From assembly GCA_963930775.1 (NCBI GenBank), contig OZ005689.1:27329798-27393797 (forward strand): 64,000 bases of DNA, given 5' to 3'. Under the pieces are notes generated by a model. That model ran no database searches. It was given only the letters and a program-made list of their open reading frames with translations, and had not been told where the DNA came from. Position numbers and translations under genes: made by a program. Origin of the DNA: Cliona cf. orientalis (Eukaryota; Porifera; Demospongiae; Clionaida; Clionaidae). How positions within the stretch are numbered: the first letter of the stretch is position 1; each line of letters begins with the position of its first letter. Below, piece by piece: positions 1 to 64,000 of the stretch.

Positions 1-1930
1 TTTTCCGCTTTGCTTTTGTTTTCTTGTTCGACATTGCAAAAGTTACTTTTCGACTAGAACCATCAATAAGCTCTTCCACAAAACAGTAGGAATCGCCACC
101 CGGGTTGTTTTCAGCAGGCAATATGTGTGTTTCACACTGAGATGGGTCAATGATGCTACTCTCCGTTCGAACTTCACACTGGGCTTTGTCTGAAGTTGTA
201 AAGCAGTGTTGAGTGGCCTTTTTATATTGAAGTTGCTTAACGCGCACCTTAGGCTCTATTCCGTTTCCAAATTTGGCACCTGCATGAAGACCAGTGGCGT
301 ATCCAGGATTTGAAGGAGGGAGGTGCTAGGTTGATCGCGCGCGAAGCGCGCGCGCAAAAATTTTAGCCACACCCCCAAAATGTTGACCACGCCCCTCATT
401 TACGCGTTCTTGAAGATAGCTGGCTGACAAATAAGGCTGTTTTAGGCCTAGTGACGATGAGAAAACGCTGTTTAAGGAGCGAATTTTAGAGGCCAGTAAG
501 TTTATTGTTGGTAGGAGCTGCCAGTTATCGATTGTCATTGACAATATTTGTGCTGAGGTACTGAGCTGGCTGTTGTGCCAGAGCTGAGGGGGGTGCTCCA
601 GCACCCTGAGCTCCATGCTAGATACGCCACTGAAGACGATGCCATCCAATCTCTGTACCACTGTATACAGTTGTCAGTAGGCACCAAAATTTAGCTGTGA
701 ACACTTCCCAATGTTGCCAACAGGCAAAACCTTGTGGACACACCTCTGGATTGTTAAGATACTCTGCCTGTGTGTACACTCCCTCTACCCACAAGACACT
801 TCGTAAATCCGGGTGTGCTTCACTAATTAACCAAAGCCAAATAAACGGACAGTCTAGCCTATTTGTTGCTCTGTTAAATCGAAGCAAGCCATACTGTACA
901 TAATCTTCAATTGAACGCCCACGGTACTTACTCCCAGGACCTTCAAATTTCACCCCAGTTATGACAGCCGTGAGTATTACTTTCATGTCATCATTACGCT
1001 CACTCCAGTGTGGATACTGAAGCTTGAGGTTATTGCGAACGTCATGCATCAAGGTTATGCTACTGTACTTGCATCACCGTATTTATTCAGCTCTGATTCC
1101 AGTACTTCTAGTGCTCGTCCATGGCCTCCCATATCATCCACAAGCAATTCTCTTATAATATCACCTTTAGTATCAATGATTTTCTTACCATCAATTACTG
1201 GAAGTGTAAGCTGTCGATGACTTTGGGCCGATTTAGACAGAAAGCTAGAAACAGGCTCTTTCACTAGTGCTGAAATGCAGCAGATTATGAAGGGCTTGGC
1301 TGGTGATCCACAACTATTCACCATGGCTGAAAGGTGTCTCAGAACTTGGGAGAAATCTGACTTGCTTGACTGTGCTTTATGTGAAAGATTTTGTAGCCCA
1401 TCGACAAGAATCATGACAGTCATGTCCTCTAATTTCTTGCCTTCAACCTTACCAAGGATTTCCAGTACACGCTCTGGATCTATGTTTGCATCATTTGTCT
1501 TACGGAATTCACTCCAATCCATACATGACATTTGATGTAACATTCGGCTCCCGATATGATGTTCGGGCCAAGTAAATACACCGGCAGCTGTACTATTCTC
1601 CAAATTCACCTTAAATACATACGCATCCTTCAGCTTCACATTCAACTCTACATTTTTTATCGTTGCTTTGACAGCCAGTTTGGGGAACTCATCTATTAGA
1701 CGTGATTTTCCTGTTCCAGCCCCACTGAATGCAAGTAAAAGAGGATGCGCACTTTTGCCTGTGATTCCACTCTTGGTAGCAGTGAAGTGGGGTTCAAGCG
1801 CACTCCTGATCTGTTCATCCAGGTGATCTGATGACTGATATTCCCACTTGCTACCAGTGGTTTGACAAACATTGGATGGTGTTTTCCATTGATACTTTTC
1901 CACTTCCAGGCGTGCCTGCTTTGCTGGTCC
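1..1930 (-). pseudogene. Crinkler/RHS-like P-loop NTPase gene, broken copy
   Basis: This is the left-arm copy of the NTPase gene described at 8239-10203. Its reading frame runs from an AG acceptor near 1938 leftwards through a Walker A motif (GAGTGKS) and a Walker B-like strand ending LVDG. It is broken twice relative to the right copy. A single T is missing at about 1069-1071 (ACTTG here, ACTTTG in the right copy), which shifts the frame. A 341 bp MITE also interrupts it at 292-632. The gene is cut by the window start, so its C-terminal portion is not visible. It cannot encode the full protein as it stands. Confidence 0.8.
292..632. mobile_element. hAT-like MITE, 341 bp, 5 bp TSD
   Basis: Termini are inverted repeats CAGTGGCGTATC / GATACGCCACTG. 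The 5 bp AAGAC is duplicated at 287-291 and 633-637. The unoccupied site is preserved in the right arm near 9543, where AAGAC occurs once, so the insertion limits are directly proven. The CAG...CTG ends with a 5 bp duplication fit a non-autonomous hAT (hAT5-type) element. No coding capacity is seen. It must have inserted after the arms duplicated. Confidence 0.85.
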
Positions 1931-2065
1931 TGCTCCTGCATAAGTAAAGGGTAGTAATCATGTTTATGGTTTATGCAAGACAGGGGTATACTTATTTAGT
2001 TAGCATGATTACATCCCAAGTAGCAAATCCTAACTCAGAATACATGATGTAATTGTGATGTAAAT

Positions 2066-2856
2066 GTGATCTTATTTGCAAAAGCTCCCAGACTCCTAAT
2101 TAGCTCACTATTATCTACATCTTTGTTGGGATCCTCAGAACTGTGTTTACCTCAACACTACATAGAACTAATGAAAGGATCACTGCTGGTAGGGGAGCTT
2201 TCTTTGCGCTCAATTCCGTGGGCTCAAGATTTGGATGCCTCCACCCACTCACCTCACTCAGGCTGTACAATTCCCTTTGCGTACCAATTCTCCTATATGG
2301 AGCTGAGTTGTGGACTCCAACAAAGCAGGAGATATTCCTTCTGGAGCGTATGCATCGTAAGATCCTGTGAACTATTCAGGGGCTACCCACCAGATGCACT
2401 ACCTCTGCACTGACAGCACTGCTTGGTGTGCAGAGTATTGAAAGCCTAATTAGACAGCGTGCACTAGGTTTTCTGATCTCTATTGCCAACCTTTCAGTGG
2501 ACTCTCTCCCTAGGAGAATTCTGGCAGCTAGAGTCAACTCCCCAAATGCCAAACGCATTATTAGCTACTACCAACTTATGTTGTCAGACCTCAACCTACC
2601 TGACATAGACCAGCTCCTGGCACTGTCACCTAAACCATCCCTCTGGAAGTCTCATACCAAGAAACACCTTGCTATTAAGGAGTACTTAACCTTCCTTGAC
2701 AGCTGTGAGGACTACTGTATTTCCAGTTGTGATAAGATTGCGCTGAACCGCCCTGTGCCTCACTGGAGCGCTACTGTTGGCGACCCAAAGCTGACTCGAC
2801 TTAAGGTTACGGGGTACACTTTCATGAATGAGCATGAACAAAAAGTCTTGGTATGA
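2066..2856 (+). pseudogene. LINE reverse transcriptase, C-terminal fragment
   Basis: The frame contains the sequence after the RT palm that is typical of LINE elements: LLYGAELWTPTKQEIFLLER, then MHRKIL, then GLPTRCTTSALTALLGVQSI. An in-frame TGA at 2368-2370 interrupts it; an arginine codon is expected there. Frame 1 continues to a stop at 2854-2856. The catalytic part of RT and the endonuclease are absent, so this is a truncated copy. It is divergent from the neighbouring NTPase gene. A further piece of the same kind of protein lies at 3373-3525. An identical copy lies inverted at 7318-8108. Confidence 0.75.
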
Positions 2857-3372
2857 GTGAAGCAAAGAAGCCAGAAGCTTTGGGCAACTCCAGTCTCTTA
2901 TTTATTCACAGACAAAGGTATAGAAGTGAACGAACGATCTACTTCATAGGTATCAACTTACAGGGGACCAAGCGCTAGCAAGCAGGTAGAATATCAATTT
3001 CTTGCGGCAACTTTTGCTCAGGTGAAAGGACTCCAGCTAGGATATGAAGCACTGGAGGTGAGGTTTCAACTCGCTGGAGGGCCAGATCTAGTTTTTAAAC
3101 TTCTAGACAGCTCTGTTCTAACTCGAGAGACAAAAGAGACCATCTTCGCTCCGTCTTTGAACGGTACCAGCACCAACAAACTCGCTCATAACTCGGCCAT
3201 CGAACGTGCTAGATGAAAATTTTATACATCTGGCCCTGCCCCTAAGATCCTAGAATTAGAACAGCAGCCATATATGGCATGATCTGTAATTAGCTACGCA
3301 AAAACTGCCACAAAAAATTGCACGCGCAATTTACACACGCGTGCCCAATGTTTTGTACAGTCAAGTGTACGC
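2857..3372. other. Unassigned stretch between two LINE pieces
   Basis: The LINE frame stops at 2856 and LINE-like sequence resumes at 3373. The intervening 516 bp is not open in the LINE frame. It contains one 64-codon ORF (3022-3216, plus) of no recognisable family. It could be a secondary insertion or decayed 3' sequence. The same stretch is present in the right arm, so it predates the duplication. Confidence 0.4.
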
Positions 3373-3525
3373 GTGGGCATAACTGTAACCCGTAACCTTA
3401 ACAACTTTAGGATCAGGCTCCTTGTAGGCTGCGATGGTCTAGAGTTTGATGCATCCCGCTTTAGGACCAGACGCACTGGAATCACTCCGAATGATCCCAG
3501 TTGCAAGCTGTGTTCCACCCCCCCC
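3373..3525 (+). pseudogene. LINE C-terminal knuckle fragment
   Basis: The reading has the pattern RLLVGCDGLEFDASRF followed about 15 residues later by CKLC. This resembles the C-terminal CCHC-type knuckle region of CR1/RTE-like LINE proteins. The following His/Cys pair is missing because the sequence runs into a C tract (about 3518-3536) and then the 3540-3630 minisatellite. A mirror copy lies at 6640-6801. Confidence 0.55.
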
Positions 3526-3539
3526 CCCCCCCCCCCCAC

Positions 3540-3688
3540 AGAGCTATCTCCATACTACTTATCCTGGTGGAAGTATCTGTGAATGTGGCTTGTTGGTCCA
3601 TGACAGCCACAGACTGAAGGCACAGAGCTATCACACACACACACACACACACATTAACCCTATGCTCATTATGTCTGTGTACTGAGTT
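3540..3688 (+). repeat. Single minisatellite unit plus (AC)n tract
   Basis: One unit of the family that reads TATCCTGGTGGAAGTATCTG and then CTTGTTGGTCCATGACAGCC lies here. It is the same unit as in the array at 4960-5560. A short (AC)n tract follows at 3631-3653. The inverted-duplication arm ends inside this unit, near 3580. Confidence 0.75.
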
Positions 3689-4223
3689 TTGGAACGTAGT
3701 ACACAACCACACAAGCATAGTGTAACTTGTGGTGGTCTATGGCTCTTACTTGTATCTGCATCTATTTCTTTCCTTAGTAGTAGCAGCCTCTCCTCCCTTA
3801 GCTGCTCCTCTTTTCTTCTTAGGGACTCCTCTTTTCTTCTTAGATACTGCTGCTCTTCTGCATCTTCACATCTATCTAGTTTCCTTTCAACTTCTTCGAT
3901 TTTATCCCCCAACTGCTTGATGTTGACTTCGAGTTCTTCTACGGAATTGAATTATTTTGATCACAAGGAGTGGGGCTCGCTTCACTCACTCACTCCTTGG
4001 TTTTTCATGCATGGCAGAGAGTGAACGTGTAGACGTGACCCCCCCCCTGTACATGCTGCTTTGTAGCTCTTTACCTAATGCATGTGTAGTCCCTCCTCTA
4101 GTCACATTCACTGCTTCTGTTTCCATTGCTTCCAGTTTCGGTATCTTAGCTGGTGGACCCACCACTGAACACTGGTCTTCCATATACCGACGTTGGGAGA
4201 CAAGTTTAGGGAACTGCAAAACC
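3689..4223 (-). pseudogene. Crinkler-like gene, N-terminal coiled-coil exons
   Basis: Two exons are visible on the minus strand. The first (about 4223-4070) has a TAG acceptor, encodes LPKLVSQRRYMEDQCSVVG-like sequence and ends at a GTAAAG donor. The second (about 3941-3744) encodes a charged coiled coil with EEVERKLDRCEDAEEQQYLR and LRRKEEQLREERLLLLRKE blocks, and ends at a GTAAGA donor after DADTS. The 72 bp just downstream (3689-3760) is repeated directly at 6527-6598, where it joins the next part of the gene. The exons point toward the minus-strand NTPase exon at 1930-1, so they may be its original 5' part, now separated by the LINE fragment. Function is inferred only from the coiled coil and context. 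Confidence 0.5.
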
Positions 4224-4269
4224 TAATAGATAGCGCATGGAAGGTAAGGGATGTAAACATGTCAATGCT

Positions 4270-4301
<32 letters not shown>

Positions 4302-4959
4302 ACGCACACGCACACACACACGCACAATGCAAAAACTATAAGCAGAGTTGAAAACAAGCTTATAATTCGACGTAAACTGTCGTGCACCACGCTGTCATCC
4401 TCGATCATGCTCGTGGTCGCGACGATTTTTGTTACTGCAAGGCGAAACAAGCAAGTCAGTAGCCGTACAGTCAGTCTACGTTTGTCGGTATGTGCTACTA
4501 GTGTCTCCACATCAGTAGAATAAGTGCAAACCTGATGCACTGAATGGAAGTCTACCTATACGGCATCTCAACATCACCGGAATGAGTAATATGGACATTC
4601 AAATTTCAGGCCACTAGCTAATTTTGGCTTGTATTTGCGGTCACCCACAAATAATCTTATCTCTACTCACTTACCGAGAGAGAGCTGAAGACGAGGGAGC
4701 TGGAGCTGACGACTAGGGAGCTGACGACGAGGACAAAGAGGCCAGGTGTGATGCAGACGAAAGGGCCCAGGGCGCGGCGTCAAATGTTCTGACGTCATTC
4801 ACTGTGTCACATGAACATCACGTGAACATTACCGACATCGCGATACGAGTAAACGGCGGTCGTCAGCTAACCACAAACCGGACGTAGGGCTATGAGATGG
4901 GCTGTAAGCGCTGCTGCAGTGATGCAGTGCTCGACATCCTGCGCGTAAGTGGCTTATCG
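4224..4959. other. Non-coding stretch with AC/CG microsatellite
   Basis: No gene is seen. An alternating (CA)n/(CG)(CA) tract occupies 4270-4325. Sequence near 4545-4600 (AATGGAAGTC, then ATCACCGGAATGAGT) recurs in the inverted-repeat element at 10370-10610. A stretch near 4820-4860 resembles 46860-46905 (CGATACGAGTAAA). Confidence 0.5.
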
Positions 4960-5560
4960 GTACATATAGTTACAGACTGCAGCCACAGAGCCCCATCACC
5001 ATGCAACTTATTGTGGTGGAAGTGCTTGTGAAAGTGGCTTGTCAGTTACAGACTGCAGCCACAGAGCCCCATCACCATGCAACTTATTGTGGTGGAAGTG
5101 CTTGTGAAAGTGGCTTGTCGGTCCATAGAGTTACAGACTGCAGCCACAGAGCCATCACCATGTAACTTATTGTGGTGGAAGTGCTAGTGAAATTGGTTTG
5201 TTAGTCCACGACAGTCACAGACTGAAGGTACAGAGCTATCTCCATGATACTTATCCTGGTGGAAGTATCTGTGAATGTAGCTTGTCGGTTCACGACAGCC
5301 ACAGACTGAAGGAACAGAGTTACCTCCAAGCTACTTATTTTGGTGGAAGTGTCTGTGTAAGTGGCTTGTCGGTACATATAGTTACAGACTGCAGCCACAG
5401 AGCCCCATCACCATGCAACTTATTGTGGTGGAAGTGCTTGTGAAAGTGGCTTGTCGGTCCATGACAGCCACAGATTGAAGGCCGCAGAGAATTACCTCCA
5501 TGCTACTTATTCTAGTGGAAGTATCTGTGTAAGTGGCTTGAGTTTCATGAATTTTATTTT
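4960..5560 (+). repeat. Minisatellite array, about 80 bp unit, forward orientation
   Basis: About seven units repeat the pattern CTTATTGTGGTGGAAGTGCT, GTGGCTTGTCGGTCCAT, then ACAGACTGCAGCCACAGAGC. Two subtypes alternate, one with CAACTTATTGTGG and one with TACTTATCCTGG. The same family appears in reverse orientation at 5640-5880, 6600-6640 and 10622-10905. The inverted symmetry of the arms therefore extends, in degraded form, into the core. Confidence 0.85.
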
Positions 5561-5639
5561 CACACAAACAGATGTTTCACACAATACAAGGACACATTCC
5601 AGTACTTCCTCCACAATCAGTTGATGGCTCTGTGCTACT

Positions 5640-5880
5640 TATCTCAGTGACCGACAAGCCACTTTTACAGATACTTCCACCAGGATAAGTAGCATGGAGA
5701 TAGCTCTGTGCCTTTAGTCTGTAACCGTTGTGGACCAACGAGCCAGTTTCACAAGTACTTTCACCATGATAGATTGTATGGTGATGGCTCTGTGGCTGCA
5801 ATCTGTGACTGTCGTGGACCAATAAGTCACTTTCATAGCTCCATATTCATTCACAGATACTTCCCCCAGGATAAGTAGCA
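5640..5880 (-). repeat. Minisatellite array, reverse orientation
   Basis: Three to four units of the 4960-5560 family read on the minus strand (CCGACAAGCCACTTTTACAG, then CTTCCACCAGGATAAGTAGC). The orientation switch between about 5560 and 5640 places the symmetry centre of the whole inverted structure here. Confidence 0.8.
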
Positions 5881-6130
5881 TTACTGGGACTTAAATTAGG
5901 AATTGTGTCAAACTTTGATGAGATTTAAGATTCAAACAAATATCACTGTAATCCCTATGCTATTGATATCTTTATCATGCTAAATAAATTTTTTTTGGTG
6001 ATACGCATATAACTAATGTGATATAGATGACTTTACTATTATAATACCCATTCTCAATGATACAGAAACAAATTTTCGTGGATATTACTTTATTGTTACG
6101 ATACTCACACATGAGGATAAGCACTTTCTC

Positions 6131-6598
6131 TTATAAGTCAGGAGACAAACTCTTATGTATGCTATACATACAATCAGTAACGGGCATCCAATCCGTACCA
6201 ATTAGGAATGTACTTCCTTTGTTGAAGCAAATCTGTAAGGATGCAGGTTTCGCTACATCATTCTTTACGTCAATCAGTGCTCCATAGATAGCTATTAATC
6301 TCCTTTATAAGCACATTTCCACCCTTAATACACTGAACACACAAGTCTGCAGCCAATTTCAACATGTTTGCCGCTAATTGCCCAAAATTTGACCCCGCTA
6401 AAAGTTTTAGTTCGAATGCACTTCCTACAATAGTACATTCTTCAGCTACAGTTTCTGCTTCAATTTCAATTTCTTCTTCACCAGATGTGTCAGATGATAT
6501 AAATGCAGCAGTAAGGGAACACCGTTTGGAACGTAGTACACAACCACACAAGCATAGTGTAACTTGTGGTGGTCTATGGCTCTTACTTGTATCTGCAT
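6131..6598 (-). pseudogene. Crinkler-like gene, middle exon fragment
   Basis: Read leftwards, this fragment begins with a copy of the 72 bp at 3689-3760 and continues with an acidic run (SGEEEIEIEAETVAEE). It then encodes SAFELKLLAGSNFGQLAANM, LKLAADL and GGNVLIK. A one-base shift near 6297-6303 (an extra G in AAGGAG) moves the open reading to YGALIDVKNDVAKPASLQIC and FLIGTDWMPV, ending at a TAA at 6131-6133. It would follow the coiled-coil exon at 3941 in an intact gene but now lies 2.5 kb on the other side of it. It is a broken, displaced exon of the same gene family; no enzymatic motif is seen. Confidence 0.45.
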
Positions 6599-6639
6599 CA
6601 GATACTTCCACCAGGATAAGTAGTATGGAGATAGCTCTG

Positions 6640-6801
6640 TGGGAGGGGGGGGGGGGTGGAACACAGCTTGCAACTGGGATCATTCGGAGTGATTCCAGTG
6701 CGTCTGGTCCTAAAGCGGGATGCATCAAACTCTAGACCATCGCAGCCTACAAGGAGCCTGATCCTAAAGTTGTTAAGGTTACGGGTTACAGTTATGCCCA
6801 C
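6640..6801 (-). pseudogene. LINE C-terminal knuckle fragment, right-arm copy
   Basis: This is the mirror of 3373-3525, preceded by a shorter C/G tract (6643-6657). It is the same truncated knuckle-like sequence, without its terminal His/Cys pair. Confidence 0.5.
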
Positions 6802-7317
6802 GCGTACACTTGACTGTACAAAACATTGGGCACGCGTGTGTAAATTGCGCGTGCAATTTTTTGCGGCAGTTTTTGCGTAGCTATTTACAGATCATGCCAT
6901 ATATGGCTGCTGTTCTAATTCTAGGATCTTAGGGGCAGGGCCAGATGTATAAAATTTTCATCTAGCACGTTCGATGGCCGAGTTATGAGCGAGTTTGTTG
7001 GTGCTGGTACCGTTCAAAGACGGAGCGAAGATTGTCTCTTTTGTCTCTCGAGTTAGAACAGAGCTGTCTAGAAGTTTAAAAACTAGATCTGGCCCTCCAG
7101 CGAGTTGAAACCTCACCTCCAGTGCTTCATATCCTAGCTGGAGTCCTTTCACCTGAGCAAAAGTTGCCGCAAGAAATTGATATTCTACCCGCTTGCTAGC
7201 GCTTGGTCCCCTGTAAGTTGATACCTATGAAGTAGATCGTTCGTTCACTTCTATACCTTTGTCTGTGAATAAATAAGAGACTGGAGTTGCCCAAAGCTTC
7301 TGGCTTCTTTGCTTCAC

Positions 7318-8108
7318 TCATACCAAGACTTTTTGTTCATGCTCATTCATGAAAGTGTACCCCGTAACCTTAAGTCGAGTCAGCTTTGGGTCGCCAACAG
7401 TAGCGCTCCAGTGAGGCACAGGGCGGTTCAGCGCAATCTTATCACAACTGGAAATACAGTAGTCCTCACAGCTGTCAAGGAAGGTTAAGTACTCCTTAAT
7501 AGCAAGGTGTTTCTTGGTATGAGACTTCCAGAGGGATGGTTTAGGTGACAGTGCCAGGAGCTGGTCTATGTCAGGTAGGTTGAGGTCTGACAACATAAGT
7601 TGGTAGTAGCTAATAATGCGTTTGGCATTTGGGGAGTTGACTCTAGCTGCCAGAATTCTCCTAGGGAGAGAGTCCACTGAAAGGTTGGCAATAGAGATCA
7701 GAAAACCTAGTGCACGCTGTCTAATTAGGCTTTCAATACTCTGCACACCAAGCAGTGCTGTCAGTGCAGAGGTAGTGCATCTGGTGGGTAGCCCCTGAAT
7801 AGTTCACAGGATCTTACGATGCATACGCTCCAGAAGGAATATCTCCTGCTTTGTTGGAGTCCACAACTCAGCTCCATATAGGAGAATTGGTACGCAAAGG
7901 GAATTGTACAGCCTGAGTGAGGTGAGTGGGTGGAGGCATCCAAATCTTGAGCCCACGGAATTGAGCGCAAAGAAAGCTCCCCTACCAGCAGTGATCCTTT
8001 CATTAGTTCTATGTAGTGTTGAGGTAAACACAGTTCTGAGGATCCCAACAAAGATGTAGATAATAGTGAGCTAATTAGGAGTCTGGGAGCTTTTGCAAAT
8101 AAGATCAC
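7318..8108 (-). pseudogene. LINE reverse transcriptase tail, right-arm copy
   Basis: This is the mirror of 2066-2856, with the same internal TGA (mirror of 2368-2370) and the same C-terminal blocks (LLYGAELW, TALLGVQSI). No RT catalytic motifs are present. It lies divergently just upstream of the NTPase exon starting near 8239. Confidence 0.75.
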
Positions 8109-8238
8109 ATTTACATCACAATTACATCATGTATTCTGAGTTAGGATTTGCTACTTGGGATGTAATCATGCTAACTAAATAAGTATACCCCTGTCTTGCA
8201 TAAACCATAAACATGATTACTACCCTTTACTTATGCAG

Positions 8239-10203
8239 GAGCAGGACCAGCAAAGCAGGCACGCCTGGAAGTGGAAAAGTATCAATGGAAAACACCATCC
8301 AATGTTTGTCAAACCACTGGTAGCAAGTGGGAATATCAGTCATCAGATCACCTGGATGAACAGATCAGGAGTGCGCTTGAACCCCACTTCACTGCTACCA
8401 AGAGTGGAATCACAGGCAAAAGTGCGCATCCTCTTTTACTTGCATTCAGTGGGGCTGGAACAGGAAAATCACGTCTAATAGATGAGTTCCCCAAACTGGC
8501 TGTCAAAGCAACGATAAAAAATGTAGAGTTGAATGTGAAGCTGAAGGATGCGTATGTATTTAAGGTGAATTTGGAGAATAGTACAGCTGCCGGTGTATTT
8601 ACTTGGCCCGAACATCATATCGGGAGCCGAATGTTACATCAAATGTCATGTATGGATTGGAGTGAATTCCGTAAGACAAATGATGCAAACATAGATCCAG
8701 AGCGTGTACTGGAAATCCTTGGTAAGGTTGAAGGCAAGAAATTAGAGGACATGACTGTCATGATTCTTGTCGATGGGCTACAAAATCTTTCACATAAAGC
8801 ACAGTCAAGCAAGTCAGATTTCTCCCAAGTTCTGAGACACCTTTCAGCCATGGTGAATAGTTGTGGATCACCAGCCAAGCCCTTCATAATCTGCTGCATT
8901 TCAGCACTAGTGAAAGAGCCTGTTTCTAGCTTTCTGTCTAAATCGGCCCAAAGTCATCGACAGCTTACACTTCCAGTAATTGATGGTAAGAAAATCATTG
9001 ATACTAAAGGTGATATTATAAGAGAATTGCTTGTGGATGATATGGGAGGCCATGGACGAGCACTAGAAGTACTGGAATCAGAGCTGAATAAATACGGTGA
9101 TGCAAAGTACAGTAGCATAACCTTGATGCATGACGTTCGCAATAACCTCAAGCTTCAGTATCCACACTGGAGTGAGCGTAATGATGACATGAAAGTAATA
9201 CTCACGGCTGTCATAACTGGGGTGAAATTTGAAGGTCCTGGGAGTAAGTACCGTGGGCGTTCAATTGAAGATTATGTACAGTATGGCTTGCTTCGATTTA
9301 ACAGAGCAACAAATAGGCTAGACTGTCCGTTTATTTGGCTTTGGTTAATTAGTGAAGCACACCCGGATTTACGCAGTGTCTTGTGGGTAGAGGGAGTGTA
9401 CACACAGGCAGAGTATCTTAACAATCCAGAGGTGTGTCCACAAGGTTTTGCCTGTTGGCAACATTGGGAAGTGTTCACAGCTAAATTTTGGTGCCTACTG
9501 ACAACTGTATACAGTGGTACAGAGATTGGATGGCATCGTCTTCATGCAGGTGCCAAATTTGGAAACGGAATAGAGCCTAAGGTGCGCGTTAAGCAACTTC
9601 AATATAAAAAGGCCACTCAACACTGCTTTACAACTTCAGACAAAGCCCAGTGTGAAGTTCGAACGGAGAGTAGCATCATTGACCCATCTCAGTGTGAAAC
9701 ACACATATTGCCTGCTGAAAACAACCCGGGTGGCGATTCCTACTGTTTTGTGGAAGAGCTTATTGATGGTTCTAGTCGAAAAGTAACTTTTGCAATGTCG
9801 AACAAGAAAACAAAAGCAAAGCGGAAAATGGATGACTTGAAAGTTGAAAAGCAAAAGGCAGCATCAGAAAACGACTTGTTCATTGAATATACGACAGGTT
9901 CATATGAATTCAAAGCTAATGCATGCAATTCCCGTTGTGGTGTAGTATCCTCATCAGAGTTCAAAGAATACTTTGGGCCATTCGCTAGCCGAGCATTCTT
10001 TATGACAAGAAATAAACTACCAAACATCAACACAGCTGCACAATCTCACCTTGAAGCAGTTCATGGCATTGGCCAAGTACTATCATGCCGGATTATGGAG
10101 AACAGAGCCAAAAAAACGATTTTCCTCTCCTGAAGATGCTGTGCAGCGGGTACATGGGCTAGGTGAGAGTAAAGCTGCACTCTTCCTGTATGATTCGGAC
10201 TGA
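8239..10203 (+). pseudogene. Crinkler/RHS-like NTPase, near-complete copy
   Basis: A long exon begins after an AG acceptor (TTACTTATGCAG, ending 8238); no local ATG is needed, so this is a downstream exon. It encodes about 630 residues. Early on there is a Walker A motif, FSGAGTGKSRLIDEF. A Walker B-like MTVMILVDG follows, then DDMGGHGRALEVLESEL, which resembles the conserved GGHxRALE block of Crinkler and retrotransposon-hot-spot NTPases. The C-terminal half (WQHWEVFTAKFW, VYSGTEIGWH, LHAGAKFGNG) could be the nuclease-like part of that family; I am less sure of this. A stop in the main frame falls at 10131-10133. A +1 shift near 10060 would give a plausible tail (KYYHAGLWRTEPKKRFSSPE, then ESKAALFLYDSD) ending at TGA 10201-10203, so a 1 bp indel is likely. 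Family members act as secreted or nuclear effectors or in mobile-element conflicts; its role here is unknown. Confidence 0.6.
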
Positions 10204-10256
10204 GACTTGATGTTGCTGTTATATTAAACTTTGCGCATTTTCTGTTTAGATGCGTC

Positions 10257-10614
10257 ATACATTGTCCGGTATATTCGCATATTTGCAGGTTCTTTTCACA
10301 ACATTTCATTGTCTCTCCCGGCCACCGTATCATACAGCAAAAGTATCATGGCATAAAATGACGTGTATCTGTAGACTTCCATTCACTCCAGTACTCTAGT
10401 ACTCTAGTGCAACACAATTGCACTCATTCCAGTGATGTGAATGTTTAGTGGAGTAGAGTTGTGCACATTCTAGTGAGGTTGACATCAAGTGCAAGTTGAC
10501 AGCACTTTACAGCAAGTGCATTGTGAATGCATGTCTACTTAATATCAGAACCTTCACATCACCGGAATGAGTTACTAGCTAGAGCATTAGAGTGAATGGA
10601 AGTCCGGACAATGT
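10257..10614. mobile_element. Nested inverted-repeat element (MITE)
   Basis: The ends TCATACATTGTCCGG and CCGGACAATGTATGA are perfect inverted repeats. Inside, GACTTCCATTCACTC (about 10373) and GAGTGAATGGAAGTC (about 10591) form a second inverted pair, with GCACTCATTCCAGTG-type blocks mirrored further in. No ORF is present. The structure looks like one palindromic element inside another. Confidence 0.6.
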
Positions 10615-10621
10615 ATGACCT

Positions 10622-10905
10622 CACCGACAAGCCACTTTTACAAGCACTTCCACCACAATAAGATGCATGGTGATGGGGCTCTGTGGCTGCAGTCTGTAAC
10701 TATATGGCCACTTTCACAAGCACTTCCACCACAATAAGTTGCATGGTGATGGGACTCTGTGGCTGCAGTCTGCACGGATACTTCCACCAGGGAAAGTAGC
10801 ATGGAGATAGTTCTGTGTCTACAGTCGGTGACTGTCGTGGACCGACAATCCACTTTCACAAGTACTTCCACCACAATAAGTTACATGGTGATGGCTCTGT
10901 GTGCG
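10622..10905 (-). repeat. Minisatellite array, reverse orientation, outside the arms
   Basis: Three to four units of the core minisatellite family (GCCACTTTTACAAGCACTTC, then CACCACAATAAG) lie here on the minus strand, immediately beyond the inverted-repeat element. The array links the outside of the inverted duplication to its core. Confidence 0.8.
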
Positions 10906-10969
10906 TAAGTGGGACCAGCTGATGAGTCCTCCCACTCTAAAAATAATGGACGAAAAGATATGTGTTCTC

Positions 10970-11582
10970 CTATGTGTGTGCATTCAACCTATGCTCAGTA
11001 CAATTTCTAAAGTTCAAATGCTGAGTTGTTTCCAAGTGCATTTACACTTGCTCAGTTGCTATGCAAGATCTCTACCGTGATTGGCTCAAGTGTCCCCCTG
11101 GGGGAAGTATGATATCTTCATATCGAACGTATTGCCCCATGGGAAGTATGATATGGAATATTATTATAATTCCTGCTTATTACCTAGGAAACAAGGCTCA
11201 GTAGTAAATATCACAACTATATCAGATCATGAAACACAGCATAAAATTTGAATACCCACCCTGGCAAAGATACGACAAAAAATTCGGACAATAGGGCAGC
11301 TTCGAATCAATATAACACCTGGTTGCAAATCCATCTATGTGTTTGTATTTACTATACAAGGGAAGGCAATGTATCCTCTGGTGCACTATCTGCATAGGAT
11401 AGTGGCAACCACACTTACGACTGCCCTAAATTTGTTAGGCACCCATCTACTACATGTAATAGTTATTGACCAACTCCCGAGGTTTGTATGCAGTATAGAA
11501 GCACAAAGCCCGAGTGATGAGTGCTTCTATGCATTTGAACTTTATAAATTGTACTGAGCATAGGTTGAATGCACACACATAG
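10970..11582. mobile_element. MITE with about 60 bp terminal inverted repeats
   Basis: The left end starts CTATGTGTGTGCATTCAACC and the right end is its reverse complement. Similarity continues for about 60 bp through CTCAGTACAATTT and AAAGTTCAAATGC. The element is 613 bp and encodes nothing recognisable. No clear target duplication is seen. Confidence 0.75.
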
Positions 11583-12526
11583 AAAATATGATATTTACCA
11601 CCTTTACAAATTCCAATCTGCTTACATGTGTAAGTACCAGAGAATAGGCAGGGATAGTCTCTACCCCCCCCCCCCCCTCCTTGAAAGTTGACAGCATGAT
11701 TATACCAAGTTGTGTATGTAGTTTCTCACATCACTAATTATAATACAGTGAAGAAAACAACAGGACACACAGAAACTATGTTTGAAAATAATATTATACA
11801 AAATTAATAGTAACATGCAACAGGGCAAAACATACATGTTGCAACTACCAGTGCACTATATATACATGTACATTGATGTAGTAGCATGTGCTGGACCAGA
11901 GGTACATGTACTCCACACCAACAGATTTGAACTACATACATGTACGTATATATACCTCTGGTTTCGGCCAATACCAGGCCTCATCAGCAGCACTGGCTAC
12001 AGAAACAGAGAGCATAATCTGTATTATATAGCTCTGTTGGCCCACGACCTCCTCTCACCATTAGTGTAACAGAACCACTGCAAAGCCCTCTAAAAGTTGA
12101 TAAGTTTGACTATTATAGGTAACTGCCAAGTTACACACGCATATACCAGGTGTATTTCAATGATTAACTCACATACACAAACATTTCCAGGTAGACTGTT
12201 CCCTCCTTTGCTTCTGCAAATCCTTGGAGAGGGAGAGAGGGAAAGTGTATGTGAGTGCATGTGTGTGTGTGAGAGAGAGAGAGAGAGATCCAGTTTCATC
12301 CAGAATCAAGTTCCAGAGGATGTCACAGTCCTGTGTGTCTGCCTGTATTATGCATAACTACATCTCTCCAGTTCTTCTCATTCTACCCAGGATTCCTCAT
12401 AATATAATATTATTGGGACTTTTTAACATTCTTACAACACTGAGAATTTCGTGTTTTTTTCCCCTACTTTATGGTTATATTTATGCCCAAGGCATGTGCT
12501 ACACGACTTTTCTTATCTACCCCTGA
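11583..12526. other. No gene seen; low-complexity DNA
   Basis: This stretch holds a C tract near 11664-11678, ATGTACATGTA-rich sequence at 11835-11960, and a (GT)(GA) tract near 12252-12288. The ORFs crossing it are short and repeat-derived. Confidence 0.5.
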
Positions 12527-14190
12527 GCTAAGGACACCTTGCTTGTATAACGGACACTAATTTTGGTCCCGCAGTGATGCTTTATCATAGCTGGCCTCGA
12601 TTCGATTGTAGGAGGGGCATGGTCAACCACTACCCCTGAGCTAAGGACACTTTGCTATAGCGGACTAAAATTTTGGTCCCAATGGTGTCCGCTTTAGAGG
12701 GTTTCCACTGTATTTGTTTGCATGTCATAATAACATTATGTCGTGTACATCTGGAACCAAAGTTGAAAAAACATTTCACCACACTCTTTTTCCGATCTGC
12801 GTATGGGTACGAGAATATGCAATCAGGTACTTTGGGAAAACTTCCGTTCCGTTTGTAACATATCAGGAGGAGGAGGAAGGATCTGGTGTTGTGCCCATAC
12901 TGGAGTTGTACAAGTGCTTAGCTGCTACGCCTGTGTGCAAACCTCACTCGTGAGATGTAGTCTAGTAGCCTAGCAAGCCCTGTAAGAATTGGTGATGACG
13001 TGGAGCAATCTGATTGGGCTCCACTCCTGGCTGCAGCAGGTACTAGTCTCGTATACATAGGCATAACACCAGAACCTTCCTCCTCCCCAGTCATAATAAT
13101 ACAAACCTAGCGTTCCAAGCAGGCGACATGCATACAGTTCGATAGTCAGGAAAGACGAGAAAAGTATCAGTACGCCATATTATTATATTATGATCACACA
13201 AATAGAGATCATCTCACAATTATCATATGAAGAGGTTTAGGCTGAAAAGAGAAATTTAGACACCTATGCAAGGCGCTAAAATGTTCAAAGAATAGACGAA
13301 TTAACACATATTCTCACTAGCTAGTAGGTCTAGCAGGTCGATGAGTCTCCATTGACCCAAGTTGGCTAGACTTAAACATCAAAAATGACGGATGTTAACG
13401 ACCTCGAATAGATACAGTTGTCAACTTATTCCATTCTTGTTGAAGCGCTTTACGTATTTCCAGCGGAAAAAGTAAATCCATTGAATAGTTGGAAAGTTAT
13501 GACGATGCTTCATTCAGGAGGGCGGGTCCCCTCCATATGTTTTGTATTGGGCTAAATGACGTAATGCGCTTGGTATTTACCAGTTTTGACGGATGAAGAC
13601 AATGATATTTGTGCAATATTTTTTGGTCATTGCGTTTCCAAAGGATCAAAGTTAAATAATCCAGGGGAAAAAGTCATACAGACATAAGACAAGGTTGTTG
13701 TGGCCATTTTAAGCCAGATTTAGCTGCTTATGTCCATAGACTCCTGTATAAACTAGACAGCATATGCGCCAAAAGGTGGAAATTTTTTCACATTAGTAAG
13801 TATAGCAAATTTCCCCAACTTCTTGATATGGAGATTACTACGATAATGGGACGTGTAGCTGTGCGAATCGTGTCACACACGACAGACACAGACACAGACA
13901 CAAAACTTACCAAATATCTCGGCAGTGCGCAGACAAAGTTCACGTGGCACGATGGACGATATGCACGTGCGCAGATGGACAGGGGAGGGGCTGATGCATG
14001 CGCATTTGGAAGGGGTGGGGCTGAAAGCACGACCTTTGACCTTAAAATTTACGACCGACAGCGGATACCAAACAGATCATTCATGTCTCCTACAACGCTA
14101 AAAATGCTCAGCAAAGGGTAAGCGGCTAAAAGAGACTTATATGGGCGCTTCTGGGGCAATTTGGGGATATATCCACCCACGCATTAAAGG
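12527..14190. repeat. 1.7 kb repeat, copy 1 (left-truncated)
   Basis: Homologous to 29750-30855 and in part to 25075-26025. It begins inside the TA-type MITE (GGTCCCAATGGTGTCCGC, then GGGTTTCCACTG ending 12710, followed by TA). It runs through TGGAACCAAAGTTGA and TATGGGTACGAGAATATGCA to GGGGCAATTTGGGGATATAT near 14153-14174. About 600 bp at 13226-13850 is absent from the 29.7 kb copy, so it is an insertion here or a deletion there. No protein is encoded. Confidence 0.75.
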
Positions 14191-14199
14191 TATTTCTTT

Positions 14200-14590
14200 T
14201 TTTTTTTTCAAGGCAACCTGAACACTAAGCAGAAAAAAAAATTGTCCAGAAAACCAAATAATATATCTAGGATGCACATATAAAGCAAGTGGCAATAACC
14301 TATACTGCAATTTTGAGAAAGTTTCTAAATAAGGCACACCACGGGTATTCCCCGTTTTTCACGTAGCGCGTGGGCAGAAAACATTGCAAACGCATGGCTT
14401 CCCTATACAAACATATGGGGAAACTTCAACGGGCCATAACTTTAATTCTAAGGCGTGAATAAAAAATCTGTCATCAAATCTTGTATTTCGATCCATTCTG
14501 CGTGCCCGTATAAATATTATCCCCCAAAGTGCTCCCAATTCCCCCAAACATTATTTAATGCAGAAATCTTTTTTTTTTTTTTCAAGCTAA
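14200..14590. repeat. Interspersed repeat, about 390 bp (member 1)
   Basis: Begins TTCAAGGCAACCTGAACACT, AAGCAGAAAAA, and passes through AACATTGCAAACGCATGGCT, CCTATACAAACATATGG and CCATTCTGCGTGCCC. It ends at an A/T-rich run. Two tandem relatives lie at 37105-37910. Confidence 0.65.
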
Positions 14591-14893
14591 ACCACAACCT
14601 AAGATAAAATAATTTTATTAACCAGTAATTAGTTAACGGTATGTCACCATTTCCAATCATACATGTCTGCTACAATAGGTCAGGTAAGACAAAAAATTTC
14701 AAGTTACAAATATTGATTACTATTCCCACTATAATATCATAACGAATATTTGAGAGTGACTTGGGGCTTGTATATTATGTAATCATCTCCCTGTCTAGAT
14801 CCAACGTAAGGAGCATCGCCCATGGAATGTTGTTGGTGTATGTAGACTGCCTTCCAAGCATCACTGGCAGTGAAAAAAAAGATGGAAAAAATT

Positions 14894-14976
14894 GGCCCCG
14901 TGAAGGATTCGAACCAGTGCACGCATTTGACACTCTTTGGCAGACTCTGAGCTTAACCAATGCACCACCTGGACAG
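14894..14976 (-). other. tRNA-like sequence (SINE head or tRNA pseudogene)
   Basis: The minus strand shows a perfect B box, GGTTCGAATCC (14905-14915), and an A-box-like TGGTGCATTGGTTA (about 14953-14967), followed downstream by a T-rich run. I could not fold a convincing anticodon arm or acceptor stem, so a functional tRNA is unlikely. A tRNA-derived SINE remnant is more plausible. Confidence 0.35.
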
Positions 14977-14990
14977 TAGTAATTTCCTTC

Positions 14991-15617
14991 ATACTTTAGT
15001 GGTCAGAAACTACTATGACTCGTATTTCAAAACTGTTATTTTTTATCCACTCTACATGCTGATATAAAAATTATTGCACAATACCTTTTCCTGTGCTTTG
15101 AATGAGTACATTACATTACATTACTTTATTACATTACATTACATGCTCACATATTCTTTTATCTTAGGTTGTAACAAGCTAACCACACACTAAGATAAAA
15201 GAATTGTAACGAGCTGTACTTAAATAAGTAATATGTTTAAATGTCAGGTACTTACACTACCCTAAGCCGTACAGATGAATCAGCTTGAATTGTACATTGT
15301 ATTAGAGCCATGACTCCTTTGCCGACATGTGAAGGTAAAGCCCATTGTGAAGCAGTGAAGAAACGGCCAGTTGTGAGTGTCCATGCCTATCAGTCTGATG
15401 ACAGCGGTGTGACATCCTCATGCTCACCTGGATAAGCAAAAGATTGTGAAGCTGAAGAACGTCATACATGTACATGTATGTATACCAAGTGTAGGAAAGT
15501 ACATACATTGTGTACATGTACATACATGTACGCAAGTGATGCCTTTTCATAAAAATTATGTTTACATGTACATGTTACATGCACAAAAATAATTATTATT
15601 CTATGTATGTACATATA
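14991..15617. other. No gene seen; TTACA-rich and ATGTAC-rich DNA
   Basis: A degenerate (TTACA)n run lies at 15108-15145 and ATGTACATGTA clusters at 15460-15580. No coding region or element boundaries were recognised. Confidence 0.4.
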
Positions 15618-16068
15618 CCGTATAGCGGGTAATTCTCGTGGGTATTAATTTTCGTGGAAATTCCGAAAAGGCCCCCAAAATTAATTTTCGTGGTTTTAAA
15701 TTTCGTGGCTGCAATCAGTTCAGGGGCGTGGCACCCCGGCACAAGCGATGATGTAATCGATACACATGCTTGATCTCGCTCACGATCTTCTTTATTACTA
15801 CTACAAATACTTGGACAAATAGCATGAGATAGAAGAATATTAGTGTCTAAGACGCTATTAGCTGGATGACAGTGGCTACTGTCACTTGCAAACACTAGGA
15901 ATGTTTATAATAGCTTTGCTGCCATGATGTTTATGGCCACGCCCATCATCACGGACTCATATCCCGTACCGTAGGCACTAATTTTCGTGGGTGGAAATTT
16001 TCGTGACTACCAAGTCAACCACGAAGATAACGAAAATTAGCACCCCACGAAAATTACCCGCCATACGG
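15618..16068. mobile_element. Tc1/mariner-type MITE, TA target duplication
   Basis: The termini CCGTATAGCGGGTAATTCTC and GAAAATTACCCGCCATACGG are inverted repeats of about 24 bp. They are flanked by TA at 15616-15617 and 16069-16070. Internal blocks (TTAATTTTCGTGG and its mirror CGAAAATTAGCACC) extend the symmetry. It is non-coding. A related element lies in a KDZ-gene intron at about 54640-54900. Confidence 0.8.
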
Positions 16069-16518
16069 TACGGTACATGCCACACACTCTGCATGCCACA
16101 TACATACACCACTCACATGTGCACTTACAATAGATCCAGCCAGATAAAGTTATAGCCAATAGAATCAATGGAACACCCCTGGGTGATGATGTTGTCTATC
16201 AATAAACTGGATCAGTTTGGTAGCTTTAGATTGTTATACACGAGTGCATGTGAAGTGGTGGAGGAAGATACTCCAGGTCGCCATCAACTTTTATAAGACA
16301 TCAGCATTGCAAGGGCAGCGATCAATGAAACATCCCATCAGGCTCTGATATCAATAGCTTACCGAGGTCCACCACCGCACTGGAGTTGCTATAGAGAGGT
16401 TGCTATGGAGAAGCGGCGGAAATGGACTGACTGTTGTGTATGCAGTGATAGAACACCTGAAGATAAAGTGATGGCACACCACTGCTGTAGTACCATTGTG
16501 CTACCTGCAGCACCAAGC

Positions 16519-16614
16519 CTAGCGTCGTTCCCAGGTGGGGTCCCCCGCCGCATGCGCATGCAATGTGTACCAGGCCCTTTCTCCTCCTCCTTTAAAGGGC
16601 CTGGATATGTGGCT
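16519..16614. mobile_element. TAGCCTCGT-family MITE, 96 bp, 9 bp TSD
   Basis: The insert has ends like CTAGCGTCGTTCCCAGG and CCTGGATATGTGGCT. It carries the family's internal dyad CCAGGCCCTTT ... AAAGGGCCTGG. GCACCAAGC is duplicated exactly at 16510-16518 and 16615-16623. The 9 bp duplication matches the other members at 25199 and 31522 and the large element at 38898. Confidence 0.8.
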
Positions 16615-16969
16615 GCACCAAGCCCTCCCTCTACCAGGGTTTGAGGCCCATCACACTCAAAGGAACTATCATAGCTACTTAGCCACGTCATTGCTAGTCT
16701 TAGCTAGCTACATCACAATAATAATTCATACCATGCATACTTACACTGTACTGAACGAGCTGATACTTTTCTAGATATTAAATTCCTCACTGTGTGAATG
16801 GGTCATTTTCATCCATATTTGGATTCAGAACATACCTCGGGGGAGGGGAAAAGAGAACCTGGTAACGACTGCATGCGCATGCGCCAAAATCTCCATATAT
16901 TATCCGTGGACTACTTGATCGTATACTACCAGTCAAGCTCAAAAGTCGCCCAAGCACTCGAAAAGTATC

Positions 16970-17853
16970 TTGCTTGAAGATAGCATAACATCTCAACTCT
17001 ATAGAGGTATGAAATGTTTACCTAAACAACAAGCAACAACATCCACACAAACTTACTCAGGAATTTCAAGACTAGAACAATATATACAGGCAACAAAAAG
17101 AAATAATATACGCACACATGTACTAGAAATAACAGCAAATACACACAATAATATGAACAAAAATGAACAGAATTTTCTCAATAAACTTAAACAAAACAGA
17201 AGCACCATCACAGTAAAACCAGCAGACAAAAACTTAGGAATTGTCCTCATGGATACAGAAGACTATATACAACAGTGCACAAAAGAATTAAGCAAAGGAA
17301 AAACGTATAGATTAGTAAACACATACCCAGTCGAAGCAGTTAAAACACAAATTATGGACACACTCATCTGCTTTAAAAACCAACTTGAGAACTACAACAA
17401 TAAACTATACAGATATCTAATGCCCCAGTCCACAACCTATCCAATACCTCTAATGTATGGCATACCAAAGATCCATAAACAATTCATCGTTTTCCCCCCA
17501 ATCAGACCTATTGTATCTCAGTGCGGGTCAGTATTAAAATCCATAGCAACCTTCCTGGACTACATGCTACAACCACCGGCACAGTCATACCCAGACTATT
17601 TACACAACTCTACTTGTCTATCCTGCATCTTGCAGGAACTAAGTATCCCAGAAAATGCTTTGTTAGTTTCGGTAGATGTAGAAAGTTTATACCCCTCCAT
17701 TCCACAAACGGATATGCTAGAGACAATCTATCATGAAATGAGAGAAAAAAGACATCTACTCATCTTTGATCCCAATCTAATAATAAAACTCATACATATC
17801 AATGTTAACAACAATTATTTTGAATTCGCCAGTCTCATATTCCAACAGGTTAA
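16970..17853 (+). pseudogene. Penelope-like retroelement, 5' half (RT N-terminal part)
   Basis: The open frame starts upstream of any good ATG, so the element is probably 5' truncated. It encodes the PLE RT N-terminal block (TVKPADKNLGIVLMDTEDY), then PIPLMYGIPKIHK, PPIRPIVSQCGS and RT motif A (LLVSVDVESLYPSIPQ). It breaks off at FASLIFQQ because a piggyBac element is inserted at TTAA (17850-17853). The frame resumes exactly at 21549, and the two halves together give about 720 codons with no other disruption visible. PLEs are retroelements that pair this RT with a GIY-YIG nuclease. Confidence 0.9.
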
Positions 17854-18708
17854 CCGATTATACGCCGTGATGTAATATCCGCGCGTGACGTACGGCAGCC
17901 AAATTAATCAAACGTGACCGCCCCCCATCAGAACCGCGTGACTAAAACCAGTCAGAACTGCTCAAGGGTTGAAGTTGGCTATAGGCAAGTTGTTACCAGG
18001 GCGAAGAACGATGGATACGCTTTCCAGTAGTGAAAGCGAGAAGATCGGTCCCTCCAGCACTGAGATACGGCAGACTTTCGGCGATCGGTAAGTAAAATTA
18101 TGGTACATGCCTAGCGTTAGTCACTATACGAAGGGGCCCTTTCGTAAATAAAACTAATTTTGGGTTGAAAACGATAGTTCTATGGCTACTTACTTCGTTT
18201 CTAGTTAGTTGGCGCCTGTTGATTCGGTAGGCAAAGTTTGGAGGGCAAGGAAACTAAACAATTATTGTGGCGCTTTACATGTCCGTACATGTATGTACAT
18301 GTAGGTAGCGTACAGGAACGGTGAGACCTTATGAACCTGGTAAGCAGTTAGAGGAGGCCAGAAATTTTACTAAGGTAAGAGTACATACATGCAGAAACAT
18401 TTATTGACATACTGCATGTGCATATTAGGCATAATATGGACATCTGGTAGATCACGCAACTTGCATAAGCCTGTATCCCTTCCTCAAACATGGAAAAATA
18501 CATGTAGTACAGATTTGTGTATGCCTATGTGCATGTACATAAATGTCGGCACCGTAACTTGGCCCTGTCAAGAAAGAGTGATGCATCCATGCATGCATGC
18601 TCCTATACAACTTGCATCAGTGTGGTGTGTGTGCACACTGCCAATTTTTTTTTTTTTTTTTTTTTGTGTGTGCACATCCTGATTCCACATCCCTGATTCA
18701 AAGGGGTG

Positions 18709-18710
<2 letters not shown>

Positions 18711-18757
<47 letters not shown>
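18711..18757. repeat. (GA)n microsatellite
   Basis: An uninterrupted GA run of about 47 bp lies in the 3' flank of the piggyBac transposase gene. Confidence 0.95.
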
Positions 18758-18759
<2 letters not shown>

Positions 18760-18819
18760 GAGGGTGATGACACTACACTACTAACATAGTATTATGATGA
18801 TACATAGGTGCTAATGAAA

Positions 18820-21153
18820 TTATTCTTCTTGTTCTCTTCTGTTCTTATGCCACAGGAGGAAGCAGTCGGTCTCAGGTATCCCAGAATGACACAGCCACAC
18901 ATTGCACTCTCGGCAAAACCAAGAAGAGTCAGTACGCTTGTGTCGAACCTGAAGGCAGCGCGCACAACGTCCTCTCTTGTTTGCTCCAGTGGTGTCATCT
19001 GGGACCTTGAGGGGGAAGTGCATTAGGGGGAGAGGGCGAATAGCACCACCACCACGACCAGCTCGCCGACGACTGCAGTAGTCTCCTATGAGTTGTTCTG
19101 CAAGGTGTAGCCGGAATTCTTTGAGGGTCATCCCAGTTGCAGAGCTAAAGTGCTTCCACAAGATGAAAGCATTTGTGATGCTGACATCAAAAAGAAAGTA
19201 AAAGATGTATTTATAGAACTTGCGGCTCTTTGTGCGGCAGTTGTAATAGCCGCGCAACTGGTCACCTCGATCAACACCCCCCATGTTGGAGTTGTATGAG
19301 ATCACAGCTTCAGGGCAAGGAACAGCCGTCCGCGTCCCGTCCTTCTGTCTACGGAGCACAGAACCTGTCGCTGTTGGCTGCGTGTTTGTAGACATGACGG
19401 TGACAGGCTTATTGTCCATCCACACGCTGGCAGTCACCTTGCCTCGCTGGAGTGTCTTCGATTCGCCTCTGTGGAGTAGAGATCGTAAGTATTATGATTA
19501 TTAGTAACCTATAGGATGTATATTGGGAATCATGATTATGCTCTTGTGCAGTGCACATCAATCTGGTGTGTTCACGCTTTTCCTCAATGCATTCACACTG
19601 TACATTCCATACACATACCTTTCTTTCAGACCAGCATTCTTGAGTGCTGCTGGGAACTCCTTCCTGTCCTTCCTGGCTGTCCCGCATCCATAATGCCGTC
19701 CTTCTCCAGATCTTCAAGGAGCTGGTAGCTAGTAAAGTAATTATCAAAGAATACGTGGTGATTCTTGTTCTTGAGGTCCTCAGTCAACTTTTTCACCACG
19801 TGTGCCCCAAGTCCCTCTACTCGCCCTTCTCCCTTGCCGGTGTAAACGTCGAATTGGCTGAAATAGCCGTTGGTACTATCTCCCAGTACCCACACTTTGA
19901 TTCCACGCTTCGTTGGCTTCTTAGGCATGTACTGTTTCAGGCTGGAACGACCTTGAAACTTGATCATGGCCTCATCTACAGCAACCTCCTTGGATGGTTC
20001 ATAGAGGGTTGCGAACTTGTTGCTGAGATGAGTGATCAAGGGTCGAACCTTGCCAAGCCGATCGTGAGCTGGATCACCACGTGGAGCAAGATGGTCATTG
20101 TCCACAAAGTGTAGGTACCGGGAGATTTCCCTAAAGCGCCAGCGAGGAATCCTGTCGGCGATCGGGGCATACCGCAGTCGTTGGTCACGGCTCCAGTAGT
20201 CATCAAGCGATGGCAGATGGTTCACACCCATCAAAATGGAGAAGCCAAAGAAAGCCTTGAGCTCCTCCACAGTGATGGGTGTCCACGACTGATACTGCTG
20301 ATCGCCCATCACTTGCTTAGCATATCGATTGCTTTCCCTCACAATCTCTTCCTGTAGGTCGTCGGAGAAGAAGAGTTCAAAAACATCGATAGGCGACTCG
20401 GGGATCTCTGTGGTGGGGCCTACTGTGGACGTGAAGTCATTGATGGTGACTGGTTGCAGTTGATCAGTCCACGAACTTGGTGATGTTCCTACAATGATAT
20501 TGAAACATGGTAAGTGCTAAAAATCTGCAAATATGTCTAACTGCATGTGTGTGCATGTGTGTACATGTGTGCGTGTGCATGTGTGTGTATGTATGTGTGT
20601 GTGTGCATGTGTGTGCGTGTGTGTGTGCATGTGTGTATGTGTGTATGTGTGTGCGTGCATGTGTGTACATGTGTGTGTGCATGTGTGTACATATGTGTGT
20701 GTGCATGTGTGTATGTGTGTGCGTGTGTGTACATGTGTATGTGTGTGCATGTGTGTACATGTGTGTGTGTGTATGTGTGCATGTGTGTACATGTGTGTGT
20801 ATGTGAGTGCGTGTGTGCATGTGTATGTCTGATCTGTGAGTGAATATTGTGTGTGGATTAGGTCCCACTCTTGCCTGGGTTTTCCAAGGTATATAGCACT
20901 AGCTTACTCCACTAAACTAACCATTAGCAGCTTGAGAAGTTGAGGGTGGTGGTGGTGGTGGTGGTGGTGGTGGTGTTGGTGGGACGCTGTCCATGTCGGA
21001 GCCATTGCCTGGGTCAAAGTTGTCATAGAGGGGGCTGAGTGATGGTTGTTGGCCATGCAAGTCTGTTATATCATCATCATCATCACTATCTAACTCCAGG
21101 TCGGAGAACTCGTCATCGCTGCCAGGCATTAGTGGCTCATCTGGATCATCCAT
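18820..21153 (-). pseudogene. piggyBac transposase, three exons, single frameshift
   Basis: Exon 1 (21153-20917) encodes an acidic N terminus (MDDPDEPLMPGSDDEFSDLE) and a proline run, ending at a GTTAGT donor. Another ATG lies upstream at about 21215 but in a different frame. Exon 2 (about 20489 to 19620) carries the DDE/D core: VDEAMIKFQGR (first Asp) and HHVFFDNYFTS (second Asp). Exon 3 (about 19469-18820) holds the third Asp in SNMGGVDRGDQLRGYY. It also has a C-terminal Cys/His zinc domain (CARC, CREC, CLxxWH-like) typical of PGBD proteins. A missing T in ATTTAT near 19692 (ATTAT here) shifts the frame just before the YGCGTARKDRKEFP block. Otherwise the protein looks complete at about 580 residues, so the copy was active recently. 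Confidence 0.85.
20543..20828. repeat. Imperfect (GT)n/(ATGTGT) microsatellite
   Basis: About 290 bp of GTGTGCATGTGTGT-type sequence lies inside the first intron of the piggyBac transposase gene. The long ORFs on both strands here are low-complexity artefacts. Confidence 0.95.
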
Positions 21154-21548
21154 CCCTCATCATCACTCAAGTTCTGTGCTACCTCCTCAGCAGTCCACCT
21201 AGGCCTCTTAGTCATTGTGCAGTCTCTCTAGTGATATAGATTAGCTAGTCATTGCTTAGGTTTATAGCCTTAGCCTACACTATTTCAATTGTAAATATTG
21301 TCATGCACGTTTTTATCAATGATATTTTATGCTTGGTTTATGATACTTATTGGTTACCAAGCAATACAAAAAGAGCTATCATAAGTTACCTCGATAGTAG
21401 TCCGAGAATCCTCGCAAGTGCTGAAAAGAACGGCCCCTCCTTCGGTGAGTTATCTCGAGTGTAGCTGGAGTGATTGCAGCTGCCGCGAAAACGCGTCAAT
21501 GGCGCCGCGCATGCGCGATGCGTTATTGCGTCTATGGCGTATAATCGG

Positions 21549-22840
21549 TTAACGGCATGGCAATGGGTGCGGCATGCTCACCCACAATAGCTAACATATA
21601 CATGTCGGTCACACTAAGGAGGTTTCTGAGAACCCAAAACCACAAACCCCTGCTACTAACAAGATACATAGATGACATTTTCATCATATGGACTCATGAT
21701 CAGAAAGAATTAGAACAATTTATATACAATCTGAATCATTTTAACAGCTCACTAAGGTATACCTTCCAATACTCGTCTACCTCAATAGACTTCCTCGACC
21801 TAACCATATACAAAGGATCCAACTTCTCAAACACCAAAATATTAGACACATGTACATTCCAAAAAGTACAGAATCTGTATCAATATCTACATTACTCCTC
21901 TAACCATCCCAAGTCACTTTTTAAAGCCATCATTACCGGGGAGCTCATCCGCTATGTAAGAACCAACACCAGAGAAGAACAATATATAGCCATGACAAAG
22001 CTATTTGAAAGCAGACTTCTAGCCAGAGCATATCCTAAACCCCTGATACAGAAAACCAAATCAAGAGTACTATACCAGGACAGAAGGAAGTACATGCTAT
22101 CTCAGAGCAAGCCAATCCCTAGAGTCTACCCACCAATATATAAATGCCTACCCCCACCTCAATATCATGTCCTAAAGGCTATAATCCTGCAAGACTACAA
22201 CATGCTTGGAAGAGTACTACCAACTCCAAAATTTATATCACTAAGCTATCCCACTCTCAGAAAAGAACTCATTCGAGCAAAATTAATTCCAACTGACAGG
22301 CAGTTTGTGGATATTTACCTAGCCACAGAATCATGTAACAATCCCAGCCAACCAGATCATGGGAAACTGCCTAAACTCCAAACTCAGAACACAGGCATAA
22401 AGAAATGTAACCACCCTAGATGCATAACTTGCAAACATCTGAACTGCAACAAACAGTTTACATCAACAAAAACCAAAGTCACCTACACTATAAGACACAA
22501 TTTTTCGTGCACCTCAAAAAATCTGATCTATCTCATCACTTGTAAGAAATGCAAAAAACAGTATGTCGGACTAACAATGCAAAAACTGAACACCAGAATA
22601 AACCACCACCGCTCCAACATCTTCAGCAAGAAACCCATCTACTTATGTGTTCATTTTAATTTTCCTGATCACCACATACAAGATCTCTCGGTACAACCAA
22701 TAGACACAGTAGTTGACCAAACACAACCTCTAGAAGAGCTCAGAAAGTTGGAACGGTACTGGATAAGAACTTTGAAAACACTAAAACCTGATGGTCTTAA
22801 TCTGAGCACTGGTTTCCCAACTATAATTTCGTCTTCCTAA
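21549..22840 (+). pseudogene. Penelope-like retroelement, 3' half (RT motifs B/C, GIY-YIG)
   Basis: The frame continues from the 5' half. RT motif B is MAMGAACSPTIANIYM and motif C is LLTRYIDDIFIIW (YxDD-type box). A long thumb and linker follow, then a Cys/His-rich segment (CNHPRCITCKHLNC). The C-terminal GIY-YIG nuclease has LIYLITCKKCKKQYVGLT and an Arg in LNTRINHHR. The ORF stops at 22838-22840. This order is characteristic of Penelope-like elements with an endonuclease. The gene is intact apart from the piggyBac insertion and probable 5' truncation. Confidence 0.9.
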
Positions 22841-23421
22841 ACTATATAAAATTTATGTATAATACTTGAGTTCATACAATGAATATTCCCATATCCACAA
22901 AAAATTAATATTATATCACACGCTGAGTGGAGAGAGGAAGAAATAAGTTTAATTAATCAGTCTAGGGAGAATTGTGGGCGCCTGGGAGTATGGTTTTTGC
23001 ATAGACATACGGGGTGGATTGGATATGGAGGTTTATCCTTCGGGAGTTCTAGTTTGCGCCTTCGAGTTGGGGTTACAGCCTTTTGAGGCTGTCCCGTGTG
23101 TTTGTGTGTAGGAGGGGGCGTGTGGTTGCGATGCTTCCACCCACGTGCCGCGTGGTGGGTGGGGAATGTCCATTGAGGACACACATGCAGATGCGGCAAC
23201 CTTTGCCCAAATTTGACGGGGTTGCAGTGTGGGATGCCTTCCTGCGTTGCGTTACGTTGTGTGGCTCTGCTGGATGTCCAGCTCGGGTGTGTTGTGGTTT
23301 TCGAGCGGTTTTTTCCGCCTGGTATGGGGGGTCCCCCTTTTGGAAAAAAGAAAGGGGGGGGGGAGGGCACCCACCCACAGGGGTGGGGGTCCTCCCCCAC
23401 CCCTGTGGGTTTTTTTTATTA

Positions 23422-23460
<39 letters not shown>

Positions 23461-23911
23461 CTTGAGTAAGGGTAAAGGGTAAATACATATTGTAGTCTCA
23501 GGACACCACAGCTAATTATAAGTTACATCCCACAGAATTAGCAAGTGACTCCAACACTGCATAAAATTAAAATCACATGGCCCAATAACTGTAGCCTGAG
23601 CACATGTTGGGGAAATCAACCTTGAGGAGGATGAGTTACTAAAGTAAGATTAAATCCAGTTGAATTGGGCCTAACTCTAGGTAGCTAATATTTAAATTTG
23701 TTGATGATAAATAATAAAGTCATAAATAGACGTGATAATTGAAAATCTGACAGTATGTTGTGCACAAGTTGAACACAATACTTTTCCATTTTTTTGGCCT
23801 CTGAAGCTTCATGCTGATGCTCACAGGGTACCTCCGGGGAGATGCATGTACATATGTACGTACATGTAACTAATCTTGGATTACCAAGAGACCAAACACA
23901 CGCACGCACAT

Positions 23912-23948
<37 letters not shown>

Positions 23949-24487
23949 GACACACAAACTGTAATTTTAGTATAATGACACATATTCATACCAACAAGTG
24001 GAGGTCCAAGCGAGTGATGTCCGGGTCCCGTAGGTTGGACGAAATGCCTTAGTTGTCATGATTCACCTAGGCTTAGCCATTGAAATAGACAAGTGTGTGG
24101 ATCCAAATCTGCAATCATGAAATACCTTTCAAGTAAACTGACACACTAAGAGGAAAAAAATGATCAGCCCATCATTATACTAAAATTACAGTTGTCCATC
24201 TGAGCGAGCAAAGCGTGCTCACTTCATGTAATACACATTTACCTGGAATAGCCACACCCAAGCTCCACCCACTTTATAATAGAAAATGTAGTGGGTAAGT
24301 AAGCCTATGTAAATCCCGACCTTTGAACCCACAAAGTTTCTAAGTGTGTGTCTAAGTGTGTGTGGCCCTCTCCTTGCTACAATTTGTAGACCCATTGGGC
24401 CTACCATTGACAAGTCGAAGAAATAGGATCGAGGAAATAAAGAGAATACGGAGATTCAAAGCTCTGTTTACATGCCAGTGGACGGTA
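22841..24487. other. Non-coding stretch with microsatellites
   Basis: (CA)n tracts lie at 23423-23458 and 23913-23945. A G/C-rich block with inverted CCCACCCCTGTGGG-type sequence lies at 23330-23410. No gene is recognised. Confidence 0.5.
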
Positions 24488-24970
24488 GACACAGCCTTTT
24501 TTCAATTGTTGCTGTTTGAGTTAGCACTGTACATCAATCTGTGATGGCAATTTTGATCTCGCTACATACAATGCATGGTGCAAGTACAAGCCACATTGAG
24601 ACTACTATCCCCGTAATCAGTAGTCTTGTGCACAGCCTCTTTGTTGCATGCAGAAATAAAAGTATGGTGAAATGCGCACGGTTCTGGCAATATCTCATTC
24701 CGTCCTTTCAGAATAGTGTCCATAAAGTTCAGACGAGGGCGATAAGCTCAAATGTAGCTGGCGAGGATGTGGATGATCCATGCCTACCAACTGGGACAGG
24801 AAAATCTCATTTATACAGCTGCCATTTGATCGTCTGGTTGAGAATCAGGCACTGAGACACTCGGACTCCATAATTTGCCAAGATTGTGCTTTCAAGGCGT
24901 CAGCTGGGTGTAAGGCTGCGTGAATTTTGCATATAAGCAAAACATCGTGATAATGCTATCACTGATAATA

Positions 24971-25879
24971 CAGTGGAACCCTGCATAACGGACACCTGCG
25001 ATATAACAAACAATTCTGAAATGTCCGGATTGTACTTCCATAGACTTCACTATATTCATACCCCCTCAACAGCGGACACCCCGCTATTCGGTATAATGGA
25101 CACTTATTTTGGTCCCACAGTGATGCTTTATCATAGCTGGCCTCGATTGTAGGAGGGGCATGGTCAACCACTACCCCTGAGCTAAGGACACCTCGCTATA
25201 GCCTCGTACCCAGGCCCTTTGAGGAGGAGGAGGAGAAAGGGCCTGGTATACACTGTACGCGCATGCGCAAAGTTTACGGAGCATTTTCTAGTATAATTCT
25301 CTGGATATTGCCACTACCACGCGGTCGGATGTGTACGGACAACATATACTCGAAGCATCCTATGGCGTCCGAAGTCGGTGAAGCCTACAGACTGGATATT
25401 TCTAAAGAATATCGTACGGAAGACTTTCTTCGCTCTCACTTGACTTTAAACAAACCTTTTTAAGCTTCAGAGATCTGACAAAGTCCTTTCGCTGCCGTTG
25501 GACAACTGCCTCGGTGTCGATACTTCCAAAAAGTCGACTAAACGTGAGTCGATGTCCTTCTCGTAGCTTCTTTATTATTCTTCTGTCGATATTGCTCGCT
25601 TGTGATAGCGAAATTGGTCACAGCAGGCGTCTTGAGCCCGAAACGCTACCAGCAAAAATGATTTTTGGGCATATACCTGAGGTCAAGGTTCACGTTTACG
25701 GACAGATAAGCGGACAAAAATACGAATTCCCAGCTTTTACTGGGAAAATAACGCATGCGCACACAGTGCGTACCAGGCCCTTTCTCCTCCTCCTCAAAGG
25801 GCCTGGGTACGAAGCTAACCTCGCTATAGCGGACTAAAATTTTGGTCCCAATGGTGTCCGCTTTAGAGGGTTTCCATTG
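24971..25879. mobile_element. pogo-like MITE (TA duplication), disrupted
   Basis: The left end CAGTGGAACCCTGC follows TA at 24969-24970. The right end GGGTTTCCATTG precedes TA at 25880-25881. The uninterrupted relative at 29625-29921 is 297 bp; the extra length here is the insertion at 25199-25817. CAGTGGAACC ends with a TA duplication fit Tc1/mariner-superfamily pogo-like elements. Confidence 0.8.
25199..25817. mobile_element. TAGCCTCGT-family MITE, 619 bp, 9 bp TSD
   Basis: The ends TAGCCTCGTACCCAGGCCC and GGGCCTGGGTACGAAGCTA are inverted repeats. ACCTCGCTA is duplicated at 25190-25198 and 25818-25826, and the empty site is visible in the other copies of the host MITE. Each end has an internal dyad CCAGGCCCTTT ... 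AAAGGGCCTGG around a purine-rich spacer. Interior sequence is shared with 33780-34311 and 51620-52157. No transposase is encoded. Confidence 0.9.
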
Positions 25880-26029
25880 TATTTGTTTGCGTGTCATAAT
25901 AATATTATGTCGTGTACATCTGGAACCAAAGTTGAATAAACATTTCACCACACTCTTTTTCCGATCTGCATATGGGTACGAGAATATGCAATCAGGTACT
26001 TTGGGAAAACTTCCGTTCCGTTCGTAACA

Positions 26030-27040
26030 ATGATACTGTCATCAAGATACAACCATATGCATGCAAGCTTGGCCTCATGCACTACAAGGCTATGACAGGA
26101 TAGTGAGTACATGAATGCAACTTACTCAATTCTAAGATGAGACCATAGCTATGATCTAGCCTCAAACTTCAGGAAAAGCTATGACAGTGGGCTTTTATTA
26201 GACATTCACTGCCACGTGGCAACTACAGATTGCATTCCTGAGATGCTCAATATCAATACTAGCTATATATATATATAGCCTATGAACTGTATCCTGTAGC
26301 CATATATGGTTATAGGCATTACCACAAGTAGTATACGGAGGGGATTTAACCATAGTTTACTATACTGGGAACTGAAAAATGGCTGACCTCGCTATGCTAA
26401 AGACAAAGAATAAGCTATAACTCATGAGAGAAAGCTTTTTAGCGAAATCCCTCAGTTGAAAACGTTTGGAGTTTGGTGCAAAGTTGGCTGGTACGTTCAT
26501 TTTGTTGCATAAATGTCCTATGCAGGCAGTAGAGCGGTAACAGACAGACAGACAAACAAACAGACAAACAGACTACTGTAACCCTCGTGCGCATGCGCCG
26601 AGCGTTAATAACAAAACTTGGATGAACTGTTGAAATTTCCAACACAAATCTCTGTAGAAATCAGCACAACACGTAACAGACCATACACCTGTACATGTAC
26701 CTTGAGTTTCAGAAAATTGTAGCAACTAGAGCTCTATAGAGCACATACCCCGCGCGCACATTATGCAATCTATAGATTTACTTTCGTTGCATGGCTATAA
26801 TTTGTGAATTTCAGAGAAATAATAGGAATGCTGCTTAGTTGTAGCTACTGGGGGTTCCGGTGACACTTGAGAAAGTGCTCTCTGCACCCGGACCTAGCCC
26901 AGACTAGGAACATATGAATTTCTATCTATATTTGTTGTAGCAATAGTAGAATGGCTTACATCTTACAATCACTTACATTATGATTATGATTGGTTCCATA
27001 GGGCAGTCACTCGGACATCACCAGCATTATTTAGAATATC
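26030..27040. other. No gene seen; short repeats
   Basis: A (TA)n run lies near 26264-26278. A (GACA)-type run lies at 26540-26572, next to a CGCATGCGC dyad at 26589-26600. This CTCGGCGCATGCGC plus GTCTGTCTG association recurs at 58619-58690. Confidence 0.4.
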
Positions 27041-27055
27041 AACGACCTTTACCAG

Positions 27056-27872
27056 TCACACGCTTGGCCACTTAGTTGTGCGCATGAGCAGCACAATTGG
27101 TATGCATATGCATTGATGGGCACTGTCGATAGGCGTGGCTACGGTGGCAAACAAAAAGGCACTATTTGTGACGCTCGTGGACCGTATCCCTCGATTTGAT
27201 GCACACTGAAGCCATTTTTTCGCCGAATTCGATTCATTCTTCATGATTACGAGTCGCATAGACACCTATATCTCGAGATATGGCGATTTTTGTGCTAACA
27301 ACGACGACGATACAACCGATTACTTTACCCCTTGCGCATGCGTGCGGGGTAATAATATTATGGATACACCCACATTTGATAGTAACCCAGTATTGCTCTG
27401 CAGACCTCTAAATGACCACCCCCAAATAAGATGGATACCCTTCTCACAAAATGACTACACCCTCCATAATTATGACACTAATATAGCCCCATACACATGC
27501 TGAGCTAGTGAACAACACCAGGAACACATTACCATCTCACATGCACAAGGGATAAAGTAATTGGTTTTGTCTGTCTGTCTGCCTGTCACCACAAAATCGC
27601 CAGATTTGGACATCTAGGCATCTGAGCGACTAGTAAATATGACAAATCCATACAAGTCGTCCAAAATTTGTCTTCATTATGCTTCAAATGGTTTGGCAAG
27701 GCCCACGAGCATCGTAAACACTGCGTCTTTGTTGGCGACACCTATCGACTCGATCCATCCACTGCAGGCCATGTGTATACGTCACATACGTACATGTACG
27801 CCCACTACTGCTGCAGCTCTCATTTCAGATGTGGATGCAGATACAATGTGCGAAGGGGTATGTGCTCTATAA
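27056..27872. repeat. Diverged inverted repeat, probable old MITE
   Basis: Sequence at 27110-27200 read in reverse (CCACGAGCGTCACAAATAG, CACGCCTATCGACAG) resembles 27695-27760 (CCACGAGCATCGTAAACAC, CACCTATCGACTCGA). The two arms surround about 380 bp of non-coding DNA. Termini were not resolved. Confidence 0.45.
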
Positions 27873-27977
27873 AGCTCAAGTTGTTTCGTAGTGCACTGGG
27901 AATGGGCAAGATTATGCGTGACCCCGCCTCTCAAGTAGCACATGGGCGGAAAACATTGCAAATGTGTGGTAGCAAGA

Positions 27978-28134
27978 TTTTTCTTGCCCTTGACTTGAAA
28001 GGCTTCATGCTGGTATTAGGCAATATTATTAGGCCCTGTCAGCTTAGGTACCTATATGGTGAGCAAGATTATTCCTGCCTTTGACTTGAAAGGCTTCATG
28101 CTGGTATTAGGCAATATTATCAGGCCATGTCAGC
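27978..28134 (+). repeat. Direct repeat, 66 bp, two copies
   Basis: TTGACTTGAAAGGCTTCATG, CTGGTATTAGGCAATATTAT occurs at 27990 and again 91 bp downstream, with a few substitutions. Confidence 0.85.
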
Positions 28135-28139
28135 AGATC

Positions 28140-28960
28140 TGATTATAGACAAATTTCACTGATGCAATGGGCAAAGCAGGGGCACCCGCCACAATATGCA
28201 GGAGTGTCATCATGGAATGAATGATGTTGCACAGCTCTGAGACTAAGATTAAAGTTGCTGGTTCAAAGGAAGCTCATTGCTATTCATAATCCAGTCAGCC
28301 GTTCACTTCTGGGCTACAAGTGTGTATAGGCTCTGCGGGTAAGTGGTGCTGTACGTATAATTCCCCATAGCCTTGCCAACTACATGTAACTAGCAAGTAG
28401 CAGAAACGTTTGCTGTGTAAAACAATAGAGCACTCGAGTTTGTAGCTCAAGGTATAGACCAATGCTAGCTAGCTTGTCTGCATGATGAAGAGATCTAGCT
28501 GCTCCGGGGGTGTATGGCAGCGACTCCCTTGTTGAGCACATAATTTACTCAGTTGGGCAAAGCGTAAACAATGTTCATCACATTGTCAAGCGCAAACAGT
28601 AGGTATTGTCAGGTACATTGTCATCAGTTCTTGTTCATATACGGGCACAATGTATGGCTAGTTATAGCCTAGTTTTAGTTCTACAGAGACTTTTTTCAAC
28701 ACTGTGTCTACTGTACTGGCACCGGTACCCAAGATTTAGTGCTTGGAGTACCGGCAGCTCTAATATTAGCTATAGCTAATAGCCACTAATACTGAGTGAT
28801 AGACGGCTAGTGAGGCTAGTAGTGGGGGGGGGGGGGGGGGGTTGGGTTTCGCTAATCGGTTAGTGATGAGAGGTTATGGGTTAAGGCTATGGTTGTTGAC
28901 AAAGGGTTAGTATTATAGTGACAATGTGTATAAAGGTGGCAAAAAACGACATCCAGCAGC
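28140..28960. other. No gene seen
   Basis: The only structure noted is a G tract at about 28826-28841. No coding exon or element terminus was recognised. Confidence 0.4.
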
Positions 28961-28961
28961 A

Positions 28962-29042
28962 GCGAGCTGGGTTGGCAGAGCGGACTAGGGCTAGGGCTGG
29001 TGGAGCAGTGGGCGTGGGTTCAAATCCCGCTTGATCTTTAGT
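28962..29042 (+). other. tRNA-like sequence with A and B boxes
   Basis: An A-box-like TTGGCAGAGCGGACT and a perfect B box GGTTCAAATCC (29017-29027) are followed by a T12 run that could terminate RNA polymerase III. The acceptor arms do not pair convincingly, so this is more likely a SINE head or a tRNA pseudogene than a functional tRNA. Confidence 0.4.
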
Positions 29043-29136
29043 TTTTTTTTTTATTCCACTTTTGAAAAATTTTCTAAGTTTTTTGGCGGGCTAGTTTGCC
29101 GGTACTCGAAGCGCTAAATTTTCAGTACCGGTGCCG

Positions 29137-30855
29137 GTACGGTAGACACAGCCTTTTTTCAATTGTTGCTGTTTGAGTTAGCACTGTACATCAATCTGTG
29201 ATGGCAATTTTGATCTCGCTACAATGCATGGTGCAAGTACAAGCCACATTGAGACTACTATCCCCGTAATCAGTAGTCTTGTGCACAGCCTCTATGTTGC
29301 ATGCAGAAAATAAAAGTATGGTGAAATGCGCACGGTTCCGGCAATATCTCATTCCGTCCTTTCAGAATAGTGTCCGTAAAGTTCAGACGAGGGCGATAAG
29401 CTCAAATGTAGCTGGCGAGGATGTGGATGATCCATGCCTACCTACTGGGACAGGAAAATCTCATTTATACAGCTGCCATTTGATCGTCTGGTTGAGAATC
29501 AGGCACTGAGACACTCGGACTCCATAATTTGCCAAGATTGTGCTTTCAAGGCGTCGGTTGGGTGTAAGGCTGCGTGAATTGTGCATATAAGCAAAACATC
29601 GTGATAACGCTATCACTGATAATACAGTGGAACCCTGCATGATGGACACCCCTCAACGGCGGACACCTGCGATATAACGGAAAATTCTGAATGTCCGGAT
29701 TGTCTTTCCATAGACTTCAATACATTCAAACCCCCTCAACAGCGGACACCACGCTATTCCGTATAACGGACACTTATTTTGGTCCCACAGTGATGCTTTA
29801 TCATAGCTGGCCTCGATTGTAGGAGGGGCATGGTCAACCACTACCCCTGAGCTAAGGACACTTCGCTATAGCAGACTAAAATTTTGGTCCCAATGGTGTC
29901 CGCTTTAGAGGGTTTCCACTGTATTTGTTTGCGTGTCATAATATTACGTCGTGTACATCTGGAACCAAAGTTGAAAAAAATTTTCACCACACTCTTTTTT
30001 CCGATCTGCGTATGGGTACGAGAATATGCAATCAGGTACTTTGGGAAAACTTCCGTTCCGTTTGTAACATATCAGGAGGAGGAGGAAGGATCTGGTGTTG
30101 TGCCCATACTGGAGTTGTACAAGTGCTTAGCTGCTATGCCTGTGGGCAAAACCTCACTCGTGAGATGTAGTCTAGTAGCCTAGCAAGCCCTGTAAAATTG
30201 GTGATGACGTGGAGCAATCTGATTGAGCTCCACTCCTGGCTGCAGCAGGTACTAGTCTCGTATACATAGGCATAACACCATAGCCTTCCTCCTCCCCAGT
30301 CATAACAATACAAACCTAGCGTTCCAAGCCCAGTAAAATCAGGCGACATGCATCATACAGTTCCATAGTCAGGAAAGGCTAGAAAACTATCAGTACGCCA
30401 TATTATTATATTATGCTCACACAAATAGGGATCATCTCACAACTATGAGAATCGAATCGTGTCACACACGACAGACACAGATACACACACAAAACTTACC
30501 TATAATCTCGGTAGTCACAGTGCAGTGCGCAGACGAAGTTCACGTAGTCTCGTCCCGGTCCCCAGACGAAAGTTCACGTGGCACGATGGCCGATATGCGC
30601 ACGCGCAGTTTGACAGGGGAGAGGCTGATGCAGATATGCGCGTGCGCAGTTGGACAGGGGAGGGGCTGATGCATGTGCATTTGGAAGGGGTGGGGCTGAA
30701 AGCACGACCTTTGACCTTAAAATTGACGACCGACAGCGGATACCAAACGGAGTCATTCATGTCTCCTACAACGCTAAAAATGCTCAGCAAAGGGTAAGCG
30801 GCTAAAATCAGCGCTTCTGGGGCAATTTGGGGATATATCCACCCACGCAATTAAA
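29137..30855. repeat. 1.7 kb repeat, copy 3 (most complete)
   Basis: Spans all parts seen separately in copies 1 and 2: the CACAGCCTTTTTTCAATTG block, the 297 bp TA-type MITE, the TATGGGTACGAGAATATG block, and the GACCTTTGACCTTAAAATTG to GGATATATCCACCC block. No protein-coding potential is convincing. It may itself be a composite of older MITEs that has spread as a unit. Confidence 0.75.
29625..29921. mobile_element. pogo-like MITE, 297 bp, TA duplication
   Basis: CAGTGGAACCCTGC ... GGGTTTCCACTG is flanked by TA at 29623-29624 and 29922-29923. It is the undisrupted form of the element at 24971-25879. Confidence 0.85.
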
Positions 30856-31512
30856 TGGTACCTTAATATAATATGGTTGAGTGACTTTGCAAGTTTGCTC
30901 CTGCAGCAGGATAACCAACCTGCAATCCTCTGTAGCAGCTTCGCAAAGCACCATTGCCTGGAGCTTACAAGGTTTCTTTATGGATCATAACAAGATTTTT
31001 TTTTATGAAGGATAGATACTTCAATTCAACCAATCAGATCACTGACTAAAAAATTTACCAGATTTTTTGCAATCACTAACTCTCAAAACAGCGCTAGGGC
31101 ACTTGATCCACAAGTAGGCAAGTACCAGAGCAGCAACTTCACTGAATTGCGAGTCTTCCAGGGCCACGCAGCTACCACGAGGCTCTTTGAATACCTAAAA
31201 TAAAGATCTGCTCTATTTTCTTAGTAGTAGCTAGCTAGACTATCACTAAAGAATTTTAGCTACTAAACTAGCTAGGTTGTGGCTACAAACTCTTCGTCTT
31301 GAGTACTTTTGTTCGTGATAGTTCAACTCGCTCGTCCATTTCTCGACCTTTTCTGGCTGACTGGAACTTTGAATTGGGGGCAAATCAGTTACCCTCATTC
31401 CAGAACTAAAACGAGGCATCCTCGATGTCCGTACCACAAGTGCATGAATTACAGCGTCTTCCAGTTCACGCAATTTTTATGGCCATTCAAAATGAACTAA
31501 AATCAACAGCAT
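30856..31512. other. No convincing gene
   Basis: A 75-codon minus-strand ORF (31473-31246) is the longest open stretch. It has no motif I recognise and no clear splice context. Confidence 0.4.
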
Positions 31513-31521
31513 GATACAAAC

Positions 31522-31569
31522 TAGCCTCGTTCCCAGGCCCTTTGATCAAAGGCCCTGGGAACGAGGCTA
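31522..31569. mobile_element. 48 bp perfectly palindromic insertion, 9 bp TSD
   Basis: The two 24-base halves, TAGCCTCGTTCCCAGG plus CCCTTTGA and its exact complement, form a perfect palindrome. It is flanked by the exact 9 bp duplication GATACAAAC at 31513-31521 and 31570-31578. The ends are those of the TAGCCTCGT MITE family, so it appears to be a minimal member consisting only of its two termini. Confidence 0.9.
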
Positions 31570-31764
31570 GATACAAACTTGCTCCTCACCTCACACTTTC
31601 AGCTGAACAGCAGCACCATGGACCATGTACCAGAAGACACTGATGGCCACTTTCATTTCGCGTCAGAGTATAGTAGTCAGAGGAGGTAGGACGGGCTTGA
31701 ATAATGTGGGTAACATTCCACTTTTGGCCGGATTCAGTATCCGGTCTTACGCATATGCATTGTT

Positions 31765-32000
31765 AGGCATTGTGCATGTGCATGTGCCACGCGCGATATA
31801 AGGGCTATTTTTAGTAAATTAGTGTCACACGTGATATAACCGCGCCCATTAGATTGAAATCTGGCAGCCACCTTTCAATCATAGATATTAGAGCGCGCTC
31901 TAATATCTATGATGCGACAATATTTTTGTATGTGCGCGATTTTATTATACTAGATCTAAATTTAGTAACAATCACCGCTTACATCGTGACGGGTACGGTG
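31765..32000. repeat. Internally deleted relative of the 35747 MITE
   Basis: The left part (AGGCATTGTGC, then ATAAGGGCTATTTTTAGTAA) and the right part (ACAATATTTTTGTATGTGCG, then TAGTAACAATCACCGCTTA) match the ends of 35747-36657. The roughly 650 bp middle is gone. A 36 bp perfect palindrome sits at the join (31878-31913). The right terminus is missing. Confidence 0.7.
31878..31913. repeat. 36 bp perfect palindrome
   Basis: ATCATAGATATTAGAGCG followed by its exact complement. It lies at the internal deletion junction of the MITE relative around it. Confidence 0.95.
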
Positions 32001-32246
32001 TGTTGTAGGGGCGGTGGCTGTATACATGTACTTGTAATTGTAGTGTGTAGTATCATGTGACTCGTTTATTTATAAAGCTAAACCGAGCTGCGTAGAATGT
32101 GCACATATCTAGCCATTACCGGCACTACGTGTATCTGCTCATCAGCTGAAAGTGTGAGGTGAGGGGGAAAGTTTGTGTGCATACTGTTGATTTCAGTTCA
32201 TTTCGAAAGGCCGTGTGAACTAAACAATTTCATGCTCTTGTCCGTT

Positions 32247-32640
32247 AGCAGTGGCATAGGAAGATGTTTTGGAGTAGGGGGCTGAGATTTCATTTGGTTA
32301 TTGAGTAGCCGTGGCGGGCTGTGCCTGCCATATTCTAGGGGGGTCTGGGGGCATGCTCTCCCAGGAAAATTTGGATTGTTACATCTCCTTAGATCTATTC
32401 TGGTGTGTTCTGAGCACGTTGGTTCACAAATACTATGATTTTTTGGAGACTTTTGTACCACATTAATTTTTGTTGGGACAGGTTTAGACTCACGAGTGCA
32501 TACTTCAGATATATATACATGCATAATTATTACTAATTCGCAAGGGGGGCTGAGCCCCCCTATATTTTGAACTGGGGGGGGGGGGGGGGGGCTGAAGCCC
32601 CCCAGCCACCCCGGTTCTTTTAGTCTGCGTCAAGTACAAC
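32247..32640. repeat. hAT-like non-autonomous repeat with G tract
   Basis: Begins GCAGTGGCATAGGAAG and passes through GGTCTGGGGGCATGCTCTCC and a G tract at about 32574-32590, to CTGAAGCCCCCCAGCC. The GGTCTGGGGG and CCCAGGAAAATTT blocks recur at 53945-53980, and a diverged version at 48650-48720. Exact ends were not established. Confidence 0.45.
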
Positions 32641-33060
32641 GTGGTCCTAGAATCACACAGGCATCTTCATGGGTGTTTTATACATAATAAGCGACCAAAT
32701 TGGGAAAATCATGGTCTATCACAATGAATTTGGACCGTTGCTGGAAATGCCCTATAGAGCAGCAGGCATCCATATGTAGCCCTTGTAATTATTAATTACA
32801 AGCATACAAGAAGTCATGAATATGATTATAAATTTTATAATCGCCAAAAATTAGCCTATTTCCAAGCAAAGTGAAGTTTCTACTCGGGCTCAGAGTGTCA
32901 TTGTATGGCTTTATCTCGTGTGCTTCTAAATTTTCGTCCTTATAACTCTTCTCAGCAACTCAGGTCACGTCACCTCATGCAGCAGCATCAAAAGTCGTGC
33001 CCTCCCTCAAGGTGATCATGTAAGGCCTATAAACTCCACGGTTCTGCTGGATTCTGCTCA
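32641..33060. other. No gene seen
   Basis: A/T-rich DNA without recognisable repeats or exons. Confidence 0.4.
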
Positions 33061-33069
33061 CCGGGTAAA

Positions 33070-33277
33070 TCAATATTTGCGTGTCCAAAAATGATTGCAC
33101 CGTCTTGGCCCAAAGTTGTTTGTCCTTTCGCTGATGGTGATGATACTGCTACCCGTGGCCTGTAAATTGGCCTACTATTGGCTTCATTGTTGCAAGGTAG
33201 ACGACATAGTGGACCTTCTTTGATTGCTAATACTTCAGCATAGGTATTGGGCAGCACACCCTCACTAACTGCTGAGT
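33070..33277 (-). CDS. Possible exon of an unknown gene
   Basis: An open stretch of about 70 codons on the minus strand lies between an AG acceptor (TGCTGACTCAG, near 33280) and a GTGAGC donor (near 33064). It encodes SEGVLPNTYAEVLAIKEGPL and ASAxPxY-like residues ending GAIIFGHANIDLP. Composition is protein-like rather than repeat-like. No neighbouring exons were found and I do not recognise the family. It could be an isolated host exon or a decayed element gene. Confidence 0.25.
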
Positions 33278-33779
33278 CAGCAAAAATTCTTCAAGCTTGC
33301 TAAACCTTTGCCCTTGCAAAGAAATTTTTAAAATGGCGACAAAGTGAAATTTAGGGTAGATCTATGAGATTTCACACCTAAATAAGTAGTCTAGATGATC
33401 AGAAGTTGGAATATTAGACTATTAGTGATGCAAAATCATGCAAGTTGACAGGCACTTCAGCAAAAATATATTGCTGTTGATCAAGTACGTTTGCGTAATT
33501 AAATAATAAATCTGTGCATGCAGTAGGGATAGTTGTAAATCATCAGGAGCTTCCTTTTATTGCATCAAAGAAGTCTAGATGATTCGGAAGTTGGGTAGCT
33601 AATCGTTTTGGTTTATCCCCATAGACAATGTACACATCCGATTAAACGAATTATGAAACATTTTCGGTACATTAACAATGGGATGGCCGCATATTTCTGG
33701 CAACGCCCCCGTGTTTGTTGTCCACCCCCACCCCCCACCCACCCCACCCCACCTAGTCTCGAATGTCAATGTTTATGGA

Positions 33780-34255
33780 CAATTTTCTAGTATGATTCGC
33801 CTGACACCATTGTTACCACGTGGTCGGACACGTACGGACAGGGTATAGAAAAGTAATGAAGCCCTCGAAGTCGGTGAAGCTTAAGGACTCGATATTTTCT
33901 AAAGACTATTGTACGGCAGACTTATCTCACTTTAAACAAACCTTCTTGGGCTTCAGAGACCTGACAAAGTCCCTTCGTTGGTGTTGGACGACTGCCTGTA
34001 TCCAACTGTGCTGATTATTCGCCAAAATTTTCACTAATAGCAAGTAGAACTCTTTGTCATAACTTCTTAATTGTGTCTCTATCAATGTCACTCGCCTGTG
34101 AAAGCTAGATTTGTCACAACCACGGCCAACATAGATGATTTTAGGCATACTACTGAGGTCAAGGTTCACGTTTACAGACTATTAAACAGACAAAAATATG
34201 AATTCCCATGATTTCTGGGAATTTTGATGCATGCACAGAGTGTACCAGGCTCTCT

Positions 34256-34288
<33 letters not shown>

Positions 34289-34311
34289 AAACAGCCTGGG
34301 TTTGAGGCTAC
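33780..34311. mobile_element. TAGCCTCGT-family MITE, degraded member
   Basis: Interior similar to 25290-25800 (CACGTGGTCGGACACGTACG, then GAAGTCGGTGAAGCTTA and AGACCTGACAAAGTCCC). The right end reads AGCCTGGGTTTGAGGCTA (ending about 34311) after a 30-base C run (34257-34286). The left terminus is eroded. Confidence 0.65.
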
Positions 34312-34690
34312 ACCCCACCCTACCCTACCCTGCGTGAGTGTGTGGTGTGTGCTTTTGCATGTTTACACTATAATTCAGCTGATCACCCAAGTTCTGTTGT
34401 TGTTTTGTTGCCCTGAATATTATACTAATAGGAGTACGGAGTACATATGATAAAATATTTGTGCATGTGGTCTCAGAAGCCACCAGAAACAGTTGTAATT
34501 TTCCGGGGAAGCATGCGTACTAGTGCACTGGGTCTCCAATGTGAACGGTTGTGTTACCATAGTGATCATTAGTGGATTTTGTTTTATGGATACCTTAAAA
34601 TTAATACAAAAACTGTGAGTATGACTATGCACAAAACTAGTATACATTTCAGCAAATCTTAAACAATACGCTGTCGCTAGAGTACTTCTG
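34312..34690. other. No gene seen
   Basis: No coding exon or repeat boundary was recognised. Confidence 0.35.
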
Positions 34691-34693
34691 TTA

Positions 34694-34989
34694 AGCCCAA
34701 TTTACGCTAGGCCTTACTCCTTTGGAAGCCAGCCTAGTTTTAGTGTAAACGTGCTAATCTGCTCTACAAGTCGCCTTCTATACTGGTTTGTAAACCACAT
34801 CTGGGAGGTGGTTTGAAACTGGTTTCTGTTTAGGATATGTTGCTATACAAACTGTCCACTGTATATGCTCTAAGCTGGCTTAAGGTGCTTACATACATGT
34901 AAGCTGGAATAAGACCCTACGTGTAAACATGATTAAAGTACATTCCAAAGCGGTTTAGTCTAAGCCAGCTTGTACATGTAAGCGGGGCT
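34694..34989. mobile_element. PIF/Harbinger-like MITE, 296 bp, TTA duplication
   Basis: The ends AGCCCAATTTACGCTAGG and ATGTAAGCGGGGCT are imperfect inverted repeats. The flanking trinucleotide TTA is at 34691-34693 and 34990-34992. Internally GTGTAAAC, CCTTACGTGT-type motifs and CTAAGCTGGCTTA recur. The relative at 51384-51616 has a TTT duplication. Confidence 0.75.
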
Positions 34990-34992
34990 TTA

Positions 34993-35742
34993 GAGTGCTG
35001 ATAAGTAGCTTACTAAAAACTTAGTAGAGGAAAAAAGAGATAAGTCGAACGAGGCTTGAACCCGAACCCGGTACCATGCACCAGAACCAAATCCACTCGT
35101 CATTGCTGTAGATAACCCTAATTTATAGACCTTGCCTCTATAGCACCGAATATGGTGCCTGCTCAAACAAGACTTATACCCAGAACCCAGTCCCTGACCC
35201 CTCTAGAAGGTATATATTGTTACCCTACTCTAAGGTCACACTTTTGGGTACTGTTACCACAGGTAAACAACCACAAAAATAAATAATATCTTAAATCATA
35301 TGTCAAAGTGGGATGATCTAATAAAGTATAGTTTGCCCAAATGAAGTATTGCACCACCATCAATACACAGCAGCCAAATAACCATTTATGGTAAACATTA
35401 AGTATGAAATTAAGTCTCAATCCTTCACATTTGGATGCACAATACAGGTTAGGCTGTGATTAGGCTGTGATTAGGAACAATAGGAGATCAGATCCAACAT
35501 CTGGTGCCTAGTTGCATGCTCTATGTAGGAACAGAGTCCTGAAATTTACTATTGACATCTGGCCAGTATAGAATAGGAACCGCTATGCAACTTATAGCAT
35601 CAATTAGCACTGTCTGAGGGTTACTAATTATTTGATAGTCATTCTACACTTGGTTTATACAACTGGCAGTGCTTTTGATATGTATGGCTTCCATAGTGCG
35701 ACTCACCTTCATGGTGACCTTGTACCACTGAAGCCATACAGA
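34993..35742. other. No gene seen
   Basis: A minus-strand B-box-like GGTTCAAGCCTCG near 35050 has no convincing A box. The rest is A/T-rich without structure. Confidence 0.35.
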
Positions 35743-35746
35743 TTAA

Positions 35747-36657
35747 AGGCATTGTGCCACCATATAAGGGCTATTTTTTAATAAATTAGTGTCACACTTG
35801 ATATAACAGCGCCCATTAGTTTGAAATCTGGCAGCCACTTTTCAATCAATGGTGGCAGTAGAACGCGATCGTTGACCCATGTCCAAGAAAGGCTCAGAAG
35901 CTGGCGTTGGAAGGTTTTCAGCCAGAGGCAGAAGGTATGAGGAGAGTAGCGATGTCATCACAGTGTGGATTATAACTTTTTGTCGATGATCTGATAAATG
36001 TCAGACCATATCCCAGTTTGCTCGGACATCACCAACTATTGGTTGGACATTATAATATACATAATTGAATGCGTAGTACAGCAGTATCCTTGCAAACTCC
36101 ACCAGATATAAGTACCCTTGCAAGGGAAGGCAGCAACAGTGGCTCACATGCATGCACCTAATTCTAGTTTGCTAGTAACAGCATACTAGTCTAGTAGCTT
36201 ACACAAGCACAGCCAGATCCTAGCATCCTGATCACTGTCTGGCTGTACTACTAGAACGCATGCGCATTGCAAACTGTATTGGCAAGCGATGGTAAGCGGC
36301 CATTTGTCCGACCAGGAGCGGTTTGGGCGGCCATGGAGCCATGTTGGTCGGATTTTAGCCGATGACCGACCGTTATACATGTAATCCACACTGTATCATC
36401 TAGCTAGATCTACCAAATGTGTAGATTTACCTTAGCGAGCGAGAGTAGCTCAAGCAGAAGACAGAGACACCGGTTATCTAGCAGCGCCACAAGTACCCAA
36501 GTCCTTTATTTGTCCTTCGATGGCTTTCTGAAGCGCACGAGGAGCATGCGACAATATTTTTGTATGTGCGCGATTTATTATGACACTAGTCCACGGTTCT
36601 CCGTATACTAGATCTAAATTTAGTAACAATCACCGCTTATATTGTGATACAATGCCT
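35747..36657. mobile_element. piggyBac-type MITE, 911 bp, TTAA duplication
   Basis: TTAA at 35743-35746 and 36658-36661 flank ends beginning AGGCATTGTGCCAC and (complement of right) AGGCATTGTATCAC. It has no transposase. The TIR differs from that of the piggyBac at 17854, so another autonomous piggyBac lineage would have mobilised it. A deleted relative lies at 31765-32000. Confidence 0.75.
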
Positions 36658-36661
36658 TTAA

Positions 36662-37104
36662 AGGCTTTCTGACTATGGATATCAGGTATGGAATGTAACT
36701 GCCACTATTTCAAAATGTAGCACCTACCTAGTTGTGTTCTCTTCATTATCCACTCTTGATATTGTACTATACTTAGTCTATTATGTCAAAAACCTCACAG
36801 AAATGATTATATCTCTTGTACTGCATGTGTACATTCTGCTTATAGATGACGAAGAGGAACTCGGAAATTGAAGAGGAGCTAGAGTTGAAGAGGAGGTGTT
36901 TACCCGGTAAAATTATGTTTCTCTACTCCACCTTGTGTAAACCAGGCTTTCCCTCTGGCTTTTTCATGCTTGTGTTCATGGTGCAATTCTTTGATATAGT
37001 CCATAAGCCAGCGGTCCAAAACACGTACATACGTTGCAGATCCAGAAAGTGCATCCGGTGGCACATTCCAGTGCATCCAATTTTGGCCATTTTTTAATCT
37101 ATTT
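36662..37104. other. No confident gene
   Basis: A minus-strand open stretch (37118-36900) encodes WMHWNVPPDALSG, then VLDRWLMDYIKELHHEH. This is protein-like but unrecognised. No splice context supports it strongly. Confidence 0.3.
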
Positions 37105-37910
37105 TTCAAGGGGACCACACACTAAGCAGGAAAAAAAAAATTGTCCGGAAACCTCCGCATAGTTGAGCTGGGAGCTAGATCGAGAGCCACACAATGCAAG
37201 CAGGCATCCCAATAGCAATATGGACGATGTTTGGTAAAGGGTCGTTCACGTACCCCATGCCCGTAATTTTTTTATGGGCGAACATTGCAAGTGCATGGCT
37301 TCCTATACAAACATATGGAGAACTTCAAAGTTAACTCTAAGGTGTGAAGCAAAATTCTTTCAGGTCAAATCTCTAGTTTCACAATGTTTGGTAAATGGTC
37401 GTCCTGCGTACCTGGAAAATTTTCATGGGAAAACACATTGCATAAATATGGCTTCCTATACAAACATATGGAGAACTTCAAAGTGCCATGTCTTTAACCC
37501 ATTCTGCGTGCCGATGTAAAAGTCATCTCCTCAAGTGTTCCCAAATTCCCCCTGAATTACATTATCGTTTTTCTTTCAAGGAACCCACACACTAAGCAGA
37601 AAAAAATTGTGCGGAGACCACCACATAGTTGGGCTGGGCGCATCATAAAGTCACATAGTGCAAACAGGCATCCTATGCACAATATTCGGTAAAGGGTCGC
37701 CCACGTGCCCGTAATCTTTTATGGGCAAGTATTGCAAGTGCATGGCTTCTTTATGGAAAACTTCAAAGTGCCATACCTTTAATTCTAAGGTGTGAATCAA
37801 AATTCTTTGAGTTCAAATTTCTACTTTCGACTCATTCTGCATGCTGGTGTAAAAATTATGTCCCCAAGTCCTCCCAAATCCCCCACGGATTATTTCACCT
37901 TGTTTATTTC
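37105..37910. repeat. Two tandem copies of the 14200-type repeat
   Basis: CACACACTAAGCAGGAAAAA starts one copy near 37120 and CACACACTAAGCAGAAAAAA the next near 37587. Both contain GCAAGTGCATGGCTTC, GGAGAACTTCAAAGTG-type and CATTCTGC blocks. The first copy has an extra internal duplication of the TATACAAACATATGGAGAAC block (37305 and 37455). Confidence 0.7.
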
Positions 37911-38589
37911 TACCTTCTCCTTGGCGGTGATCTCCATTTCTCCTCCCTTATAAGCTGATCATCACTTAAGAGATTGTGTATATGTATATGCACAGGGTAA
38001 GGGTGTGTGTGTGAGAGAGTGAAAGAGGAAGAGGGGGAGAGAGGGAGGGAGGGGATTTACACAATGGTGTAGGTATATTAAACACTGAGACTCCTATCTA
38101 TTCTTTTTGCTATTTCAGCTGGTATGGCTAACCCTCATCCCTGAACTTCATTATTTGCCTGATACAAAAGTTAGGTACTTGCCTCACACAAACTAGACTA
38201 TACCAAACATATTAAACTTGATAATTCTGTCCCGATTCTTTCTTGAGTACAGAAAGAAACTGGATGATGATATCTACTCCCTAGAAATTCGGAGTTTCAT
38301 AATGAGCACTCCCCTCCTTGGCATTTACTATTCTTTCTTGGATAAATCATCTGGCACCTGATAAAATTTCGAATGATTATAGGACTTGAGTGAGCAGAAA
38401 GTAGAAGAGTTGCTCTATCTTCTGGTCTTTGTTTGGAGTCTTAGAGTGAAAGATGGCCTAGATAGAACAAAAAAAATGGATAAGAACAGCATTGTGCCAC
38501 CAGATGCACTTCCTTGATCTGCAACAGGTGGACCGCTGGCTTAATGGCTGGATATGCCAACTATGTCCAGCAATGCCGTAGGGGAACTA
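37911..38589. other. No gene seen
   Basis: A (GT)(GA)-rich tract lies at 38005-38055; otherwise unremarkable. Confidence 0.35.
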
Positions 38590-38897
38590 TTGATAACGAA
38601 TGATACTCAAATCCTAGTACCTACATATGAATACCTATAGTTCATACCAAGTACTTATAGACTATAAGCCCCTTTTCCTATCTACCATTTCATAGTTTAC
38701 TATAAGTAGTGACAATACTATAGGTAGTACAGTAGTATTAGAGTATACTTAGTGGACCCAAAGTTCACCCATAAGTGGCACATATATACTGCCCTTGAAC
38801 TATAGACCAGAGTATACATAGTACACCCATAGTTAACCCATAGGTGGCACATATACTGCCCTAAAGTACCTACATGTACCTACATGTACCTATACAA
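38590..38897 (+). repeat. Left subterminal array, outer part
   Basis: About four units of the pattern CCAGAGTATACATAGTACAC, CATAGTT, then CCCATAGGTGGCACATATAC. They are more diverged than the inner part at 45087-46640 and are separated from it by the nested element at 38898-45076. Confidence 0.8.
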
Positions 38898-39048
38898 TAG
38901 CCTCATATCCAGGCCATCCCATGTTTTTCAACGTTGCGCGAGAAAAAGAGGGAAGGCCTGGTCGATAATGTGATGTAATGATCACGTGCGGACACTATTT
39001 GGGACGCGGTTAACGTGACCCCGCCTACTCGCCCACGCATACGTGTAC
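38898..39048 (+). repeat. Left 151 bp TIR of RecQ/DUF6589 element
   Basis: Reverse complement of 44924-45074 with a handful of differences, mostly in the first 25 bases. Homology stops sharply after CGCATACGTGTAC. Confidence 0.9.
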
Positions 39049-39368
39049 TGTATGTTGCATGCTTGAGCGCTAGCGCTAGCCAGCTAGCTCAGCGATTCTA
39101 CCACGTGCGAAGATGAGAAGACTCGAGAGCCACTGACCGTACTCAACAGCCATCATGCCGACCCCTGCTATCCACCCTTCCCCCTGCCGTGGAGAACTGA
39201 AAGATGGCTAGAAAATGATAGACTGGCTATCAAGACCCAGAGTTGTGCCGCGTAAGTGCCGGGAAAATGCACACACACACAGTGTTCTGATTGGTTTATG
39301 GTATCCCGCGCGCCGGCATGGCCAGCCAACGAATCGCGAAAGCGCCAAATTCGACCACGATATGAGCG

Positions 39369-41275
39369 ATGGCACTGCTATGCAGTCAAACCTGTCTGTA
39401 TGCCAGAGGCACACCAAGTAAACCTGGCTTGGTGTGCAGGGATGTGTGTGAAGTACAAGGCAGATTGCCATCGGCACTCCAGAAATATTTTGGATATCAA
39501 AGTTTCCGACCGGGGCAGGAGGCAGCTGTTCTATCTGTATTGCATGGGCATGATACGTATGTGAGGATGGCTACAGGTTCGGGCAAAAGCATTTGTATGT
39601 TCCTTCCAGAACTTGCCCACAGTGACAGGGCATGTACCATTGTAATCAGCCCCCTAATTGCACTGATGGATGACCAGGTAAACATTTTATTGCGGATATT
39701 GATCACAACATTATTATGATTATTGAAGGTTGCGAAGCTAAATCTACGCCGCATTTCAGCTATTCGGGTCAGTGGGGAGAGTAGTAAAGCATGCTATGAG
39801 GAAACAAAGCGTGGGAAATATAAGTTTGGTAATATTGGCCATATTATCTGCGGTATAGTGCATAATTTTCAATAACGTTCATTTAGTTTTGATGTCACCC
39901 GAGACGGCCACTAGTCTCCGTTGGAGAAACTTGTTTTCAGAGTGGTATTTTAGAACTAACTTGTGTTCCATAGCTGTGGATGAATCACACTGTATTGCTG
40001 AGTGGTTGGTTACGCTAATAATACTATGTAGCTATGCATGTTGCATGCATGTTTATTGAAAGCCATACTCATAGGGGGAAGGATTTCCGTACATCCTTCA
40101 GCAGGATTGGAGGCCTACGGGCACTGACTAGAGCTCCTGTAATAAGTCTTACAGCATCTGCTCCTCCAGCTGTGGAAGAGCAGTTGTTAGAATCTCTGAG
40201 CATGCATAGTCCAACCTTCATCAAGCACACCCTTGACCGTCCTAACATTTTCTATAGTGTTTTAAAGAAGACAAGTATGACAGTGAGTGGTATTGTTTGC
40301 ATATATGTTGAGTAGACTCACTTGTTTATTATATGCAGAGAGACTTAGGTGGCCTGGGTCAGTGTCCCTCTTCAGCTAACCCTAGATCTATTCCGAAAAC
40401 TATAGTTTTCTTTGCCAACAAGAAGCAGGTAGTGCAGGCAATTAACTAATGAAATGAAGCAGTTTGTGTTACGGCAGTTTGTCACAAATGATGCCGAAAT
40501 GAGGGTCTTATGTTCCACCATTGCATTTGGAATGGTACTGGCTAATTATTGTTAATTTTTTCAAGGTGTGGTACTCTCACTAAAACTTTTAGGGTATTGA
40601 CATCCCCGATATATCCGTAGTTGTAATCTACTGGGTTCCTGACACCATTTCTCAGTTATATCAGGTATAAAGCAACTTAATTGCTATACATGTATTCAAC
40701 TATTAATGCTACAGTTGAGTGGACGTGCTGGACGCAACAATGAGCAGTCTTTATGTGTCCTTTATTACAACTCCAAGCAGAAAATAAAGGACTCAGATTT
40801 AAAAGCTTACTGTAGCGATAAGGATAAGGAGAATTGCCGTCGAGTACAGCTTCTTCGAGCTCTGGGGGATACAAATGTGCATTCACGTGATCTGGCGAAG
40901 TGTTGTGATCACTGTAATCGTACAGTTGTCCCAATCCCTCATCTACAAGCCATCATAAAACGTAGCGCACAAACACGTTAAACAAACACAAAGAGATCAC
41001 GGAAGGAAAATGATTCTGACACTGCTAAACAATTAAAGGAAACATTGATCACAGAACGGAATAAAATTATTTCAAGCAGCCCTGGACTAACCTGGTTGGG
41101 TCCTGATCTTGTGTGTAATGACAAAATAATTTCTATTATCTGTGAAAGGGCTCATTTGATTAAGACAGTTGCAGATCTTTCTTCTGTTCCTGGCTTATGG
41201 CGTCAATTTCATGAGCCCATGTATAACGCTATAGCACATTTTCCGGACATTATACTACCGCCAACCAAAAAATAA
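39369..41275 (+). pseudogene. RecQ-like DNA helicase of the nested transposon
   Basis: Exons by eye: 39369-39677, 39729-39828, 39897-40004, 40075-40282, 40339-40428, about 40477-40535, 40593-40664, 40715-41275. Motif 0 is FGYQSFRPGQEAA, motif I ATGSGKS, Ia VISPLIALMDDQV, II AVDESHCIAEW, III SLTASAPP. Motif V/VI parts are STIAFGMGIDIPD and QLSGRAGRNNEQ. A Zn-like C-terminal part has YCSDKDKENCRR and CCDHC. Compared with the usual RecQ order, about 35 residues around motif IV are missing before FVLRQFVTNDAEMRV. An in-frame TAA at 40979-40981 interrupts the frame, which then stays open to 41275. ATP-dependent 3'-5' helicase activity is known for the family; its use in transposition is inference. 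It is convergent with the DUF6589 gene, 75 bp away. Confidence 0.75.
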
Positions 41276-41349
41276 ACGAATCAGAACACTGCATTATTTA
41301 TCTGTTTTCATGGCATGATTTTATTGTATGTACATTTTGTGTTTATACA

Positions 41350-44300
41350 TTATACTACATCATATAGCTCATAGTTTAGATCCACTATGTTTTCGACCAT
41401 CTCGTCATCAGTACTCCCGCTGATATCCTCATCATCCACTTCTCCTTTTAGGTACTTGTCGATATGCCCACCTGCGATGCGTCTACACCCGATAATGCTG
41501 GGGTCCTCGAATTTGATGTGGGATTCTCGCTGTTCAAGCTCTGTTGCTACCTTCTCACTGAGTAAGTGTGATACCATGTTTTTGATATCCTTGTTTGCAT
41601 CTCTAGCTGTGTGTGCAACACTCTGACTTACACCAAACATTCTGTCCACCCTTTTTGCGACATGTATCAAAAGTAGAGCACATAGGGAAACGTCCTCCTT
41701 ATGTTTGTCGGTTGAATTAGCTCCACTTGCACGCATGGTCTCCTTAATCATGCTACAATATTGATGGCATATGATACAATTTTAATTGTGAAAGAAAGAA
41801 ACTCACAGGTTATAGTATTCGATCAGTTGATCAAGGGGCTTTGCACAGCCTTCCTTTCCAGTCATGTTTACCGCACGATTATGAGTTACAATGTATGCAA
41901 TATGTGCTGGAAAATCACACTTTAGATTGCAAAGCAAATTCATTGCTTCTGTTGCATAATTCTTTCTGTTGTTTCCCAGGAAGTACACCAACCAGTGCTT
42001 CCAAAGCCGAATCACCTGCTCCCCTTTCTCATATCTGATAGCCTCTCTTAGGTCAACGTATAAGAAGCATCCTCGCATGAACCATCGATGGAATGCATAG
42101 GCTGCATCAGTCGACTGTGTTGGTGCCAGGGTACATAACATGATAGAAGCTGCGGTTTTCTGTAACCACTCAAATGTAGGCACATGCGGTATATCTGCAT
42201 CTGTGGATTCAATCCCGAAGTGTTGGCATATAGCAGCTGCGAGATGAGCATGAAAACAGTGAACCAAAAACTCGTCTCCTGTGTTGAAAACTTTTCCCTT
42301 TTGATCCATACTTAGTCGGTTGATGTGCTGCCTAAGATTACTTAAAGAGCCCACTGCTCTTACATCTCCCCAAAATGCATCAAGAATTACTTGCTGGCAC
42401 TCCCATAGGAAGTGAAATCACCTACATGCACAAAAATTTTGTATATCACCGTAATAACCTATGACCCCTTTGTATGAGCACACACGTACCAGGTACTTCA
42501 TGCGCCCACTTCATCTGGTTGACAGGATTGATCTCGGGGATTCTCCATACTTTTGCAGATCGGATGTTTTTGCAGGTGAGTTGGTCACCGACTACTACCT
42601 AATTACGAGATTTTTTAGTACACCATTATACCCTGCCACTCTCAAACATTCATGGTTGGAAGATAAATTATAAAATTTAAGTATATTACCTGGTGGTCAT
42701 CATCACTTAGTTCTATATCCTTCCTTAGTTTGTCAAGGATGTCAAGATTACCCTGTGTATATTTTTCATCTACATCCAGGATCTTCATTGGTGCCACCTG
42801 CGACTTGCTAACTGGATGAGGAGAGTGTTGCTTGGGTACCAGATTCTCGAGATGCTTCAAACCCTTGAAGAAGCCCACCAAGAATCTCATAATGTATGCA
42901 GTCGCACATTTGCTCATTACTTCTCCATCTTCTTCATTTGGAATGATGTCTTCTGCTTTCAGAGAACTCCTTGAGCCTTGTGAAGACTTGTCACTCCAAG
43001 AGAAGCTAGCTGGAGGTACATTCTTTATCTTGACAGCTAGTCGAGAGGTCATATTCGCCATCTTTTGATGTATATCTGATACAGAATAAGTGTGTTGCAA
43101 TCCTGTCTCAAGGCTCACTACGTTAACTGATACTAACCTGCTCTCTCATGATGCACATGATGGTGGAAATTGATGTTATCATACATCCAAAGCCAGTGAT
43201 CATCCTTTGCAACTTCAAGATACCTGGCCTCACAGGAAAGCTGACGTAAGTATTGCCATGTCGCATCATATGATAGGCACACTCCAGCATGATTTAAAAC
43301 TCTTACTACCTATGTAAATTATTTGGGAACCATTAATACCTAATTTCAAGCTATTGAATTACAATGTGATGGTGTGTATGGCAAGTGCATGTAGCTATAT
43401 GTATATGAAGTGTCACTCTCAAGCATACCTGTTTGCCTGTGCCACGAGTTATGAGCATGAATGATAGTAAGAGTTGCATGCCTTTGAACCGGTTACATCT
43501 AGCATTTAGAATTGTGCACAGAGACATTATGACCTTCATTTCTTCCACAGTTAAGTCTGACTCCGCAAGCTTATTGCTGCTACGTGCTGTATCACAGAGT
43601 CAGAAATAAGGAATTTGAAATGCAAGGACAAATGTCCGGGCATAGCATGATTTGACCGGTCATTCCATAAGATTGGGTGGCCACTCGTAGGTAATGGTCG
43701 TTACCGTTAACGCGGAAAAGGTCATCAAACATGCGCATATAATAGAAACGAGTATTGATTATCAAGCATATGGCAAAGTCAATCGATCAAAGATGGACTA
43801 TGAGTAGTACTTTTGGGCGACCTTCATGGCCGGACAAGTAAGTATTTGGTCGGTCTTATGGCTGAAATGCACGGAAAATGGCCGATGGCCGCCTGTTATT
43901 TCTGACTCTGGTATCACCTACAAGCTGGAAAAACTGGTACAGATCTGGAGAACATTTACTGAGCTCACTGATAATCGTGTCGATATGGAACTCGGAAACC
44001 CTTAGGTGTGAATCAGGACCTTTGCTGCTTTTGGGAGCTAACGACATGGCTTTTTCTGCCTGATCAATTAGATGTTGGGATTGTTTCAGGTTGCAGATTT
44101 CCACCTTTTGCTGTGCCACTTCGCCCTCCAATTCACTAATCCTCTGCCTAAGCTGTTGCCTCTCTTGATCTGCCAGATATGATGCTGATGAAGTCGAAGG
44201 CATGGCTCTGGAGGTAGCCACTGACACACCGACTAAAAACGTTGACTTCACACCATTTTTCGACATACGCTTATGCTGGACAGAGGGAAATGCTTCGGCA

Positions 44301-44464
44301 ACAACTTTATGTGCTTCGATTGGAGTTATCTGTGTGGCTGGACTGCTGCTGTACTTATCATTCAACATCTGTCGAATGACGTGCACATTCAAGAACTTGG
44401 TGTCATCATCGGGCGAGTGCACAAGCTCGGATCTGAGCCTAAACGAGGCAGAAGTGGATTCAAA
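41350..44464 (-). pseudogene. DUF6589 protein, candidate transposase
   Basis: Exons on minus, approximate: about 44464-43910, 43590-43430, 43310-43140, 43118-42690, 42599-42490, 42422-41813, 41756-41350. The N terminus has a segment ending FPSVQHKRMSKNGVKSTF, loosely like an RFX-type winged helix, then a coiled coil (RQRISELEGEVAQQKVE). The core shows WLWMYDNINFHHHVHHER, VVVGDQLTCKNIRSAK, FLWECQQV-like, GSLSNLRQHINR and KVFNTGDEFLVHCFHAHLAA. These are blocks I associate with DUF6589 proteins common in cnidarians, sponges and mushrooms. Asp in YDNIN and GDQLT are candidate catalytic residues. A 1 bp deletion near 42412 (TTCACTTCC where TTCCACTTCC-like is expected) shifts the frame. Because it is one of only two genes inside a TIR-bounded element and the other is a helicase, it is the likely transposase. 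Confidence 0.65.
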
Positions 44465-44923
44465 TAGATTTTAATGTTCATGCATCAGCACCACCTACCA
44501 CTGAGCCCTTTGTGATCTTTGACTTTTGTGTGACATAATGTACTTATGCATGCAAGTTGTTCAACAAATTTCTTATTAATGATCACCTTCAATTCAGTTT
44601 ACTGTATTGAAACAGAATTTGATATGTATTGTCCATGTATACATCCATCTACCTAGCTATATATTATACATAGTCCATGTACAAATCCTGGCTATTCCTC
44701 CAGCTATGACAAATATTATACCGATGTCATAGACAGGCTACGGTAAACTACTGACAATTAGATCACCTCTCGTCTTGATACTTCACAGGTAAAACACTGA
44801 ACGCAAGCAACTGCAGGGCTAGGGAGTCGTAGGGATCGAAAGAGAACCACCAACAGTACACGCAATATTGTATGGCAGCAATATATGGCGTATGTAGCAT
44901 GGCAAGCGCATAGCATCCAGTGC

Positions 44924-45074
44924 GTACACGTATGCGTGGGCGAGTAGGCGGGGTCACGTTAACCGCGTCCCAAATAGTGTCCGCACGTGATCATTACATC
45001 ACATAATCGACCAGGCCTTCCCTCTTTTTCTCGCGCAACGTTGAAAAACATGGGATAGCCTGGATACGAGGGTA
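44924..45074 (-). repeat. Right 151 bp TIR of RecQ/DUF6589 element
   Basis: Reverse complement of 38898-39048. It is followed by two bases (TA) and the 9 bp duplication CCTATACAA at 45077-45085. Confidence 0.9.
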
Positions 45075-45086
45075 TACCTATACAAC

Positions 45087-46640
45087 CAGAGTATACTTAG
45101 TATACCCATGGTTCACCCATAGGTGGCACATATACTAAAAGAATACATAGTATACCCATAGTTCACATACAGGTGACACATATACTACTAAAGTACCAGA
45201 GTATATATAGCATTATACCCATAGTTCACCCACATATACTTCCCTGGCTAAAGTACCTATAAGTAACAGAGTATACATAGTATACCCCTGGTTCACCCGT
45301 AGGTGGCACATATCTGCCCTGGCTAAAGTACCTATAGTACCAGAGTATACATAGTATACCCCTGGTTCACCCGGTGGCACATATACTGCCCTGGCTCAAG
45401 TACCAGAGTATACATAGTATAATATACCCGTAGTTCACCCAAAGGTGGCACACAATAGTGCCCTTGCTCAAGTATTCGTAGTACCAGAGTATACATAGTA
45501 TACCCTGTAGTTGACCCATAGGTACTACATATACCAGTACACCCATAGTTCACCCATAGGTGGCACACGTACTGGCCTTGCTAAAATTCCTTTAGTACCA
45601 GAGTAGCTATACATAGTATACCCCTGGTTGCACATAATACTGCCCTTGCTAAGGTACCATAGTATACCCATAGTTCACACATAGGTGACACATATACTAC
45701 TAAAGTACCAGAGTATACATAGTATTATATACCTGTAGTTCACCCGTAGGTGGCACATATACTGCCCTGGCTAAAGTACCTATAGTACCAGAGTACACAT
45801 AGTATACCCCTGGTTCACCCATAGGTGGCACATATACTGCCCTGGCTCAAGTACCGGAGTATACATACGTAGTATATACCCGTAGTTCACCCAAAGGTGG
45901 CACACAATAGTGCCCTTGCTCAAGTACTCGTAGTACCAGAGTATACATAGTATACCCTGTAGTTGACCCATAGGTGACACATATACCAGAGTATATGTAG
46001 TACACCCATAGTTCACCCATAGGTGGCACACGTACTGGCCTTGCTAAAATTCCTTTAGTACCGTATACCAGAGTAGCTATACATAGTATACCCCTGGTTG
46101 CACATAATACTGCCCTTGCTGAGGTACCATAGTATACCCATAGTTCACACATAGGTGGCACATAGGTGATACATATACTACTACTAAAGTACCAGAGTAT
46201 TATATACCCGTAGTTCACCCATAGGTGGCACATATACTGCCCTGGCTAAAGTACCTATAGTACCAGAGTATACATAGTATACCCCTGGTTTACCCGTACG
46301 TGGCACATATACTGCCCTGGCTCAAGTACCAGAGTATACATAGTATATACCCATAGTTCACCCAAAGGTGGCACACAATAGTGCCCTTGCTCAAGTACTG
46401 ATAGTACCAGAGTATACATAGTATATCCCTAGTTCACTCATAGGTGGTCACATACTGCTCTTACTAAAGTACATGTACCTATATTATCAGAGTATACATA
46501 GTGGACCCATAGTTCACCCATAGTTGGCACACCGTATTGTCCTTAGCTTGCTAAAGTACCTATAGTACCAGAGTATACCTAGTACACCCATATATCGTAC
46601 GTAATACCGCCTTTGCTAATGTACCTGTAGTACCAGAGTA
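45087..46640 (+). repeat. Left subterminal array, inner part, with higher-order repeat
   Basis: About 20 units of roughly 75 bp follow the pattern TACCAGAGTATACATAGTAT, ACCC, GTTCACCCATAGGTGGCAC, then ATATACTGCCC. Units are organised in a higher-order repeat of about 455-470 bp: the variant GCACACAATAGTGCCCTTGC occurs at about 45448, 45901 and 46371. Each unit has a near-palindrome GTATACATAGTATAC. ORFs here are repeat artefacts. Confidence 0.9.
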
Positions 46641-47534
46641 TACATAGTGACGCATACACCGTAGGTCACCCATAACCGCATGACATTATCATAACCATGC
46701 AGCAGGCAAACTGTAGCCTTGTCCCCAAGCCACTCCCACGTTTCAATGTTACACTCAGAAAGGGGGAGAGCCTGGTGCACGAAGTCATGTGACGAAGAGA
46801 GGTCTAGAGCACCTTGCAGGTCAAAGATCGTGGTGCTTGTGAACACTACAGCTCATAAATCACAAGGGACACGGCCATATCGCTGTGATACGAGTAAAAG
46901 GCGATCCTTTGACGGCTCAAAACGTATGTTTATAGTTGATAGAAGGCACGGATAACGTAGAAACAGCCTGATTTTGTTGACTTCGATTGGCCTACTTTTT
47001 GTTCGTGTCATGACACGATTGCATGCACTCTTTGCCCCCTACCTGCTATACAGTTTGTACATTATAGCACCTGTATACCATACACTTCACCTTTAGAGGT
47101 ACTACAGCTGTAACACCTAAAGATGTAACAATATAAGTGAAATTTATAAGATGATGAATGGGATGGGATAGTGATACTATACATGCACTATGAAATAAGT
47201 GAAGTAATGGGCACTTAAGAATACCAAATCAAACTAATCATCATAATAATGTGTATTATTGTCATTTACCGATTGGTAAAAGATTGGTTTAATTACTGAA
47301 ATGAGGGAATGTCATATTGTATGTGTACCACATCACTTGGATTCATTTTCATCACCGTTGAAGAGAGTACGCTTTGCATTGTGTGTCAACTGGTTCTCCT
47401 GATCTTGCAGTCTGGGTTTTATGCTCCTAGGGGAAGTCCTTATTGATAATTGTGAGCTCTTTCTTTTATTTAAGATCGTTTCCCTTTATAATGCATTATA
47501 ATTTAAAACATATCCCAGTACACACAGAGGTACC
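46641..47534. other. Spacer between left array and DUF3987-like gene
   Basis: No gene is seen. The stretch near 46860-46905 (CGCTGTGATACGAGTAAAAG) resembles 4825-4855 in the inverted duplication core. Confidence 0.4.
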
Positions 47535-50500
47535 TTACATTGTCACATCATCCATTTCCAACGACTGGCGATACTGTGGGAGAGACACATTAAAGCGTAG
47601 AAGTCCCTCACAAAATTTTGCTTTCTCATCACTTTCATCCGGTATTGGAGACTTGTGCAATTCATACACCTGATAATAAGTTTAAGATCATAGCGAAACT
47701 ATCCAAACTATGCTACATATAAAACCTCACTACAGTGACTACGCTATTATACCAAAATTTGAGGATTTGTGGATCGTTAGGAAGAGACCGTTTCACAGGA
47801 GAAAACTTTCACTGAATGCTACTGTAATACCAATCATATAGGTGGGTATGGCATATCTAAAATCTTTATGGTTAGGTCTCAAATCATATTTTTTGTGTAA
47901 GTTTTCTCCCTCCAAAGTTTCTGCTATACAAGTTACTTTCTTACCTTGTCTGTCCCTCGACCATGCTTCCTTTCAACTAATTTGGCTACTCCTGCCTCCT
48001 GCAATAAATTCCATCCAGACAGAGCACCAGCCTTATTTCCTCGTCCCCTGAACTTGGTTTGCACTAATAATGCACTTAAATACAGGATTCTTCCCGGAAG
48101 GAGTAATGAAAAGGCTGCGTTGTCATGTGCTTGACTGTCCTGGGTACTTGTGACAGTGAAAGCTACATAAAGAAAAAAATATATCATGTGTAAACGAGTG
48201 TGATAAATACATTTGAACGGAACATACATTGTTGAATTTTCTGCAAATTATTGATAGCCTCACTGATGTCACCTCTTCCACCCAGATATGCTGAATGTTG
48301 TATGCACACATCAACAAAGTTGATGGCAGCTTTAAGAGCATCTGACGAAATTTCTTGTGGTATGTCCTTGGGATTTTCCCAGTTGAACAAAACATGAAGA
48401 GTAGCTGCGATACGGAGGATTTGTCCTTTAGACTTAGAAAGCATTCCTATATTAAATTAAAGCACTAAAATGCGAAAGGCTGGACATAAAAACAGCATGC
48501 AAATTATATTGATGGTTGAAATCTTTGAGGTTGAGTCAGGATTGATGGTGTTGAATAGTTTTACAGGATTTTATACAGGATCCCTTGTCGGGGGGGGGGG
48601 GTTGTTAGCGTTATTGTGATATCACTGCATGCGTAATCATGCCAATACTAGGGAGCATGCCCCCCCCCCAAGAAATTTTTGAATTTTACAACTTTTGAGG
48701 CTGCTTCTAATGACTCCTTATCACATACTCATTTGTGCATACTATCACACTTTTCATCAAAAATTTAGTGGGCGAAGCCACGTACTGATTCATGGTTGAC
48801 ACTTGTTTCAGGGACAGGGTTGCATACAGAGGGGGGATGCACTGGGATTTCCCCCCTCCAGCTTGAGTTTCTCCCCCCCCCCCCCCTGAATTTGATAATA
48901 ATATTAAAATTATGCACTGTTTAGTCGATTTAGAAGCCCTCAGGCTCCGTAGAACCCTCGCTTCGCTCGGGATTCTACATATATAGAGAGCCTTCAGTCT
49001 TCCAAATTACATAGAAACCTCCAAAACAGCTATTACGTGGTTGATATGGTGGTGCATATACTATTATTCACTACCACCATTCACATTTGACTCACCGGAC
49101 ATCTAGAAGACAATAATTTACTAGTGTAAATCCCTGATGCTACTTTTTCTGACACATGCTACCATTGCAAATCTATGTTTTCTGGGCTGACCAACCGTGA
49201 GCCTTGTGAACTTGTAGTAGAGCGCATCTCATGTCATTCATTTGGTAATGACACAGGCAACGTGTAACATGATATTGGTAGCACTGCGGATTTTTCATGC
49301 ATGCATGATTCCCCCCTCCAGAAAAAAAATCCTGTATGCAACCCTGAAGGAGATCTAGCTAACAGACGAATCCAACTTCAGCTATAGTTAAAAATGTATT
49401 GTATTATATCTTAATGGCTATAATAATATCCTATCCGGTATAATGTTTGCTGATGATTGGGGCGAGCCAAACCAGCCCCACACTGAGAGACAAAGAAGAC
49501 TGGACAAATTTAAAGAGCACATACATCGGCAAAGCTGCCATAGCTTACCCATGCATGATTTCACTATAAACACACATACAGTGTGTGTACGTAGAAATTT
49601 TCATTGGGTAAAAATTTCATCAAGCCCAGCTACATTTGTTTTGAACAAACTCATGGTGGAAAATTTTTTCACCAATGTGAATGCTGCCATATCCTCTGCA
49701 TTCATTATATAGGACAAAATTGGCATGATAACTAATGAGAGCAGACAGTGAAAAATTCCAAGTATCTTTTCTCATTTATACAACCCAGCATCTTGCCGAA
49801 GCACCTGCCCTCTATTCTTGTTGAGCCTGTAGTCTGGTTTCGTGAGAGTAGCTGCTCGCTGTCATGGTGGCCTAAGCAAACGAGGTGATAATCAAGGCTG
49901 ATTTCTAAACGGTCAATCCACTAGGTAGTAAAACAGCCTTGGTCACGTCTGAGAGGTAGATTATGAGCGATAAACACTGCCATTGATTTGGCTAGATACC
50001 TTTGTGGTTTTGCCATTTTTAGTAATGCGTGCAGCATGGGTAAGTTCTAAATTTTTAATTAAGTGCATAGGCACTTCAACCTCCTTCCCCCTCCCCCTTC
50101 TCTCATTATGTGTTCCTGCCATTAAGTAGGAATTATTACAGATCAATAATGAACCTGGGGTTCAGTGGTAGCCCAGATAGTGATTATTTTGCAATGAATG
50201 ATCCTATACTAGGCAATACACATACCACACAAGAAGTCGTCCATACACCCAATTTGAGACTTATTCCTTTCCACTTCATCATATTTCTGCTGAAACAGGT
50301 CACAGGGACGTTTCAAAACCCACACACGTAAAGAAGAGGTTGATTTGCACATTGTTGACATCAGATTCACTGAAATTTTATGATAAAAACTTAATTGTTG
50401 CATTTAAGTAGTGGTATACACCATGTACGTACCGATCGATGCACAAAAGTCCTTATCCACAGGTTCTAACTCCATAAAAGGAACAGGATTCGGAGAAGGA

Positions 50501-51334
50501 ACTAACCAGAGGAATCGCTGGCAAAGTCCTTTCTCTATATTAGAAGGGTTTTCGATGAGACCTCGGGCAACTGCCAGTTGCGTGAAGCCACCAACCGTGA
50601 AACCAGTACGAAACATGGTAAAATTGGCTTCTCCTGACACTGTGAAAAATTTGTTAATGTGGTTACAGTATTAATCAAGGGCAATTTCACCATTGCACGA
50701 TGAAGGCTCAGGGCTCAGGTATAATGCTTATAATAATTGAATTGATGATCTCCTAGATACTCAAAGCCAGTTTATTGTTAACTGTTACATGCAATGATGC
50801 ATGATGAAAACTGGTTGGAGCATAAGAACAGTACTTAAACAAATCATACATGTGTGGCCATACATTTTTCTTACCAAATAACATACCTGTTCGCCTAATC
50901 CATTGGTCCGATCCATAAAGTTGTAAAAATGTACTCACTTGCTGTGAATCTGTGACATTTCGCCCACGACACACGTTCATTTGGGCAAGAAACATTGACA
51001 GTTCATCATAAAGACCAAGAAGTTTTCCACTATTATCATTCATCAACTCTCTGAGCTTTTCAAATGATTGATCGTCAGATAACCAAAATGGTCCTTCACT
51101 TTGTCCACATTCCGATCTAGTTTCGTGAACTAATTTCCTGAGTAGTTTGCACAGCGTGGATTTGCCAGAGCCGGTTGGCATGCAAATAGATGCCCATACA
51201 AGTACGGGCTCCATCCAATCGATACCTTCCACTTGAACAACGGAGTGTGCCATTGAATAACTGACGATCAAGAGAAGGCCACACAGAACAGCATCGGTAG
51301 GCATACTGGTAGCTTTCTCATCTTGATGAATGTA
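47535..51334 (-). CDS. DUF3987-like P-loop ATPase gene, leftward partner
   Basis: Exons by eye: 51334-50887, about 50642-50433, 50366-50208, about 50120-50003, possibly one near 49930-49800, 48444-48217, 48163-47950, 47674-47535 (TAA). Exon one encodes DAVLCGLLLIVSYSMAHSVV, Walker A MPTGSGKSTLCKLL, GKLLGLYDELSMFLAQMN (Walker B-like) and FLQLYGSDQWIRRTG. Next come FTVGGFTQLAVARGLIENP and GLCQRFLWLVP (arginine-finger-like). Later exons have LSKSKGQILRIAATLHVLFN and WNLLQEAGVAKLVERKHGRG. This order matches DUF3987 helicase/primase-associated ATPases. The true start is upstream: the ATG at 51370 lies in an intronic MITE terminus, and a short open stretch near 52250-52190 may be an earlier exon. 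Introns hold hAT-like and other repeats. It is head-to-head with the KDZ transposase gene, suggesting a shared element and promoter region. I see no frameshift in the exons read, but N-terminal exons are unresolved. Confidence 0.55.
48815..49346. mobile_element. hAT-like MITE in a DUF3987-gene intron
   Basis: The termini CAGGGTTGCATACAG and CTGTATGCAACCCTG are perfect 15 bp inverted repeats. C/G-rich tracts lie just inside both ends. The segment 49138-49310 (TACTTTTTCTGACACATGCT, ACC) is shared with 54140-54300. No target duplication was recognised. Confidence 0.75.
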
Positions 51335-51361
51335 CTGAGAAAACAATAAATTCATAAAGAA

Positions 51362-52157
51362 TAGCCTCATATCCAGGCACTTTAGCCCCGTTTACACTAG
51401 GCCTTTAAACCGCTTTGGAAGACAGCTTAGTTTAAGCTGGCCGCATTACAAATTACCTTCTAAACCGGTTTGTAAACAACGTCTGTCCACGTGTAAATGC
51501 TCTAAGCTGGCTTAAGGCGCTTACGTAAGCTGGCTTAAGGCCCTACGTGTAAATGCAATTAAAAGCACATTCCAAAGTGGTTGGCCTAAGCCAGTATAGT
51601 AGGTATAAATGGGGCTTTTGAGGAGATGAAAGAGCCTGGTGCACACTGTATGCGCACACACAAAGTTTACAGAACATTTTCTACTTCTAATTCGCCGGAT
51701 TCTATCACTACCACGTGGTCAGACACATACTGACAAGGTGTACTATGTCAGTGAACGCTTAAAGACTCTATATTGCTGAAGAGTGTTATACACCTCACTT
51801 TAAACAAACTTTCTTGAGCTTCAGAGATCTGACAAAGTACCTTTATTGATATTGGGCAACTGCCTGTGTCGACAGTCCTAACTATAGTATATGTAGTTAT
51901 CCAACAACTTTAAAGGCTGGTATAAGTCGTTCTTCATTTGTTCATCTATTGTAATGCACTCGTTTAAGATTTGTCACAACTAACATCCATAGCCCGAAAC
52001 GTAGCTGATATTTTTAGGCAAGGTCACAAATTTATCATTTATGGTGTAATAAACAGACAAACTTGCAAATTACCAGGATTTACGGAAATTTGGCGCATGC
52101 ACAGTGTGTACCAGGCTCTCTTTCCCCTCTCCTGAAAATGAACCTGGGTTCAAGCTA
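51362..52157. mobile_element. TAGCCTCGT-family MITE between the divergent genes
   Basis: The ends are TAGCCTCATATCCAGGCA and GAACCTGGGTTCAAGCTA. The interior (CACTACCACGTGGTCAGACA, then CTTCAGAGATCTGACAAAG) matches 25199-25817. A second MITE (51384-51616) has inserted near its left end. No 9 bp duplication is visible. It lies upstream of the first recognised DUF3987 exon. Confidence 0.75.
51384..51616. mobile_element. PIF/Harbinger-like MITE, 233 bp
   Basis: AGCCCCGTTTACACTAGG ... ATAAATGGGGCT is flanked by TTT at 51381-51383 and 51617-51619. The host sequence reads continuously across the site (CCAGGCAC-TTT-GAGGAG). Related to 34694-34989. Confidence 0.75.
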
Positions 52158-52879
52158 TCTCTTGATCTTAATTATGTTGTTGAAGCATGTCACGGAGTGC
52201 TGCCACTTGGTTTGTCGATATGGCTATCATGCTCGAAGAAACTGAACATATACAGTGCGCATGCGCAAATGGAACTTAGCGTAGGCCACACTCTACACTA
52301 CTACAGCTGCTCGAACTCGACTCACTACCGTGCACTGGCGATGTTCTCGCTCTCCACGAACGTCGAACTTACCAGTAGAATATTGATAAGCATGATAAAG
52401 AACAGACCTCGCCTCTCTCAAGGCTCGATACAGCATGCTGAGCGGGCTTCGCGCCGTTCGTTGAGTCGAGTGTATGGCCACTCGTTTGTGCATAGGGCGA
52501 CCGATCGTGCACCTTCTAAACTTGTGGCTGAGCGCATCTTTGTTCCATCCAGGCAATGACACTGATTATAAATATAAATTATAATATACAATTAATAGTC
52601 CCGCGGGCCCGCGCCCGCGAGACTAAAACGTTGTCCTATAGTAAAATTTACCTTGGCGAGTTTGTCAGGGAACAAACTGAGGTCCAGCGATAGAGTCCAA
52701 CACTTTTTGAGTCTGGAGGATAGTTGAAGGGCAGCCCCGTCTTGCTTCGCGGACAGACGCGCATTGGAAGGACTATACGAAGACATAGTGCATCCACGAC
52801 GCTCGAGCGCTCGACGGCACTGTCTCGACAGCGCAGCAGCTGCAGCACGATACACGTGTAGTGAAGCACCCGCTCGCAC
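52158..52879. promoter_or_regulatory. Divergent intergenic region of the KDZ/DUF3987 gene pair
   Basis: This G/C-richer stretch (for example CCGCGGGCCCGCGCCCGCG near 52602) separates the leftward ATPase gene from the rightward transposase gene. It is the natural place for a bidirectional promoter. No TATA box or initiator could be assigned with confidence. Confidence 0.3.
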
Positions 52880-53881
52880 ATGCGCACGATTGACTCGACC
52901 ACGTGGTATGCGGCTACTGTGCAATACTACATCGGAAGTACTGAGATTCAGAGAACCATATTCGTGCGACTAGCTATGCTAGGAGTGTTGGCAAAGTACA
53001 TAAGTAATACCTCTGTCTTGAGAAGACTCTTGTTTGCAATTGCGTATCTGCCAGAGGATATGCCCGATAGATGGACCTTTGCGCTCAATTTTGCAACAGG
53101 TGGAAAAAATGGTGATGCGGATATACTTACACCACAACAAGTGAAAGTCCTAACCGATAACTTAAAGGAGATGGATGAAAAAGCATTCGTTGATGATAGG
53201 AGTTTACAAGAAGAACTGATTTTGCTGCCTAAGGAAAAACCACTCGGAATTGTTTTGATTACTAGCAAGATATCTTGTTCGCTATGTGGAAGTGGATTGC
53301 TGCTACGCAAGGATCGCCCTTCATCAGTAGTGGTGTACGACAATGAAATGGGAAGCATTCCTGCAACACATTATCACAAATATTGCACCAACAGGAAGTG
53401 TGGCACAACTCACTACTACGGATATTATACCAAAGCTGTTGATTTGCATGGTCGAGCATTTTTTTATGACAACTGGGATACATTGCCTTATTTCGTTTCA
53501 TCGCGGGAGACAGCATTTTCTACAAAGTTAATGAAACGATTTGATGCTCAAATTCTCATGGGCCAGCAAAGTTTCAAGCAGTGTGCAGAGGTTTATAACC
53601 ACTTGCATGTGGTTCTGGAAGCAAGGTCTTGGACATCATCAAACCTGCTTGCTGTGTAAGTTGTATGCTTAAATTATACAACCTCATAATACATGTACAT
53701 GGTTTCCCATCGAACTTGCTCTTAGTCTGGAGGAGAAATTATATACATACATGTATGCATGCATACTAGGCTGCTAAATCCTTCACTAGCTATGCACAAT
53801 ATTACTAGGGGTAGGGTAGGAATCCCGCTGAAATATAGATTAACTTGCACGTATCCAGCGATACTCTTAAGGTTGCATGTT

Positions 53882-54134
53882 CAGGGATTTATAAGATTTT
53901 TTTGTAGAGGGGGGAAATTCTAGTGTGCTATAGCGTACTGAAGCTAGGGGGTCTGGGGGTATGTCCCCCAGGAAAATTTTGGAATTTACAACCTCTGAGA
54001 CTGTTTCTGATGCCTTCTGAGACCAGTTATTGTATATTAATTTTATCACACTCTACAATATATATTAGTATTATACTTGGCAATTTTCGGGGGGGGGGGG
54101 ATCCTGGGGCTCCCCCCCTCTGTATAAATCCCTG
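53882..54134. mobile_element. hAT-like MITE in KDZ-gene intron 1, 5 bp TSD
   Basis: CAGGGATTTATA ... TATAAATCCCTG are perfect 12 bp inverted repeats. ATGTT is duplicated at 53877-53881 and 54135-54139. The interior contains GGGTCTGGGGGTATGTCCCC and a G tract. Like the element at 292-632 it has a 5 bp duplication. Confidence 0.8.
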
Positions 54135-54636
54135 ATGTTACTTTTTCTGACACATGCTACCATTGCAAAATCTATATTTTCTGGGCTGACCAACCATGAG
54201 CCTTGTGAACTTGTAGTAGAGCGCATCTCATTAATTTTGGTAATGACACAGGCAACGTGTAACATGATATTGGTAGCACTGCAGATTTTTCATGCATGCA
54301 TGCATGCATGCAATAACTGTCATAGCCTCAATAACTGTATGATGTAATTTGAAGTTTTATTTTTTATCTTATGTCTACGTAGGTTACGGGAACGTCAGCA
54401 GCTGGATAGAAGAAGAATAGAAGATGCCTATTACCAGTATGCTGCTCTCAGAGTTGCCTCCTGGTATCCTGACACCTTCCGTTTGTCTTGATTTGGCCCT
54501 CCATGCTGCAACCAATGAAACACTTCCAAAGATGATCCAAGTGTATCATGAATTGTTCATGAAACACTATTCCCGTAAGAATATTTCTTATGTAAAAATT
54601 ATGTACAATGCTGTACATTATTAGCTACTATATATA

Positions 54637-54900
54637 TATATATATATAGCGGGAAATTCGCTGGTGCAATTTTTCGTGGACTTGCATGTTAACCCTTCAG
54701 AATAAATAATATTCATTATTTTGTCTTCTCCATGTTGAGACTACACCCACATCAATCAACTGTGCAGTACATGTATGACGTCACATTTTCTCCACCATTT
54801 CAAAATTTTGTGGTTCTTGTTCGAATTTGTGGTACCCAACTTATCCAAAAAAAAAAAAAAAACACGAAATTTTGCACCATGTGAAAATTACCCGTTATGC
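54637..54900. mobile_element. Tc1/mariner-type MITE in KDZ-gene intron 2
   Basis: TATAGCGGGAAATTCGCTGG at the left and GTGAAAATTACCCGTTATGC at the right resemble the ends of 15618-16068. The element is bordered by a (TA)n run on the left. It is non-coding. Confidence 0.6.
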
Positions 54901-56898
54901 AGTATTACACTTATTTGTACTTGTAATACAGGGCACAGCTGCAAAAAACCTGGTTGTGGCTCGGCATTAGTATTCGATGGAAATCTAAAAAACCACCGAG
55001 ATGTGTGCTTTGCAGCTGATGCCGGGTATGCCGAGTTTAAAGGTTTAGAAGGCCAAGTGAGAGTTGGATGTCAAAATACTCCTTCATACAAATCAAGGTA
55101 TTGTGAGTTGCATAAACCCAAGCCAATTAGCACATCTCCAACTGAAAATGGAGCTCAGAATGAGAATACTGACAATCAGCTTGGCATCATCGTTGGAAAG
55201 AGAGTTACTAGAAGCTCAGTGCTTTATGAGGTATGTGACACAGTATATTAGTACAGTCTTACAGCTAGTGTACATGTATATCGTAGGTAGGATTGTATGT
55301 TATGCACTATTTTTTGTTTTGGCATGGCAACACAGTTGCTATAGCACGGTGTCATGTGATAATTACATGTAAGCTACATGCTGCGAATCTGATTGGTGCG
55401 ATAGAATTCAGAAATGCCACGTCAGTAAGCCCCAGAAAGCGCTCGATGTGTACCAGACCCTTTCCTCCCTTTGGGCCAGGGGTGGGGTCTGGGAACGAGA
55501 TTACATGCAGGCATGAGAATGCGCAATACAATAATATTATTTTGTGCTTACGTCCATAGAGCCATGCTAGTCATAATATATTTAGCGTGACCGATGTACC
55601 ATATATATACATGCATACATTCATATACAATTCGTGCACAGTCACACTGCCCATGTGGGGCTCGCTCAGCCTCGCCCCAATAATTCATTGACTTGTGTCT
55701 TTCATCAAGGTTGTGTGGTTTGGAGACGAAAATGCATCCAGCACCTGGGAAGTAGCATCTAACCTTCCATTTGCTCTTGTAGAAGACTTCGAAAAGGGCA
55801 TCCACTATAACATTTGCCATGAGTCATTTTCATCTGGTGGTGAGACATATCATACAGTCAGTGCAAAATCTGTAGAAACTGAAGACGAATCGTCATCCAG
55901 GAAGCGAAGAAAGGTGGAAATACACACATCAAGTTCAGGGTGAGCTTTCACCTTCACTTAATTGGTGTTCTACATACTCATAATTACATGTATAGGGTAT
56001 TTGTTGATAAACCTGAAGATCATGCTACTGTGTGCAACACTGAAAAGGACCGCACAAGGTTGAACCACAAAACAGCCGATAATAATATAGTGCATAAATG
56101 ACATGTAGAAGTTATTACCATTCTGATTCACACCTGTAGGTATACTAATGGGAGCATGGCCTTGTGGTACGGTTGTAATGCTAGGAGAACTCTTTGGAAG
56201 TGAGTCATTGAGTCAAGTGTATGGCCAGATACACACACTATTACAGGAAAATTCTAAACAATTCATGGACTTGCGTAAGTTTACATTGTAAGCTGTTTGG
56301 CTATCTATCTTGTTGAAATAAAGTGCCTGTTATTTAATCTTGAGTTTATCATCTCCAAAGAGGGTGTAGTCCATGAAAGTAATTGATTTATTTTTATTTT
56401 TTTCCCGACCGACCGACCCTGATTACATTTCATCAAGGTCCGAGCAACGTATCAAGTACATGACATTGTAGGTATGGCATAAATTATTTTGTATGGCCTT
56501 ACCTGCACAATTAGTTTTCTGATATATGACGATGGTTGCCATTTAAAAAAATATGCCTGCAATCCCATAAGAAAAGATGTCACAGCCACATCCAAGTCTG
56601 TATCCAGTCTGAATATTGTCGTGGACAAACTTCACTTCCGAGGGCATGTAGATAAATGGTGTCATGCTAACTGCAACCCTTATGCTTTCAGTGACTTGAA
56701 AAACGTTTGAACTAACATCATTGAGTACATAAAATTTTAATATTGATATATACCAATCTATTTCAGGTCGATACAGAAATCTGCGAGCAGCTGTTCTCCT
56801 GGATGTCACGGTATGCTAGAATAACTCAGCATATGAACAGAATACATTTCCTATTTTATCTACTCTACTTGTGTGATTCGCGTAATCGTACATTGTGA

Positions 56899-57639
56899 GC
56901 TTTTTCTTTTTATAATATACATGTATATAATATGTTAGTTTACTTACAACAAACGTCTGTATTACAATATAGGTAATATCTTATTCATGTAATGGCACTA
57001 TAATAATATTGTGTGCCGTGTCCAGTAAAACAGTATATATTATGTAGATATATGACACTTGTTGATATTACAGGACTATCCAAACCTATATGGATATTTG
57101 GGGCGAGCCTGAGCGAGCCCCACATAAACGGTACTGCACTGCGCGACTGAGATATATATATGGTACGTCGGTCCTTCCTTAGTTACGCCCCACCCAATGT
57201 CGGTCTTTTCCGTATATATGCTGTTCTAATTTTGCGACTTGCAAATTTACACTCGTGCTGGATCGATCATGGACGCTGCTCGATCGAACAGAGGCAGCTA
57301 TCCTTGCACAACCGTAGGCGCCAGACTCAGAGTCAGCTCAAAAGCGGCGAATACAGAGTTTGACTCGTGCTGCTCAATAATTATGATCTTTGCATAATCG
57401 ACTCATATGGCTGAATAAGCTATCAACTGAATAGGAATGACAACTAGCTCATCGAGAAAAAACGGCTACAATGACTGATATGCTCTGACAACTCCCTCAG
57501 CTTCAATCCAGGCCCTTCAAGATCTCTAATGAAGTTCTGCCATCAAAGGGCCTGGGTACGAGGCTATCTCGCTCAGGCTCGCCCCAAACAGGCCCTGCAT
57601 GTCACTAGTATACTATACTTTGGTGGAACTATGGGTCCA
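56899..57639. other. Spacer between KDZ gene and right array
   Basis: No gene is seen. A degraded TAGCCTCGT-family end (CATCAAAGGGCCTGGGTACG, AGGCTA, ending about 57566) and two short GGGGCGAGCCTGAGCGAGCC-type motifs (57102 and, reversed, 57570) are present. Confidence 0.45.
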
Positions 57640-58618
57640 CTGTGTATATTCTCCGGTACTATAGGTACTTCAGCAAGGCCAGTACGTGTGCCACACATGG
57701 GTAAACTACGGGTATACTACGTATACTCTGTTACTAAAGGTACTTTAGCAAGACCAGTGCGTGCGCCACTTATGGGTAAACTATGGGTATACTACGTATA
57801 CTCTGGTACTAAAGGTACATGTACTTCAGCAAGGCCAGTACGTGTGCCAACTATAGGTGAACTATGGGTATACTACGTATACTCTGGTACTAAAGGTACT
57901 TCAGCAAGGCCAGTACGTGTGCCACCTATGGGTGAACTATGGGTATAGTACGTATACTCTGGTACTAAAAGTACTTCAGCAAGGCCAGTACGTGTGCCAC
58001 CTATGGGTGAACTATGGGTATAGTACGTATACTCTGGTACTAAAGGTACTTCAGCAAGGCCAGTACATGTGCCAACTATAGGTGAACTATGGGTATACTA
58101 CGTATACTCTGGTACTAAAGGTACTTCAGCAAGGCCAGTACATGTGCCACCTATGGGTGAACTATGGGTATACTGTGTATACTCTAGGCCAGTACATGTG
58201 CCACCTATGGGTGAGTATATATAGCTACTATGTATACTCTGGTACTACAGGCACCGTAGCAAGGCCAATACATGTGCCACTTATGGGTGAACTATGGGTA
58301 TACTACGTATATTCTGGTACTAAAGGTACTTCAGCAAGGCCAGTACGTGTGCCACCTATGGGTGAACTATGGGTATAGTACGTATACTCTGGTACTAAAG
58401 GTACTTCAGCAAGGCCAGTACGTGTGCCACTTATGGGTGAACTATGGGTATACTACATAATTATACTCTGGTACTAAAAGTACTTCAGCAAGGCCAGTAC
58501 GTGTGCCACCTATGGGTGAACTACGGGTATAGTACGTATACTCTGGTACTAAAGGTACTTCAGCAAGGCCAGTACGTGTGCCACTTATGGGTGAACTATG
58601 GGTATACTACATAATTAA
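57640..58618 (-). repeat. Right subterminal array, inner part
   Basis: About 13 units of roughly 75 bp read CTCTGGTACTAAAGGTACTT, CAGCAAGGCCAGTACGTGTG, then CCACCTATGGGTGAAC. This is the reverse complement of the left-array unit, so the arrays are inverted relative to one another. Units here are more homogeneous than on the left. Confidence 0.9.
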
Positions 58619-59940
58619 CCCTCGGCGCATGCGCAAGGGTTACGGTAGTCGTTCTGTGTGTCTGTCTGTCTGTCTGTCTGTCTATCTGTCTGTTATCACG
58701 CTAGCTGCTACATACCTCGTTTGCGAGTCCAAACTGCGGTGTTATAAGGTTCCTTATGGCGTTCCAAACGCATGATTTGTGTGGATTTCGCAGAAAACGC
58801 TTTGTTGGCCAGTTTTGGCGTCATTTTCTGATTCTAAGCTTCTTGACTTCTCCCGGCCCATCGCTCTGCTATGACTATACATATAAATAGAACGTTGTGT
58901 GTATCGCGCTATATACGGCATAGGCCCCTTATACGCATGCGCGCGAGGGTTACGAGGGCGGGGTCTGGGGCCGGGGACGCTATGCTCGCTCTATACTTCT
59001 AGTGTCTATGGTTCGCCCAGCGAAGCGGGTATCATTGTCAAGCTTGCAGTTTTCAGAGACCTTTCTGGTGACAACGCGTCCTCTACTTACTTGGTTGTCC
59101 ACCACACTATTCAACAATAATTAATACTGTAAGTTTTTTTCAGTGTCTGTTGAAAAATCAAATCATGCCTCCAATCAAGCAGTGTCCAGGGTGCGGTGCC
59201 AGGGTAGCTATTAGAAAATCTATATGTGAGTGTGGTCATTCATTTAAGACAAAGCCCCCCGTTTATTCCACTAGGAGAAGCAAGAGAATAGCAATAGCAA
59301 TGCAGCAACAGAGAGCAACAGAATCGGCAGATGGAGTTGCATTGAGGCTAGTGAAAGATAGCACTAGAAAAGCACAAAAGCGAGCCTTGGAAACCTGTGA
59401 TGAAACTTCGTCTAGGCAAGAGCAGGATAGAGCATGTAAAGCCAAAAGGAGAGAAACTAAATCAGTGATAGAGACTGCACAAAGACGACAGCAGGATCGA
59501 GCATGTAAAGCCAAAAGTAGAGAATCTGAAACAGTGGTAGAAACTGCACAAAGACGAGAGATGGATCGAGCATGTAAAGCTAAAAGTAGAGAATCAGAAA
59601 CAGTGGTAGAAACTGCACACTACATTATACAATAAACTATGGGAAATACTGAAAAACTTAGACGATGCTGAAACAAAACACATGCATTATACTTACTACA
59701 AACTCTACATTATACATCCGTGACTGTAATGTCAATTTCTTTTCACAATCAATACATAACACAATACACAAACTATGACATTCTAATCCGTGCATACCAA
59801 AACCATAAATAATTCACTTGCATGACTACACACTCACTGACAGTTGCTTTTTTCATCCTACACCAAACATTCCTACACATAATTCTAATATACTCCTCAT
59901 GACACTGCTCTTCTGCCGAAGGTTTTACACTATAGTGCTT
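58619..59940. mobile_element. 1.3 kb insertion splitting the right array
   Basis: Array sequence stops at CATAATTA (58618) and resumes at ATTATACTCTGG (about 59940), so ATTA may be a short target duplication. The insert begins ACCCTCGGCGCATGCGCAAG followed by a (GTCT)n run, a combination also found near 26540-26600. It includes the zinc-ribbon ORF at 59165-59635. The class of element is unknown. Confidence 0.5.
59165..59635 (+). CDS. Small zinc-ribbon protein with charged 24-residue repeats
   Basis: ATG at 59165 follows a T-rich acceptor (TTTTTTTCAG, ending 59142), so an upstream exon is possible. The start MPPIKQCPGCGARVAIRKSI leads into CECGHSF, giving a CxxC ... CxCGH zinc-ribbon-like motif. 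It is followed by a basic Arg/Lys-rich region with three imperfect repeats of DRACKAKSRESETVVETAQR. It stops at 59633-59635, probably truncated. Similar charged repeats occur in N-terminal parts of some helicase-bearing mobile elements, but I cannot assign it. Confidence 0.45.
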   Translation: MPPIKQCPGCGARVAIRKSICECGHSFKTKPPVYSTRRSKRIAIAMQQQRATESADGVALRLVKDSTRKAQKRALETCDETSSRQEQDRACKAKRRETKSVIETAQRRQQDRACKAKSRESETVVETAQRREMDRACKAKSRESETVVETAHYIIQ

Positions 59941-60355
59941 CATTATACTCTGGTACTAAAAGTACTTCAGCAAGGCCAGTACGTGTGCCACCTATGGGTG
60001 AACTACGGGTATAGTACGTATACTCTGGTACTAAAGGTACTTGAGCAATTAAGGCCAGTACGTGTGCCACCTATGGGTGAACTATGGGTATAGTACGTAT
60101 ACTCTGGTACTAAAGGTACTTCAGCATGGCCAGTACGTGTGCCACCTATGGGTGAACTACGGGTATACTACGTATACTCTGGTACTAAAGGTACTTTAGC
60201 AACTTACGTGTGCCACCTATGGGTGAACTATGGGGTATACTACATATACTCTGGTACTAAAGGCACTGTAGCAAGGGAAGTAGGTGTGCCATCTATGGGT
60301 GAACTACGGGTATGCTATTTATACTCTAGTTCCATAGGTACTTATAGCCACTGAG
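59941..60355 (-). repeat. Right subterminal array, outer part
   Basis: About five and a half units of the right-array family lie here, becoming diverged toward 60300-60355 (GGTATGCTATTTATACTCTA, GTTCCATAGGTACTTATAG). The outward decay parallels that of the left outer array. Confidence 0.85.
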
Positions 60356-60405
60356 GGCAGTATATCAGCATGCCATCTATGGATGAAGTATGGGCAAAAC
60401 CAGCC

Positions 60406-60500
60406 ATTCGTATCTTTCAGTGATATACCATGGCCATCTGGCATTGGAAAGATACACCCATTCGTATCTTTCAGTGATATACCATGGCCATCTGGCATGA
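60406..60500 (+). repeat. Tandem duplication, 41 bp with 11-12 bp spacer
   Basis: CCATTCGTATCTTTCAGTGA, TATACCATGGCCATCTGGCA(T) occurs twice in direct orientation just outside the right array. Confidence 0.9.
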
Positions 60501-62106
60501 TTTGTCCCTTCAATTCTAAACAAATGTGAATGGTTAAAACTACAATCTCTGTTTTCTTTAGGTTCACTGTCCTATAAATATTTTGTGTTAGTAGCTATGT
60601 CTATAAATAACATTCACGGTATATATTTTCATAGTTACCAACTGTCCCGATCTCGGCGGGACACTCACGATTTACAGATTTTTTTTCCCGACAGGTACTT
60701 TCATCAATGGATTGTCCCGCTCTAGCTCGTTGTCTCGACAAATGGGGGTGTGGCACAAGCCTAAACCCAGTATACTATCGAATTTCGGTTCATATATCTC
60801 GATATTTAGTGGGCGTGGCAGTGCACGATCGCCCCAAAATGGGTGTGGTCGACCAAAAGTGGGTGTGGTCCAAACTTTTTCGCGCGCATTATATTTATTT
60901 TCATCTTTGCCCCGCCGTCTTTTCTCATAAAGTTGGCAACTATGTATTTTATGAGTGTGTATATGTAAAATATCATAATACTATGGACCAGGTGTTTTTA
61001 GTAGAAGATCTTCAAATCAAATTTTAGTATCATTCTTGGATACAGCATCAAAAGGTCTAGATCTATGAATAACATAATTTGCATTAATTTTTATGTGTGT
61101 GAGTGTGTATCTTTGAATCAAATTTAACCGTTAATTTCAGATTCATACCAGATGACGACCCCGGAATGAATATGGTAATAACCCAAAGATTAACTTTTGT
61201 CTACACATTTAACTTATGCGCTGACTGGACACACGATTCATTAGCATTTATGCACAACTATGAATGGATACTATATTGCTGGTATTGAAGAACTATAGCG
61301 CATTATTGCTATGCTACTTACAAATTATTCAAGTGAGTATGCATCAGTGGGTTTCTCAAGACGGCTGCAGCTGCAGGTAGATCTAACCAGTGCCAATGTA
61401 TGCTCCAGTGCCGTACTAGAGTGACATCATGTCCGATGTGAATGCAGCCTAGCCACGCCCCTTATTAACTCGTTCCCAGATAGTTAGGATGGTTTATAGG
61501 CAATTGAATAACTTGGAGAGCGAATTTTAGATGCCCGTAGCTAGTTAGCTAGCTATCAATACGTGATAGACACCTCAAGAGTCTCTGCGCGTGATCATAT
61601 ATGCACACCCGTATCGATATCGAGCGAGCGCATCTAGCACTGTCCGGTGCGCGCGCACGCGTGACTGACTTCTGTCACATGACTTCACCATGGCAACACA
61701 TTACGAGCATGCGCGTTATATGACGAAATGGCGTATGAGACACACCCATCATATAATGCGTTGTACACACCCACAATTTCTAACTGTCAAGATAATGCAA
61801 AACCAGCATGCCACAGACCTGCACGCTACAAAATGGAGTGGATTTATGCTCGAACTAAGGTGAGCTGTCAAGAAAGTCTTGAGGTACCCCTGATAATGAA
61901 AAAGAAAGAACGAGAAAATGCACTCTTTTTACGATTTTAAAAACAGCTGGTTCAGGCATACCTGATTGTTTTTGTGGATTTGTTGGGGCTTGATAGATTG
62001 ATATTCTGACGTAGATTACGAAGATGAAAGTTAAAAATCTTAAATTTAAGTTGCTCTGAGTTATTAACGTTTTCATAATGTATTACATATATGGCATATT
62101 CGGGCC
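60501..62106. other. No gene seen
   Basis: Contains a short inverted CCCGATCTCGGCGGGAC motif near 60650 and a block of CpG-rich DNA at 61620-61690. No coding exon was recognised. Confidence 0.4.
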
Positions 62107-62209
62107 CTCTCATTAGAGGAATGCATGCATGATACACAGTCCCATGCAATGGCAACATATCATTACTCAATAGATAAAATTGGGATTTGTGGGGCAACAA
62201 CAGCGAGAG
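62107..62209 (+). repeat. 103 bp direct repeat, copy 1
   Basis: CTCTCATTAGAGGAATGCAT through GGGGCAACAACAGCGAG is repeated at 62931-63026 almost without change. The copies are about 824 bp apart, downstream (on minus) of the recombinase gene. Confidence 0.9.
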
Positions 62210-62930
62210 AAAAGTCAACACAACAACACAGACAACGTACACAAATAGGAAACAGAAATGATTAACAGAACCAAACGTCCTAACTGCTGCACACACACAC
62301 ACACAACACACATACACACTATATGCACGACAAAATTTGCTCAATACACAAATAATATACACCCGGGATGGGCCAAATTAAAAGAAGAATTTATTTAGGA
62401 TACGTGGCCACATATCCACGGAAAAAAACCCCTCTAAAAAAACCTCGCTGAGGAAAAAATTTTTGAGGGGAAAAAACCAACGTAAAAGCATCCCAGGGGC
62501 TAAAAAAAGAGAAATTATAGGAAATAGTGTTCCAGATCCAGGGACGTATGAGAGTGCCGCAGCAGACTTCCCGATTGATGGAGTGCTCGTGGGCATGTGA
62601 GAAATAGAGCATTGCATAAAATGGTGCACAAACTACATCGGTTAACCAACTTGCCATATTCCAGGGAGGGAGGAACAAAAAAAAAAAAAGTTACCTGGTA
62701 CACTGGTAGGAGCTGTTGTCACACGAGAGGACTGCCTCCTTGCAGCTCCAGCCTTAAATACCCAACCTGGAGACTCATAGCAACTCAGGAATGCATAATT
62801 ATTTCCCTTTCTGCATAACATCCTACATATAGCAGCCCCACCCCCCAATCCAGCATGCAAAGCCCTACCACTGGAGAGCTTATTTTCCGTCTAATTCACT
62901 GCGTTCAAACGACAGAAAATACACCTCTCA
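62210..62930. other. Sequence between the direct repeats
   Basis: No gene is seen. It includes an (AC)n tract at 62290-62306 and G/A-rich runs at 62420-62480. If the recombinase belongs to a split-repeat retroelement this would be the internal repeat-like segment, but that is unproven. Confidence 0.35.
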
Positions 62931-63026
62931 TTAGAGGAATGCATGCATGATACACAGTCCCATGCAATGGCAACATATCATTACTCAATAGATAAAATTG
63001 GGATTTGTGGGGCAACAACAGCGAGG
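62931..63026 (+). repeat. 103 bp direct repeat, copy 2
   Basis: Second copy of the 62107 repeat, ending just 42 bp from the stop codon of the recombinase pseudogene. Confidence 0.9.
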
Positions 63027-63067
63027 ATCAAAGAAAGTGGGTGACCTGTTTAGTCTTGGAATGTACT

Positions 63068-64000
63068 TTACAGGCCTAAGCTTCTAGTAACACTAAGTCT
63101 GTCCTCGAGCTTGTCCTTGACGTCGCCGTCCTTGGCATTCTCCGAGACCCACCTGCCATGCCGTTTAAACCAGCGATCTGGCACGTCAGCATTTGCTGCA
63201 GCAGAAGCCCCACCTGATCGGAGACTGTGCAGGCCAAACTGTTTAGGGTCCAGACCGAGCTCTTTTAATTTCTCCAGGACTAGTTCCCGGACTCTAGGCC
63301 GCCAGAAGGGCGCAGTCGGTATCCATGCTTCGTAGAGGAGAGGCCTCTGAATAGCAGCCTGTCCGCATCACCGTGGATATCAGCTATTCGGAAATAACGT
63401 CGAAGCATTGCAACTGGGCATATATCTGAATCCGTGCGTGCAATAGGTACCCAGGATCCGTCCCTGAATTGGTCGGTCTTACTTGATTCGACAAAAATTT
63501 CCACGTGCTGGTCATAGAAAATAATATCGCACTCCCTCAGGGATGCCAGCTCGCTGAAACGGAAAAATCCAGCGAAACCCAGCAGGCATATCGTCATTGT
63601 GCGAATAATAGGCAGGTCAGCCGAAGGTGTAATAAACTTCTCGAACATCCTTTGAAGAATTTCTGGGGTAATTGGCTCCTTCTTCGTAGTCCTATGAGCC
63701 AAGATACGCTTGGCACCAGCCAATATCTGCTTAACGAGTGGATGCTCAGCCGGGTCTTCAACCACTGCTAGCTGGTGTGCCCAAGAAATAGAATTAACAG
63801 CTTCTTCCACTGGCGCACTAGTCTTGGAGGACTGGGTCAGAAAAGCCAAATACATGGCAAACTGGAAGGGTTTGGCTGGAAGAACCACTATTCCAGGCTT
63901 GTTTGTAGCCCACTTCTTCCATCTACTGAATCCACCAGCATACTTCTTTACGGTCGCTGGCGCTTTGCTACGCAGAGCAATATTGGGGAGGGTTTCAGCC
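63068..64000 (-). pseudogene. Tyrosine recombinase, partial and inactive
   Basis: The frame is open from the window end (start codon beyond it). It encodes a core-binding part (PATVKKYAGGFSRWKKWATN), then the catalytic domain. The first Arg lies in FFRFSELASLRECDI, followed by a lysine beta-turn (ESSKTDQFRDGSW). A one-base net shift near 63346-63350 breaks the frame. It resumes with APFWRPRVRELVLEKLKELG, the H-x-L-R block GLHSLRSGGASAAANADVPD and the last His in KRHGRWVSENAKDG. The next residue, where homologues have the nucleophilic Tyr (KDGYVKDS-type), is Asp (codon GAC). Stop at 63068-63070. The sequence resembles YRs of DIRS/Ngaro- or Crypton-like elements. Two lesions make it a pseudogene. 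Confidence 0.8.

Follow-up and report, generated by a model that had tools for sequence, protein, structure and literature searches.

The AcademH lineage of the Academ superfamily of DNA transposons reportedly goes back to a 2020 paper by Kojima (Mob DNA 11:15), which by its title is said to concern animals and fungi. As excerpted, published descriptions give AcademH target-site duplications of 9 or 10 bp and AcademX duplications of 3 or 4 bp, a difference tied to the helicase and the nuclease that these lineages respectively encode (PMC10045372), and count Academ among the superfamilies with a DDD/E transposase (PMC9587614); bivalve Academ elements average 5,565 bp in an excerpt of a third source (PMC10294476). 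A RecQ helicase is also carried by KolobokH, a DDD/E transposon that the excerpted source reports from fungi only, and Kolobok-1_CCri bears its RecQ helicase on the complementary strand; the duplications of Kolobok are TTAA, i.e. 4 bp (PMC9587614).

Here we examine a stretch of 64,000 nucleotides from the sponge Cliona cf. orientalis (hereafter the window), in which a first-pass annotation, made from the sequence alone, had marked a transposon pairing a RecQ-like helicase with a DUF6589 protein and had proposed the latter as an RNase H-like transposase. We consider this element likely to be a copy of an AcademH-type DNA transposon (AcademH being compared by its description), with DUF6589 as its transposase and the RecQ-type helicase as a conserved partner.

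Results

The transposon proper occupies positions 38898-45074 of the window; its left limit is as first annotated, and the right limit, originally placed at 45076, is set at 45074 by comparison with other copies. Terminal inverted repeats, a feature of AcademH, are present at 38898-39048 on the forward strand (starting TAGCCTCAT) and at 44924-45074 on the reverse strand (starting, on that strand, TACCCTCGT), and are about 151 bp long and 97% alike, in agreement with the near-identical 151 bp ends described initially (the inverted arms 38897-39048 and 44924-45075 comprise 152 nt with 4 mismatches). The direct repeat flanking them is likewise real, but its length had been underestimated: the 9 bp reported, CCTATACAA, are the last 9 bp of an 11-bp target-site duplication, TACCTATACAA, at 38887-38897 and 45075-45085 (no strand assigned to either). 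Exactly two convergent genes lie inside, as the annotation had stated, a RecQ-type helicase gene on the forward strand (39369-40981) and a DUF6589 gene on the reverse strand (41350-44470); both are split by introns, and the exon limits, estimated by reference to relatives and open frames, are approximate.

The helicase gene has several exons and carries GSGKS, DESH and GRAGR, which we take to be helicase motifs. Its Pfam match to DEAD lies above the cut-off and that to RecQ_Zn_bind below it; the helicase of a related element (L045) matches DEAD and Helicase_C above the cut-off and RecQ_Zn_bind below it, and TIGR00614 matches adjoin DUF6589 loci. The element accordingly shares with AcademH the coding of a helicase, here of RecQ type, and no nuclease (XPG in the case of AcademX) was matched among the seven window pieces scanned. 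An in-frame TAA stands at 40979-40981, a place at which the relative from another element, on contig C16, continues in a 186-aa open frame; since the helicase frame ends earlier than in this relative, the window copy is, on sequence grounds, probably impaired.

The DUF6589 gene comprises at least seven pieces, all on the reverse strand. The last exon (41350-41751) has a weak match to the Pfam family PF20231 (DUF6589) that alone falls below the cut-off, and the core exon (41803-42417) matches it with an E-value of 1.9e-33. There follow, with approximate limits, exons at 42480-42598 (containing GDQLT), 42642-43118 (PF20231, E 1.1e-8), 43136-43309 (containing YDNIN and lying upstream of the Pfam domain), 43400-43599 (a further upstream exon) and 43856-44470, an N-terminal exon with a possible coiled coil, for which the sole match was at locus L044 (22% identity, E 4e-7). 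PF20231, to which Pfam assigns no function, is matched by all of the pieces examined from the genome (14 of 14 core and 4 of 4 upstream pieces); the (Y/G)DN stretch, however, sits upstream of the part of the profile that is matched. Across the cores of 14 copies mean column identity is 34%, and 13 columns are invariant, among them all three fixed residues of a DxxxExxN motif, whose second half reads EHxN in most of the copies and EYYN in that of the window. The first-pass annotation had singled out conserved aspartates in YDNIN and GDQLT, and both are retained: that of (Y/G)DN in 7 of 7 aligned rows covering the position and in the C16 copy (YDNLN), and that of GD(Q/H/L) in 6 of 6 alignment rows, GDQLT being found also in three of three further copies (window, L044 and L039). 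The conserved D...D...E residues would fit a DDE-type enzyme. Against the AcademH-type reading, two copies have Q or A in place of the glutamate of YATEA.

Searches of Pfam and of PDB sequences gave no sequence link between DUF6589 and RNase H families, which also counts against that reading: one piece (A1) was without a PDB match, another (A4) weakly matched four seemingly unrelated proteins (E 0.19 to 1.1), and at loose Pfam E-values only DUF6589 recurred. No relatives were found in contig collections of viruses and prokaryotes, which, because these are the organisms covered, says little about eukaryotes.

The genomic survey covered the 217 Mb assembly that contains the window. From 338 first-look DUF6589 candidates 102 were scored, yielding 122 rows and, once 20 second pieces were dropped, 102 loci (more loci may exist); these are not all independent, since they include near-identical places on different contigs that may be unmerged haplotypes. 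With three helicase queries, a helicase was found within 5 kb of 100 of the 102 loci, convergent in all 100 cases and in no other orientation. The first query alone paired 72 loci, where 0.6 would be expected by chance, and two further queries from the window's own lineage (using 44 of 144 rows and 42 of 46, respectively) paired 28 of the remaining 30, every pair again convergent; no helicase lay within 5 kb at C1:22577135 and C1:35459794. The suggestion that RecQ and DUF6589 form a conserved unit within 5 kb was therefore borne out. In the other direction, and as a point against the AcademH-type reading, no scored DUF6589 locus was present within 5 kb of 47 of the 119 helicase clusters; part of these clusters resemble fragments or RecQ genes of the host, and others may neighbour DUF6589 candidates that went unscored. 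RecQ helicases do occur as host genes, and long RecQ frames are found away from scored DUF6589 loci, but the supposition that two host genes came by chance to lie between unrelated inverted repeats has a negligible probability in the face of so regular a pairing, and is already contradicted by the dispersed copies, with ends and duplications in common among those read at length.

Joint inheritance would predict matching distances in the two genes, as is found: helicase and DUF6589 distances across 11 loci gave a Mantel r of 0.91 (p 5e-5), in a set that left out the near-copies L008 and L047, L042 (where the DUF6589 frame is in two pieces) and the window's lineage. In two diverged pairs dN/dS is 0.3-0.4 for both genes, a rough figure with many synonymous changes. 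For the close pair L046/L047, which speaks against the AcademH-type reading, it is 1.0 for the DUF6589 piece (25.5 vs 7.5 changes) and 0.1 for the helicase piece, on 4 changes.

Ten loci were read at length, i.e. the window, the C16 element (from three loci) and L040-L047. Seven of these have both ends and a duplication, of 11 bp in the window, 10 bp in L045, 9 bp in L040, L041, L042 and L046, and 8 bp in C16, and these two-ended elements are 5.1-8.0 kb long; L043, L044 and L047 have a single perfect end each, and no element end was seen in stretches of 3.8-4.0 kb from L001-L003 and L005-L007. Amongst 28 small copies the commonest duplication is 9 bp, exact in 14; one copy each has 10, 8 and 7 bp, six more show one mismatch over 8-9 bp, and five are without a duplication. 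Exact duplications of 9 or 10 bp, as described for AcademH, are hence found at family level in 15 of 28 small copies and 5 of 7 long elements; the 11 bp of the window and the 8 bp of C16 and several small copies count against the AcademH reading. As the first-pass annotation had anticipated, the elements share ends, of TAG[C/T]CTC type, and have duplications of about 9 bp. In the genome the end sequence of the window is matched 59 times (its own two ends included), and flanks share at least 7 bp in 17 of 28 true pairs vs 1 of 756 pairings of different small copies; these two results together confirm that the DNA transposon observed in the window is real and not a product of chance. The DUF6589 and helicase genes travel together inside common inverted ends and mostly leave 9-bp duplications.

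The same duplications bear on whether this could be a Kolobok element with a RecQ helicase. KolobokH, a DDD/E transposon that the excerpted description confines to fungi, resembles the present elements in carrying such a helicase, and the complementary-strand position in Kolobok-1_CCri is like the arrangement here; nevertheless, Kolobok as described duplicates TTAA, 4 bp, vs about 9 bp of mixed sequence in the sponge, so that this assignment is already contradicted and we regard it as very improbable.

A related copy within the window, at 31522-31569 (no strand assigned), is a perfect palindrome of 48 bp flanked by a 9-bp duplication, GATACAAAC, at 31513-31521 and 31570-31578. Because it holds nothing but two ends, about 24 nt per end can be enough for movement, provided that this was the form in which it moved. 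Further ends in the window, at 25199, 34310, 51362 and 57566, were also considered as parts of further full elements, and were rejected as the pairings tried showed no duplication.

Other features were noted in the window. Near the unmatched TAGCCTC-type ends at 51362 and 57566, the interval 50753-53659 contains one frame with DUF3987 and one with CxC5 (KDZ-associated), which possibly belong to another transposon family. A frame at 16919-17875 has no Pfam match, and one at 21545-22840, presumably Penelope-like, matches reverse transcriptase and GIY-YIG; between them, on the opposite strand, lies a DDE_Tnp_1_7 gene (18820-20516) that we assume to be of piggyBac type, and the whole (16919-22840) is perhaps a nested insertion. 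Long frames at 1055-1957 and 8217-10133, in opposite orientation and about 6 kb apart, have in common a nearly identical segment of some 295 aa, in which a P-loop-like GAGTGKS occurs.

Eight ends (both of the window and one each of six other elements) have a common design, in which a tip of 11-12 nt is followed by CCAGRC and, 22-56 nt further in, by GYCTGG. In the window the inverted pair CCAGGC...GCCTGG begins at nt 12 of the left end (38909-38961, forward strand) and at the same position of the right end (45011-45063, reverse strand), with predicted hairpins of z -5.2 and -3.7, respectively. Genome-wide, the pattern TAGYCTCGNNNCCAGRC followed by GYCTGG after 20-50 nt has 2,483 matches, a number in which one end can count twice and which in part reflects wholly palindromic small copies, whose second motif is that of the opposite end; the reversed pattern has 0 matches, and a direct in place of an inverted second motif gives 85. 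With 2,483 matches in 217 Mb, the elements and the small copies derived from them make up a common class of repeats in the genome.

One hundred of these matches were listed; all fall within the initial 7.2 Mb of contig C1 and have ancestry in common, so that they are not independent. Of these, 18 that overlapped a palindromic partner were set aside, and some palindromic copies probably remain in the other 82. Three variable letters agree (T/A/T or C/G/C) in 77 of the 82 listed ends kept, i.e. the GYCT of the tip, CCAGRC and GYCTGG vary together. The inverted motifs fit paired binding sites, a stem, or both. We judge the chances to be evenly balanced that they serve solely as paired protein-binding sites and never form a DNA hairpin: the three motifs co-vary as if one protein reads them all, and on single-strand folding 3 of the 8 ends are not clearly better than shuffles (z -1.4, +0.2 and -0.2). 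The remaining five do outperform shuffles (z -3.3 to -6.5). Evidence against a role in binding alone comes from the listed matches, where pairing extends at least 2 bp past the core in 51 of 68 distinct ends vs 4.8% of shuffled loops, with a mean extension of 2.87 vs 1.46 for arms taken from different ends, although palindromic small copies may be included in the 68 and raise these figures. G-rich runs occur in the predicted loops of L041 (1790-1869) and L046 (2002-2081), and could form a quadruplex. Literature searches did not find this design (the 11-12 nt tip with co-varying CCAGRC...GYCTGG) in print, and one on hairpin-type ends, covering titles and the beginnings of abstracts of the papers listed, showed nothing on Academ ends.

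Discussion

A plausible mechanism can be outlined for these elements. DUF6589 would bind the repeated GYCT motifs of the ends, excise the element in the manner of a DDE cut-and-paste transposase and join it to the target, with a stagger of about 9 bp between the nicks. Catalysis would employ the aspartates of (Y/G)DN and GDQ together with a later acidic residue, for which the invariant glutamate of DxxxExxN is the best candidate. The helicase may unwind the ends, which could form stems from about nt 12, or may instead resolve strand-transfer or gap-repair intermediates. A more specific proposal, which we put forward tentatively and think unlikely overall, is that the ends act as structural signals of an 11-12 nt tip plus a stem, with the element's own RecQ helicase acting on the stem (or, in some families, on a G-rich loop) to open or release the ends for the DDE transposase; were it true, this would be a cut-and-paste transposon dependent on its own helicase for the reading of its ends.

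On the AcademH-type interpretation DUF6589, a family without known function, gains a likely role as the transposase of transposons that bring their own helicase, an assignment backed by a genome-wide test. Our literature searches found no paper naming DUF6589, none that combines Academ, RecQ, transposase and TIR, and no account in print of DUF6589 as the transposase candidate of such elements. The related elements, together with minimal copies of 48-84 bp, provide material for asking why a cut-and-paste transposon needs a helicase.

The first-pass annotation had held that the element would define a transposon superfamily. We find no support for this, as an Academ lineage that encodes a helicase and produces duplications of 9 or 10 bp, AcademH, has already been published (PMC10045372, as excerpted). 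A separate, undescribed superfamily that has likewise recruited RecQ and makes 9-bp duplications, with a transposase unrelated to that of Academ, nevertheless deserves mention: our elements were set against Academ by its description, the sequence libraries searched contained no Academ protein, the literature searched contained no paper that names DUF6589, and KolobokH, in the excerpted account, shows RecQ recruited by another superfamily. We consider it improbable, however, given that a helicase together with duplications of 9 or 10 bp is exactly what the excerpted source reports for AcademH.

Amongst described systems, then, AcademX, as excerpted, belongs to the same superfamily as AcademH but differs from the elements here in having a nuclease instead of a helicase and duplications of 3 or 4 bp vs about 9 bp. 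AcademH, known here by description only and from an excerpt, shares with them both the helicase and the duplications of 9 or 10 bp, the 11 bp of the window copy being the difference, and the excerpted bivalve mean of 5,565 bp for Academ is similar in size to our 5.1-8.0 kb. Since the helicase and the length of the duplications match AcademH, and the size is similar to that of Academ, we assign the element, by likeness to the description of AcademH, as a probable member of that lineage and not as a new superfamily.
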